Shown piece after piece: positions 1-64,000 of a DNA stretch of 64,000 nt. The translations under genes were made by a program, and so were the position numbers. Below the pieces are notes generated by a model. The model ran no database searches. It was given only the letters and a program-made list of their open reading frames with translations, and was not told where the DNA came from. This DNA is from Mya arenaria (Eukaryota > Mollusca > Bivalvia > Myida > Myidae): the NCBI RefSeq assembly GCF_026914265.1, contig NC_069130.1, forward strand, positions 8,593,682 to 8,657,681, read 5' to 3'. The stretch's first letter is position 1, and each line of letters begins with the position of its first letter.

Positions 1-14
1 TTTCCCTATTTCAG

Positions 15-3000
15 ACATTGAGTCTACTGGGTCAAGCAACGAGTTTTATGACAAGTTCAGCATACGCTACCACATTAGTATCATCTTCAAGGCCATGTGG
101 GGCATACACTCACATCAGCTCAAGATCATCGAAGAAGCAGAGTATGTATCGGTATTATTATCTCCGATGTTATATAAACTATATGTAACAAGTTTAGTAT
201 AATACGTTGCAATATCATTAACTTCAAGGCCATGTGGGGCATACACTCACATCATTATTATTATATGTTATATAAACTATATGTAACAAGTTTAGTATAA
301 TACGTTGCAATATCATTAACTTCAAGGCCATGTGGTGCATACACTCACATCAGCTCAAGATCATCGAAGAAGCAGAGTATGTATCGGCATAAAAACCGCC
401 TATGTTATATAAACTATAAGTAACAAGTAATACTTTGCGCATCATTATTAACTTCAAGGCCTTGTGGGGCTTAACGTCTACAGTTCATCAAAGAAGCAAA
501 GTTTGTAAATAAGTTTAAATAGCGCCTATGTTATACAACTATGATTAACAAGTTTAGTTAAGGTAACCACATCATTATAAACTTATAGGTCATGTGGACC
601 ATTGGTTACACCAGCTGAAGATCATCAAAGAACCAGAATGTTTTAGGAAATTAGGAGTGTACATCTAGATTTAATTAGCTCATCTGTTTTTGAAAGAAAA
701 AAAAGATCATTGCCCTTCAATGTCTTTGGAAGGGCTGGCAATAACATCATGCTGGAACTCAATCTTCCAAAAACTTGGAAACATCTGTTGAAAGTTTGGA
801 TTTGTATAATGTTTTGTTGAAAATTGGTCAAACTAGCCATGGTTACCTTACATCAATATTAAAAAGTAGTATTTCATCATCTTTACAAAGTTATATTATT
901 TCAAAATATCTCAGTATAATATGGCTTGGCTGAACAGTACAATTGAAATTGATCTGTTACTATTGATTCCATTCTTGAAAATGTATTGACAAAATAATAC
1001 ATTCTCAAGACTTGGTCTACTGACTGTCGTAGTGACCAACAGACTGACCATCTGACGGACTATCCAACCATTAAATGTATATTCCACTGTGATTTTCATA
1101 CCAGATTTTTTAAGACCAATATATAGTTTTGTTTGTTATCCCTTTATTCCTGTTTCTTGTATATTTACAGCAAGGGGAAGCAGTTTGTGAAGTTTGTGAA
1201 CATGTTGATGAACGACACCACATTTCTGCTTGACGAAAGTCTTGACTGCCTCAAGCGAATACACGAGGTACAGGAACTCATGACTTCTGACGAGTGGAAC
1301 AAGAAATCTCAAGTAAGTATATTTATGCACTGAGGTTATTGTTGTTGTTTTTTGGCATTTTTTATTGTCTATATTTGGTAATATTGTCAGTGTCAAAAAG
1401 AAATATTTTTTCCAAATGTTTAATAATTGAATAAAAATTCCCAATCAGAAATTTAAAAGAAAACATTTTTAACAAAAACTTTTACTGTAGTTGATTGTGG
1501 TTGAAGCGATATAAGCCCTCAAATAAATTATTAAAAAAGAGTACCTGGTATTTGAGTATACTCCACGAACAAAATCATGTATTAAAAAATCCAAGTTTTG
1601 TGAAAAAACAAAGGGAAAATTCCCAATTTCAAGGGTAAAGGTCATTTTTTCAAATACCAGGAAAAAAGATGAAGTCTACCTGTGTTGTGATTAAGCGGAC
1701 TAGGTCAATGCTAACCAGTTAGTGTTAGAAGTTTCACTTAGGTTGGCAATGTTAAGTTAAAATCTCGTCTACCAGTGTAGTCAATAATCAGGCTAGTAAG
1801 ATGCTAGTCAGTTAGTGATATAGCATTTACTTTGAGGTTGGAGATGTCAGGTTAAATTCCCAAAGTTGCTGCATCATTGTGATCATATCGAAGATTATAT
1901 TAGATAAGAACCGGTGGCTCCCTCACTTTTTACTTGGCATTTGAGAGTAGTTCAGGGGGCTTTGTATTATTAAGGACATTGGTTAAACACTGGAAAGTTG
2001 TCTTTTGTGTATCATTATTTAACACAGGGCATACTAAAATGGCCATGGAGTCTGTTATAGAAAAGGTGGGGTTATGGGGCCCTGACATACTGATGTATGT
2101 GACCATGACTTTTCCACTATGCTGTCAATTCATTAAAAACATTTGAAATATGTACAGAGTCTTTTCATTGGTTATCCTAAATCACTGTGTGACACAATAT
2201 CTTAATAATGCACATATGAATATGTATGTGTTGAATGAACTGTAACTATCATTTAGAACTTGTATACATTCAGGAGCAGCAGCAGACAGAGCAGCGACAG
2301 CTGGCAACAGACGAGAAACAGTGTCGGTCGTACCTGACCCTGGCCACTGAGACAGTAGATATGTTCCATTACCTGACCAACAAGATACAGAAACCCTTTC
2401 TCATACCAGTATGTATTATACAGTTATAAATATAAATATATAATCATTATTATTGCTCCATTGGCCATGTTATATTGGCATCACGGTTTCAAACAGCATC
2501 ATATTTAACCTTGACCACTGAGATGGTTGATATATTCCATAACCTGAACACAGATGAACAAAATACAGAAAGCCTTTCTCATGCTATGACTTATGGTTCA
2601 GTTATAAATACATTATATAATAATTATGAATACCCAATGGGCAATATAATATTGTAATTGACCGAATGGTATCAGTAACAGTTGTGTTTAACCTGACCAT
2701 CAAGATACAGAAGCCTTTTCTCCTGCCAGTATGTATTGGAGTCATTATATTGTAATTACCATATTTCCTTAATGTTTGAATACTGGCACCTGAGTGTGAA
2801 ACAGTTGTTTCTGGAAATTCCTGTTATAAGTAACTGCTTGTTTTTCTAGAATAAGCTGTCAGACTGGTATATACAACCTTAAGAAAGCTGAGAAAGTCAG
2901 TCCATGGAAAATATTGCTTGGACCTTCATTTTAACACATCCATTGACACACCTGATTTTAGTAAATAAAATGTAATTTCCTTTCCCCTAGTGGTCAAATT

Positions 3001-6000
3001 CAAAACACAAGCCCGCAAGCACTGCACTGGTAAAATGTTTTCTGGCCTTGCTGAAACTCTGAATTTTATAAAGCAGGGCTTGTTTTGCCAAGCAATAGTA
3101 TCAGAATTCGGGCCTGTTCATCCATAAATCTAATTTCGATGTTGTAATCCCCTTACTTCCAGGAATTGGCTGACAGACTTGCCGCCATGTTGAATTTTAA
3201 CCTACAGCAGCTCTGCGGTTCCAAGTGTAAGAATCTTAAGGTCCGAAACCCGGAGAAATACGGCTGGGAGCCTAAGAAGCTGCTGGATTATCTCACAGAC
3301 ATCTACCTTCACCTTGACTGCCCAGAGTTTTTAGAGGCTATTGCTAATGATGAGGTGAGTTTACAGGACTTTTACTATGAATTTTTTTTATAATATGGCT
3401 TTAAGTTGAGAACAAATTAACTTTGTAACATTATGATTATCAGAAAGACATGGTCCTGACAGCATTATGGCTTGACAGCGTTATGGCTTCAAAATTTTTA
3501 TCTTTGGTTTACACCCAACCAACCATTTATATGGTGAGCTGAGGAAGCCATGACTGATTTAACCAACCAAGGTGAGTATTTTGGCTGGGTCAAACAAAAA
3601 TGCAGCCATATCGGTGCCACTTCACAGATTTGTAGACATACTGACCATCATGTTTTTTGCTCTAAAACTGTTGTCTTGTGAACAAAAAGAATATTCCCCT
3701 TAAACGATACACTCCGTTTGCAAATATATTTATGATGTAAACCATTTTATTCCAGAGATCCTATCGCAAGGAGCTGTTTGATGACGCTATTGTGCGTATG
3801 CGGCGAGCGTGCATCAAGGTCGAGACAGACATCGAGAAATTCCGGAACATTCAAGAAAAGGTTGAGAGGATTGTCGTACAAAAAGCTCAGGACGAGAGAG
3901 ATTATGGGGAGATTCCAGATGAGTTCAGGGGTAAGTGCCATTCACCTTTATCCGTTATATTCAAAGCATAAAGGGATAGTGCACGTTTTCAGGCCAGATT
4001 TAATAATATCTTGGTGAATATATTTGTAAATTTAAAGCTGCACTCTCACAGATTGAACATTTTGACAACTTTTTTTTTTTTTATCTTGGAACGAGCCAAT
4101 TTTTGTGAAAATGCATAGACACCAGTGATATAAGACTGCTGACAGCATTATGGCTTGACAGCGTTATGGCTTCAAAATTTCGTCTTTGGTTTATACCCAA
4201 CCAACCATTTATATGGTGAGCTGAGGAAGCCATGACTGATCAAACCATGCTGGCAGTTTTCTTAAACTGTTAGTAACGCTTTTAGCCATAAAACATTAAT
4301 TTTCGAACGGAAATATGAAAGTCTACGATCTGATCTTTTGTCAGCAGTCTTATATCACTGGTTTGAAGATCTTCACGAAAAAATTGAATCATTCTAAGAC
4401 AAAAAAATAAAAAGTTGCCAAAAGGATTAATCTGTGAGAGTGCAGCTTTAAATTTCCTTAGTGTCATGTTTTCGTTGTTTTGCTATGCATTTGTATGTAT
4501 TGAACTTAAGCTTGTATTGAAAATGAATTCAACAACTTGTTGCCATCTGCTATGTTCCAACAGATTTAAGATTAACATTAAAGTTATGACTAAGATCTTT
4601 AAGTGAAACGGGGGGCCATTACTTGTGGGTGGAAACATGTTTCTATCCTGGATCAAGACAAGTCCAAGCTTCTTAGCTTCTTCTCCGCTCATTCAGCTCC
4701 AGTTGAATCTTAAGAAATATGTTCTTTGAAACACAACACTTTCAAGACCCGATTCTGGCCAGCCAGAAATTTTAATATTAGAATATTTTTCATCAAATGT
4801 ACATTTACTGGAAAGATAAATGTGTAATCTAGGCATGTAGTGCAAAAAAATGTTCATAAAAGCAAATTAAACTCCTGATAAATTTACCAGATAGCCCATA
4901 TCAACATGCTATGGTGACCATTTTAACAGTAACGTATATAGGTTTTTATGAGAGATGATGTCATGACTATTAATAGCCACCAATCAGCATATTAAAGCTG
5001 TTGTAGTCATGATAAACATAAATAGGAAATTAAGCTATGAGCTAAAAGCAGCCTACACAATTAAATGGATTAAATGTGGAATGCCTTGAATCAAGGTTAC
5101 ACTGAAAAGTTCAAGGAAATGATTGTATGTACTGTTACTACCTGACTTGCTTAATGCAAATATTCATATAAATGTGTCTGTGATGTTACATGGTTAAGTG
5201 AGCACTTACTCCATTTTCAGTTACCATAAAGATAAAAGAAATTGCTATAAACATTTCCTGTATTTTAACAACTTGTTGTTTTATTATGGTTTAAAATCAA
5301 TGTAAAGACCATGAAGTATACCAGTGCTCCAAATACATCATGTAGTTGAATAAAAACACATTTAAAATTCTGAAAAATGCAATAGGTTTTGAACTAAAAA
5401 ATACTTTGACCCAAACTTTTATCACATACATAATTATTGATGAAACATGAAAACGATCTGTAAAAATTCTGATTAATCTTTATAAAGCCTGTTCAAATAT
5501 TCCAGTGACCATTCTTTAAAAAATACACATCTCTAAGCTTCTATTAAAGACTTAATTTACTAAAAGCAGTTATAACATATTTTATAAATATAAAATATAT
5601 AGCATATTTTACCCAGTCCAGCTACCAAGCTTAAAAATGGTGGGCCAGCCAGTGATGGTGCGCAACCTGCAGAATCTGCACAACCCTCAGACCAATCTGT
5701 TCTCATATATATTTCAGATGCTTTGATGGACACACTAATGAAGGACCCAGTCCAACTGCCAAGCGGTAATGTGGTGGACCGCCCCGTGATTATGCGCCAT
5801 CTGCTCAACTCTCAGACTGACCCGTTCAACCGACAGCCATGTAGAGAAGATGATCTCATTCCCAGTATGTACAGACCTTGGTTTCATAAACAACTCTTAA
5901 AGCTGCACCTTCACAGATATACCATTTTTACAACTATTTTTTTGTCTTGGAAAGAGCAAGTTTTTGCTTAAAAATCTGTAAACCAATGATAAAAGATTGC

Positions 6001-6186
6001 TGATAAAAAATTAGATCGCAGATTGTCATATTTCCATTCGAAAATTAATTACTAACGTTATTAATGGTTTAGGAAAAATGCATAAAACATCAATTTTTGA
6101 ACTTAAATATAAAAATCTGTTTTTCAGGAGAAGATATCAAGACGAGGATTGAAGAATGGATTAATAAATCAAAGGCGCCCAAATGA
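15..6186 (+). CDS. UBE4B: Ubiquitin conjugation factor E4 B, C-terminal seven exons (5' part outside window)
   Basis: U-box E3/E4 ubiquitin ligase that extends ubiquitin chains on substrates with an E2 and the p97/VCP machinery; cytosolic and nuclear. Coding exons with GT-AG borders and compatible phases: 15-141, 1171-1312, 2274-2408, 3163-3354, 3756-3930, 5718-5864 and 6128-6186 (TGA at 6184). About 324 residues of the C-terminal half are present. Recognisable E4-core blocks are [20 protein letters not shown] (exon 2), LATETVDMF (exon 3), [13 protein letters not shown] and [14 protein letters not shown] (exon 4). The U-box lies in the last two exons: [14 protein letters not shown], then [14 protein letters not shown], ending in an acidic/basic helix and KAPK. 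Vertebrate UBE4B has the same order and spacing, as I recall it. Introns hold MITEs and decayed copies of three of these exons. The start codon and N-terminus lie upstream of base 1. UBE4A is less likely because the match to the UBE4B core and U-box is close throughout. Confidence 0.95.
86..640 (+). repeat. Tandem copies of the UBE4B exon 3' end plus splice donor
   Basis: The last 56 bases of the exon at 15-141, its donor (GTATGT) and about 80 bases of intron are repeated in tandem. Units start at 86 (the functional one), 223, 321, 453 and 583. Unit spacing is 137, 98 (internal deletion), 132 and 130 bp, and the last copy is partial. The unit at 321 keeps the exon end and donor almost unchanged; the units at 453 and 583 are clearly decayed. 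None of the downstream copies has an acceptor in front of it. Confidence 0.85.
2313..2755 (+). repeat. Two decayed tandem copies of a UBE4B exon in its downstream intron
   Basis: After the exon 2274-2408, similar sequence recurs at about 2490-2600 (it still reads [13 protein letters not shown] in one frame, with a small insertion) and again at about 2693-2745 ([12 protein letters not shown] followed by a GTATGTATT donor-like sequence). Intron bases after the donor are also partly repeated, so the duplicated unit spans the exon 3' part, donor and intron start, roughly 175 bp. Confidence 0.75.
3457..3556. repeat. About 100-bp dispersed repeat, copy 1
   Basis: Nearly identical to 4141-4240. Both read CAGCATTATGGCTTGACAGC at the start and end with GAGGAAGCCATGACTGAT. 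Both lie in UBE4B introns, and copy 2 is inserted inside a palindromic MITE. Family unknown; no clear target-site duplication seen. Confidence 0.8.
4032..4451. mobile_element. Palindromic MITE (AAAGCTGCACTCTCACAG family) with a nested 100-bp insertion
   Basis: Begins TTAAAGCTGCACTCTCACAG and ends with the inverted CTGTGAGAGTGCAGCTTTAA. The two arms pair over most of their length, for example CCAGTGATATAAGACTGCTG against CAGCAGTCTTATATCACTGG. The 100-bp repeat at 4141-4240 interrupts it. The element has no coding capacity. Other copies in the window lie at 5896-6110, 10382-10588, 22308-22663, 46032-46383 and 48158-48415. Confidence 0.85.
5611..5701 (+). repeat. Decayed partial copy of the U-box exon just upstream of the real exon
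   Basis: The bases from CCCAGTCCAGCTACCAAGC to CAGACCAATCTGTTCTC align to the interior of the exon at 5718-5864 (CCCAGTCCAACTGCCAAGC to CAGACTGACCCGTTC), with point changes and a roughly 14-base insertion. The copy sits immediately before the acceptor of the functional exon. Confidence 0.7.
5896..6110. mobile_element. Partial palindromic MITE of the AAAGCTGCACTCTCACAG family
   Basis: Starts TTAAAGCTGCACCTTCACAG, 31 bases after the donor of the U-box exon, and includes the internal TTGTCTTGGAA and TCGAAAATTAAT blocks. The right terminus is lost about 17 bases before the last UBE4B exon. It therefore fills nearly the whole last intron. Confidence 0.75.
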
Positions 6187-6460
6187 TTCTACGGATTCTA
6201 GTCATAGTGTTGTCATGTCTTATTGAGTAGAGTTTGTAAAATTCTACAGAACTTGACTTAGGAGTAGCTTTTCATACAATAACGTTGATGTATAAAAGCA
6301 AAAAGGTTCTAAATGACACTAAAAGTCAAAGCACATTTTTGCTATCACCCATCAAATGTTTTGTCAGTATGATTCTGTTATACCGTTTTTATGTATATAT
6401 GAGTTACGTTTGTGGTAAAAAAAGGGTTGGCTGATTTATATAATAAAGTCATTTAGCAAG
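6187..6460 (+). terminator. UBE4B 3' UTR and polyadenylation signal
   Basis: Non-coding sequence follows the TGA. A canonical AATAAA lies at 6442-6447, about 255 bases after the stop. Later AT-rich sequence could hold alternative sites. Confidence 0.55.
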
Positions 6461-8164
6461 ATAGTGGGTTAGATATTGATGGCCTCACTTTTTTGCTGAA
6501 ACTGTATTTTTTTCGGTTTTCGTAATTTTTATGTAACTAAAATTATAAAGGCAAGCCTATGCCGCATGTTATTTCAAAATGCAGAAAAAAGTGTGAGGAA
6601 AAAAGTGCAGAAGCTTGTGATAAAAACTTTGGCATACTGTAAACAAACCGGGTGTTATCGGATTACCAAGAAAAAAAAGAAAATACATACTCAAAACTTT
6701 GGATTTTGTAGCTTCTGCGTTTTAACACGAGGCCATCAATATATATGATCTGAAAATGTGTTGCTATTTATTACAATACTTTATGAAGTAAGTTTAGGAA
6801 AAGCTATAAAGCAAATGCCTTTAGTAAGCGTTATAACTTTTCCTTAACAAGTTTCATAAAATTTTGTTTTTTATGGCAAAATTTGTCAGATTCTTTTAAT
6901 TGACACATTTGCCACCTAAGCCTCCATTTTCTGTGAATTTTTCACTCTAAATAAGTTGGGCAAAATGAAGTCATTGCAATTTCTGTGACTTGCATAAAAT
7001 ATAAGAAGGTATGGTTGTATTTCACTCAGAACAAGAAATGTCATGTGATAAAACCTGATCTTGGCAGGCACTAATGTGTTGATGTCTTATAATGTTGTAA
7101 GATTATCTCGTCCACAGAAAGTACAATGTTATTAATTTCAGGATTAGGTCACAATTAATAATTACAATGTTTGGCTTTACTGTACTGACTCACATATAAC
7201 TGCAACTTAAGTAAAACATATAGCAAGCATCACAGATCAAATGGAATATTTGACTTGGAAATTCAAATAAAATCTGCCATCAGATAAAGTTCTTCGTCTC
7301 TAAATAGATATTATAACTTCCCAAACATATCTTTTCAAAAACTGTACCGTACAGTATGTGCGTCGATGAGATGGACCCATAAATACATTTCATTGAATGG
7401 CCCATTGAATATGTAGAAAAGTTGGCTGTATTAAAATGTTCATATTATTTTGTTGTTTCTTTTGTACATTAAAACATAATTGTATATTGTCTTGTTCATT
7501 TGTGTGCTGTGAAAATTGAAGATATCAATACCTGAGGGGGCTCAATTTAAAACTGTTAATTCTTGATGGAAATTCAGCTTGTTAGCCCAATGCTATGTTC
7601 AATTTTTGTTGAGTTCGGGATATCTCGTGTACATGTGTACTTTTGTCCTTTTAATGTGCCAGAGTTGCATTTAATTATTGCATATATTTTACTGTCATCA
7701 AACACCCCTGATACACTACTACGTTTTTTTGTGTACCGTTGGCAATTTGACTGGGAAAATTTTGTAACATGAATAAGTAATGCAGTAGTTTCCATGGTTG
7801 GGCAAGGTACCAGAAGCTTTCGTGTAGAAAAACAATCTGGGGAAAGCCAGAATTCAATCTGGTCCGCCTTTTCAGTACAATAATTTCGCCAGCAGTCAAG
7901 ACCACTGGTTTACGGAGGCTGCAGACTCTACAGGGTAACTGAAGAATATTAAATTGTAGTAAGTGTATTTATTGGAAGAAGGTTGTCTCCTCTACCTCCT
8001 GCATATTCATTAAAGCGAGATTTTGTCAGTCAATTGTCCCACAGTATTCATGTATAAGTACAGTATAAAGGAATTAAGTATGGTGGTAGCTAACTATGAT
8101 ATTTAACAGTTTCATGTGTTTAATTGTTTGCTATACTTATTGGGGCTGTTTCAATGAAGGATTT
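6460..8164. other. Intergenic, no gene seen
   Basis: AT-rich sequence between UBE4B and the first large repeat element. Short open frames (for example around 7563-7905 on both strands) lack family similarity, splice context and Kozak-like starts. Confidence 0.5.
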
Positions 8165-9458
8165 TTAGCTCGACTATTCGAAGAATAAGGAGAGCTATAC
8201 TACTCGCCCAAGCATCGGCGTCTGCGTCGGCGTCACCCCTTGGTTAAGGTTTTGCATGCAAGCACACATAGGTAAATATCTCAGCAACTACTTGAGGTAT
8301 TGCATTGAGACTTGATACAATGGTACTCAACCATCCAACCTACTCAATTAACCAAGTTAGATAACTCTAGTTTGCATTTAATGCAAATAATAGGCCTTTA
8401 TTATTTGACTTAGAAATTCTGGTTAAGGTTTTGCGTGCAAGCACACATAGGTTATTATCTCAGCAACTGCTTAAGGTATTGCATTGAGACTTGATACAAT
8501 GGTACTCAACCATCCAACCTACTTAATTAACCAAGTTAGATAACTCTAGTTTGCATTAAATGCAAAAAAAGGCCTTTATTATTATACCCCCACAAACGAA
8601 GTTTGAGGGGGTATATAGGAGTGAGCTTGTCGGTCGGTCTGTCTGTCGGTCGGTCGGTCTGTCGATTTGCATGGTTTCCGGACGATAACTCATGAAAGGC
8701 TAGACAGATTTGAAAAAATTTGGGACACAGGTGTAACATCAGAAGATACAGGTCAAGTTCGATATTGGGGCTGGTGGGGCCAAGGTCAAGGTCACTGTTA
8801 CTAAAAATAGAAAAACGGTTTCGGGACGATAACTCATGAAAGGCTTGACAGATTTGAAAAATTTTTGGTACACAGGTGTAACATCAGAAGATACAGGTCA
8901 AGTTCGATATTGGGGCTGGTGTGACTTAGAAATTCTGGTTAAGGTTTTGCGTGCAAGCACACATAGGTTAATATCTCAGCAACTGCTTGAGGTATTGCAT
9001 TGAGACTTGATACAATGGTACTCACCCATCCAATCTACTTAATTTACCAAGTTAGATAACTCTAGTTTGCATTTAATGCAAATAATTGCCCTTTATTATT
9101 CGACTCGGAAATTCTGGTTAAGGTTTTGGATGTAAGCACACATAGGATAATATCTCAGCAACTACTTGATGTATTGCATTGAGACTTGATACAATGGTAT
9201 TCAACCACCCAACCTAATTGAATTATCAAGTTAGATAACTGTGTTTTGCAAATAATGGCCCTTTATTATTAGACTTAAAAATTCTGGTTAAAATTTTGCA
9301 TGTAACCACTTTTATGTTAATAGTTATCTCCGCACATCGTGTATTGCATTGAAATCTAATCTAACAGTGATCCATGCATGTTTCGCCAAAACTTTTAAAT
9401 CCTTACACCGAAAAGCGGCGGAATAGTCGAGCGCGCTGTCTCTGTGACAGCTCTTGTT
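8165..9458. mobile_element. Pearl/HINE-like element with about 180-bp tandem core
   Basis: Begins TTAGCTCGACTATTCGAAG and ends with inverted GAATAGTCGAGC followed by CTCTTGTT. The core has about five units (near 8240, 8420, 8940, 9116 and 9286), each containing TTGCATTGAGACTTGATACA and AAGTTAGATAACTCTAGTTT. The core is interrupted by a different repeat at about 8583-8920. Tandem cores inside short-ended elements are typical of bivalve pearl/non-autonomous Helitron families; that assignment is inference. Confidence 0.65.
8583..8920. mobile_element. Nested repeat beginning ATACCCCCACAAACGAAG
   Basis: It splits a core unit of the surrounding element. It contains a GTCGGTCGGTCTGTC microsatellite-like stretch and two units of about 145 bp sharing CGATAACTCATGAAAGGCT and GGTCAAGTTCGATATTGGGG. 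Non-coding, and younger than the host element because it interrupts it. Confidence 0.65.
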
Positions 9459-10381
9459 AAGTTTGTCGTAACTTCAATTTACTTATATTTTTTCATTTCT
9501 TCAACTTCCTATTCATTTTCAATGCTGGCTAAAGTTCCTTACACACAGATATGTAGCGATATAATAAAACTATGACACTAAGATAATTTGAATTTACGAC
9601 TAAAATCTATAAAGTTCTTTACTGAAACAGTCCTCTGCAGCTTCAGCTTGACCATTTTCGGAATTCCTTTAACAAAATGGTTATTTGGGCCATCTTATCA
9701 ATGCGTGTTTTGAATGATCCATATTTCAAACAAATATTTCTGAGTTGATATTATATCTATTGAAAAGCTACGTAAAGTCTTTATTTATCAATTCAAAAAC
9801 TAAGGTTGTTTTATTTTTATTTTGAAACTAGTTTTTTTTACTTGATTTTCTGACAGAAATTCTTTAGCTTATGATATTTTAATGTACCATATGTTCCTTG
9901 GTAAGACTGGCCCAAAATGTTAATGTCAAATACATGTACAGCAATGGGCTGATTATTCAGAACTTTGTTAAAGTAAACAGCATTGTTAAAGGCATCATTG
10001 TTAACTTTCAGATATTTACTCCCCTGGAAGTTTAATGGATACACTTGTGATCTGCTGTATTTCTAACAAAGTTGTAGACGACTGATTCATCTATACTTGA
10101 TTTATTTTTGAATTTATTACCACATCATCAATTATTTAATGTTTAAAAGTTAACAACGATCTGGTTGACCATGTTGTTAACTTTAACAAAGTTATGAATC
10201 GGCCCATTAAAATGTTCAATATGACTGCATCTAGGGTTTATATTAGTTTTATGACAGATATTGAATGTAAATAGCTCTATATTTATGTCTACAATGCATG
10301 TCATTTGTTCTGCTGCTTTGCTATTTCCACGATCGATAAAATTGCAACGGTTGATTTTAAACCTATGTCTATTAGATTTGG
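9459..10381. other. Intergenic, nothing recognised
   Basis: AT-rich, with no splice-supported coding sequence and no clear repeat structure. Confidence 0.4.
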
Positions 10382-10588
10382 TTAAAGCTGCACTCTCACA
10401 GATTGATCATTTTGATTGTTTAAGAAAAATGAAAATTTCTGCAGTTTAACCAAATATTTGAGATTTGTTCTATTGTGAATTATCTAATATGATTGAATTG
10501 AAGGCATTGATGCCCAAATGAGCAGATTCTGAGACAACTTTTTTTTTTTTAAAGTCAGAACTGACGATCTGTGAGAGTGCAGCTTTAA
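10382..10588. mobile_element. Short palindromic MITE, AAAGCTGCACTCTCACAG family
   Basis: Both termini are intact (TTAAAGCTGCACTCTCACAG at the left, CTGTGAGAGTGCAGCTTTAA at the right). The interior is shorter than and unlike the full-length copies, so this is an internally deleted or distinct subfamily. Confidence 0.8.
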
Positions 10589-11845
10589 TGGAAAGAAACA
10601 TCTAGGTTTTACATGTTTCTTTTTCAACAACCTTAAACTCATTGCATAATAATTGATTTATGCTTTTAAACAAGAAGTTATTGTAATGATTCATTCAGCA
10701 TAAGCGGGGCGCAGCTAAGTTAGGATTGATTTGTAAAGTAAGGAAAAATAAATAATGATTTTCTTAGTGTTTGGCACGAATAGTTTTTTTACTAGCCAGC
10801 TAAAATGTGTTAATTTGAAATTTGGCGGTCATTTTTGCGTTTTGTGGCTTTCTTAATACACTAAGAACTTGGTTATGAATGAATCTGTGGCGTGTGTAGA
10901 AATTGTTGATAATGTGCAATAATGCTATTGATAAAATACAAGTTATACTTCAAGCTGTTTTATTTACATTTTGATTTTTCTGTGTTTAATATTATAAATG
11001 CTCAGATATATAGAGAAATGTAGAAATGTTCGCTTTAAACAATAATTTGAAAATGCAAATGAAAATTCTTTTATACAAAAATGTTAACATTTTGTGGTAA
11101 TAACACTTGTTTGTAAACAAAATTAATGTCAAACACTATTATCGGTATCAATTAATTAAAGATAAAAAGATGAATATTACTTACCGTAAACTTAATCAAA
11201 GCAATTGACAAACCATTCCATTAAATAAATTATTCAGAATTAGTTTAAACCTCATCCAACAACACTTGGAAACCCTCTGTATCAATTTATAAATTTAAAG
11301 GGAACAGCCTTTCAAGTATGTCACTTAAGTTTTTTTCTAAAAGTATTATACTGTGATAGTGATTGGGCATTTTTTTTATTACAGATTTAAATCAACATAT
11401 TTGAATAACTTCAGTGATCTGAGTTGCATGTTAACTGCTGTCATTATATTCAACCTATCATATATAATCCTTGATTGTGTTTAATGGTGTTGCCTGCAAA
11501 GCATGGCAGACACAAAGGGATTGCTTTGTCTACCGTTGTTGTCGTCATCGCATCATTGTTGTCGACGTCACACTTTCGTTTCAGATCAAAAACTTTTGAA
11601 CAACTTGAGTCTTCAAACTTGGTTAGTACATTCGTCATACTCATCATATGACCCCTATTGATCTTAGGGTCAAAGGTCACTGTGACCTTTGCCGTCAGGG
11701 CAGGCGGCAAATCCGTTTTTGTGAATTCTAAATTCTGTTGCCAGTCCGTAAATTTGAATTGAAAACAAAAAAACCCAGTAAGATGAATCTTATGGTTGTT
11801 TTATAAATTGAATAAACCATAAATTCTGTATTTGTTTTTCTTAGT
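10589..11845. other. Intergenic, no gene seen
   Basis: AT-rich. The segment 11500-11700 contains GGTCAAAGGTCACTGTGACC, a motif common in molluscan interspersed repeats. No coding exon is supported. Confidence 0.4.
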
Positions 11846-13922
11846 TTTTAGCTCCACTGGCCGAAGGCCATGGAGCTTATGTCGTCACAGATTGTCCGTC
11901 GTGAGTGCGTGCGTGCGTGCGTGCGTGCGTAAACTTTTACTTTAAACGACATCTCCTCTGAAACTGATAAGCGGATTTTGACAAAACTTCACAGGAATGT
12001 TCCTTTGGTGGTCCTTTACCAAAATTGCTCAAATGGTTCCGGTCCATTGCACAATATGGCCGCCAGAGCTAAAAATAGCAAAATCTTTAAACGACATCTC
12101 CTCTGAAACGGTTCGGCAGATTTTGATGAAACTTGACAGTAATGTTCCTTGGGTGGTCCTTTATTAAAATTGCTCAAATGGTTCTGGTCCATTGCACAAT
12201 ATGGCCGCCACAGCTAAAAATAGCAAAATCTTTAAACGACATCTCCTCTGAAACGGATAGGCAGATTTTGATGAAACTTGACAGAATTGTTCCTTGGGTG
12301 GTCCTTAACCAAAATTGCTCAAATGGTTCCGGTCCGCTGCACAACATGGCTGCCAGGGCAAAAAAATAGAAAAAACCTTTAAAGAACATCTTCTCAGAAA
12401 CCGATGATCAGATTTTGATGAAACTTAACAGAAATGTTCCTTGGATGGTCCTTTATCAAATTTGCTTCAATGGTTTCGGTCCACTGCACAAGATGGCCCC
12501 CAGAGGTAAAAATAGAAAAACCTTTAAACGACTTCTCCTCAGAAACCGATGATCGTATTGCAATGAAACTTGACAGAAATGTTACTTGGGTAGTCCTTAA
12601 CCAAAATAGCCCAAACAGTTCTGGTCTGCTGCACAACATGGGCACCAGAGCTAAGAATAGAAAAAAACGTTAAACTACATCTTCTCAGAAACCGATTATC
12701 AGATTTTGATGAAACTTTACATAAATGTTCATCGGGATGCCCTTTAACCAAAATTGCCCAAATGGTTCCGGTCCGCTGCACAACATGGCTGCGAGAGTTA
12801 AAAATAGAAAAACCTTTAAGGACTTCTCGTCCGCCGTCTTCACGAAAAACATTTTAACCTACTAGCCAGTTGGACTAGCATAATGGCATATTTTACTAGT
12901 CCGAATGACAATCTAGCAGTCCGACTATTTTGCCACATTATAAAACTGTATGCTTGAGGTAAATACCTATTTCAATTGAGCAGATTGCAGTTTGAGTAAA
13001 CATTTCTTTATTATGATGCTCATGCAGTGATAGGGAGTGACATCCTTCTGTTGGGAATAGTGCTCCTTGTTTTTCAGAACCTATGGGTACTATGTAAAAA
13101 CAAAAGGCATCTTGCTTGAATAGACTGTAATAATATCAACATGGTTAGAAAAGAAATGCCATGCTTTTATAGCTTTGATTACATTTTACTACTGAATTAC
13201 CTCCCTTTAATAGAAAAAAAAATAATTTCTTAATTTTTCACGTATAGCATCTTTAAATAATTTTTAAACAATAATAATTTATGAGTAAACATATAAGCAT
13301 AAAGTTCTCACAAAAAGATCAATTTAAAAACCTTACATTTATACATAGGAAAGTATATATAGACTGAACATTAATTTTCGTTTAAGTGACATTCTGAAAG
13401 TTTATGAAACAGCTATTTTTAGTAACTTAAATGGCCGAAAAGTGTAAGTGAAACACCAAGTCAATTCTATCTCGTCAGTTCTTGTTCAGGTTAGATATTT
13501 GCTTCATAATCTATTCAGATTAAATGTTAACCGATGATCAGATTTTGATGAAACTTGACAGAAATGTTCCTTGGGTGGTCATTAACCAAAATTTGTTAAA
13601 TGGTTCCAGTCCACTGCACACCATGGCTGCCAGAGCTAAAAAATAAAAAAAACTTTATACGACTTATCGTCGAAACCGATGACCTTTTTTCGATAAAACT
13701 TGACAGAAATGTTTGTTTGGTGCTCCTTTACTCAAATTGCCCAAATCATTTCGGTCCACTGCACAACATGGCAGCCAGAGCTATTAAAGTAAATTTTTTT
13801 TTTAAATAACTTCTCAAAAATTGATGATTGTATTTCTATGAAACTTGACGAAAATGTTCGTTAGGTGGTCTTTGCTTGAACCTTTTGGCCAGTGGAGCAC
13901 AGGCACTGATGTGCCTCTTGTT
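11846..13922. mobile_element. Second pearl/HINE-like element with about 147-bp tandem core
   Basis: Begins TTTTAGCTCCACTGGCC and ends with inverted GGCCAGTGGAGC followed by GCCTCTTGTT. About ten core units contain GATTTTGATGAAACTTGACA and TGCACAACATGGC, with a (GTGC)n tract at 11908-11930. Unrelated AT-rich sequence at about 12825-13527 interrupts the array. Short open frames in the array are by-products of the repeat. It has the same architecture as the element at 8165-9458 but a different core. Confidence 0.7.
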
Positions 13923-15680
13923 CATATTTTTATGCCCTGAGTTTTATGGTATTGAGAGCATTTAGTTTTGCTCTGTCCTTTCTTCTAGAAATATTTGTGC
14001 ACATGCTAGCCTTAGTCTGTTTCATTTCTTAGGACCAAAGAAAGGGACTTCGGTGTACTTTATTTGGGGCACAAACATCTCTGAGTACTTGGCATAGACA
14101 TCCTGAATCTTTTATATGAAAGTTGTTCTAGATTTGAAGTCATGCTTTAAGCAGTGTTTTACTTGACATTTCTTACTGTAAGCTATGGCTTTCTTTGTGT
14201 TGTAATTCCATGTTACTGTAAAAACAAGAGCTTTGTCATTGAAACGCCAACAATGTTGAGCCCACCACTGGAAAACATTTTGTTGTATTAGCATTGTTTT
14301 TTTTTACCTGGAATGTTTGTGTATGTAAAGAAAAGTTTCAAACCTTAAGTTGAAATGAAAGAAATTTTGACCAATGACCTTGGAGTATTACCATGACTGT
14401 TGACCAACAGATATGGGTATTGAATGTGATACACTGTCTTCTCATGGTGAACAGTTGTGCCAAGTCATTATACCACTGCAATCAAAGTCTGAAGTGTGTA
14501 TGACTGGGAGTCATATATGGTTGGTTGGGACAAAGGTTTGTGGAGCAAACAGATAATTTGTACACATCAAGTCCATGATGTATAATGTGCCTGGTATATT
14601 TTTTGTGACGTTCCAGCATTTAGTCTAGTTATTTTTAACCTAACAAGCATTAAACTCAAGGAATTTTTAAAATTTATACCAAGTTACTTTATAAAAACAC
14701 AATTTACAGCCTGGAAAAGCCAACATTTGACAGATGCATAGATGAAACATACCGAGCCTGCAACGTGACAAATATATTGAGCTCACCGCAGACAGACTCA
14801 ACAAAATCCTTTTGACCTACTGTAGACTGATAAGAAGCTCTAAAGTTTTATTTAGCATTGGAATATGATCATCTGCAATTCTGCCTGACAATTTGTGCAG
14901 TTTGAGAGAAGTTATGGCTCTTGGCTTAATGAATCTGATGTTTGCAGAAATATTAATAACCTGCCATCAGAAGACAAAACATAACTTGCCATGATTCTAA
15001 TAAATATTTGTTGGAATTTGCTTTTACACATCAGACAGTCACATTATCTGGCAAAAACAACTGTAAGCTAATATGAATAAAACACATGTGAAAATGCCCT
15101 GAGCAGAAATTATCAATGGTGTCCATTTTATATTTGGCGTCCATGAGAAAGTGCACTTGGTCCCAATTTCTCAAAGTATCATAAGCCTAACCAGTTCAAG
15201 TATCATTTTCATTTAGCAATATCGAAATTAACACAATTTATACCAAATTTCAAACATTGATCTATAAAGCTTTATCCGGTTAAAAGGGACTGAAGATTGC
15301 ATGATGGCCAAATTTCTAAAAAAATCTTGGTCCATTATAACAGGAGTATACTAAGCTCATTATTTTTGTTTTTCTATAACTTGAGTAAATTTACTGCTTT
15401 AGGAGTATTTAGAATTTATTCTGATCTTTATTACAGTGACAATAAACCATTTTACATTTATCAAAATCAAATTTATGCATACGTCACTTAAGCCTATTAA
15501 GCTTCTGCAGAAGTTTGGAGATTGAATTTGGCCTCAGGTGCTGTACAAAAATGAGATTTGGAAATTAAATAGGATGTTCACATATTTTTGGATGGTATTT
15601 TGAAAGAGATGACAACTTAAGTAATACATTTATGAAGTTATTATAAGAAACAAAAGATGTGCACCAATGACTATAAAAAT
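13923..15680. other. Intergenic, no gene seen
   Basis: AT-rich sequence between the large repeat and the 3' end of CYB5D1. No supported exon or repeat was found. Confidence 0.4.
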
Positions 15681-15686
15681 TAAATG

Positions 15687-15692
15687 TTTATT
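15687..15692 (-). terminator. Candidate polyadenylation signal of CYB5D1
   Basis: TTTATT on the plus strand (AATAAA on the minus strand), about 300 bases after the CYB5D1 stop codon. Other AT-rich hexamers lie closer, so this is one candidate only. Confidence 0.35.
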
Positions 15693-15989
15693 AACAAATA
15701 ATGTACAACAAACAAAAATGCAATTCCACGAGTTATTACGATAATTACAATCTTTCTACGATATTTAATAGTCTGTATATGTATCTGCAATTTTAAAGGT
15801 ATTATTTTATTATTCCGGCGTTTTGCATATATATATTTTATATGCTACATAATAGGCATTGCTGTAAATTCTTATGTCACTATAAAAAGTATTCCCAAAG
15901 ATGAACTGTATGTAATACACAAGGATTCAAACAAATTTTCAACATAACAATTATATTTGACAGCGCATTCATTTCATGTCACAGAGACC

Positions 15990-18540
15990 CTAAGCCTCTG
16001 TTAGGTCATCGTTAAAGTACAGATGTACCGACTGTAGGAATGTGTCATCGTTCATGCTCAGTTTGTAAAAGTCTTCGTCATCATCCTGTATCTGATTCTC
16101 TTCCAGATTTTTGTTCATATCAAGATTTCGTCCGTCATATTTCCAGGTGTAACTTGCAGCGTGGGCATTGAATTTAAGGTATCGCTCAAGGATCTCCGTC
16201 ATGATTTCTTCTGAGCAGACCTGTCACAAAGATATATACCTTTCCAAGTTAGAACTAGAGGATATTACATTAATGGTCATTTAATTAGTCATTTATTCAA
16301 GGAGTTTGATAAATTTTGTATAGAATGACATGAAATATGTTTATTAATATCATGAATATTATATTCGGGAATGAAAGCTCAAAATCCATTTAAAGTACAT
16401 AACGCATACCCATTATGATACTGTTTATTTATGACCAGCTCACAACATAGTTATTACACTTTGTTGTACATTAAAAATATAAAATGATTTTACTTCATGA
16501 TCGCGTTGTCATTTAAGATACAAAATCTATAAATAACTGCACCTTTATTACTTTTATAAATTCTTAGATATATAGAGCTTCAGCGGTCATGACGTCAGCC
16601 GTCCATATTTTTGGCATGGTCAGAACAGGACAAAAATATGATATGGACCACTGACATCATAAAGCTGGATTTTTATTTAAATACAGTGTTATGTAAACCA
16701 ATCATCTGTATAAATATATATATATACAAAGAAGGGACACTTTTATGTAAGGTATAATATTATGTATTTATAATTTCTTTGAAAGACAAAATAATGTATT
16801 GAATATCAAATTTTCTTTCGTTATAGAATACAAATAAATTGTTGTGATATTTCACATCTACAAGCAGCTAATAGTATAAAACTGGTCTTTGGTTGTACAC
16901 AGGTTATGATAACCTTTGTACAACAAATCAACCTTTTATACAATTGGCTGCCAGATACCAAAGATAGATCATACCAAAACCAACCTCAATAACTTGCTCC
17001 TGTGAAGTAAGAGTGTTGATGATTTTGATCATGCGAGTCTTTTTGGACAATATCCCAACAAGGTAGCTGTCATCTTTCCACCAAGGTCGCCCAAAATCGT
17101 TTGCCCAGTCAGCATTTGGGAACGGAGGAGGGATGTGGAGAAATCGACCATTTGGGCAGTATGGGATTACACAGCCAGTCAGCGGATCAACATGGGTGCG
17201 GATCTAAAGTAGGAAAATTGACATGGATGACAATATCTACCCGTATTCATGAAATGTATGATATATCAAAGCAGATATTTGTAGAAGTACATGAAAAATT
17301 GTTGATTTATTGTTTATTTTATGCATCACAGTGTGCTTAAAGGCCTAGTTTAAGTCATCTTGAGGTGACCCCTACCCCAAATCCAGGGTGTTTTACTAGG
17401 TTCTTTATTGCCCTGTGGTGTCTTTTTTCAACGATCAGAACTGTGAACAACAAAACTAAAAATAAATCACTTACATCTTTTGTTTTGGGGTCAAACCAGT
17501 GTGAAATGTCTTTTCCCGCAGCCTGTACTATTGGCTTCAGCAGTACATCCCCTGAAATGATGAAAATATTTCATTAATTTTAGATTTAGCAGCAATAATT
17601 AGCTATGGTAAAGCAGCTGAGTTTCATCTTGTTATGACTTACCAGGTAATATTTATTTTACGTCGCAATGATGATTGACGATAAAGAACATATAACAATC
17701 TGTAGAGCTTTTTGGCGACAAATTTATGAAGAGCTTTTAAAGTTTTCTATGTACATGTGATTAAGAACCATTTACCATTCCTGCGTTAAAAACTGTTCCA
17801 CCATCAACGAAGCTCTGAGTGGGGATTGAACCAAGAACCAACTAATATAGAGACTGATATGCTAACCTGAAACCACTCAGCCATCGCCACCATTATCAGT
17901 AAGAAACAACACTTCAATGTTATATGTTCATCATCAATGTAAAGGTAGTACTATCCATTAAAAGTGTTTCATTCTTAAATAAATCTAAATACCAACTCAT
18001 AAAATACTGTCCCCTAGTGGTTAAGCGTCCGCCTACGGAGCAGGAGGTTGTGGGTTCGATCCCCAGCCGCGTCATAACAAAAGACGTTAAAAGTTGGTAC
18101 AAGTAGCTCCCTTGCCTAGCGCTCGGCATTTAAAGGGTAGTGCTTGGTAAAGTGGTGTACTCAGTACTGGTTTAACCCAGGAAAGTTGTACCCCATTATC
18201 AGTGTTTTCCACCAAGCACGTAAAAGAACCAAGCGGTCTCTTCGAAAAAGAGCTAGGGTATCGCTATTTGTATATGCACATTCCAAAATTCTGCATCTAA
18301 ATGGGCTCAATATACACCTGTAGCCGGCTGTAGGCAGTGATTAGTTCAACGCAATGTCCAGTCTGAAAGTGAAAGCTGAAGCTTTGTTCAAATTGTTGGT
18401 AGAATAAAATCACACAAACCTTTATACTTTTCGCAGAGTGGGGTCAGATTGTAAACCTTTCCGAGGAATGATACCCAGAGATCATCTAATGTGTTGTGTA
18501 TTGCCACCTCATTAGGGGTGAAATACTTTGGACGTGTCAT
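15990..18540 (-). CDS. CYB5D1: Cytochrome b5 domain-containing protein 1
   Basis: Four coding exons on the minus strand: 18540-18420 (ATG), 17551-17475, 17203-16985 and 16220-15990 (stop). All borders are GT-AG with matching phases, giving 215 residues; the vertebrate protein is about 228. The N-terminal half is the cytochrome b5-like fold: [20 protein letters not shown], then [20 protein letters not shown] with the heme-ligand-type His-Trp-Phe, and HVDPLTG. The C-terminal half is ubiquitin-like, with [18 protein letters not shown] and an acidic end [10 protein letters not shown]. The vertebrate protein is linked to cilia and axonemes (family knowledge). An in-frame extension upstream of the chosen ATG runs back to a good acceptor at 18606, so a 5' exon may exist. 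A SINE lies in intron 1. The gene is head to head with NAA38. Confidence 0.93.
18005..18340 (+). mobile_element. tRNA-derived SINE in CYB5D1 intron 1
   Basis: The tRNA-like head has an A box (CCTAGTGGTTAAGCGTCC) and a B box (GGGTTCGATCCCC). The body contains GCTCCCTTGCCTAGCGCT, GCATTTAAAGGGTAGTGCTT and AAAGAGCTAGGGTATCGC. The same body occurs at 19488-19790, 25030-25370 and 26420-26760. Inserted antisense to CYB5D1. Confidence 0.85.
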
Positions 18541-18605
18541 ATTTTTTTTTAAATCTTCTCTCAAAAATTCGTTGCCAATGTAAACAGGAAAAGTAGGGGA
18601 AGTAA

Positions 18606-18810
18606 CTGCAAAAAAGTAAACATCTTCGATTAGACGAAATTATAGTTTTATCATTTGTATGATCTTGTTTGAAAAGGAATATTTTCACTTAGAATAAAAA
18701 ATATCAATGCATATAATTAGAAATAATTAATTAATACCCATCACTGAATGGTCAATATACATGTTACAATTGATTCCACTAAAATTTCGTTTAATTTATT
18801 TCGCTAAAAA
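18606..18810. promoter_or_regulatory. Putative bidirectional promoter between CYB5D1 and NAA38
   Basis: About 200 bp separates the CYB5D1 5' region (minus strand) from the proposed NAA38 first exon (plus strand). The sequence is AT-rich with no clear TATA box. The call rests on the divergent arrangement, and the exact transcription starts are not visible. Confidence 0.4.
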
Positions 18811-21354
18811 ATGGCGTTAACATACACGGAAGTTGCACAGGTTTATTGTATTTTACAAATTATATGACGGTTATTGATACGATCTTTACTTAAAATGATT
18901 AATTCAATTCTTTTCAAATGTTAGTGACAAGAAAGAATATGTGTCTAAACGAATTTTTCGTTAGGTGGTAAAATATATAAAAGAGGTTATCTTAAACTAA
19001 AATAACATTTTCTAAAATAAAGGATACACATAACTATTACCTTATGTCCTCTTTAAAATGCCTGATCTGAAGAATATACACATCAATTTTGCAACAGTTT
19101 TTTAAAAAGTTGCACCTATGTAAATGTTAGATATGCTATCCCGCAACAGTTGGGGGCAGGGAGTGTGTGTGGGGGGAGGGAGGGATTTGTTATCCCTACC
19201 CTGGTCCAAGAGAAATGTGGTGGACAGTACTGAGTTTACTGGTTTGATTGACCTGTTTTCTGCTTTAAGGTTATTTATTTCATGTAGTATTCCCAGAGCC
19301 TTTTAAAAAAGGCTTTAGCACACTACATGTATGTCGTCCCCCAATACAAAATTAGGAACATGAAATAAATTTTGCCCAGATTAAACACCATGATGCATTG
19401 TGAAATTATTGTTTTTAAACTCAGTCATCAAAATAAGACTTGAATGAACAAGACTGAATTCTTGCTGTAGTGCCTGTCAACAACTGTACCCGTGGCCTAG
19501 TGGTTAAGCGTCCACCAATGGAGCAGGAGGTCGTGGGTTCGATCCCTGGCCGCGTAATACCAAAAGACGTTGAAAGTTGGTACAAGTAGGCCCTTGCCTG
19601 GCGCTCGCCATTTAAAGGGTAGTGCTTGGAAAAGTGGTGTACCCAGTAAAGGTTTAACCCAGGACAGTTGTATCGGTGCTTTACACCAAGCATGTTAAAG
19701 AACTTCGAAAAAGAGCTAGGGTATCGCACCCGGACTTCCTTGTATCCCACCACTGTCTCTTCAGCGTGCTGTCCCTTCAGCAAAAACAAAGGACCCCGTT
19801 GGAAATAAGTGCTTGCACTTTCACAGGTTATCCTTGACCACAAGGTCTAAAGAAATACATACAACAAGCCCTGCTATATACAATTCAAAATATGAGCAAG
19901 CATGGAGTGTTTTTATCAGTGCAAGGGTTGCAGATGTTTTCCCTTATTTACCACTATAAGCAAACTTCATATTTTCATTTCAAGGTGGCAGAAACAGAAC
20001 CTGAGGCAAGTGAGGGCAAGATGCTACTCCAGAGTTGGCTAAACAAGAGTATGAAAGTAGAGATGACTGATGGACGCACTCTTATTGGTATACATGTACT
20101 TGTATCATCTCCTTCAAGTTGGAGTCATTTATTTGTTTCTCCACCACCACAACTTTAGTTTTTTATTTTAGATGAAAACAGAAATATGAATGTAAATTTC
20201 TAGTCACTAGTCACCCAATTTATCATTTCTATTTTGTACTGTTTGATAGTAGTCCATATATAAAAGACACCATGAGACTTTCTGGATTTTTGGAATTGGC
20301 AGACACATGGCAGGAATCCATAAAATGTCAAAAATAAAAAAGCCTGTGGCTATGTCTGGTGCGGGTTTTTTACTGGTGTTTGCTATTTTAATATAATTTT
20401 TCTAGTCAATTAACAGTGTCACACTTCCTTACTGCAAATCAAGAGATGTTCCTGTATTCCCAGTTATCTATTAATGCCTGTTTTTGTAGTAAACTTATAA
20501 ATAGCATTTTTTACGTCGGTTGTTGAAGTCTTATGATAAGTTTTATTTGTTACAGGCATGTTTCTGTGTACAGACCGAGACAGAAATGTAATACTTGGAT
20601 CATGTGAAGAATATCTGCAGCCACCAGGTAATGAATGAAGAAACCATTGTGTTATAACTGGGGCCCATTCCATTTGAGATCTGTGTTGTTACTTGAAATT
20701 ATCTTAGTGTTATTTAATTATTATTTTGCTGCATAATTGTGTGAATTAAATTCAAGCCAGCAAGAAGAAATCAAAGTGAAGGGCGTTTTTTTTTTTAAAT
20801 GTTGGTATTGTGGATGATCCTACAGATTTACGCCTTTTTTAAAGTATGACAATGATCTTTTAATGCAACAGGCCCTAGAAGTGTAACATAATGACAAAGG
20901 TAACAATATTTGTGTCACATCTAAAGATTTTTGAACCTACGTCTGCTGAACATATATTTTTCTTTCATTGTATGTTTTTGTTAACTAAATGGTGCTCCCT
21001 TAAAATTCCTTAGAATGTGTTTCAATTTCATTCTTTTATTTAGTTTGAATAGAGGACTTTGGAAAGGCCATGGCAGTCTTTAAATAAGTTTTAAGGCAAT
21101 TGCCGTTATTTTCAGCAATGTATCTAAATTCATTGGAAAAGGGGGTAATTTTGAAGGACAATAACATTTCATCTGTGTGCATTTCACCAAGTTAAAAAAA
21201 GTTCAAATTTAAAGTATGACATGTGTTTATTTTTTATTCAGGAAATGAAGGAAAGAAAGAGGAGCCTAGGATCTTAGGTTTAGCGATGATTCCTGGCCAT
21301 CATATTGTCAGCATTCACATAGACGATGATTCAAAAAATGTTGCAGAATTATGA
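18811..21354 (+). CDS. NAA38: N-alpha-acetyltransferase 38, NatC auxiliary subunit (Sm-like)
   Basis: Auxiliary subunit of the NatC N-terminal acetyltransferase, with an LSM fold. Three well-supported exons: 19985-20087, 20556-20627 and 21242-21354 (TGA at 21352). They encode [17 protein letters not shown], then [20 protein letters not shown], then [20 protein letters not shown]; these blocks match LSMD1/NAA38 in order. The exon at 19985 starts in phase 0. A plausible first exon is 18811-18840, with ATGGCG in a Kozak-like context and ten codons ending in CAG before GTTTAT; it is phase-compatible but tentative because the N-terminus of this family varies. Intron 1 contains a SINE and a G-rich tract. 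Head to head with CYB5D1. Confidence 0.9.
19488..19790 (+). mobile_element. tRNA-derived SINE in NAA38 intron 1
   Basis: Head with GTGGCCTAGTGGTTAAGCG (A box) and GGGTTCGATCCC (B box). The body is the same as in the SINE at 18005. The 140-codon minus-strand open frame over this region is a by-product of the SINE. Confidence 0.85.
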
Positions 21355-21707
21355 CAAGACCTAGAATAACTACTAAGATAACAACTTTATCAGATGAAAT
21401 GTGTACTGTGTGTGCCAACAAATAGCAGTCATATTTTTTCGAAATTGCTGCTAGTGCTGTGATGACTCTAAACTTGTTCGCGACAGTTTATTCATGTTCA
21501 CTGGTGTTGATGACAGAGAAATGGGGGCAATGGTTTTGCTTGCCAATCGTTTGTTAGTGAGACTTGAACTACTCCTGAACTAGTCATCATTTTGAACAAA
21601 ACACAACAGCAGGGACATAGAGCATGTATTATTATATTCAGTAAGTGTTACATGTAAAAGCTGGGGTTTGAGCTTGTGAAGGAAGACTGATAGACATGTC
21701 ATGACTG

Positions 21708-22007
21708 CAGGGGCGTAGCTTCCTTTAGGCCGTGTAGGCCGCGGCCTACACATTTTTCAGAAAATCAAATTAATAAAATTGCTAAATCTGCAATAAAGGC
21801 ATAGGGGCTTAAATTTGAAATCCCGACAAATGCGTCTTAATATAAATTTAATTCAAGGTAAAAAAAGATTGATATTGTTGTTCTCATTAATGTTTTTACA
21901 ACAAAACGCACCAACCACAACATAGCTAAAATAAAAATCGAGGGCGGGGGGGGGAGACACCCCAAGAAAGTGGCCTACACATATATTTTCGTCAAGCTAC
22001 GCCCCTG
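21708..22007. mobile_element. 300-bp MITE with CAGGGGCGTAGCT inverted ends (hAT-like)
   Basis: CAGGGGCGTAGCT at the left pairs perfectly with AGCTACGCCCCTG at the right. A second inner motif, GGCCTACACAT, occurs near both ends. CAGGGGCGTAGC ends are typical of non-autonomous hAT elements. An exact 8-bp target duplication was not found. It lies about 350 bases after the NAA38 stop, possibly within its 3' UTR. Confidence 0.75.
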
Positions 22008-22307
22008 ATGAGAAATGGTGGCCAATTCAAAGTTTTATTACAATAGTGTAAATATTATGTACCTGTCATAGTCAAATTATGTTTTACATGTATAATGTAA
22101 CCACTGATTGTGATATAATTGCTTTAATGAATTAAATTCATTAAAGATTTAATTTGAATATTGTATTCATATTATAATATTATTCAGTATTTTCTTGAAG
22201 CATTTTACTGCCTTCTAAAGCCTGTTTCTCCAAGCAAAAACTGGCTCTTTTCTAAATATGTTTAAAATATGACACTCATTCCGTGATTAAAAAGAAGCCA
22301 TGTTCGA

Positions 22308-22663
22308 ATTAAAGCTGCACTCTCACAGATTGAATGTTTTGACAGTTTATTTTTATTTGTTTTGTCTTGGAACGAGCCAATTTTTGCGTAAAAAAGGCAT
22401 TAAAAAACAGTGATATAAGACTGCTGACAACAATTCAGATTGCAGGTTTTCATTTTTATGTTAATTTTTTTTATGTATTTGACGTAAAGCGTTAGTAACA
22501 CTTTTAGCTATAAGTCATTAATTTTCGAACTTAAATAAGAAAAACTGTGATCTGATCTTTTATCAGCCTTATATCACTGGTTTCACGCAAAAATTGGCTC
22601 ATTCCAAGACAAAAAAACAAAAGAACTTGTCAAAACGGTAAATCTGTGAGAGTTCAGCTTTAA
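22308..22663. mobile_element. Full-length palindromic MITE, AAAGCTGCACTCTCACAG family
   Basis: Left end TTAAAGCTGCACTCTCACAG, right end CTGTGAGAGTTCAGCTTTAA (one mismatch). The arms are self-complementary, including TCTTGGAACGAGCCAATTTT against AAAATTGGCTCATTCCAAGA. Confidence 0.85.
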
Positions 22664-23023
22664 AACACACATTTTCGCACAATATCTGCTTTTATGCACA
22701 TTTTATAGAAATAGAAACAAACGTATATTTGCTATTATATCATTGCTTTGGCATGTTTTTCCACTTTTCGAAGTCTAAACATTTTTGAAGGCAAAGGCAA
22801 AGAAAACAAAATCACTCCTACTATAAATAATCTAAATGACACAAACAAACTCCTGTAGCAAATATGTTGGTTGTAAATGCCTAGTGCGTCCTATTACTTT
22901 GAAATGTATACAGTGTTGTGACATAAAAATTGCTTTAGGCTTCTGGGGTTCTTTTAAAAACTACTCTGATTTACACACACAATCGATTAATATGATTGGT
23001 TCTGTTTTTACATTTTCCCATTA

Positions 23024-23195
23024 GGGCTATTCCATTTAAACATGTAACCCCCGGGGGGGAAGGCACTTTTAAATTATGCCCCCCTCCCTACAGAAGCAAA
23101 TTTACCCTTGTAGGGTCCAACTTAGCGAAAAAAGACGTCCACCTAGATATAGTATTTTATTCCCCTGTGGGTTATATGTTTTATTGGAATAGCCC
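23024..23195. mobile_element. 172-bp MITE with GGGCTATTCCA ends and TTA target duplication
   Basis: GGGCTATTCCA at the left and TGGAATAGCCC at the right are perfect inverted repeats, and the similarity extends imperfectly inward over about 35 bases. TTA flanks both sides (23021-23023 and 23196-23198). A 3-bp TTA duplication suggests a PIF/Harbinger-type mover; that is inference. Confidence 0.8.
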
Positions 23196-23198
23196 TTA

Positions 23199-24640
23199 GA
23201 TAACATACAATGTACATGACAAAATGTGTATTATTGCATTGGCATTCAGCTATTATATGATTATCTGAGACACATCAGCTCATGAATGTTTTAAATTTGC
23301 TTCTAGTAATGACAAATATGGCTTGGTATGTTTTTGGTGCCAGCACAACTATTTGAGGCTGATAACTTCATTATTTATAATCCAATCATGATGAAACTCA
23401 TGATGAGTCGGAAGGCATAATGTCTCGTTCAAGTTTGATTGTCGGATAAACATATCATGGTCCATATTGTCCCGAAATGTGGTCGGTAATGTCCCCAAAT
23501 CTGGTCCTTTATGTCTGGTCCGTGATGTCCATGGTCCGTTATGTCCGTGACCCGGATAAATTACCTCAGTAACTAGAGAGTTATGCCCCGTTTTACATTA
23601 AAAAAGGTTCATATCTTGTGCAAACTAACTATATTTATAACCAAATTTAGCCAATTATCATAACTCTTGCTGACCGTGTTTGCGGTAACAATTGTCAGAT
23701 CAAGTTTGATCTGAAGATAAATTGCCCCAGAAACACCAGAATTATTTCCCTTTTACATTGAAAGATAGTATTTTTATTGTACAGACAAAACATCAGACAT
23801 AAAATTGATTTCATATCTAATACCCTATTACGGCATAATACTTTATTTTATGCTTTTCATTGGTTTATAGATATTTTTCAGTGAAATTAAATGTAAATTT
23901 CACTGTTTCAGACCGTGAAAATGTCAATTTGATGTTTCACTATTAAAAAATAAAGCTCGCTCACGATTTTGTTTGTTCACAATTTCAACGTACGCATACA
24001 AATTTGCGCTTTTCTAAAAAGTGTAATTCAATGACTTTTAATTCCAATTTTAGGCATATAATAAAAAAACATGTTTGTTTAAGTGTAAAATAGCAATATA
24101 TTTCATTTGTGGCTATCCCACTCGTGAAATATAAATGTTGGTGTTCATTCGGTGACTTTTATTATGATCTTACACTGAAACAAACAAGTATTCTCTATGT
24201 CTTCGCTGAGTTCGAGTGCTAGACAAATCGTCCAAGTAATACCATTTGAACCATACGCACCGTCGAAGAACTATTTGAGAACATGGAACAAATCAAATAA
24301 AATTTTATTTTCAGTCGGTATGACATAACGGTGAAAACATTAGCTATCAATAGCTATTGACCGACGAAGCACCTAGAAATTGTTTCAAGGTTCCCTTTCT
24401 CAATGATAGGCTTGTGATTTGTGGGTCGGGAAAGCCCGACCTTAGTTTGTTCTTTCATGAACTCATCAACTGTGCGATTTGTAACCTTAAATGATGTGCC
24501 ATGAACAATGTCCATGTTGCGGCCAAGGTCGGTCAGATGTCTGTTCAGACCAGATCGTATTTCTTCATACTATTCCTATGGTACACCTTAGACCCATCTT
24601 CGAAAGCCTTAGAGCGCCTATCTGGTGGCTCCGGGTAGAC
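23199..24640. other. Intergenic, no gene seen
   Basis: AT-rich. A short run at 23480-23560 repeats words such as GGTCCGTTATGTCC with GTGATGTCC, resembling a degenerate tandem. No coding exon is supported. Confidence 0.4.
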
Positions 24641-24651
24641 TTTGCAGTTAG

Positions 24652-24900
24652 GTTGTCCGTTTATCGCAGTGGTTAGCGCACTTGCTTCTCACCTAGGCGA
24701 CTCGGGTTCGATCCCGGTTTGTGTGCATGTGAGTTTGGTATGTGTTCACCAAGCCGGACAAGTGGAGTTTCTCCTGGTTCTCCGTTTCCACAGACCACAC
24801 TTCCACGTAAAGTCGTGCCAACGAGAGCGATAGATATAATGTTATAATAACCTGTTTCACAATCGCTGTGAAATAAGTATGTTTAATCTACAACTCCGCA
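24652..24900 (+). mobile_element. Second tRNA-derived SINE family
   Basis: A box CGCAGTGGTTAGCGCACTTG and B box GGGTTCGATCCCGG, then GTTCACCAAGCCGGACAAG and TCTCCTGGTTCTCCGTTTCC. The tail is CTGTTTCACAATCGCTGTG. A fragment of the same tail recurs at about 48722-48770. The body differs from the SINE family at 18005. Confidence 0.8.
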
Positions 24901-25029
24901 AAGTGTGGCCAAGTCTCTTCTGAGACAATCGACTTGCTTAGAGGCTCAGAATCCTGCATGATAAGTGCCAATATGGAGAGAAAAATCCATTTTTGAACAC
25001 ATTTTCTTAAATACAGGTGTTTTGTGCTT

Positions 25030-25370
25030 CGGGTGCGAACGGTCGGGAGTTCAAACCCCGGGCGCGTCTAACCGAAAGAGGTGAAAATATAGTACCAGAA
25101 GCTCCCTTGCCTAGCGCTTAGCATTTAAAGGGTAATGCGTTGAAAACGGTACTGGTTCAACCCAGGATGATTGTATACCGTGAATCTGTGCGTTAAACCA
25201 AGCACGTTAAAAACCGAGATGTGTCATCGCAAAGAGCTAGAGTATCGCACCCGGATCATAAGGCTTTTATCTCACTCTGTTTCTTCTTTAAGTCTTCCAA
25301 TGTCTGGATTTGACTGTGAAATGCTGTCTGTTCTATCTCATGTCACGTATGGCATTTAAACACACAAACA
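25030..25370 (+). mobile_element. SINE copy in duplication unit 1
   Basis: Shares the body of the SINEs at 18005 and 19488 (GCTCCCTTGCCTAGCGCTTA, GCACCCGGATCATAAGGC). The head keeps a B box (GAGTTCAAACCCC) but has no clear A box, so it is 5'-degraded. Confidence 0.8.
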
Positions 25371-26419
25371 CACGTCGCGCGATGGAGTAACGGCGGGATG
25401 AAGCCATCAAGCAGCCTACGGGCGCGGGCAGAACTTCATAAGCTAAAATGTAAACGGGAAATAACATTGCACTTTATACAGAAATAATGTGAAATTGACA
25501 ACCGTCGTTAAGGACTGAAGTGTTTAAGTAAATATTTAGCGATGTTACACACACACACAGTTGTCGATAACTTATCTTTGTTTTAAGACCACAGTTTGAC
25601 AATTGGACAAAAAACATGACAAAAAACTGTATCAAATTTGCACTGATTCATTTTAAATCAATACAAGTAATTGTGACCCATATATTTAATATACTTTAGA
25701 CTTGTCCAGAATAAATGAGCTGTCTATACAGTTTACTTCTTTATAAACCGTTTCTTCCCTCCAAACAAAACCGGCACAGATTTGATTTCAAAATATTTTG
25801 TACGTGTTAAAGCTTACACTTCATTTTCAAAACATTCTTATACATTTTAAAGCACTTTTAATATAAAATATTTCTGTATTAATGTACATCGTATCTTGAA
25901 AGTTTTGACTGCGTTAATTGAGTATAACATAGTTTCCACATTCATTTAAACTTGCAAAACAAATTCAAATAAAAGTTATAAAAACTCCATTTCAAATTTC
26001 TATTTTTGCTCTTTTATTTTGTTTTAAACATTACATCAGCTGATAAGTAAGTTCATATAGTACATTAACAGAATTGGGTTTTACTTACGGAAGGTACAAT
26101 GATCAGGCTGTTATATAAATATTTGCTCAATAGAATATTGATCAGTAGTGATGGGAAATAAAATATCAAGGCGTAAGTTGTTATCAGCATATTATAGTTT
26201 TGAAATAACATTAGGAAAGACATTATTGTAGTTCTCAAATGTAAAAATAAAACAAAACAAAAATAAAATAGAAAAAAATGATAGAATTGATGAAGAACTG
26301 GTACTATCGCATTCTTTATCATTTTTTTTATCTGTACACAATCGTGTACCAATTGTGCCAATATGGAGTGAAAAATGCATTTTTGAACACATTTTCTTAA
26401 ATACAGGTGTTTTGTGCTT

Positions 26420-26760
26420 CGGGTGCGAACGGTCGGGAGTTCAAACCCCGGGCGCGTCTAACCGAAAGAGGTAAAAATATAGTACCAGAAGCTCCCTTGC
26501 CTAGCGCTTAGCATTTAAAGGGTAATGCGTTGAAAACGGTACTGGTTCAACCCAGGATGATTGTATACCGTGAATCTGTGCGTTAAACCAAGCACGTTAA
26601 AAACCGAGATGTGTCATCGCAAAGAGCTAGAGTATCGCACCCGGATCATAAGGCTTTTATCTCACTCTGTTTCTTTTTTAAGTCTTCCAATGTCTGGATT
26701 TGACTGTGAAATGCTGTCTGTTCTATCTCATGTCCCGTATGGCATTTAAACACACAAACA
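26420..26760 (+). mobile_element. SINE copy in duplication unit 2
   Basis: Near-identical to the SINE at 25030-25370 because it was copied with the surrounding 1.39-kb unit rather than by its own insertion. Confidence 0.8.
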
Positions 26761-27817
26761 CAAGTCGCGCGATGGAGTCACGGCGGGATGAAGCCATCAA
26801 GCAGCCAACGGGCGCGGGCAGAACTTGATAAGCTCAAATGTAAACGGGAAATAACATTGCACTTCATACAGAAATAATGTGAAATTGACAACCGTTGTTA
26901 AGGACTGAAGTGTTTAAGTAATTATTTAGCGATGTTACACACACATACAGTTGTCGATAACTTATCTCTGTTTTAAGACCACAGTTTGACAATTGGACAA
27001 AAACATGACCAAAAACTGTATCAAATTTGCACTGATTTATTTTAAATCAATACAAATAATTGTGACCCATATATTTAATATACTTGAGACTTGGCCAGAA
27101 TAAATGAGCTGTCTATACAGTTTACTTCTTTATAAACCGTTTCTTCCCTCCAAACAAAACTGGCACAGATTTGATTTCAAAATATTTTGTACGTGTTAAA
27201 GCTTACACTTCATTTTCAAAACATTCTTATACATTTTAAAGCACTTTTAATATAAAATATTTCTGTATTAATGTACATCGTATCTTGAAAGTTTTGACTG
27301 CGTTAATTGAGTATAACATAGTTTCCACATTCATTTAAACTTGCAAAACAAATTCAAATAAAAGTTATAAAAACATTTCAAATTTCTATTTTTGCTCTTT
27401 TATTTTGTTTTAAACATTACATCAGCTGATAAGTAAGTTCATATAGTACATTAACAGAATTGGGTTTTACTTACGGAAGGTACAATGATCAGGCTGTTAT
27501 ATAAATATTTGCACAATAGAATATTGATCAGTAGTGATGGGAAATAAAATATCAAGGCGTAAGTTGTTATCAGCATATTATAGTTTTGAAATAAAATTAG
27601 GAAAGACATTATTGTAGTTCTCAAATGTAAAAATAAAACAAAACAAAAATAAAATAGAAAAAAATGATAGAATTGATGAAGAACTGATACTATCGCATTC
27701 TTTATCATTTTTTTTATCTGTACACAATCGTATGATTTTTGTTTTGTTTTGATCATTAATTCGTTTTTACCAAACAATATCTGTGCCCGTTTAAAGGGAG
27801 AAGGGGAAGCAGTGATG

Positions 27818-28416
27818 TATGGAATGCCGTTAGGACCATCGCGATTGTACGATGATGAAAACACGACAGTACGATGATAAAAAACACGACAATATCATCA
27901 CTGATTTTCATCATCGTACTATCGCATTTTCACCATCGTACTGTCGCGTTTTCATCATCTTTCTGTCGTGTTTTTATCATCGTACTATTGCGTTTTCATC
28001 ATCGTACTGTCGCGTTTTCACCATCGTATTGTTGTGTTTTCATCATTGTACTATCGCGTTTTCATCATCGTACTGACGCGTTTTCACAATCGTACTATCG
28101 CGTTTTCATCATCGTACTGTCGCGTTTTCACCATCGTAGTTCCGTGATTTCCCATATTCACCATCGTACGGTCGCGTTTTCATCATCTTTCTGTCGTGTT
28201 TTCATCATCGTATTGTCGTGTTTTCATCATCGTACTATCACGTTTTCATCATCGTACTGTCGCGTTTTCATCATCGTACTATCGCGTTTACATCATCGTA
28301 CTGTCGCATTATCACCATCGTAGTTCCGTGATTTCGCATATTCACCATCGTACTATCGAGTATCGCGTTTCAAATCAAAACATTCACAAGCGATGGCCCT
28401 AACGGAATTCCGTAGT
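27818..28416. mobile_element. 22-bp minisatellite bounded by inverted repeats
   Basis: The interior is about 22 units of a 22-bp repeat (CGCGTTTTCATCATCGTACT plus GT). The first two or three units, at 27845-27890, are in inverted orientation. The outer borders TATGGAATGCCGTTAGGACC (27818) and the complement at 28391-28414 form an imperfect 24-bp inverted repeat. AGTGATG occurs just outside both ends (27811-27817 and 28417-28423), a possible 7-bp target duplication. The overlapping 149-codon open frame exists only because 3 x 22 bp contains no stop; it is not a gene. Confidence 0.7.
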
Positions 28417-28434
28417 AGTGATGAGGAAGGTTAT

Positions 28435-28470
28435 CTGTGTGTGTGTGCGTGTGTGCGTGCGTGCGTGCGT
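28435..28470. repeat. (GT/GC)n microsatellite
   Basis: Alternating TGTGTGTGTGTGCGTGTG then GTGCGTGCGTGCGT, directly before the decayed exon copy at 28471. Confidence 0.85.
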
Positions 28471-28545
28471 TCGGGCGTGTGTGGTGTTCAACTATCTGGG
28501 CTACAGTTAGTCCATGGTCGAACACAGACGGAAGGATATGACAGA
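28471..28545 (+). repeat. Decayed copy of the Mab-21-like exon start
   Basis: GGGCTACAGTTAGTCCATGG aligns with GGGCTACAGTCAGTCCATGG inside the exon (about 28672-28691). The flanking CGTGTGTGG and CACAGACGG words also match. It lies about 165 bases upstream of the matching exon segment and has stop codons. Confidence 0.65.
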
Positions 28546-28602
28546 TTGGAATATTAGATAATAGCGCTCTACTTCTTCCAATGATATAACGTTTGGTTAC
28601 AG

Positions 28603-29960
28603 GGAGGAGAAGGGTACGAATTAGCAATTATGAGGAGTTGTCTGTACGTGTTTGTGAGATGTTGGACCATATGGGCTACAGTCAGTCCATGGTCCACGAC
28701 AGGCGGGCGGCATGGAGAGAGCAAGATGCGATCATGAGCGGTAAAAGACAGGCAACAACCGAAATAACTGCAGGCAGTAAGGGTGAGGGATTTACAGCAC
28801 CATTTGAGAGTGACACTGATTGTGTTCTCCTTAACAATAACACAGTGTGCAGATTACCAGATGATGACACCCTGCAATTGCCCGACACCCACTATGAGTT
28901 TATTATGGACTGTGAACACTGCCACCCAGGACATTTCAGACTGGAATTGAAACACATCGGGACTTTGGAGAATTCCAACATTGAAGAGGCTTTGTTTGTC
29001 AATGACAATGGCAGAACATTTATTTCAAGCGCAAAATACAAGACATCATTTATTGATAAAACAAATGAAACAGTTTCTGGACCAGCCCTGACAGGGTGTA
29101 CGGAATATCTTAGCTGGGACCATGTTTATGCATTCCCCTGTACCAGTCAACAACAGTTGCTCTCGGAGTGGATTAACAGACCCAGACACCACAACTGGCC
29201 ATCATCGGACCTAATAGCAGAAGTATCTAAACTTCAGGCCCAAATGGTCCCTGTAGGCTGTAAAAGTAGTGAACATAGAGACATTGAGTGGAGGGTCTGT
29301 TTTATATTCAGTGAGCAAAAACTAACTGACAGCTGGAATGGGAAACAATACTAAATATACATTCTGCTCAAGTTTATTACGAAATCCCAGCTGAAACCAA
29401 TAAACGATGTAATATCATCGTATCTATTGAAAAATATAATGCTGTGGTTCACAGAACAGAATCCAACACAAATATTTAAGAAACAACATATATTTCAAAA
29501 TGTGATCTCATGTCTTAAGAATCTCAAGGACGCCATTCAAGCCAATTATCTTCCTTATTACATGCTCCCCAGTAGAAACCTGCTGACAGGCAGAATGATC
29601 CCTGATCAGCAGCAACAGGTGATTGCAAAGCTTGACGAGCTGATACAGGAAGGTCCTCTTGTGATAATGAGATGTCCGAAAGTGCTGACAGCCCTGAATA
29701 TGTCTCCAACTGCTCTGGCTAGGAAGGGCCGCTGGAGGAACAAGCTGGAGAAGCTATACCTGCAGAGGGAAAACATATGGCCGACATACTGGTGGCCTGG
29801 CATGGGGGCAGAGAGGCTGCATCAACTGATATGGAGTGATCCTCTCTACGCCAGTATGAGAGACAAACTGCGTGAAATGGTCTGGCCCGAGTGGAGGCAA
29901 AACCAGAGAGATGATTTAGGGCAGGAATTGAAAAGGAAAGTTGCGGAAGCCCTATCGTAG
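28603..29960 (+). pseudogene. Mab-21 / cGAS-like receptor gene with one in-frame stop
   Basis: One long reading frame runs from a splice acceptor (GGTTACAG ending at 28602) to TAG at 29958-29960, interrupted only by TAA at 29352-29354. Frame and family similarity continue on both sides of the stop, so a single lesion splits the gene. Counting from 28593, GSKGEG lies at residues 61-66 and D74-x-D76 follows, the nucleotidyltransferase core arrangement of Mab-21/cGAS-like proteins. PVGCKSSEHRDIEWRV is the conserved mid-domain block. The part after the stop encodes the helical C-lobe (LWFTEQNPTQIF, LPYYMLPSRNLL). No in-frame ATG lies before CEMLDHM, so a short 5' exon is missing or lost. In bivalves this family is expanded, and some members make cyclic-dinucleotide signals in innate immunity (family knowledge). 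It could be a pseudogene, a polymorphic null or a sequencing error. Confidence 0.85.
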
Positions 29961-30539
29961 CTAAGTCAAGAAACACGATCACATAGGCACAGAGGAGTCA
30001 ATAAGATGGTCTTCTCTGAATCTGTATTTAATCTATTTATTGTGTGGCCTCATTTGGGACAGTGATTGAGGTAGATATTAAATGTGACAGACAACCTCGT
30101 TTGGCCTCACTTCTAACAGTACAAGGAAAAAAGATGTTTGTATGTAAACAAGAACTCTATTTTATTGGGTGTGACTCACAGACTCCAGAAAACGAAACAA
30201 AACTATATTTTGACGCAATAAGAGATAATATAATAGCTTTCAAATTTACTTTTCTATTTCATATGATTTGAACAATCATGATTGGTCAGTTTAACATTTT
30301 ACATTTATTAATGCACAACAACATATGGATTGGAAAAAAGAAACAGGTTGTCTTGACCTTTCAAAATAGTTTATGATTATATAATATGATTATAAAAAAT
30401 AATATAACGTATTAAACCTACTTTTTATATGTTTAGATTTTCTGTATTTGCTGGAAGTCAACAATAAAGTTATAAACGGCCCGACTCACAGTCGTCTGAA
30501 TCATTGTGTGTCTCTAAAATGTTGATTAAAATCATTTTG
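29961..30539. other. Downstream of Mab-21-like gene, possible 3' UTR
   Basis: AT-rich. A 75-codon frame at 30044-30271 has no recognisable family. AATAAA-type words occur near 30464, but no transcript end can be fixed. Confidence 0.35.
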
Positions 30540-33309
30540 GGTACGTGAGTCTGACCCAATACGTTATGAAGAGCCCGAATGACACGAGTCTGACGCAATA
30601 CGCTATGAAGAGCCCGAATGACACGAGTCTGACCCAATACATTATGAAGAGCCCGAATGACACGAGTCTGACCCAATACGTTATGAAGAGCCCGAATGAC
30701 ACGAGTCTGACGCAATACGTTATTAAGGGCCTAAATGACATGAGTCTGACGCAATACGTTATGAAGAGCCCGAATGACACGAGTCTGACCCAATACGTTA
30801 TGAAGAGCCCGAATGACACGAGTCTGACGCAATACGTTATTAAGGGCCTAAATGACACGAGTCTGACGCAATACGTTATGAAGAGCCCGAATGACACGAG
30901 TCGGACCCAATACGTTATGAAGAGCCCGAATAACACGAGTCTGACGCAATACGTTATTAAGGGGCTAAATGACATGAGTCTGACGCAATACGTTATGAAG
31001 AGCCCGAATGACACGAGTCTGACGCAATACGTTATGAAGAGCCCGAATGACACGAGTCTGACCCAATACGTTATGAAGAGCCCGAATGACACGAGTCTGA
31101 CCCAATACGTTATGAAGAGCCCGAATGACACGAGTCTGACCCAATACGTTATGAAGAGCCCGAATGACACGAGTCTGACGCAATACGTTATGAAGAGCCC
31201 GAATGACACGAGTCTGACCCAATACGTTATGAAGAGCCCGAATGACACGAGTCTGACCCAATACGTTATGAAGAACCCGAATGACACGAGTCTGACGCTA
31301 TACGTTATGAAGAGCCCGAATGACACGAGTCTGACCCAATACGTTATGAAGAGCCCGAATGACACGAGTCTGACGCAATACGTTATGAAGAGCCCGAATA
31401 ACACGAGTCTGACGCAATACGTTATGAAGAGCCCGAATGACACGAGTCTGACGCAATACGTTATGAAGAGCCCGAATGACACAATACGTTATGAAGAGCC
31501 CGAATGACACGAGTCTGACGCAATACGTTATGAAGAGCCCGAATGACACGAGTCTGACGCAATACGTTATGAAGAGCCCGAATGACACGAGTCTGACGCA
31601 ATACGTTATGAAGAGCCCGGATGACACGAGTCTGACGCAATACGTTATGAAGGGCCCGAATGACACGAGTCTGACGCAATACGTTATGAAGGGCCCGAAT
31701 GACACGAGTCTGACGCAATACGTTATGAAGGGCCCGAATGACACGAGTCTGACCCAATACGTTATGAAGGGCCCGAATGACACGAGTCTGACGCAATACG
31801 TTATGAAGAGCCCGAATGACACGAGTCGGACCCAATACGTTATGAAGGGCCCGAATGACACGAGTCTGACCCAATACGTTATTAAGGGCCCGAATGACAC
31901 GAGTCTGACGCAATACGTTATGAAGAGCCCGAATGACACGAGTCTGACGCAATACGTTATGAAGAGCCCGAATGACACGAGTCTGACGCAATACGTTATG
32001 AAGAACCCGAATGACACGAGTCTGACACAATACGTTATAAGGGGCCGTAATGACACGAGTCTGACACAATACGTTATTAGGGGTCGTAATGACATGAGTC
32101 TGACTCAATGCGTTATTAATCGCCCAAATGACATGAGTCTGACTCAATACGTTATTAAGGGCCCGAATGACATGAGGCTGACGCAATACGTTATTAAGGG
32201 TCCGAATGACACAAATCTAACACAATACGTTATTAGGGGTCGTAATGACATGAGTCTGACTCAATTTGTTACTAAGGGCCCGAATGACATGAGTCTGACG
32301 CAATACGTTATTAAGGGCCGTAATGACATGAGTCCGAAGAAATACGTTATTAAGGGCCCGAATGACACGAGTCCGGCGCAATATGTTATTAAGGGCCCGA
32401 ATGACACAAGTCTGACGCAAAACGTTATTAAGGACCCGAATGAACTGAATCTGACGCAATACGTTATTAAGGGCCCGAATGACATTAGTCTGACGTTATA
32501 CGTTATTAATGGCTGTAATGACATGAATCTGACGCAATACGTTATTAGGGGCCCGAATGACACAAGTCTGACGCAAAACGTTATTAAGGGCCCGAATGTA
32601 CTGAATCTGACGCAATACGTTATTAAGGGCCCGAATGACATTAGTCTGAGGTTATACGTTATTAATGGCTGTAATGACACGAGTCTGACGCAATACGTTA
32701 TTAAGGTCCCAAATGAAATGAGTCTGACGCAATACGTTATTAAGGGGCCGAACGAAATGAGTCTGACGCTATACGTTATTAAGGGGCCGAATGAAATGAG
32801 TCTGACGCTATACGTTATTAATGGCTGTAATGACACGAGTCTGACGCAATACGTTATTAAGATCCCAAATGAAATGAGTCTGACGCAATACGTTATTAAG
32901 CCCGAATGAAATGAATTTGACGCTATACATTATTAAGGGGCCGAATGAAATGAGTCTGACTCAATACGTTATTAAGGGCCCGAATGAAATGAGTCTGACT
33001 CAATACGTTATTAAGGGGCCGAATGACATGAGTCTGACGCTATACGTTATTAAGGGCCCGAATGACATGAGTCTGACTCAATACGTTATTAAGGGGCCGA
33101 ATGACATGAATCTGACACTATACGTTATTAAGGGGCCGAATGACATGAGTCTGACGCTATACGTTATTAAGGGCCCGAATGACATGAGTCTGACTCAATA
33201 CGTTATTAAGGGCCCGAATAAAATGAATTTGACGCTATACGTTATTAAGGGACCGAATGAAATGAGTCTGACGCTATACGTTATTAAGGGGCCGAATGAC
33301 ATGACCTGA
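30540..33309. repeat. 39-bp satellite array (about 70 units)
   Basis: Head-to-tail units such as GACGCAATACGTTATGAAGA followed by GCCCGAATGACACGAGTCT. Sub-types change along the array: GTTATGAAGAGCCC dominates up to about 31900, then GTTATTAAGGGCCC with ACATGAG or AAATGAG. The unit is 13 codons without stops, so long frames (up to 477 codons) appear on both strands in several phases. There is no signal peptide, splice support or codon bias favouring one frame. I judge it non-coding. Confidence 0.92.
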
Positions 33310-33690
33310 GCCTTATGCAATACTTTGTTTAACATAAAATGTTACGACAAAAGTCTGACTTGATACGTTATTAGACTTATTACGGGTCCACATGCCCTGA
33401 GCCCGTCTGAATACGATATTAAACACGGCTCCTTTTATTACCTAGGTCTGACCCAATGCATTATTACGGACCCTTCTTACCGGAGACTGACTAAATACCT
33501 GAGTCTAACCAAATTACGGGTTCACATGAAAAGAATCTGGCTCAAAACGTTATTACGGGCCTATATGACCTGAACCTAACCAAATACGTTATTACGGACC
33601 AACATGAAAAAAATCTAACCAAATACGTTATCACGGACTCATATAACCTGAGTCTGACCCAATACGTTATCACGGACCCATATGACCGGA
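33310..33690. repeat. Diverged transition zone of the satellite
   Basis: Irregular, mutated units (TACGTTATTACGG with CCTGAGTCTGACC) link the 39-bp and 32-bp parts. Unit boundaries can still be followed, but spacing is variable. Confidence 0.7.
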
Positions 33691-35215
33691 GTCTGACTCA
33701 ATGACGGGCCTATATGACCGGAGTCTGATTCAATGACGGGCCCATATGACCGGAGTCTGATTCAATGACGGGCCTATATGACCGGAGTCTGACTCAATGA
33801 CGGGCCTATATGACCGGAGTCTGACTCAATGACGGGCCTATATGACCGGAGTCTGACTCAATGACGGGCCTATATGACCGGAGTCTGACTCAATGACGGG
33901 CCTATATGAACGGAGTCTGACTCAATGACGGGCCTATATGACCGGAGTCTGACTCAATGACGGGCCTATATGACCGGAGTCTGATTCAATGACGGGCCCA
34001 TATGACCGGAGCCTGCTCAATACGTTATTACAAACCAACATGAGCGGAGTCTGACTCTATGACGGGCCCATTTGACCGGTGTCTGACGTTATTACGGGCC
34101 CACATGACCAGAGTTTGACTCAATAACAAGCCTATATGACCGGAGTCTGACTCAATACGTTATTAAAACGCACATGACCGGAGTCAGGCTCTATGACGGG
34201 CCCATATGGCCGGAGTCTGAGTCAATGACGGGCCCATATGGCCGGAGTCTGACTCAATGACGGGCACATATGACCGGAGTCTGACTCAATAACGGGCCCA
34301 TATGACCGGAGTCTGACTCAATAACGAGTCCATATGACCGGAGTCCGACTCAATAACGGGCCCATATGACCGGAGTCTGACTCTTAAAGGGACTCATATG
34401 ACCGAAGTCTGACTCAATAACGAGTCCATATGACCGGAGTCTGACTCTTAAACGGACTCATATGACCGGAGTCTGACTCAATAACGAGTCCATATGACCG
34501 GAGTCCGACTCAATGACGGGCCCATATGACCGGAGTCTGACTCAATACGTTATTACGAACCCACATGACCGGAGTCTGATTCAATAACGGGCTCATATGA
34601 CCGGAGTATGACTCAATAACGGACTGATATGACCGGAGTCTGACTGAATAACGGGCCCATATGACCGGAGTCTGACTTAATAACGGGCTCATATGACCGG
34701 AGTCTGACTCACTAACGGACTCATATGACCGGAGTCTGACTCAATAATGGGCTCATATGACCGGAGTCTGACTCAATAACGGGCCCATATGACCGGAGTC
34801 TGACTCAATAACGGGCCCATATGACCGGAGTCTGACTCAATAACGGGCCCATATGACCGGAGTCTGACTCAATAACGGGCCCATATGACCGGAGTCTGAC
34901 TCAATAACGGGCCCATATGACCGGAGTCTGGCTCAATAACGGGCTCATGTGACCGGAGTCTGACTCAATAACGGGCCCATGTGACCGGAGTCTGACTCAA
35001 TAACGGGCTCATGTGACCGGAGTCTGACTCAATAACGGGCTCATGTGCCTTGAGTCTGATTCAATACGTTATTACGGGCCCATATAACCTGACTCTGACT
35101 CAATAATTATGTTATAACCGGCCCATATGACCGGAGTCTGACTCAATACATGTTACGGACCCCTATAACCGGAGCCTGACTCAGTACGTTATTACGGAAT
35201 CTATAACCGGAGGCG
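33691..35215. repeat. 32-bp satellite array (about 45 units)
   Basis: The unit is GTCTGACTCAATAACGGGCC then CATATGACCGGA. It equals the 39-bp unit minus 7 bases (about ACGTTAT). A few full 39-bp units with CAATACGTTATTACG persist inside (near 34018, 34153 and 34545). The array ends shortly before the cysteine-rich gene. Confidence 0.9.
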
Positions 35216-35496
35216 TTTTTTTTTTTATTTTTCATTAAATCTTTTCAAATGATACCAAATAATATGGGGTTACCAGCCAGCCAAAGGGAACATATGTGTA
35301 TATCGAATGCCTTATTTCAACTACTCCTATATGCATACTGTATATGTCACTGCAACGTGACGTTGTGATGTTCAACAAATTTCCAAATTTGGAAACATCT
35401 AATTTCGACCGACGAAAGTCATGATATTCTGCCCGTTTACTGATAAGGTTTCCACTTGCACCAGATTCAGTTTTTACAAGTCTGCGAGAAATCAAC

Positions 35497-38400
35497 ATGA
35501 AAATCACCGTACTGCTTTTGGTAGTGTTCATCGGTAAGTTCTTAACATTTATATGTTATTTTACGTCTTAAATATATATATATATTCTGAGTATTTGTGA
35601 TGTAATTTAAAATGATTTAAGATATACTGCTTAGATAACTTCAAAATTCTGAAATATGTTAAAGATAAGAATCATGTACAAGTCTACACTACTGATTTAA
35701 TGCCTACCTGGCCCTGATTTCTAGAAACTTCTTAAGCTGAACTTGAGTAGCTTAATTTGTAAATAAATATTTCTTACTTTAACTTTATTTGAAAAAAAAT
35801 GTTTATTTTTTCGTTATAATCGGATAGATAACTTTAAAAGTAAAAACACCCTTTCAAACAAAAGTAAATATTTCACAAATTATTAAATAACATATATAGT
35901 GAGCTTAACTTAATCGTGTAATAACAGACTTTTGTAATTTGGAGAAATCGGCCTCAGTAGTCTTAAAAGTTTTGTTTTATTTAAAGAGTATGGTTGAAAT
36001 AGTTGGTATTATCACCACATATTCATGAAATTGTAATTATTAAGATTTTAGCGTGACATTTGCAATATAAACAGTTCGATATGATTGGTAAACACGTCCA
36101 AGGTCGACACGTGAAACTGTTCATTGTGATCGGCTTGACATACACCGTATATCCATGTGCGATCCGTTCATGAACAGAGCAGTTGGTATCCGACGGTGCT
36201 TGACATTCAATTTTCAAAATGTTTAATTCAAAATATGCTTTGCAGCAGATACATATTGATATCGTTGGCTCGAACTCCTAGGGACCGGCAAAATACATCG
36301 AGCCTCGGAAAATTCGAGCCAAGCGGGAATTCTTACATTCAGTTTAAAGAGATGGGTTCTTAACATCCTGTTCGAGCCAACGAGGTTTTCGAGCTAAGCG
36401 AGTTCGAGCCAACGGGGTTCGAATGTATTTATTTAGATATAAAAATAGTACGGCTGGAATTAAATAAATATTCAAGAAAACTTTTCATTTTTGACATTTG
36501 GCAGCTTAGTAAAAACTAATTTATACTACGCACAACGGGGATTTGTAACAACATACAATCGCAATATCCTGCTCCGTTACATCTCTTGACTTTCACACCA
36601 TTCGGAGCTTCTCGGCCATTTTCCATCGAAAACAACCTCGGATGTACCATCAGTAGAAATAGTTCGTAAAATTTTAAATAGTAGTATTAATTAAAAGAAG
36701 TGTTTAACGTTATTTTGTATTACTTAGTTTAAATTGTTTGCCAGTAAAGTGTATTATTGCATAAATAATTAAGATTCCCAAGAGTAAAGTCATACAATTT
36801 AACTGCTAAGTTGAAATAACTACGTGATCTACTTGCATCGTAGTTAATCTGTAAAGATTTCTAACATTGTAAACCGTCCATATACATCCGAGGTTGTTTT
36901 CAATGAAAAATGGCCGAGGAATTCCGAAAATAAACTTGTAATTATAGTCACGTGGCCTGACCATGTTGCCCGCGTGTTTACGTTTTCAGCCAGTGAAATA
37001 CTTACATTTGCGATCTTACACATAATCAACCACCTTCACGCTATACAATTATTTGTGCAGTGCAATCTGACACCGTGTCAAACAAATAATGCTATACTAG
37101 TTGTGATGCCAATAATCCTGTTAAGGCCTTTGTATGTATTGAAATTTTGGCTGGCTATACACGAAGATTTTATTAGCAAAAAAGGAGTACGGAAAGCTGT
37201 GTACTTTTCAGGGGCGTGTGTTGCCGAATATTGTTTAAACCCTGGCCAATGTACCCAGGAACAATGTCAGACTGGAGAGTCACCTGGCTGTACGTCCAAC
37301 ATCTGTACGTGCGTGACGACTATTGACGACTCAAGTGAGTAACATCTGTACATGCGTAACGACCGTTGCCTCTCCACGTGAGTAACATCTGTACATGCGT
37401 AACGACCGTAAAGACCGTTGCCTCTCCACGTGAGTAACATCTGTACATGTGTAACGACCGTTGCCTCTCCACGTGAGTAACATCTGTACATGCGTAACGA
37501 CCGTTGCCTCTCCACGTGAGTAACATCTGTACATGCCTAACGACTGTTGCCCCTCCACGTGAGTAATATCTGTACATGCGTAACGACCGTTACCTCTCCA
37601 GGTAAGTAACATCTGCACATGCATAACGACCGATACCGGGTTACCTTTCCATGTGAGTAACATCTGTACATGCGTAACGACCGTTACCTCTCCACGTGAG
37701 TAACATCTGAACATGCGTAACGACCGTTGCCTCTCCACGTGAGTAATATCTGTACATGCGTAACGACCGTTGCCTCTCCAGGTGAGTAACATCTGTACAT
37801 GCGTAACGACCGTTGCCTCTCCACGTGAGTTACATCTGTACATGCGTAACGACCGTTGCCTCTCCACGTGAGTAGCATCTGTTCATGCGTAAGGACCGTT
37901 GCCTCTCCACGTGAGTAACGTCTGTATATGCGTAAGGACCGCTGCCTCTCCACGTGAGTAACATCTGTACATGCGTAACGACCGTTGCCTCTCCACGTGA
38001 GTAACATCTGTACATGCGTTACGACCGTTGCCTCTCCACGTGAGTAACATCTGTACATGCGTAACGACAGTTGCCTCTCCACGTGAGTAACATCTGTACA
38101 TGCGTAAGGACCGTTGCCTCTCCAGGTGAGTAACATCTGTACATACGTAACGACCGTTACCTCTCCACGTGAGTAACATCTGCACATGCGTAACGACCGA
38201 TACCGGGTTACCTCTCCAGGTGAGTAACATCTGTACATGCGTAACGACCGTTACCTCTCCAGGTGAGTTACATCTGCACATGCGTAACGACCGATACCGG
38301 GTTACCTCTCCAGGTGAGTAACATCTGTACATGCGTAACGACCGTTGCCTCTCCACGTGAGTAATATCTGTACATGCGTAACGACCGTTGCCTCTCCAGG

Positions 38401-40151
38401 TGAGTAACATCTGTACATGCGTAACGACCGTTGCCTCTCCACGTGAGTTACATCTGTACATGCGTAACGACCGTTACCTCTCCACGTGAGTAGCATCTGT
38501 TCATGCGTAAGGACCGTTGCCTCTCCACGTGAGTAACGTCTGTATATGCGTAACGACCGTTGCCTCTCCACGTGAGTAACATCTGTACATGCGTAACGAC
38601 CGTTGCCTCTCCACGTGAGTAACATCTGTACATGCGTTACGACCGTTGCCTCTCCACGTGAGTAACATCTGTACATGCGTAACGACAGTTGCCTCTCCAG
38701 GTGAGTAACATCTGTACATGCGTAAGGACCGTTGCCTCTCCAGGTGAGTAACATCTGTACATACGTAACGACCGTTACCGGGTTACCTCTCCATGTGAGT
38801 AACATCTGTACATGCGTAACGACCGATACCTCTCCACGTAAGTAACATCTGTGCATGCGTAACGACCGTTGCCTCTCCACGTGAGTAACATCTGTACATG
38901 CGTTACGACCGTTGCCTCTCCACGTGAGTAACATCTGTACATGCGTAAGGACCGTTGCCTCTCCACGTGAGTAACATCTGCACATGCGTAACGACCGATA
39001 CCGGGTTACCTCTCCAGGTGAGTAACATCTGTACATGCGTAACGACCGTTACCTCTCCAGGTGAGTTACATCTGCACATGCGTAACGACCGATACCGGGT
39101 TACCTCTCCAGGTGAGTAACATCTGTACATGCGTACCGACCGTTACCTCTCCACGTGAGTAACATCTGCACATGCGTAACGACCGATACTGGGTTACCTC
39201 TCCAGGTGAATAACATCTGTACATGCGTAACGACCATTACCTCTCCAGGTAAGTAACATCTGCACATGCGTAACGACCGTTACCTCTCCAGGTGAGTAAC
39301 ATCTGTACATGCGTAACGACCGTTACCTCTCCACGTAAGTAACATCTGTGCATGCGTAACGACCGTTACCTCTCCACGTGAGTAACATCTGTACACGCGT
39401 AACGACCGTTGCCTCTCCACGTGAGTAACATCTGTACATGCGTAACGACCGTTACCTCTCCAGGTGAGTACCATCTGTACATGCGTAACGACCGTTACCT
39501 CTCCAGGTGAGTAACATATGTACATGCGTAACGACCATTGCCTCTAAACGTGAGTAACATCAGTACATGCGTAACGACCGTTGCCTCTCCACGTGAGTAA
39601 CATCTGTACATGCGTAAGGACCGTTGCCTCTCCACGTGAGTAACATCTGTACATGCGTAAGGACCGTTGCCTCTCCACGTGAGTAACATCTGTACATGCG
39701 TAAGGACTGTTGCCTCCTCATGTGAGTGAAGTTTATTTAGCTTGTTGATTAGTTACCATATGAGGCATCTTATATCTTTTTTTTTGAGAAAACAATGGGG
39801 CCTGCAGCCCTCCTAATCCGCTCAGCCAATTTAACGTAAGGATAATAATTTTAGTAATTATATCACATTGGCTACGGTTGTTCGGCTATTCACGGATATG
39901 AATCCTACATATTATGTTTAAAGATATGTGTTTGAAGAATGCTAGTATATGATAATTAAACAAGTAGCTGTGTTACATACACTTGTATACATTTTAAACA
40001 TTATTGCAACTATTATAACAGCATACATTTGTATTTAGCCTGCGGAAGCAAGGATGACTGCAATGCGTACTACGACAGCGGAAAACACGGTTCTTGCTAC
40101 CATAGCTGGCGTCACTGCGTAGATGCTAAGTGCCAATGTCATCGTTATTGA
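35497..40151 (+). CDS. Small secreted cysteine-rich protein, two repeats of a Cys motif
   Basis: Three exons with matching phases: 35497-35533, 37212-37334 and 40039-40151 (TGA at 40149), giving 90 residues. Exon 1 encodes a hydrophobic signal peptide (MKITVLLLVVFIG). The mature part has two related modules. The first has spacing C-x4-C-x5-C-x4-C-x7-C-x4-C-x-C, ending NICTCV. The second is C-x5-C-x10-C-x6-C-x4-C-x-C, ending KCQCHRY. The shared C-x4-C-x-C ending and two-module layout resemble small bivalve serine-protease inhibitors of the Cvsi type (MEROPS I84); this is from memory and tentative. It could also be another secreted defence or matrix peptide. AATAAA lies at 40197. Intron 2 is mostly a tandem array made from the exon-2 donor region. 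Confidence 0.78.
36259..36425. mobile_element. MITE, GTTGGCTCGAAC family, in intron 1
   Basis: Inverted ends GTTGGCTCGAACTCC and GAGTTCGAGCCAACGGGGTT, with internal GAGCCTCGG and TTCGAGCCAAGCGG. The same family as 45641-45804, which is better preserved. Confidence 0.75.
36599..36930. mobile_element. Long-TIR MITE (Mutator-like), copy 1, in intron 1
   Basis: About 45-bp inverted ends: TTCGGAGCTTCTCGGCC to AACAACCTCGGATGTA at the left, TACATCCGAGGTTGTT to GGCCGAGGAATTCCGAA at the right. It matches 42649-42984 along its length. No target duplication seen at this copy. Confidence 0.8.
37292..39725 (+). repeat. 43-bp minisatellite derived from the exon-2 / splice-donor junction
   Basis: About 55 head-to-tail units fill intron 2 of the cysteine-rich gene. 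A typical unit begins AACATCTGTACATGCGTAAC and ends CTCTCCACGTGAGT. The true exon end plus donor, 37292-37334 continuing into GTGAGT, aligns to the unit over all 43 positions with about 10 differences; the array starts directly after it with no spacer. The unit still reads NICTCVTTV like the exon. Many units carry CAGGTGAGT (consensus donor), others CACGTGAGT. A longer variant has an extra ATACCGGGTT block. Minus-strand open frames (up to 244 codons) are by-products. Confidence 0.92.
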
Positions 40152-40905
40152 TCCTGTCTGCCCAAACTTCACAGAACTGATCTACTTTCATTGTAAAATA
40201 AATTCTTACTTGTAGTGTCCAAATATACAATGAATTATTTTTGTGTTGAGTTCTTGTCTTGTAAACAATATAGTTTGTTCAATGGAGGAAGCTTTGAATC
40301 GTACAATCAAAATACAATTAATGAAGCTGTTTCTTTATTCTTGACATTTTAGAATTGATTGCCTTTTTCTTGCGTTTATGCTGTATGAACGCAGTAGGGC
40401 ACGTAGGCAATTTAGATGAAGCGTTGAACATTTGGGATTCAATAATTTTCATCAGATTATTGCTTAATAAAAATGACTTGATATTTACTCTCATACGTAT
40501 ATAACATACCACTGTACCTTATAGGGAACAATCACGGTAACAACAACCAACTACATTCTATCTACGTTGCATGCAAACTTCCATTTGAAGAATCGAACCA
40601 GATCGAATGAATTTTGGAAAAATGTAGTACCTTTGCACTTCCTGCTTGACCATAAGTGCCTTGACGACGTTGATTGCGTTGATGTTTCTCACACAGTATA
40701 TCTTTACAATTATTCTAGTTTGATCTATAACCTTAAGCTCAATACATCACATTAAATACAGCGAGTCAACATTAAAGTGACTCGCTCATGTTTTTGGACC
40801 AAAAATAAGTTTTCCCGGTAATATATATGAAAACACTCATTTTAATCTATGATATCGAAATTGTAGAAAAAAATACAGTTATAGTCTTAAAAAGAATTTT
40901 GGTTT

Positions 40906-40985
40906 TAGTGGGGTTCGAACCCACGCCGGTAAATCAAGAAAAATGTAATAAACGGCCTGTTAGTCCACACGGCCAGCGGAACTCT
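40906..40985 (-). tRNA. tRNA-like sequence, probably a pseudogene or SINE head
   Basis: On the minus strand a D-arm-like TGGCCGTGTGGACTAACAGG (A box) and a TGGGTTCGAACCC arm (B box) are separated by a long middle section, as in Ser/Leu tRNAs. Acceptor-stem pairing is not evident and no reliable anticodon can be assigned. Confidence 0.35.
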
Positions 40986-41029
40986 TTCAATAGTGGGGGA
41001 TGTGTTGACGTAATAACGTTACATTAATA

Positions 41030-42648
41030 GCATCACGTGATAATGCCAATCAACCAGTCATGCAACACCACAGCCGTAATTAATTTGAGTAATACGCGAT
41101 TTAAAATTGTTGTCTCCAGTACGATAATTTAGCAAATATCAACAATGCTGAAGGGTTCATGCTTTTAGTATTTTTATTTTAACAATCCTTATGATTTGCC
41201 ACACTTTATTTAGAAATTAAAAAAGTGCATTTTACAAACCATGAGCGAGCTACTTTATTAGTCAATACATGATGCGCGTATTGTTTCAGTTAATACCAAT
41301 GCACTTTTCTAAAAGACGGTGGAACTCCAGATACGCCCAACATGACAAGGGTCTTTTCAATGCTTACTTACTCGGGCTATGTAGGTCGTTAACAAGAAAT
41401 TGTTCGAAAGTTATTTTCAAAAGTCTATGCTTTTCGCCTCCCTTTCCCCGTCTAGAAGATTTTTCGAGTTTATAAATTATATATACTCACTCAAAACGCG
41501 AGTAAACAAATTGTTCACAGATCTCAAAATACACAACAACACAAACAGCCTTTGAAATGGTATTTGTATTTGGTGAACATTTTTGACATAGAAATTTGGA
41601 AAGCTGTATCCATATGGTTGGAAACACAGAGACTTGAAAGTATGATGCAGATCCCAACACCCTGGCTTACTTTAAATAGTTGCCTGTGGCCTCAGTTGGG
41701 TGAAATCAGTCTTGACCCTGAACATAAAAAAAAAAACATTTTATGGGCTGCTTATTACGTCATGGGACACAATACAACTATTTATCATGATTTATCGACG
41801 ATATTTCAATTTTCTATAAAAGCTAAATCCACTAGGGTTATATAATTGACAAGAGCAGAAACTTTCCAAAACACAATTCGTCATGAAAAAGATAGCTAGT
41901 ATCCAATTCTAAGCCTATATCACTGCGTTCTGCGCAAAGAATAATCATTTTTACATCGACATGACACAACAATCTTACCGGTTATTCCAAATTGTAGCTG
42001 GAATACGATTAAAAATATTATTATACACTATCGGCTAAATTTCGCCACTACACAGGTCTTTTCGACTTATTCTACTGCTGTTATGAGCGCCTGAAATGAT
42101 TCCTATGGTATCATCGTATCATCGGGACCTGCATCATACATTCATGTTCATGTGGTTGGAAACGGCTGCAAAACGATCTTCGTTCGGTGTCATCTTGTCC
42201 CTGGAGAACATATAACTAAACAAACCCTTCTTAAACAGTAAAACATATGTTATACTAAAACAGAGCGAAACCAATTTCCATTCACGACATGGAAAATGGA
42301 ACTACATGTGTAAATTTAAGGAATCGAAAACCGGCTTTCTGCAAGAGTGCTTTGAAAATCCAATGCTGGGTTTGGACGGTTTGGAATTCTATTTCAAATT
42401 GTGTTTTTCACTTCCTGTTATAATTGTCTTGTTCCTACGGTATTTAATACAAATCCACGAGGAAATCGAGTAAATAATTCTCGCTAAAACGTTAGTACAA
42501 TATACAAATAAGTAAAGAAAAATAAACCACAGCTAGGGTTGAAATGGTTCAGTACATTGACATTTTTTTTTCAAACATTTATTTCCGAAATCACATAGTC
42601 GATTAGTACAATACTATTTCAGTAAATGATATCATAAACGCTTGACTC
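41030..42648. other. Intergenic, no gene seen
   Basis: AT-rich. Short frames at 41269 and 41552 lack family similarity and splice context. Confidence 0.4.
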
Positions 42649-42984
42649 CATTCGGAACTCCTCGGCCATTTTTATCGAAAACAACCTCGGATGCCGGAAT
42701 ATCAGTTGAAGTAGTTCGTATATTTTTTAATTATATCATTTAATATTTAAATGTAGTTGTTAAGCTTGTATTTATTGATCTAAGTTTAAATTGATTGCCA
42801 GTGAAGTTTATCTTTGCAAACAAAATTTAGATTCCAAAGAGTTGAGTCATTAAGTTTAACTGATAATTTAAGTTATTACGCGATTTACTTGCAGCGGACT
42901 TTAACATACCGATTTCTGAGTATGTAAACCGTCCAAATACATCCGAGGTTGTTTTTGATAAAAGTGGCAGAGGAGTTCCGAATG
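42649..42984. mobile_element. Mutator-like MITE with 10-bp target duplication, copy 2
   Basis: Perfect 13-bp ends CATTCGGAACTCC and GGAGTTCCGAATG, continuing as imperfect inverted repeats to about 45 bp. CGCTTGACTC flanks both sides (42639-42648 and 42985-42994). Long inverted ends with a 9-10 bp duplication point to the Mutator/MULE superfamily. Confidence 0.85.
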
Positions 42985-42994
42985 CGCTTGACTC

Positions 42995-43750
42995 GCCATA
43001 TACTGTTCCCCAGAGGACTCAAGCCAGACGGACTGACCTTTTGCAGTGTTACCGGCTTGGTCACTTTGGTGATTAGGAACGATGACGACACTACCTTTGT
43101 TACACCATCCACCTAAGAGTTCATTTTAGTATAACTGGATTCAAGCGTTAGCGGATTCTGTTCGGGGCACCAGAAAGAAATTGGTGCATTAAAATGATAT
43201 AATCTAAAATAGAAGAGCAGAACCTCCAAACCCCTGTATCAAATATAAAGCCTATATTTCGAGGGGAAAGTCCCTCTCTGAGATGCGCCCAAAAAACTAA
43301 GCCCCATTTGACGTCACATCTTGGACCCACCCCGAGTCATGACGGTTCATTTTCCAGTAGATGGGCCATTTTCTCACCTCAGCAGTAGCATACTTTTGTT
43401 TTTATTGTCAGAAGGAAATAACCTATCTATATGTTTCTACCAATTTTATTACTTAAAAGTCACGCTAATTTACACATGTTAATTGGGCTGTCTCACGTAT
43501 GATAAAATACCGATTTTTTTTGGTCAAAAACTGACAATAACTTGGCATCGATGTGTACAGTGCATTGAAACTTACTGAAGTACCACATAGTTTACAATTT
43601 ATTTAAGTTTAGCAGTTATTTCGTATTTTTCCATTAAAAAAGATTACTGTGTATGTCTACCAGGTAGAATTCATTCCTTAGGCGAGATTAGCTAGTCGGT
43701 GTTATCACGTGATATTACCGAGGTAGGTGTAAAGCTTAATTATGTCACCC
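42995..43750. other. Intergenic, no gene seen
   Basis: No supported exon or clear repeat. Confidence 0.4.
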
Positions 43751-43756
43751 GAATAT

Positions 43757-43836
43757 GCCTTTGTAGCTCAGTGAGTAAGACGCTGGACTTCAATTTTGGC
43801 GACGCGGGTTCGAACCCGGTCTCCGACACATTTTTT
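43757..43836 (+). tRNA. tRNA-like sequence with Pol III terminator, probably degenerate
   Basis: GTAGCTCAGTGAGTAAGACG (A box), an anticodon-arm-like CTGGACTTCAATTTTGG and GGGTTCGAACCC (B box) lie in correct order, followed by a run of ten T (a Pol III stop). The 3' TCTCCGACA does not pair with the 5' GCCTTTG, so the acceptor stem is broken. The apparent anticodon TCA lies in a weak, wobble-rich stem. More likely a tRNA pseudogene or SINE head than a working tRNA. Confidence 0.45.
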
Positions 43837-43839
43837 TTT

Positions 43840-45640
43840 TCATTTTGGTACTCTTTTACAATTATGATATCAAAGCGTAACACCTTCTATTAGATAATTG
43901 ACCTGAGATTCGTTACAGAAAAAAACACTTGTAAATAAATCATAAATGTACAGATAAGCAAAATCCTAATTATTTGCCGTTTTTTAACCTGTTACAAACA
44001 CAGTTGCATATTTCAAAAAACAGATGTAAAAACATCTGGCAAATCAATTATTTGTAAATAGATAAACGCTAAAATTTTGAAACTGGTTTCAATTAACAAA
44101 AACATTTTTTTTTACAAAAGTATGGCATTACATACAGCATAACTCCAACCTTCAAACGACACGAGAGTGCCGATGTTTTTCACTCTTCGATATACAACGA
44201 GAACAGGTATGCTCACCGGTTGTCGGTATCGAAGCCATCCCTGGAAAACAACACTGAATTTAACCTAAACACATCTGAATAAATGTGTTGCTTAAAGGCC
44301 TAGTGTAAGGAATATTTGGCATGATAATCCCCTGCTGTGCAACTCCTGCTAATTGCACTGGTGTCACAGTAGGGGCCAATTTCCTGTATATTCGTTTATT
44401 TGCACCATTTAGGGTCCATTTCTATAACAAAATTTCCAAAACTGCACAGCAAGATACTCAGATCAGAGATCTGACAAGAGCGATCAAGGCAAGTAGATTA
44501 AGATCAATAAGCAGAGATTGTGTACTGTACACATTTTTTCGAAATTTTTTTTTGCCAATGAACGTGATTTTTATAATTACTAAAGTCAAAGTCAGCATGT
44601 TTTACTGACATATATCTTAGTTTAGAATTAAGAAACAAAATGTACTCAAATGTATACATGATTGTGTACATCAACATGTGGTTAAAATCTGAACTGCAGA
44701 AATACTTTTGGCGTTATGATCAGATATAGTAAAAAATAAACAATTCGTATAGACACAAAGGATCAGATGTACGTATGTCAGTAATATTGGGCCGTTTGTG
44801 ATGAGAGAAGATGATACATGATACCCTTATTGGATGATCGAATCAATTGTGAAAGGTATACTTTTAATTAAACGAACCAAATTTGTGAAACAAATTATAT
44901 CAACATTATATTTATCTTTCTCGTTATATAGAGGCCAAATATGTTGGTGCCGAATCGACTAGTCCGAATTATCTTTGTGTCGAATTGTCCAGTTACAGAA
45001 ATCAACAAGCATTTTTAGAGAAAATATCGGATCAACTGAGCTATATGATTTTTGACATCCTACTTGATCTTTACAAAGCAAATGGGTTTCTTTATTTTTG
45101 TATATCTTTCAAGGCATTGGTAACCAATTTACTAAGACAGCTAAAGATGGTAATGCCTCTGTATTTTACTCAATGCCTCTGTAATTTACTCAGTGTTTCA
45201 TGGAAGATTCCCGAGTCAAATGTGGTATTAAACATATTACAAAACAAATTGTAATAAATGTATCACCATAATAAGCGAGATTCAGATAATCATTCAAAAT
45301 AATGTCGAAGGAAGAGGACCCTTATTATTCTTCAGTCTCAGGACTGTTCAAATTTACCGTTCATTAATTGTACGTAGCTCTGTTCTGACGAATGCCAGTC
45401 CATTTTTCAAACAAGGCATTCTTGTTAAACTAGTGTCAGTATTAACAGGTAAAATAAACCTGGGGTTCGCCAATGCCTATTGAGGATTGTTCACATTTAG
45501 TGTTCATTAAGCTAACGCAGATCAATTCCGTATGCACCAAAAATACCAAATCAGTTAGAGTCACTCGGATTATCGAACTCAATCAATTTGTACAAAAAAA
45601 CAACAACCAAAAATGTGAAAAATATTGAACATTTTATATT
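43840..45640. other. Intergenic, no gene seen
   Basis: AT-rich. Frames at 44321 and 44985 have no family similarity or splice support. Confidence 0.4.
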
Positions 45641-45804
45641 CAGTCGAAACCCGTTGGCTCGAACTTGCTTGGCTCGATTTCTTCGTTAGCTCGAACTTGA
45701 TGTTTAAAACTGATTTTTTTAAAACTGAAGGTAAGCATTTCCGCTTGGCTCGAATTTCTCGAGCCTCGATGTCCTTGTGAGTTCGAGCCAACGGGGTTCG
45801 ACTG
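45641..45804. mobile_element. 164-bp MITE with CAGTCGAAACCCGTTGGCTC ends
   Basis: The left end CAGTCGAAACCCGTTGGCTC pairs with the right end GAGCCAACGGGGTTCGACTG (two differences). Internal GGCTCGAA words are repeated in both orientations. The same family as 36259-36425. Confidence 0.85.
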
Positions 45805-46031
45805 TAGACAGTATAAAGTGCATATTTAAAATCGACATTTTGTTATTGTAATTTTTGGTTTGGAAGTTAAAGATTTTTTTGTATTATTTCAAAAAAATGA
45901 TTGAATTTGAAAATCCGCTGCCAGTGGTTAGAGTCGAACTTGGACACGTTAAAGAAAAGCAGGATACCTCGACCTACACATACGTAAACTTCTGATTCGT
46001 TAAAAGTGTCATTTTCTCTTTTGCATGGCCT

Positions 46032-46383
46032 TAAAGCTGCACCCTCACAGATTGAACGTTTTGACAATTGTTTTATTTTTTGTCTTGAAACGAGCCAATT
46101 TATGCGAAAATACATGGTCGCCTGTGGTATAAGACTGCTGACAAAAAAATAGATCGCTGATTTTTATATTTAAGTACAATAATTGATGTTTTATGCATTT
46201 TTCTTAAACCGTTAGTAACGCTTTCAGCCATAAAACATTAATTTTCGAACGGAAATATAAAAAACATGCGATCTGATCTTTTGCCAGTAGTCTTTTATCA
46301 CTGGTTTGCAGATAGTTACGTAAAAATTCCAAGACAATAAATAAGAAGTTGTAAAAACGGTAAATCTGTGAGAGTGCAGCTTT
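46032..46383. mobile_element. Full-length palindromic MITE, AAAGCTGCACTCTCACAG family
   Basis: Left end TTAAAGCTGCACCCTCACAG, right end CTGTGAGAGTGCAGCTTTTA, with the shared inner blocks seen in the copies at 4032 and 22308. Confidence 0.85.
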
Positions 46384-47345
46384 TATGTGAGTAATTAAAT
46401 TTTTGCCCCGAAAGATTACGGATGTTCGTTTTGCATCTGTTATGTATTGCATTGTTATGGGAAAAAAGTAATAGTCCATCTTAAATGCGAAATAAATATT
46501 CAAGTTATCTACCGTTCTGTTTAAACGAAATTATTTGTACGGTTTAAACTTGCTTGTATGTGACATGTGTATGGTTTGGTTTTGAATACGAGTGTCTATT
46601 TAAAGTACAAAGACATTTCACATGTCATTTAATGTGCGTTAGGTCATGGACCAGTCGTGCACTGACCAAGCACGCTATTTTTTTAACGAGCTGTCTTTTC
46701 TGTTTGACAGCAACGACCTTATTTTTCTGTAATTTAGTGTTCATGTCATATTGATATGCATCTCTATTAATTGTTGCTTTCTTTGTCTCTGACTTCTTTG
46801 TCAATTTACTAGCTTTTATGCTATCTATATCTAGAAACCATTTAAATGATTTTATTGAACTCCAACTTTCGCACAGAACAGTTTTATAACGGACATAAAA
46901 TGACTTAACAAATGGCGAAAACACAATACATATCGACATTTATTCCCCTTAGGCGAAGTTTAGCACTGCATATTACATATAATACCAGCTTTAGGATGTA
47001 TCCTAAAATGATGACGTTTCAATTTCGCAGGTAATAGGCCTTTCTAGATTTATGATAAATAAAATGGTCATTAGTGTCAGCCTGTCCAAAACGGACATGA
47101 CCTGCCAATCGTAACATCTCGGCTGTCTTCGTGAAGTACGGAAACAATCGTAACAACTCGGCAATCTCACAAGATATTTTCCGACAATAGCCGAGTTTGA
47201 TTCGATTGTCTCTGAAAATTACGTATATTTTCCGAGATTTACCGAGCGTAAACAGATTGATGAACTGCCTGACCAGTTTCTGCGCCAGAGGCGGTGACCT
47301 TCAAAACGTCTTTTCGTTTATTTGCGGAATAGTTACAGAAAGGAA
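46384..47345. other. Upstream region of the Ly6-domain gene, nothing specific seen
   Basis: AT-rich. Around 47110-47240 a word like ATCGTAACATCTCGG recurs with changes (CGTAACAACTCGG, CCGAGATTTACCGAG). The promoter is expected near the 3' end of this stretch, but no TATA box is clear. Confidence 0.35.
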
Positions 47346-49589
47346 ATGGAGAATATCGTAAAAATGAATGTTTTGTCTGTTCTGTTTGCTGTATTGATTG
47401 GAGTGACTAGCGGTGGTAAGTACATTGAATTATACTTCTAACTATGATGAAATGAATCTTAATTTTACAACGTTGATAAACATATTTAAACCAGCAATTA
47501 ATAAATAGAAGTACATGCATTAATATATATATCAAACATTTCGCATATACACGAATTAGGAACATGTTGACATTTTAAGAATAAAAAAGTTGTTCTTTTT
47601 ATTTTAATAACAAGTTCACATGATAATGAGACGTTCCTGCGCACTGATATCTTAAACTTTTATCCGAATCAAAAATATAATTTTTATAAACATATTCCTA
47701 GCATCCCGTACTAGAAAAATATAAACGCTTGCGTACCAAAAACAACGATTTTTAAAGTTTCTGTGAAAACTTTCACTTTTGAACCAATTACTTTTCCCGA
47801 GACAAAAATACTATCACTGAAATTTTGGCTGAAAGCCTCATCCACAGATTTAACCGTCAGATTACTTAATTAATTTAAGATCATTGAAACCATATTTTTC
47901 AAATGGAATTTGTACAACACTCAAAAACTGCAATTTATAATAAATCTTATTTTACACATTAGCCCAGAAGTTGAAGTGTTATGAGTGCAGCAGCCTGACA
48001 GAACCCGGATGTGGGGAAACGCTTACCCTGACTCAAAGCGAGTCTGACCAGTATCTGCGCATGTGCGAGGGAGACCAGGTGGCTTGTACGAAGATTGTCA
48101 ATAAAGACAATAATAAACGTAATATGTGTAACATTATTTATATTCTGACAAGTTTTCTTAAAGCTGCACTCTCACATAGAGCGTTTTGACAACTATTTAA
48201 GTTCAAAATAATAGATGTTTTATGCATTTTCTTAAACCTTTAGTAATGGGTTAAGCCATAAAACATTAATTTTCGGACGGAAATAGGAAATTCTACGATC
48301 TGAATTTTTGTCACCAATCTTATATCATTGGTTTGCAGATATTTACGCAAAAATGCTCTTTCGAAGACAAAATATAAAAAAGTTGTAAAAATGGTATATC
48401 TGTGAGAGTGCAGTGTTTCTTTGAAATATAAATCGTCACGCATATCACGAACTACTGATCAACTTCGCGTGATGGCGTTTTACCATTCTATCTTTATTTA
48501 TTATTTTGTCCTTTCACTTACAGAATGATTTAAAAATGAGATAAAATAAAATAAATTTATTTAAGTGAATGGCTGAAATCCAACTATTGTTTTCATGTAG
48601 CTCTGTTCAGTAAGTGGGAGATTAGATCGCTAAAAAACAGAAAACACAACACAATCATGAATAACACAAGACCACTCTCTCGCTTAATATCGTGTCAAGG
48701 AGATTAATTAATATAGTGTTATCTTGTTTCACAATCGTTGTATGAAAAATAAGTTTGAATGTAACTAACCATGTCACACGGGTGTTACAATGCATTTAGC
48801 CACATGAGAACACTTTGTGTTGCTCTTTTTACTAACGTTAGGACGTGTACACTTGGAATTCACCTGGAATTATTTTGGATAGCCTCCGATGCTCATGGCA
48901 AACTTTTTTTAATGTTCGCCTGTCGGAAAAAAGGAAACACAACACAAACTGTATGACACAACTGTAGTAAGAATGTATTTTGTAGGGTTAGAAACGGGGA
49001 AACATTTTACAATATGAGGTCCCTGAGCCTATAGCTAAATGGTTATATTTACATATTCACTCGCCTTTTGCGCGTCCTTAGATGAACGCATATTCTTTCT
49101 ATAGAATTCATATTCCGATGAACGAAAACTCTTCGGAAACCTCGATTAAACGTCGATGAAACCAGTGACGTCATTTGCAATCCCACTGTTTAAAAAGCGC
49201 GATTCATATTGTGTTAAAAACACTGGAAGCGTTTAATTTCGATTAGCAAGCATACATTTTGAAATTAAAGAGTGTAAATATTAACATAGAAAGAATTGCA
49301 GTTCATATACCGATGAACCGGAATTCTAGAACACTTGATACTTAATAAAGTTCGGTTATACTTTTCAATTACAGAACATACACTCGTGACACGGAGTTGT
49401 TGGAATTCGAGCCTATCCGATTTACTGGACAGTGAATTCTTCACGTGCAGTGATATCATGAAATTGGGACAATCCTGCTATTGCAACACAAACCAATGTA
49501 ACGGTGCGAGTGATCTCCCATGTTCTTCCATTGTGACCTTCACTTTGGTCGGTGCCGCCATCTTGTTTGTTAAAAAGTTGCGTTTTTAG
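47346..49589 (+). CDS. Ly6/uPAR three-finger domain protein, probably GPI-anchored
   Basis: Three exons with matching phases: 47346-47415, 47963-48118 and 49375-49589 (TAG at 49587), giving 146 residues. Two in-frame ATGs (47346 and 47364) precede a hydrophobic signal peptide (VLSVLFAVLIGVTSG). The mature domain opens KCYECSS, the classical CxxC start of Ly6 domains, has a ladder of about ten cysteines, and closes CYCNTNQCNG (the C-N signature). It is followed by a hydrophobic C-terminus (IVTFTLVGAAILFV), typical of a GPI signal. The exon-2 donor (AAAC/GTAATA) is weak but required by phase. Ly6 proteins act at the cell surface in signalling, adhesion or immunity; the specific role is unknown. 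Intron 2 carries a MITE 40 bases after the donor. AATAAA lies at 49686. Confidence 0.85.
48158..48415. mobile_element. Partial palindromic MITE in Ly6 intron 2
   Basis: Starts TTAAAGCTGCACTCTCACA and ends CTGTGAGAGTGCAG. The left arm has an internal deletion. It sits 40 bases after the exon-2 donor. Confidence 0.8.
48722..48770 (+). mobile_element. 3' tail fragment of the second SINE family
   Basis: CTTGTTTCACAATCGTTGT and the following bases match the tail of the SINE at 24652-24900. The head and body are absent, as in a 5'-truncated insertion or a related LINE tail. Confidence 0.45.
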
Positions 49590-50542
49590 ATTATCTTTTA
49601 CTGAACTAGTTTATACTAATTCATAATCTACATCATGTGTTAGGGTTGTTTGTATACATGTAATTAGTTACAGTATTTGCCTTAAAATAAATCGTTTATC
49701 TGAATTGTGTTTTTGTACTGTTAAAGAGTAGAAATACACCTTTTGTATCCACTAATTTGTACCGACTTTGTTCATGGTAGACATTGTTTCATTTATACGC
49801 ACTTAAGACTTTTTAACTACATTAATAACGTTTTAACAAAACATATCACTGTTACAACCATGGTCATGATCAAAAATAAATGTTTCACCCACTGCTGTCC
49901 CTGATATTCTGTATGTAATTATGTTCAAATAAATCAAATTTGAGTAAGTTTTATCTATTGAGCATATCTCTGCATGACGTTATAAGCTGTCCCCGGTCCA
50001 GCTTCCTTCCTGTATGATTGTGATTACATTTCGTGCATTCATATTTTCTACACATACATCGACATATTTACGTTTGAAATGATTACATTATTAATTCGTC
50101 ATTTTTAATTCAGTCAGTAAACGAATAGATGCAAACATGCACTTTCGGATCATATTTAAATTTACACCAATCAGATGGAATTGTGTATTGTACTTACACT
50201 GGACAACGAATAAGTGGGGACACCAAATAGTATCAAATACCCTCTAAGTTAACTCACCCTACTACTAAAAATGTATAGAACTTCCGTTCGTCTGGAATCG
50301 TTTCCAATCGTCGAGAACTCTTGCATGTCGGCATTACTTACGAATCATTCATAACTGCTTATTACCGCACTGGAACTAATATAATAAACTCCTATTTCCA
50401 TTACCGTCACATGACCTGAATACTCCAACTGAACGTTGCTTCAAAGGTGGTTTGCCGAACATTTGTGTTGACCCTTTGTTAGCAATACGTATTGGTTTGA
50501 GTATTGTTTCCTGTCATGTGAGGTCGTGTACATGCATCTTTC

Positions 50543-50740
50543 TTTGAATCTCTGTTAGGTGTTGAGTCTCTGTTAGGCGCTGAGTATATGTAAGACGTTG
50601 AGTCTCTATAAGGGAGTCACTGATAGGCGTTGAGTCTCTGTTAGGCACTGAGTCTCTGTTAGGCTTTTAGTCTCTGTAAGGCGCTGAGTCTATGTTAGGC
50701 GTTCAGTCTCTGTTAGATGTTGAGTTTTGCGCTTAGATGG
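50543..50740. repeat. 18-bp degenerate minisatellite
   Basis: About ten units of GTTGAGTCTCTGTTAGGC with point changes and some spacing shifts. No coding signal. Confidence 0.8.
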
Positions 50741-50821
50741 TGTCTGTTTTGCGTTGATTATTGAGTCTTTGTTCGACGTTGAGCGTCAGTTCGATGTTGA
50801 GTTTCTATAATACGCTGATTA

Positions 50822-51060
50822 TAGCAAGTTCGATTCCCCGCCGCATCTCTAAACAAATACTAATCGTCTTCCGGGAGGGACGTTTAATGGGAGTCCCGTG
50901 TGACAGTGCTATACAATGGTGTACGTTAAAAAACCTGGGTAGCTCTAACCAGGGGTACATTCTGTCTGTGCACTATGCTCCCAAAACATAAAATGACTAA
51001 CAATCCTAACGGAGCACTCGACGAATGGGCAACGCCCAAGAGCAAGTATAAATAAGCTTA
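50822..51060 (+). mobile_element. 5'-truncated SINE (third type)
   Basis: Begins at a B-box-like GCAAGTTCGATTCCCCGCC. The body contains GGGAGTCCCGTGTGACAGTG, TGTACGTTAAAAAACCTGGG and CATTCTGTCTGTGCACTATG, and the end is CCCAAGAGCAAGTATAAATA. The A-box half of the head is missing. Confidence 0.65.
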
Positions 51061-53125
51061 CATACCACCACCATAACTGGCTATTAGACAAGTGACATTT
51101 CAATTAATATTCTGTAAATTTAAACGTTTTTGTTTGTCATTCATTTTCATCTAATAAGTTATCTTTACAAACCAATTCATGGCGCCGGCGTTGGTCTTTT
51201 TTGTTTCCGATGGTCTACGATGTTAGCACGTGCGACGAGGATTTTTATCGAATATTACAAGTAACTAGCTACGACTGTTTTCAATGATTAAAATATTGTG
51301 AACAGTTTGGCGAGTCGACAACAATTTTATCATGTTTTTAATATTGCTTGAAAATATACAAATACAATCTATAAATAGCCACAAACAATACTTGATATTT
51401 ACATGCATTTCTTTGAAACTATGTTGTGCAAATATTACGTTAGTTATTGCAATGACAACTAATCATCAGAACACCAGTAGAACAATTTAGTCAATTAATT
51501 TTACGTTTACTTTGAATGCAACATTTGCCTATTTCTTTTAATAGATTTATTTTTGGTTTTTATTCTGTTATCAAATTGTTTTCTCTAATTCGACCAATTG
51601 CGAAGTATATAGCTTGGTTTCTTTAAAACATACACCTTTCACAACTTCTGCAAACTCTTTCCAGTTCCCATTGACATGTCAACCACGCACAAAAGAGTGT
51701 ATAATACATTAACCATTGGAATACCAATCAATTAAATTAATCAATTACAGAAATATGTGAAACTGTGTCCGAAAACACATGAGGCAGCAATATCTCGACT
51801 TCGGACAGCAGTCATTTTGTCTGGTACTTGCTCGCATTGTATATGGTTTCCTTAGACAACATATACACAATAATAATAACACAAAATATAGAAAATGCAT
51901 ATGGAATCCCTTGAACAAATGAATGAAACAAACAATTAATAACACTCCTTTTATTTCATACAAGAACAACATACAGCCTATTACAGGCTTGGAAACTAAG
52001 TAACTAAGTAAACGGTTAAAACAACAGCAACTCACAAAATTGGTGTGTATCTCTGACAAACAAATGTTATAAACTTCTAAATACATATCATAATTACCAC
52101 GACTCGAAATAACGATAAGTAATGAAACGATGTGTTTTTAGAGAATCAGACATGTAACCTGTATCATGTATTCATTATTGTTACATAATTTCTGGGTCGC
52201 TGAAAACAGACCGTTTTAACAGACTTACTTTTTAAAAGGTGTTAACCTGTGGTATGAAGTGTTTTATAATGTATAGAGGCTGATTTCTGCAAGTATCGTC
52301 TATTTGGTGTGTTTTTTGTCGTGAGAACCAAAACGAAACGACAATATTTGATTTTAAATTCGTTATTGCGTTTTTTTCGATGTTGTGTTGCAGGCGACAG
52401 AACTGCGAGCGAAAACCGTAATAGACAGACATAATTGTAAATAAATTTCAAATGTCTTTGCTCTGTTTGATTTCTTTGATGTTTAATTCATAATGTTGTC
52501 TTTTTCTTTGGGTACAAACGACAAAAAATGAGTAAAAATGCTGAATATCTGGCAACGAATCATGACAAAGAAGCTTTAAATTACTAGAATAACCAGAAAT
52601 TAACATAAGGAACAAAACTATATAAAATTACGTCGGTATTTCGTTCACAAACAGACGCGATTTACCATACAACAGAACACATAAAAAACAATTTGTTTCA
52701 TGTGAATAAATTCCGTCAAATAAAACCAAATCGGCATCATTTGCATTGTCTTTGTGACCTCTGTAAGACTTATCCCATTAGTGTGTTGATATTGGTTTGA
52801 CCCTACGCCAAATCCAATGTTGACACGCCCAGAAGATTAGTCAAGCAATTATAAAAAGAGACTATTAAAATTGAAGACAATTATCGAGTTGCAAAAATGC
52901 ATTATAAAATAAGCAGTAATTGTCGGGTTACTTTATTTGATCGGAAATACTTAAGACTAATCTGATAACCGGATATAAAACCGGAACTATTTTTTCGTCT
53001 AAGAAAAATTTCGTGGCAACCAACCGAATGCCATGTCGACTGTCCGACAACTGTTCAATCAGTGTGTATATCAAAGCGTTTCGCCATAAAGGTTCATTGT
53101 AACTAAAGACAAGAAAATAAATACT
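51061..53125. other. Intergenic, no gene seen
   Basis: AT-rich. Frames at 51745-52086 and 52232-52451 (minus) lack family similarity and splice support. Confidence 0.4.
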
Positions 53126-53126
53126 A

Positions 53127-53340
53127 TAAACTATAAACAGATATAATATATCAAGGCTACATATTCAAATATCCGATTATAGAGATATACCTAAAACATA
53201 ATTAAACTATAAACAATTGCAATATAACAAGGCTACATATTTCAATATCCGATTACATTGATATACCTAAAAATAATTAAACTATAAACTATTGAAGTAT
53301 TAAGGTATTCAAATATCCGATTTCATAGATATACCCAATA
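53127..53340. repeat. About 76-bp tandem repeat, three units
   Basis: Units start near 53127, 53204 and 53279. Each contains AAACTATAAAC, CAAATATCCGAT or a close variant, and GATATACC. AT-rich and non-coding. Confidence 0.75.
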
Positions 53341-55180
53341 TTCATATACATTACAAGTGTGCACATTTTTAAAGACACACTGCATACCCTTTATAGAATA
53401 GTTAAAAAGTAAACCTTAATCCATTGACACTTATTTTAACATGTAATGCAGTTGAATTATGATGTAAAACAACAACAGACGGGAGGGGTGCTCAATAAAT
53501 AATGAAAAGCCATTTGATTTTCCGTATGAATGTGTTAATATGAGTAATGAGAAAACCTTATGGTCTTTCTGTCATTTGACCTAAAGTAACACGTACTTTC
53601 GTAAACCATTTAACGGTTTCTGGAACTTTGAATAGAGTAAAATCGGATATAACGGCAATGATTTAATAGGTGTCTGTCTGATCACAAAATTGATTTAATA
53701 TGTCATGCTGTTTTTGCACAAGAGAGTCTTAAACAGCGAAAACTTGTTAATGTATGCAAACTGACAGGGTTCGTAGCTCACTCATTAGTTCATAAGATAT
53801 GGTTTTATTCGGAAATGTGCTTAAATTAGCAGTCGATTGAGTATTGAAATGTAGGAATTGTTAAATGCTATAAGATAAAATATATTTGTATTCTTCTTTT
53901 TGGCTTGCTTCAGCACATTATAATACAGGGCCATCTATGTTTCTATGTCATTTACTATTGGAATAAGAAAAAAGATGAAGGATTTTCTTGTTTGCCTTTT
54001 GCCCGATAATGACTGAGAAAAAAAATAAAATTAAAAGAGGCTCATGAACAACCTTCTAGTACTCTTTTTCCGAAAGATTGATAATATATAGAGGATTGTT
54101 TAAAAGATCTAAACATCGATACGTTTTCTTAATTATAACCGAAATTGCATTATATATTAAACAACCCTCGTAGAGAATGACCACATTAAGTTGTTGTTGG
54201 ATGTTTTCATAATAATAATAAATCAACTATAATCAGAACACTTCATTAAGACTCCCATTGCTCCACAGATACACCCGGCAATAAGTATTAATAAATATGT
54301 TTAAATGCATTTAATGTATAAAACTATATCAATGCGACCTATGAACAAAACCTAAGGTAGAAGTAAATATTATGGACATAATATGTATACATTTTCTAAA
54401 AAACAAAACAATAAAAAAGCCATAGCACAAACTATCCTAACATATCGTCGCCATACATATGATATAATACTGCCTTTAAATACCAACTTCGTTAGCAAAG
54501 TCTCAGCATCCTAATGAATATACTACTACACCATAAGAAGGTTTAATAGAAAAAGAAAAAAACTAATATTAATAGCGTATCTACTTTTCCTTTTCTCTTA
54601 AACGACTTTAAAAATTGATGTGATTAGTGCCTGGATTAACATTACGGCACACCGTCGTTTCAGTCTGTACGTTTGACAAACGGACGTTTTCAAAAAGCAA
54701 ATTTTCTTCAAACGATCCAAATTGTGATTTCACGATTTTTACTACGTGTCGTCAGTATGACTTCGTGCAGAATATCAAATGCTTACGCAAAAAGCGGACA
54801 AAGGGCATTTTTTTCACTAAAATTATCATATATTGAATTGACTGATGACTCGGCTTTTTATATGGATGAAAGGTGTTTCACAAGGGAATGTTTTATAAAA
54901 AAACAGGTCATATCCGGTACCAAACATTCGCGTTATATACAAGTTAATGTTTCTTTTAATAAATAATATTTTCTAGAAAGTATAAGTTTGTAAAATTAAT
55001 TACATATTTTGCTTTGCATGAATAACACACTCTTGTTTCTAAATTTTGTTTTTTAAAGAAAAACAAACTTACATTTTCAAAGTATTTTTATAGCCTATGC
55101 TATGAACGATTTCAACATTAAAAGAAGAAAAGTAAAACATCTTCCAAATACCGTTGTTTTATAACGAACAAGAATCTTTT
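53341..55180. other. Intergenic, no gene seen
   Basis: AT-rich. Frames at 54627-54966 have no recognisable family. Confidence 0.4.
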
Positions 55181-58100
55181 TTATTTATTCACAACTGCAT
55201 GCCACACTCTATTAACTATATTCTCGTTTTTTCGTGCCAGTTCCTTCTCCGCCAGTCTTTCATTCTTTTCAGTTTCAAGTTTAAGGTTCCTTTCCGATTC
55301 TTCACGTTTTTTAATTTCAAGCCTATGAGCTGTCTCTACATTTTCACGTTTTGTTATTTCGTCACTACAAGTCTTCTCCAGTTGTACACGTTTTTGCTTT
55401 TCAAGTCTATGCTTCTCTTTGAGTTGTCTAATCTTTTCTTCCTTATTTCGACTTTTTTTCCTCCTGCAATGCTGTAATTCCATCTAGTATTTTCTTTTGT
55501 TCTTCCTTATTTGTTTCCAGAGACGCAATCTTGTGATGTAGTTCTCTGACTTTGTCGTCATGTTATTTGTCTCGCCTTTCGCGTTCTGCATCTAGCTTCT
55601 TCTGTTGCTCATCAAGCTCCTTCTTTTGTTTATCTAAAGCCTTTTGATTTCCTTCTGCCATTTCGTCCTTCATTCGTTCAAATGATTTTGCATTTTCTTC
55701 TTTCTCCCCTTAACAGAAAATTAATTATTATTGATAACGTAATGGTTAGAACTATTTTCAAATTAAATCTTTGACCACGGTTGCAAAAAACACCAACAAT
55801 TAACCATAAGTTCATCAATACTCTTACAAAGAATTTGGTAGCTATAGACTGTTATAATAAGTATTTTTGTTCCTTGATTGTTGTCAAAAAATAATTCTTA
55901 ATTTCTTGCTATAAAAATGTATCGCGTCTAACATTTAACCAATAAACGAAACACAAAATGTGGTTAGCATACCTCGTCATCAATCACTAAGCTGTTATCA
56001 CAAATTCGAAGCAAACTAAAATTCCTATTTTGCCAAAATGCAACATGTCAGAAAAGATTGATTTATCATGTTTGCATTAATTGGACAATAAAGTGCCCAA
56101 CTTGAACGTAAAGACGTAAGTTTTGTATTGAGGTCATCTTTGTGTTCTAAAGCGTTTTTTTTCAAAAAGAATCAGTCCCACCGAATTGCTGTTTTTCAGA
56201 TGATATCTTTTATCGACATACTCATAGTCATTTACTTATAGAGCCTACAGACTAAAGGGTATGCTATCTAGTTCTAATGACATAATTTCCCCTACTTGAC
56301 TTCCCGTTTCCGAAACAGACGGCCTGCCGCTCATCTTTTCGGGCTGAACTAAATTAAAAACCTAGGTTATACGTCCTTCGAAGTTATCTTCTGGTCAGAA
56401 AGTTTTTTTTATTTTGTTATAACTAGGTAGATTAAAGCTCTTGTTTTGTAAAATAATAGACCATGTTGTCAAACATTAAATCACTTTTGAACACACGTTT
56501 TATATTAGTCCCTATATGTTTCGGTTTGATGTCAAATGCTCGAAAGACAATCTACCAAAGATGCAACATTTTCATATAACTTTGTTTGGCTCTAAAAATA
56601 AAATGAAATAATCTAATATTAGTAAAATATTTAACACGCTAGAGGTCAAACGTTCTACAAAATTAATGCAACTGAGAAAGGAATTTACGTCCCCGTATGT
56701 GTAGGTCAAACTCATCTCCTGTACAGAAATTATGTCAAAATGATTATATCTGTGTAATCTTGATTAAATTTCGAGGTTAATACCGGTAGTTCATATAAAC
56801 CAACAGGCAAACTGTATCCGAAAGGATTGACTTAAAAATCTAACCTAATAAAGACCCAATCTCAAATCACGCCCGGAAGCATGCGATAATGAGTTCATGC
56901 TGGTAGATTTTGGAAAAAAGGTAATTCATAAAGATTATAGATATCTTAACGTGCATAATACGTTTTAAAGGATGAGCTTGACTTAAATGTATATTACACA
57001 CTATTTTTTTGTTCTTTAGATATTGCAAATAGGTTATTTCACATCCGATTTCAGTTGAAATGCAGAACAAAAATTTAAATCTGCAAAAACTATTCTCTAG
57101 GGTTTGTTTATCATTCATTTACTATGTTTTTGTAATCATCAAGTAATACTCTTTAAATGATACCGAATGCATTTGGGGTTACCAGGCTGTAAATAGTATT
57201 TTTAGCATAACATCAATTTCTTCTTACATCTTTAAGATACTTACTTTTCTAGATAGATTTTCTTAAATAGACCATCGGGTTTCTGTAAATTGCTTATCTA
57301 ACAATGTTGATGGAAGAGGCAAATGTATATTCTTTCTTCTGGATTGGAACATGTTCATGCATTCGTCTTTCACTCTTTCATTTTCGATTTTAGCAACCGT
57401 TGCAAATGCATCGTCAACATCAGGCACTGCTCCTTTTGCAAGAGCTTCAACATACGTTTTGGTTAGCGTGGCAAACACTGCAAAAGAAAACTCTTTGTAT
57501 GGTTTTGGCTTTTGAAATAAAAATACAGTGCCATGAATTAGTTTAAGCTATAAACAAAAGATGAGATTTTAAGGGTTTAATAAACAATTATACGTATTGA
57601 ATTATCAGAGAGTTTTCAAATATTTTTTTCTCTGATGCTGAAAATGCTGTTTATTTTTTCCAGAACATTTTAACAGATTTTCCGGTTTGAATTAGTTGCC
57701 AAAACAAAAAAAAGTTAAAGTAGGTATGTATCGATTACCCGATAAATTGTATGTAAATATAATCCAAGTAATCCAGTAAATTTCTAAAAAAACACACACT
57801 TTGCAATCGACTGAATACTGAAAAAAATGGCGTCGAAATAAAAATGCAACTGTCGAGTTATGTTGCGGCCCTTATCGAGCTTAATGTAAAATTTTTTTCA
57901 ATGGCATAGCTAGTGACGTCACACAAGTACCTGTTTCGGAGGTTATTTTGAACTAAGTGTTTTTGCATTTTCGTGACATTTAACATCTTTTTTAACATAA
58001 AGTTACTCATGGTGTGTAGTTTATGCAAAAGTTGCGATAATACACCTTTTTTCGGTCGTTACCATCTGAAAAAGCCCTTACAATAGTCTACAAAACACAT

Positions 58101-59170
58101 GCTACGCACTCTGGCTGAAATCAATTGTGCGGGCTTTTGCGACCTCACAAATGTGTATTTACACTGTAATAACGTCGAAGGCAAGATAACTGGTTCGACA
58201 GAAGAAGGTGACACTCGTAGGTACATTTTTTCATTTTCAGAGTACGACGCAAATAAACCCATTTACGTACATTCGAACTCACTTTTGCTCTATTGGTTGT
58301 ATACGCGTGTTTTAAATTAATTAGATCCGTTGACTGGTTTGCTAACTTGGAGTTGCTTTGGTTCCTGAGTGTAGATATATGAAAGAAACATTGTGGCAAC
58401 GGTCTGAAATCTAGGTGAAAGTTCTTGATAAGTAAGGGTTATTAGGTTTTCCAAAATTTCTATATCTCCAGGAGCTGGAAACGCAAAACATCTCCTTTTG
58501 TTTTGTGGAAAGAACTTCCTGATGCATTCACGGGGTTTATTGAAAGAAACACCTTTTCCCGTTTTACTTTCCAAGCTTTCTTCAAGATATTCGTCAGATG
58601 TTATCTGCCTACCATCTTTTATCAATCTCAGCTAGAAATCTCTCAAAGCGAGCACAAACCCGGGAAGGATGCTTTGCAAAAGAAGGTTATTCTCATCACA
58701 TCTTCTGCCAAATCTGATGTTTTTGGACATTTCAGACACAAATCTGTTTCATTAAGGTAAAATCAATAGAACAGTAGAATGAATACTAATTTAATTCATC
58801 TGGAACAATTAATCTATAAAATGCAATAATAAAACTTTATATTATGAAGAAAGGCATGAAAAGGGAAGACTATACCTCGAAAAACAGTTTTCTTCTGTAT
58901 TATGATGTACCATGTTTTGTAGTGATTTTGCTGTTTTATTATTAAGTAATATTAATAAAAAAAGAAAAAAATGTTGTTCAGTTTATTCTTAACATTTAAC
59001 TTTATACATGTGATAGGAATGTCGAATAAGTCTATATTTAATTTGCAAGCGAAGGGATACGTGAGTTTGTTAAAAGCCTCCTGATCAAACGCTCCTTTCA
59101 TGTTGTACACGAGGGTGCTGCACAGCAGTGTAGCAAGGGTGAAAATGCGGTTGTCATGGTTTGGATCCCC
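55181..59170 (-). pseudogene. Guanylate-binding protein (GBP), 5'-truncated and broken
   Basis: Minus-strand exons follow GBP order. 59170-59061 encodes NRIFTLATLLCSTLVYNMKG (end of the G domain). 58743-58322 encodes LPGFVLALRDF, KDGRQITSDEYLEESLE and RECIRKFFPQNKRRCFAF. 57477-57245 encodes LTKTYVEALAKGAVPDVDDA (helical domain). 55708-55181 encodes a Lys/Glu-rich coiled coil. Lesions: in-frame TAG at 58634-58632; no GT donor after VNGS near 58322; a frame change near 57275 before the GTAAGT donor; in-frame TAA at 55565-55563; a one-base shift in an A run near 55460. P-loop exons were not found upstream. GBPs are large dynamin-like GTPases in cell-autonomous immunity (family knowledge). Five independent defects make a functional gene unlikely. 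Confidence 0.85.
57150..57190. repeat. Short shared repeat fragment with the 35240 region
   Basis: AAATGATACCGAATGCATTT and GGGGTTACCAG resemble 35247-35276 (AAATGATACCAAATAATATG, GGGGTTACCAG). Likely remnants of one interspersed family. Confidence 0.4.
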
Positions 59171-60035
59171 CTGAGTCCACAAAAAAGATAATAAAGATAG
59201 TATCAAAAAATCGTATTTTTAAAACAAAAATACAACATCGGCAAAAAAGTTAAAATAGTCATCATCATGTGTTGTCGTAATATCGCTGAATTACTTATTG
59301 ATCCTTATTTCCGTATCTCTAACAAAAGTGTGCGGATTTTGTTTTGCTTCGGTCAGTTTTTGTTATATAGAAACAAATCCAAGAAATAGTTAAATCAAAA
59401 TAATATGAACGAAATTATATTCATGGACTGTATTTATTAATATTTTCAGATATTCCTTATTATTATTTTTTATTAATTGGTAAAGAATATGTGAGATAAA
59501 ACAAACAAAATTTAAGCTAAAACACAAACTTGTATGAAATATCATCTATTTACTTGATGACTATTTTCTAGGTATTGCTAGAGATCTCACTGAATTTTTA
59601 TTTGGATGGGTAAACACAAAAAAACACGTCCAAATATGATTACAGTTTAAACAGTAGGTCGTTTCTTTTTGCAACATTGAACAGCACTTGACAATGCGTT
59701 TTGAACAATGTGGACATGTTCTTTGAAATTCAGTTAAATGCCCATATCTGCCAGTCTTATTCTAAAAGGAGCAACGCAGCATCGAATCAAATAAACCTAT
59801 TTAGGTAGTACGAGGAAAGGCCCGAGCAAATGATTACAGGACGAATGGCTGTTAAAGAGTCAGAGCAGCACAGATTGAGCCTTTGACGATGCATATTTGT
59901 TCGGGATACTAAACTTGAACAGCTGGCACGAAACGTACACATATGTTAAGAGCAGCACAGTTTCAGTTTGAGAGTTGACGGTCGAAGATTTGGTTATCTC
60001 AGAAAATTCAAGGAGCAGAAATCAGGCTGAACATT

Positions 60036-60597
60036 TTGTTCACTACGGTTGATCCGATAAGTGTAAAGGAGATACGTGGATACAGAGGTTCTGCTTATGT
60101 TCATTGGGTAATAAGAACCAGCACAGTCAAAGTCCAATTCTCCTGCATGTATGGTGAAAAAAGAAGAACTCCACAAAACAGTTTTGCATTTACTTCAGAG
60201 AAAAGCTCAATGAAGTCATACGTTTCGAAACAGAGGCCTGACTGATACTACGACAAAATGGATCTCAACATAGCGTATTGGCGTATAATGTCGAATAAAA
60301 ATCCAGGCTGGTCACATCATCCACAATATAATTTTGGACAAATCAGTTCCGCAAATGACATTTGGTATGGTGATGTCCGGAGCGACACTCAACCATGATG
60401 AGGACACATTTCGGGGCTGCTGTTACAGGGATCACTATGTAGATGATGTAAGTTGGCTATCACAAACCTATGAAGGCAAATATCCCTACGCTTACCATCT
60501 CAACGTCTCCCAATCCTTCCGTGTCAAGAAGTATAAGAACAGTGTCTTTTTGTTCAGGATGGACTCTACACAACACCCAGATGCCTTTCGTCGTTGA
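60036..60597 (+). other. Unrecognised coding-like fragments
   Basis: Two frames, 60036-60245 and 60334-60597, have amino-acid composition more protein-like than nearby AT-rich noise (for example EIRGYRGSAYVHWVI, and FRGCCYRDHYVDDVSWLSQT). They are in different phases with stops between, and no splice sites clearly join them. I do not recognise the family; a decayed gene or transposon fragment is possible. Confidence 0.3.
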
Positions 60598-61208
60598 CTG
60601 TATTGTGTCACCGAGTGCAAAACCTTCATCATATACATATATACGTATTTACTCATTATTTGAATAACATGACTTCATGGATGTGTTCAACAGTCTTAAT
60701 ATTATTTATAAGCTTGCTTATTGGGAGCATGAGCCAGATTGACACTCAATGAGACACACAATGACACACTTAATATACCAATATAACAAAAATAATAACA
60801 TAATTATCATTACCAATGTTGGGGTTTCCGTTAAACAAAATACAGTAGCGATGGGATACATCAATATCTAAGTAACACTGGAATTTACTCAAAGCCATTC
60901 AGTAATCAGGTTATATGTCGAAAAGTTGCGTTTGTAATGTTTTGCAAAATGACCGAAAAACGATCTTTAATTCGACAGCTAAAAAAATACTTTTTGTGAT
61001 AATAATATCTGTACCTTGTAAAACAACAACAAAGGGGTAGGTTCACCGTAAATGGCATATGATGTAAAAACAAACGGTGCACGAAATCTATGTTAAGATC
61101 ACATATGAGCCTTATAAAATGTAAGTGTGTACGAAATGTGCTCTTTATCACCAAGAATAATCTAAAAACGTCAATTTTAGCCGCATTGTACAGATAAAAA
61201 ACGGATAA

Positions 61209-62793
61209 GGAAACATATCTTGGATGTTAAGCACACAATCACCTCGTTGTTTACACGGATAACAATCCATTGACATATGTTTCATCAACAGCAAAACTTG
61301 ATGCTTCAGGTCTTAGATGGGCTTCAGCTTTTGGAGAGTTTAATTCTATTACAGACAGGGACATAAGAACATTGATGCGGATGCAATGAGCAGATATCCA
61401 TTAGAGAAGGTAAAATATGAGGAGAAAGAGCTCATTAAGATTGAGGATAACACTGAAAAGACCATTTGCAAAAGTGTTGAAATTTATCCATGTATTGAAG
61501 AAATACCAATTGCAAGTATTAACAATGTTGAGGTTACTGAAACACTTGGCACACCATTGGAACAGATAGAGTACAGGGAAATTAGGAGAAAGCAAAGAGA
61601 TGGCCAATTGATAAGACAGATGGGATAGGACTGTAATAGATAATATATAACCAGCAAGAGAACAATGTGATACAAAGGAGGATATGATTATGAGAAAGAA
61701 CTTTGGAAGTTTTAGGATGATAAGAGGAGTTTCGTATATAGTTTGGAAGAAGACTGGTGATGGTAAACAATGTTTTAATTGGTGTTACCAGAGGTTTACG
61801 GAAATTATGTATTGAAGGATCTTCATGATGAAATTGGACATCACGGACGGGATAGAAAAACATCATGACTTAGAAAGGTATTTTTGGCAAGGGATTAGTA
61901 ACGAAGTTTAAAGATGGATTCAGAAATGTAGAAGATGTATTCAGAGAAAGTCCGCGACAACGACGAAAACAGAGCTAGTGAACATAACAACGTATCCTCT
62001 AAAAATAGTATCAATGGATTATTTGTGTTTGAAATCATCAAGGGGATTTGGAAACATGTTAGTAATACCATATCATTTCTCAAAGCATGCTTTCTCTATA
62101 CCAACAAAGAATCAGACAGCAAAGAGAACAGCTTTAGCATTAAATAACAACTTTATCACCCACTATGGAATCCCGGACAAGATTTACACAGATCAAGGAA
62201 CAAATTTTGAATCAGATTTGATAAAGGTCTTATGTAAAATTATGGGAATGAAGAAAAGTAGGACTACGTCATATTACCCTATGGTAAATGGTTGGGCTGA
62301 ACGATGGAATAAGACTTTACTAAGCATGCTTGGGACATAACAACCAGAACAGAGGCCAAACTGGATTTCAATCAACCTCTAGTATATGCTTACAACTGTA
62401 CCAAACATGAAAGTACTAGATTGTCACCATTTGAATTGATGTTTGGTAGAACTCCAAAGTTGCCTATATACTCCATATTTGAAGTTTCACGAGTAGAAAC
62501 AGAAACGGCAAAGCATTCCGAATACATAAAAGATCTTAAACAGCGAATTAAAAAAGCACAATTAATAGCGCAGATATATACCAGAGAGGCTAGGGAAAGG
62601 CAGAAAAAGTATATGACAAGAAAGATAAAGCTTCAAAGGTGTCAATAGGAGATACTGTGTTGGTAAAATGTTGTCGCATGACATGGGGAAGGTAAACATA
62701 AGTTGACTGATAAGTATGAATCAAAAGTTTACACTGTAATTGAAAAGAAGCGACCAGAAATACCAGTGTTTAGGGTTAAACTTCAGCACTTGG
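61209..62793 (+). mobile_element. Ty3/gypsy-type retrotransposon pol remnant (RNase H end to integrase)
   Basis: In order: TDNNPLTYV and LDASGLRWASAFGEFN (RNase H connection), DADAMSRYP, an H2C2-like zinc region around 61810-61950, the integrase core with SMDYLC (about 62011), YTDQGTNFES (about 62184) and NGWAERWNKTLL (about 62290), which show the D, D and E catalytic residues, and a C-terminal GKHKL/VYTVIEKK/PVFRVK stretch near 62690-62785. At least four frame changes or stops break it, so it is inactive. Protease, most of the reverse transcriptase and gag are absent, and no LTRs were identified. Confidence 0.85.
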
Positions 62794-62799
62794 TATGGT

Positions 62800-63890
62800 T
62801 TAAAATATTAGTTTTTCATTGGCCAATAATTATGGCCGCTTTTCTAAAAATAGTGTTTTCGTGACAAGTTACTAGCATTCTAAATTTATTAATACAAGTT
62901 AACAGCAACTAACAACACCGCACATGTGAGATTGAGAATATGACGAAAGTGCTCAGTACTACATACTGGTAAGATATTTATGTATTATTGTCATGTCATG
63001 TTCACTGTTTGTCATGTAATATATTTCGTTGTATCATGTTTGTTTTGTTTTATGTTGTATGTGATTCATTATGTATTATGAACGGACAATCGATTTGTAT
63101 AGTATCTTATGAAATTATTGCGATTGACTATTGATTTATATTGCGATTCTAAATATACTGTTTAAATTTGTTATTTTAGTGCACGAATTTTCGTGTGAAC
63201 CAGCTAATAGCTGTTAAATAAAAGAATAAAACGAACCATCCTTTACAGCCTTATAATTATACCAATAAAAACGAATAGAAAATATGGACGTGTCACAAGA
63301 TTTTACGTTATCTTTAAAATACGGCCTACATTTTCAGCCAATGAAATTGCAGATAGGTATTCTATTAATTCTAGGCTTAATCATTATGAATTTCAGCTTT
63401 CGTCGGTGTTTTAAGGTTTATCTATTGCCACTCATCTAATTAACATTCTCTACGTCAGATTTTGCGTTGACAATCTAACAGCCAATGACATTGTATTCTT
63501 AGCTAGATGACCTGAAGAAACATTCTAATTATACAGAATGGCAAGTTCGTAACGCTCAAACCGCTCATTCTTGGTCATTAAAAATGTTACTTCATCTGAC
63601 TATTACACAGGTGCGATTTTACCTGTACTATTTACTAGCACACATGGTTATCAATAGTGTTGGATTTCTTTGCTTTCAAGGCAAACAAAATAAACCAAAC
63701 AAAACCAAAATTAAAGCGTTGAAAGGTTGTAGGCCCCACGATTGTGATTTTATTATTTTTATTATTCTGTTTACATACAATGAAAATTAATATTAAGAAA
63801 TATTAGGATTGGCCCAAACTGTTTGGTAACGATCAATAAGTTTCTATCATTACCTAAGAAAAGGTGATGTAAATTGATTATTTTATTATG
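62800..63890. other. Intergenic, no gene seen
   Basis: AT-rich. Around 62990-63070 GTCATGTCATG and TTTGTTTTGTTTTATGTTGT runs are low-complexity. Confidence 0.4.
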
Positions 63891-63892
63891 AT

Positions 63893-64000
63893 TAGTTAAA
63901 GATGCACTCTTACTCCCAAATAAGATTTACCACAATTAATAATATGTGTTTAAAATTCCACAAAGAGTGTAAAAATGTCGAAAACAATTGTTCTTATGAA
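63893..64000. mobile_element. Start of an AAAGATGCACTCTTACTCCC repeat, cut by the window end
   Basis: GTTAAAGATGCACTCTTACT resembles, but is distinct from, the AAAGCTGCACTCTCACAG MITE terminus. The rest lies outside the window. Confidence 0.45.

Follow-up and report, generated by a model that had tools for sequence, protein, structure and literature searches.

We found that intron 2 of a predicted cysteine-rich gene (gene A) in the bivalve Mya arenaria begins with a minisatellite of 54 tandem units, each repeating in diverged form the 37 bases at the end of exon 2 and the donor GTGAGT, and that a search of the assembly found the same unit only there and at the matching place of one sister gene (gene B). 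The window analyzed is the whole stretch of 64,000 nucleotides, on contig C9 of an assembly of 1.216 Gb in 18 contigs. In the account that we consider quite probable, a segment over the exon 2/intron 2 border (37 coding bases plus GTGAGT) would have been duplicated tandemly into the beginning of the intron, expanding later to more than 50 copies via unequal exchange or slippage, with the growth of the array preceding the duplication of the gene. Exon 2 would still be spliced from its own, most upstream donor and the array removed with the intron, which would make it mostly neutral; array donors would be used occasionally at most, leading to a product that stops two codons past the true exon end. 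We take it as a large, probably neutral molluscan example of the exon-border repeat, a seldom described kind of repeat that is probably harmless.

Gene A is predicted to consist of three exons encoding a 90 aa product. The coding part of exon 1 (35497-35533, plus strand; MKITVLLLVVFI plus one base) gives the start of a signal peptide and ends at a phase-1 GTAAGT donor, exon 2 (37212-37334, plus strand, phase 1 at both ends) holds the end of the signal peptide and the first six cysteines and finishes with CTC-VTTIDDS, and exon 3 (40039-40151, plus strand) carries the last six cysteines and the stop codon, followed at 40197-40202 on the plus strand by an AATAAA that, as a motif, is a likely polyadenylation signal. 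Exon 1 was the single match when 29001-37200 was scanned for a signal peptide combined with a phase-1 donor. Because the same scan over the whole window gave two places on the plus strand (35497-35533 and 47346-47364) and seven matches on the minus strand, this filter alone is no proof of the exon; it is supported by gene B, which has an identical one. With a 17-aa signal peptide placed by eye, the mature part has 73 aa, 12 cysteines, a mass of 8098 Da and a pI of 5.3.

These features resemble the molluscan protease inhibitors of Family I84 (cvSI), whose genes are described in excerpts of PMC9198434 as having three exons, two phase-1 introns (we take its 'type 1' as phase 1), six cysteines per exon and CTC ending exon 2, with mature peptides of 69-89 aa, 7.1-9.3 kDa and pI 4.98-6.11 and a linker of variable length after the CTC. 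Gene A shares the exon count, the phase 1 of both introns, the six cysteines of exon 2 and of exon 3 and the CTC end, and its mature peptide falls inside the size and pI ranges. Ten of its cysteine spacers fit the razor clam pattern in the same excerpts, and one spacer in the third module, in exon 3, differs with 11 residues as against 3-6. Searches of Pfam and PDB with the product returned no match. From the gene layout and cysteine pattern we infer that gene A is a putative secreted protease inhibitor of Family I84 (cvSI-like), a family acting on subtilisin-type proteases, and so looks like a defence gene, differing from the family as described in those excerpts, which mention no array, in carrying one.

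On the window, TRF placed the repeat at 37298-39727 with a period of 43, 55.0 copies and 87% matches. When cut at the donor, it resolves into a source segment at 37298-37340 (plus strand; 37 bases from the end of exon 2 and the intronic GTGAGT, the candidate template of the array), followed without spacer by the 54 intronic units at 37341-39727 on the plus strand, every one ending in a donor-like GT. The array thus occupies the start of the 2704-bp intron 2, and the remaining 311 bp (39728-40038, plus strand) are other sequence without 43-bp units, ending in TTTGTATTTAG. Unit length is 43 bp in 46 of the 54, 51 bp in seven and 52 bp in one; the eight-base insert of the 51-bp units is GATACCGG five times and GTTACCGG and GATACTGG once each. 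The initial annotation, which described about 55 spacer-free units of 43 bp that include the last 34 coding bases, was right about the array and its lack of spacers, but 54 units are intronic, eight of them are longer and the unit includes 37 exonic bases. The 46 units of 43 bp differ from one another by 3.1 bases on average (mean pairwise difference). Within array A, stretches of 178, 147 and 139 bases recur unchanged, displaced by 798 and 618 bp.

As first reported, the exon end and donor align to the unit at equal length with about ten differences: the alignment of this 43-mer to the unit consensus is ungapped and in register, with 10 of 43 positions differing (33 matching), compared with at least 20 differences for every other 43-mer on either strand of the window (best match 23/43). 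Chance resemblance was ruled out by this window-wide comparison, since the 37 exonic bases alone have 10 differences from the consensus and the best 37 elsewhere have 16. Eight of the ten differences lie within the linker, at sites 24-37 (Fisher p 0.0007), which we read as the free linker of the exon having drifted, with the CTC and the donor staying put. Among the 46 units of 43 bp, 22 can be read as NICTCVTTV, the peptide attributed initially to the units in general. Coding constraint on the units was rejected: non-consensus cells in these 46 units number 31, 18 and 15 at codon positions 1, 2 and 3, a pattern that runs opposite to such constraint, with no third-position excess.

A search of the whole assembly with two unit lengths as query gave at least 53 matches in two places, array A and C9:999638-1001913, the counts being lower bounds and very common words being skipped. 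The second place belongs to sister gene B, 7.6 Mb from gene A on the same contig, which has the same three exons (exon 1 and the peptide of exon 2 are identical, and exon 3 differs by two changes) and, directly after its exon 2, an array of 52 intronic units; its own exon-end 43-mer shows 8/43 differences from the unit consensus. A dispersed satellite unrelated to the exon, which the initial annotation had named as the finding that would speak against it, is therefore ruled out by a search of the entire assembly with lower-bound counts, in which the unit was found only in the two sister genes. The two arrays have nine unit types in common, out of 37 distinct types in A and 33 in B. These shared types, together with the common position, indicate that the array is older than the gene duplication. 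Array B has many AAC/AAT pairs and a unit order different from that of array A, and each array has been rearranged since the duplication.

Searches of other sequence collections gave little. A 19-base piece of the unit had no match in viral contigs, and the 11 stretches there that fit the peptide patterns do not encode a relative; among bacterial and archaeal contigs there was one 19-base match, in a Flavobacteriales record, present in a single copy on that strand and taken as chance. Within the clam assembly, weak protein matches on C17, C15, C10 (at 49.94 Mb) and C6 had no I84-like cysteine pattern by eye.

The edges of the arrays retain exon-specific bases, which fits an array seeded by the exon border. 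In array A, the last unit has the bases of exon A at sites 24, 33 and 34 (those of exon B at 33 and 34), and the last unit of B has the bases of exon A at sites 24, 29, 33 and 34 (of exon B at 29, 33 and 34), states found at sites 24, 29, 33 and 34 in only 4, 0, 0 and 1 of the 104 internal units. The simulated chance of three or more bases shared between last unit and exon in array A is 0.003. The origin from the host's exon end proposed at the outset is borne out by two arrays that both directly follow exon 2 of sister genes and by these shared edge bases, and derivation of the unit from the host exon end and donor is strongly supported.

Similar structures have been described in amphioxus under the name 'mirages': exon-intron borders repeated in tandem, reported in excerpts of PMC3087553 and PMC3902484 to leave regular splicing undisturbed. 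They occur in Adh3 (unit 10-72 bp), troponin C, the globins BflGb6 (3-6 copies) and BflGb9, and PGBD5 (same excerpts), and the boundary units of the BflGb6 mirage escape homogenization (PMC3087553, in part). The clam unit likewise spans the border and copies the splice site, and, as in BflGb6, the exon copy and last units are off consensus and share bases that are rare inside the array. The clam arrays differ from these cases in belonging to a mollusc rather than a lancelet and in having 54 and 52 copies instead of the 3-6 of BflGb6. Length instability between alleles is a mark of mirages; in the one clam assembly the two sister arrays differ in unit number but, as placed, are not alleles. In human, minisatellite expansions at exon-intron borders average about four units of 30 bp, with alternative transcripts supported (PMC2812944, as excerpted); the location type is the same, but the clam arrays have more than 50 units each, all counted intronic. 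Among other cases seen in excerpt, one C. elegans minisatellite is linked to alternative splicing (PMC4039745) and an intron of a fish gene carries a 150-bp repeat at its 5' end (PMC3045353). Exon-border minisatellites have so far been described, in the excerpts at hand, in amphioxus and human (PMC3087553, PMC3902484, PMC2812944). The matches listed from the open-licence literature, including excerpts of two mollusc gene papers (PMC3862624 and PMC4732748), contain no molluscan exon-border minisatellite, which is weak evidence of novelty, and the process may therefore reach beyond the lancelet lineage.

The donor-like sites are the most regular part of the arrays. GT is kept in all 106 intronic units (54 in A, 52 in B) and GTRAGT in 104 (53/54 in A, 51/52 in B), compared with about one GTRAGT per 2.4 kb on the plus strand of the window outside the array, so that, as sequence, the dozens of potential U1 sites noted initially are present. 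Writing the cut as a slash, the real exon 2 donor of gene A is CAA/GTGAGT and the commonest unit donor is CAC/GTGAGT (64/106; 31 in A, 33 in B). CAG/GTRAGT occurs in 30/106 units, 16 in A (CAG/GTGAGT in 14/54, CAG/GTAAGT in 2/54) and 14 in B, and is absent from the plus strand of the window outside the array. Duplexes with the U1 5' end have calculated energies of -7.3 kcal/mol for the real donor, -7.4 to -7.5 kcal/mol where a unit has CAC and about -14 kcal/mol where it has CAG. The suggestion that many units carry a better donor than the real one thus holds for the 16/54 with CAG/GTRAGT and fails for the commonest type (31/54), which is no stronger (-7.4 vs -7.3 kcal/mol). In each sister gene a single presumed true donor is followed by more than 50 donors that are nearly identical, 30 of the 106 being stronger by U1 pairing, a natural experiment on how the spliceosome chooses one 5' splice site among many and on intron growth from exon borders. 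It speaks against our preferred account that the first donor of gene A would have to beat 54 others, 16 of them with the full CAG/GTRAGT.

Reading past the true donor gives ...DDSSE and then a stop at 37340-37342, in agreement with the initial annotation, and this stop two codons past the true exon end rules out extension of the protein by the array. Use of any array donor would leave the stop upstream of the junction, by 35 nt for unit 1 and 87 nt for unit 2; the usual decay rule places the limit at 50-55 nt. The array may accordingly be imagined as regulatory, its donors competing with the true one so that some transcripts overrun exon 2, meet the stop and are degraded or yield a one-module inhibitor, and its copy number tuning the amount of inhibitor. 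We regard this as unlikely. The position of the stop, the near-complete retention of GTRAGT in both arrays, the 30 strong CAG/GTRAGT donors and the survival of more than 50 units in both duplicates are all compatible with it, but the conservation of the donors is not significant (p 0.056), the -1 base that sets their strength is C in most units, and splicing is reported as normal in the amphioxus cases (PMC3087553, PMC3902484, in excerpt).

Donor conservation was assessed by permutation, in a test chosen post hoc with the data already seen. By variant states, the donor hexamer ranks lowest among the six-base stretches of the unit, and the p values were 0.057 (variant states) and 0.14 (cells) for array A and 0.056 and 0.057 for A and B together; as p is about 0.06 and non-significant, selection on the donors is not demonstrated. 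This result, the codon-position pattern and the normal splicing reported for amphioxus favor neutrality; the constancy of GT (106/106) and GTRAGT (104/106) and the low variation of the hexamer point the other way, short of significance. An RNA structure hiding the donors was rejected, since the fold of the exon copy and first three intronic units is less stable than shuffled sequences (z +1.51; 190 of 200 shuffles equally or more stable). The roles first suggested for the array (splice-donor decoy, slower splicing, alternative exon ends) are possible but less likely than neutral expansion; they find no support in these results, as donor conservation is non-significant, the donor most often seen in the units does not exceed the real one in strength and the amphioxus cases are reported to splice normally. 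A more elaborate version, in which minisatellite length acts as a rheostat for the output of a defence-gene inhibitor through border-derived donors and two-way AG/GT sites, with transcripts partly diverted to stop-containing, decayed or one-module products, seems to us quite improbable; if true, inhibitor output could shift fast between individuals and between the two sister genes.

The duplicated stretch that holds genes A and B covers window positions 17217-49996 or more (at least 33 kb). With the arrays masked, identity in its main aligned blocks is 83-97%, and such similarity, together with the difficulty of assembling arrays, could suggest a misplaced allele and unreliable copy numbers. 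We find this very doubtful given that the loci lie 7.6 Mb apart on one contig and differ in unit order, and an artefact would leave the array itself real and make just the count and the sister gene doubtful.

Removal of the intron in pieces, with AG/GT units serving as two-way splice sites or stepping stones (dual-specific or recursive splicing), is highly improbable, as the intron is just 2.7 kb and one unit would make a 43-bp intron. Introns of 43 bp are probably too short. AG/GT is present in 31/106 units (17 in A, 14 in B), and those of array A have 8-10 pyrimidines in the 12 upstream bases, which would suit such a role; the real acceptor has 8 and the end of the exon itself 7. The tandem AGGT sites in successive units of human polyubiquitin UBC are a likeness, being dual-specific and used both ways (PMC10809524, as excerpted), but the UBC units are coding and in the clam only those 31 of the 106 units have AGGT, seen as sequence.

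The direction of copying is addressed by gene C on contig C10, a single relative with 38% identity to gene A in exon 2, which makes for a thin outgroup. In gene C, exon 2 likewise ends with CTC, a 1486-bp intron lies at the matching position and exon 3 is of I84 type, and the 43-bp unit was not found in this intron; as the CTC end exists there without the unit, exon 2 does not owe its end to the array. That an unrelated minisatellite came first and exon 2 acquired its end from the array edge is thus scarcely credible, the spacer-free contact of array and exon notwithstanding, for the CTC end is a family feature (PMC9198434, in excerpt) and is present in gene C. Intron gain through duplication of AGGT segments has been described (excerpts of PMC3443670), but gain by tandem duplication does not apply here, since the corresponding intron exists in gene C free of the unit and an old intron has been enlarged. 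The stretch before gene C reads N, and no exon 1 is visible for it. At the spacer where gene A has 11 residues gene C has six, and its intron contains an array unrelated to the clam unit, a 17-bp repeat in 70 copies that starts about 130 bases past the donor.

The stretch at 17217-49996 of the window, which spans gene A, the three-exon Family I84 (cvSI)-like protease inhibitor gene, has a duplicate on its own contig, at C9:974500-1012000, a distance of 7.6 Mb. The size of this duplicate, at least 33 kb, is a lower bound, since the alignment reaches the first base of the compared sequence, and the duplication may therefore extend beyond 17217-49996. Upstream of gene A, 39-bp repeats (71 copies) and 32-bp repeats (43 copies) identified by TRF form a larger run at 30547-35212, with some 285 bp between its end and the gene's start codon. 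The interval matching this run is approximately 11.2 kb at the sister locus, compared with 4.9 kb at the gene A locus.

On the minus strand, an open frame of up to 248 codons lies within the gene A intron 2 array at 38302-39048. This frame is probably without meaning, and it is long because the complement of the array unit lacks stop codons in all frames. Intron 2 of gene C, the I84-like relative on contig C10, carries an array of 70 copies of a 17-bp unit (positions 313-1520 of stretch L023), unrelated to the unit of gene A. A large minisatellite in intron 2 is thus common to both kinds of I84-like gene found, the type represented by gene A and its sister gene B, and gene C.

Inspection by eye also pointed to a putative secreted, Ly6-like cysteine-rich protein with a hydrophobic tail at 47346-49589, a further product of this type besides that of gene A, and to open frames resembling a Mab-21-like protein (28590-29960) and a retrotransposon integrase (61344-62648).
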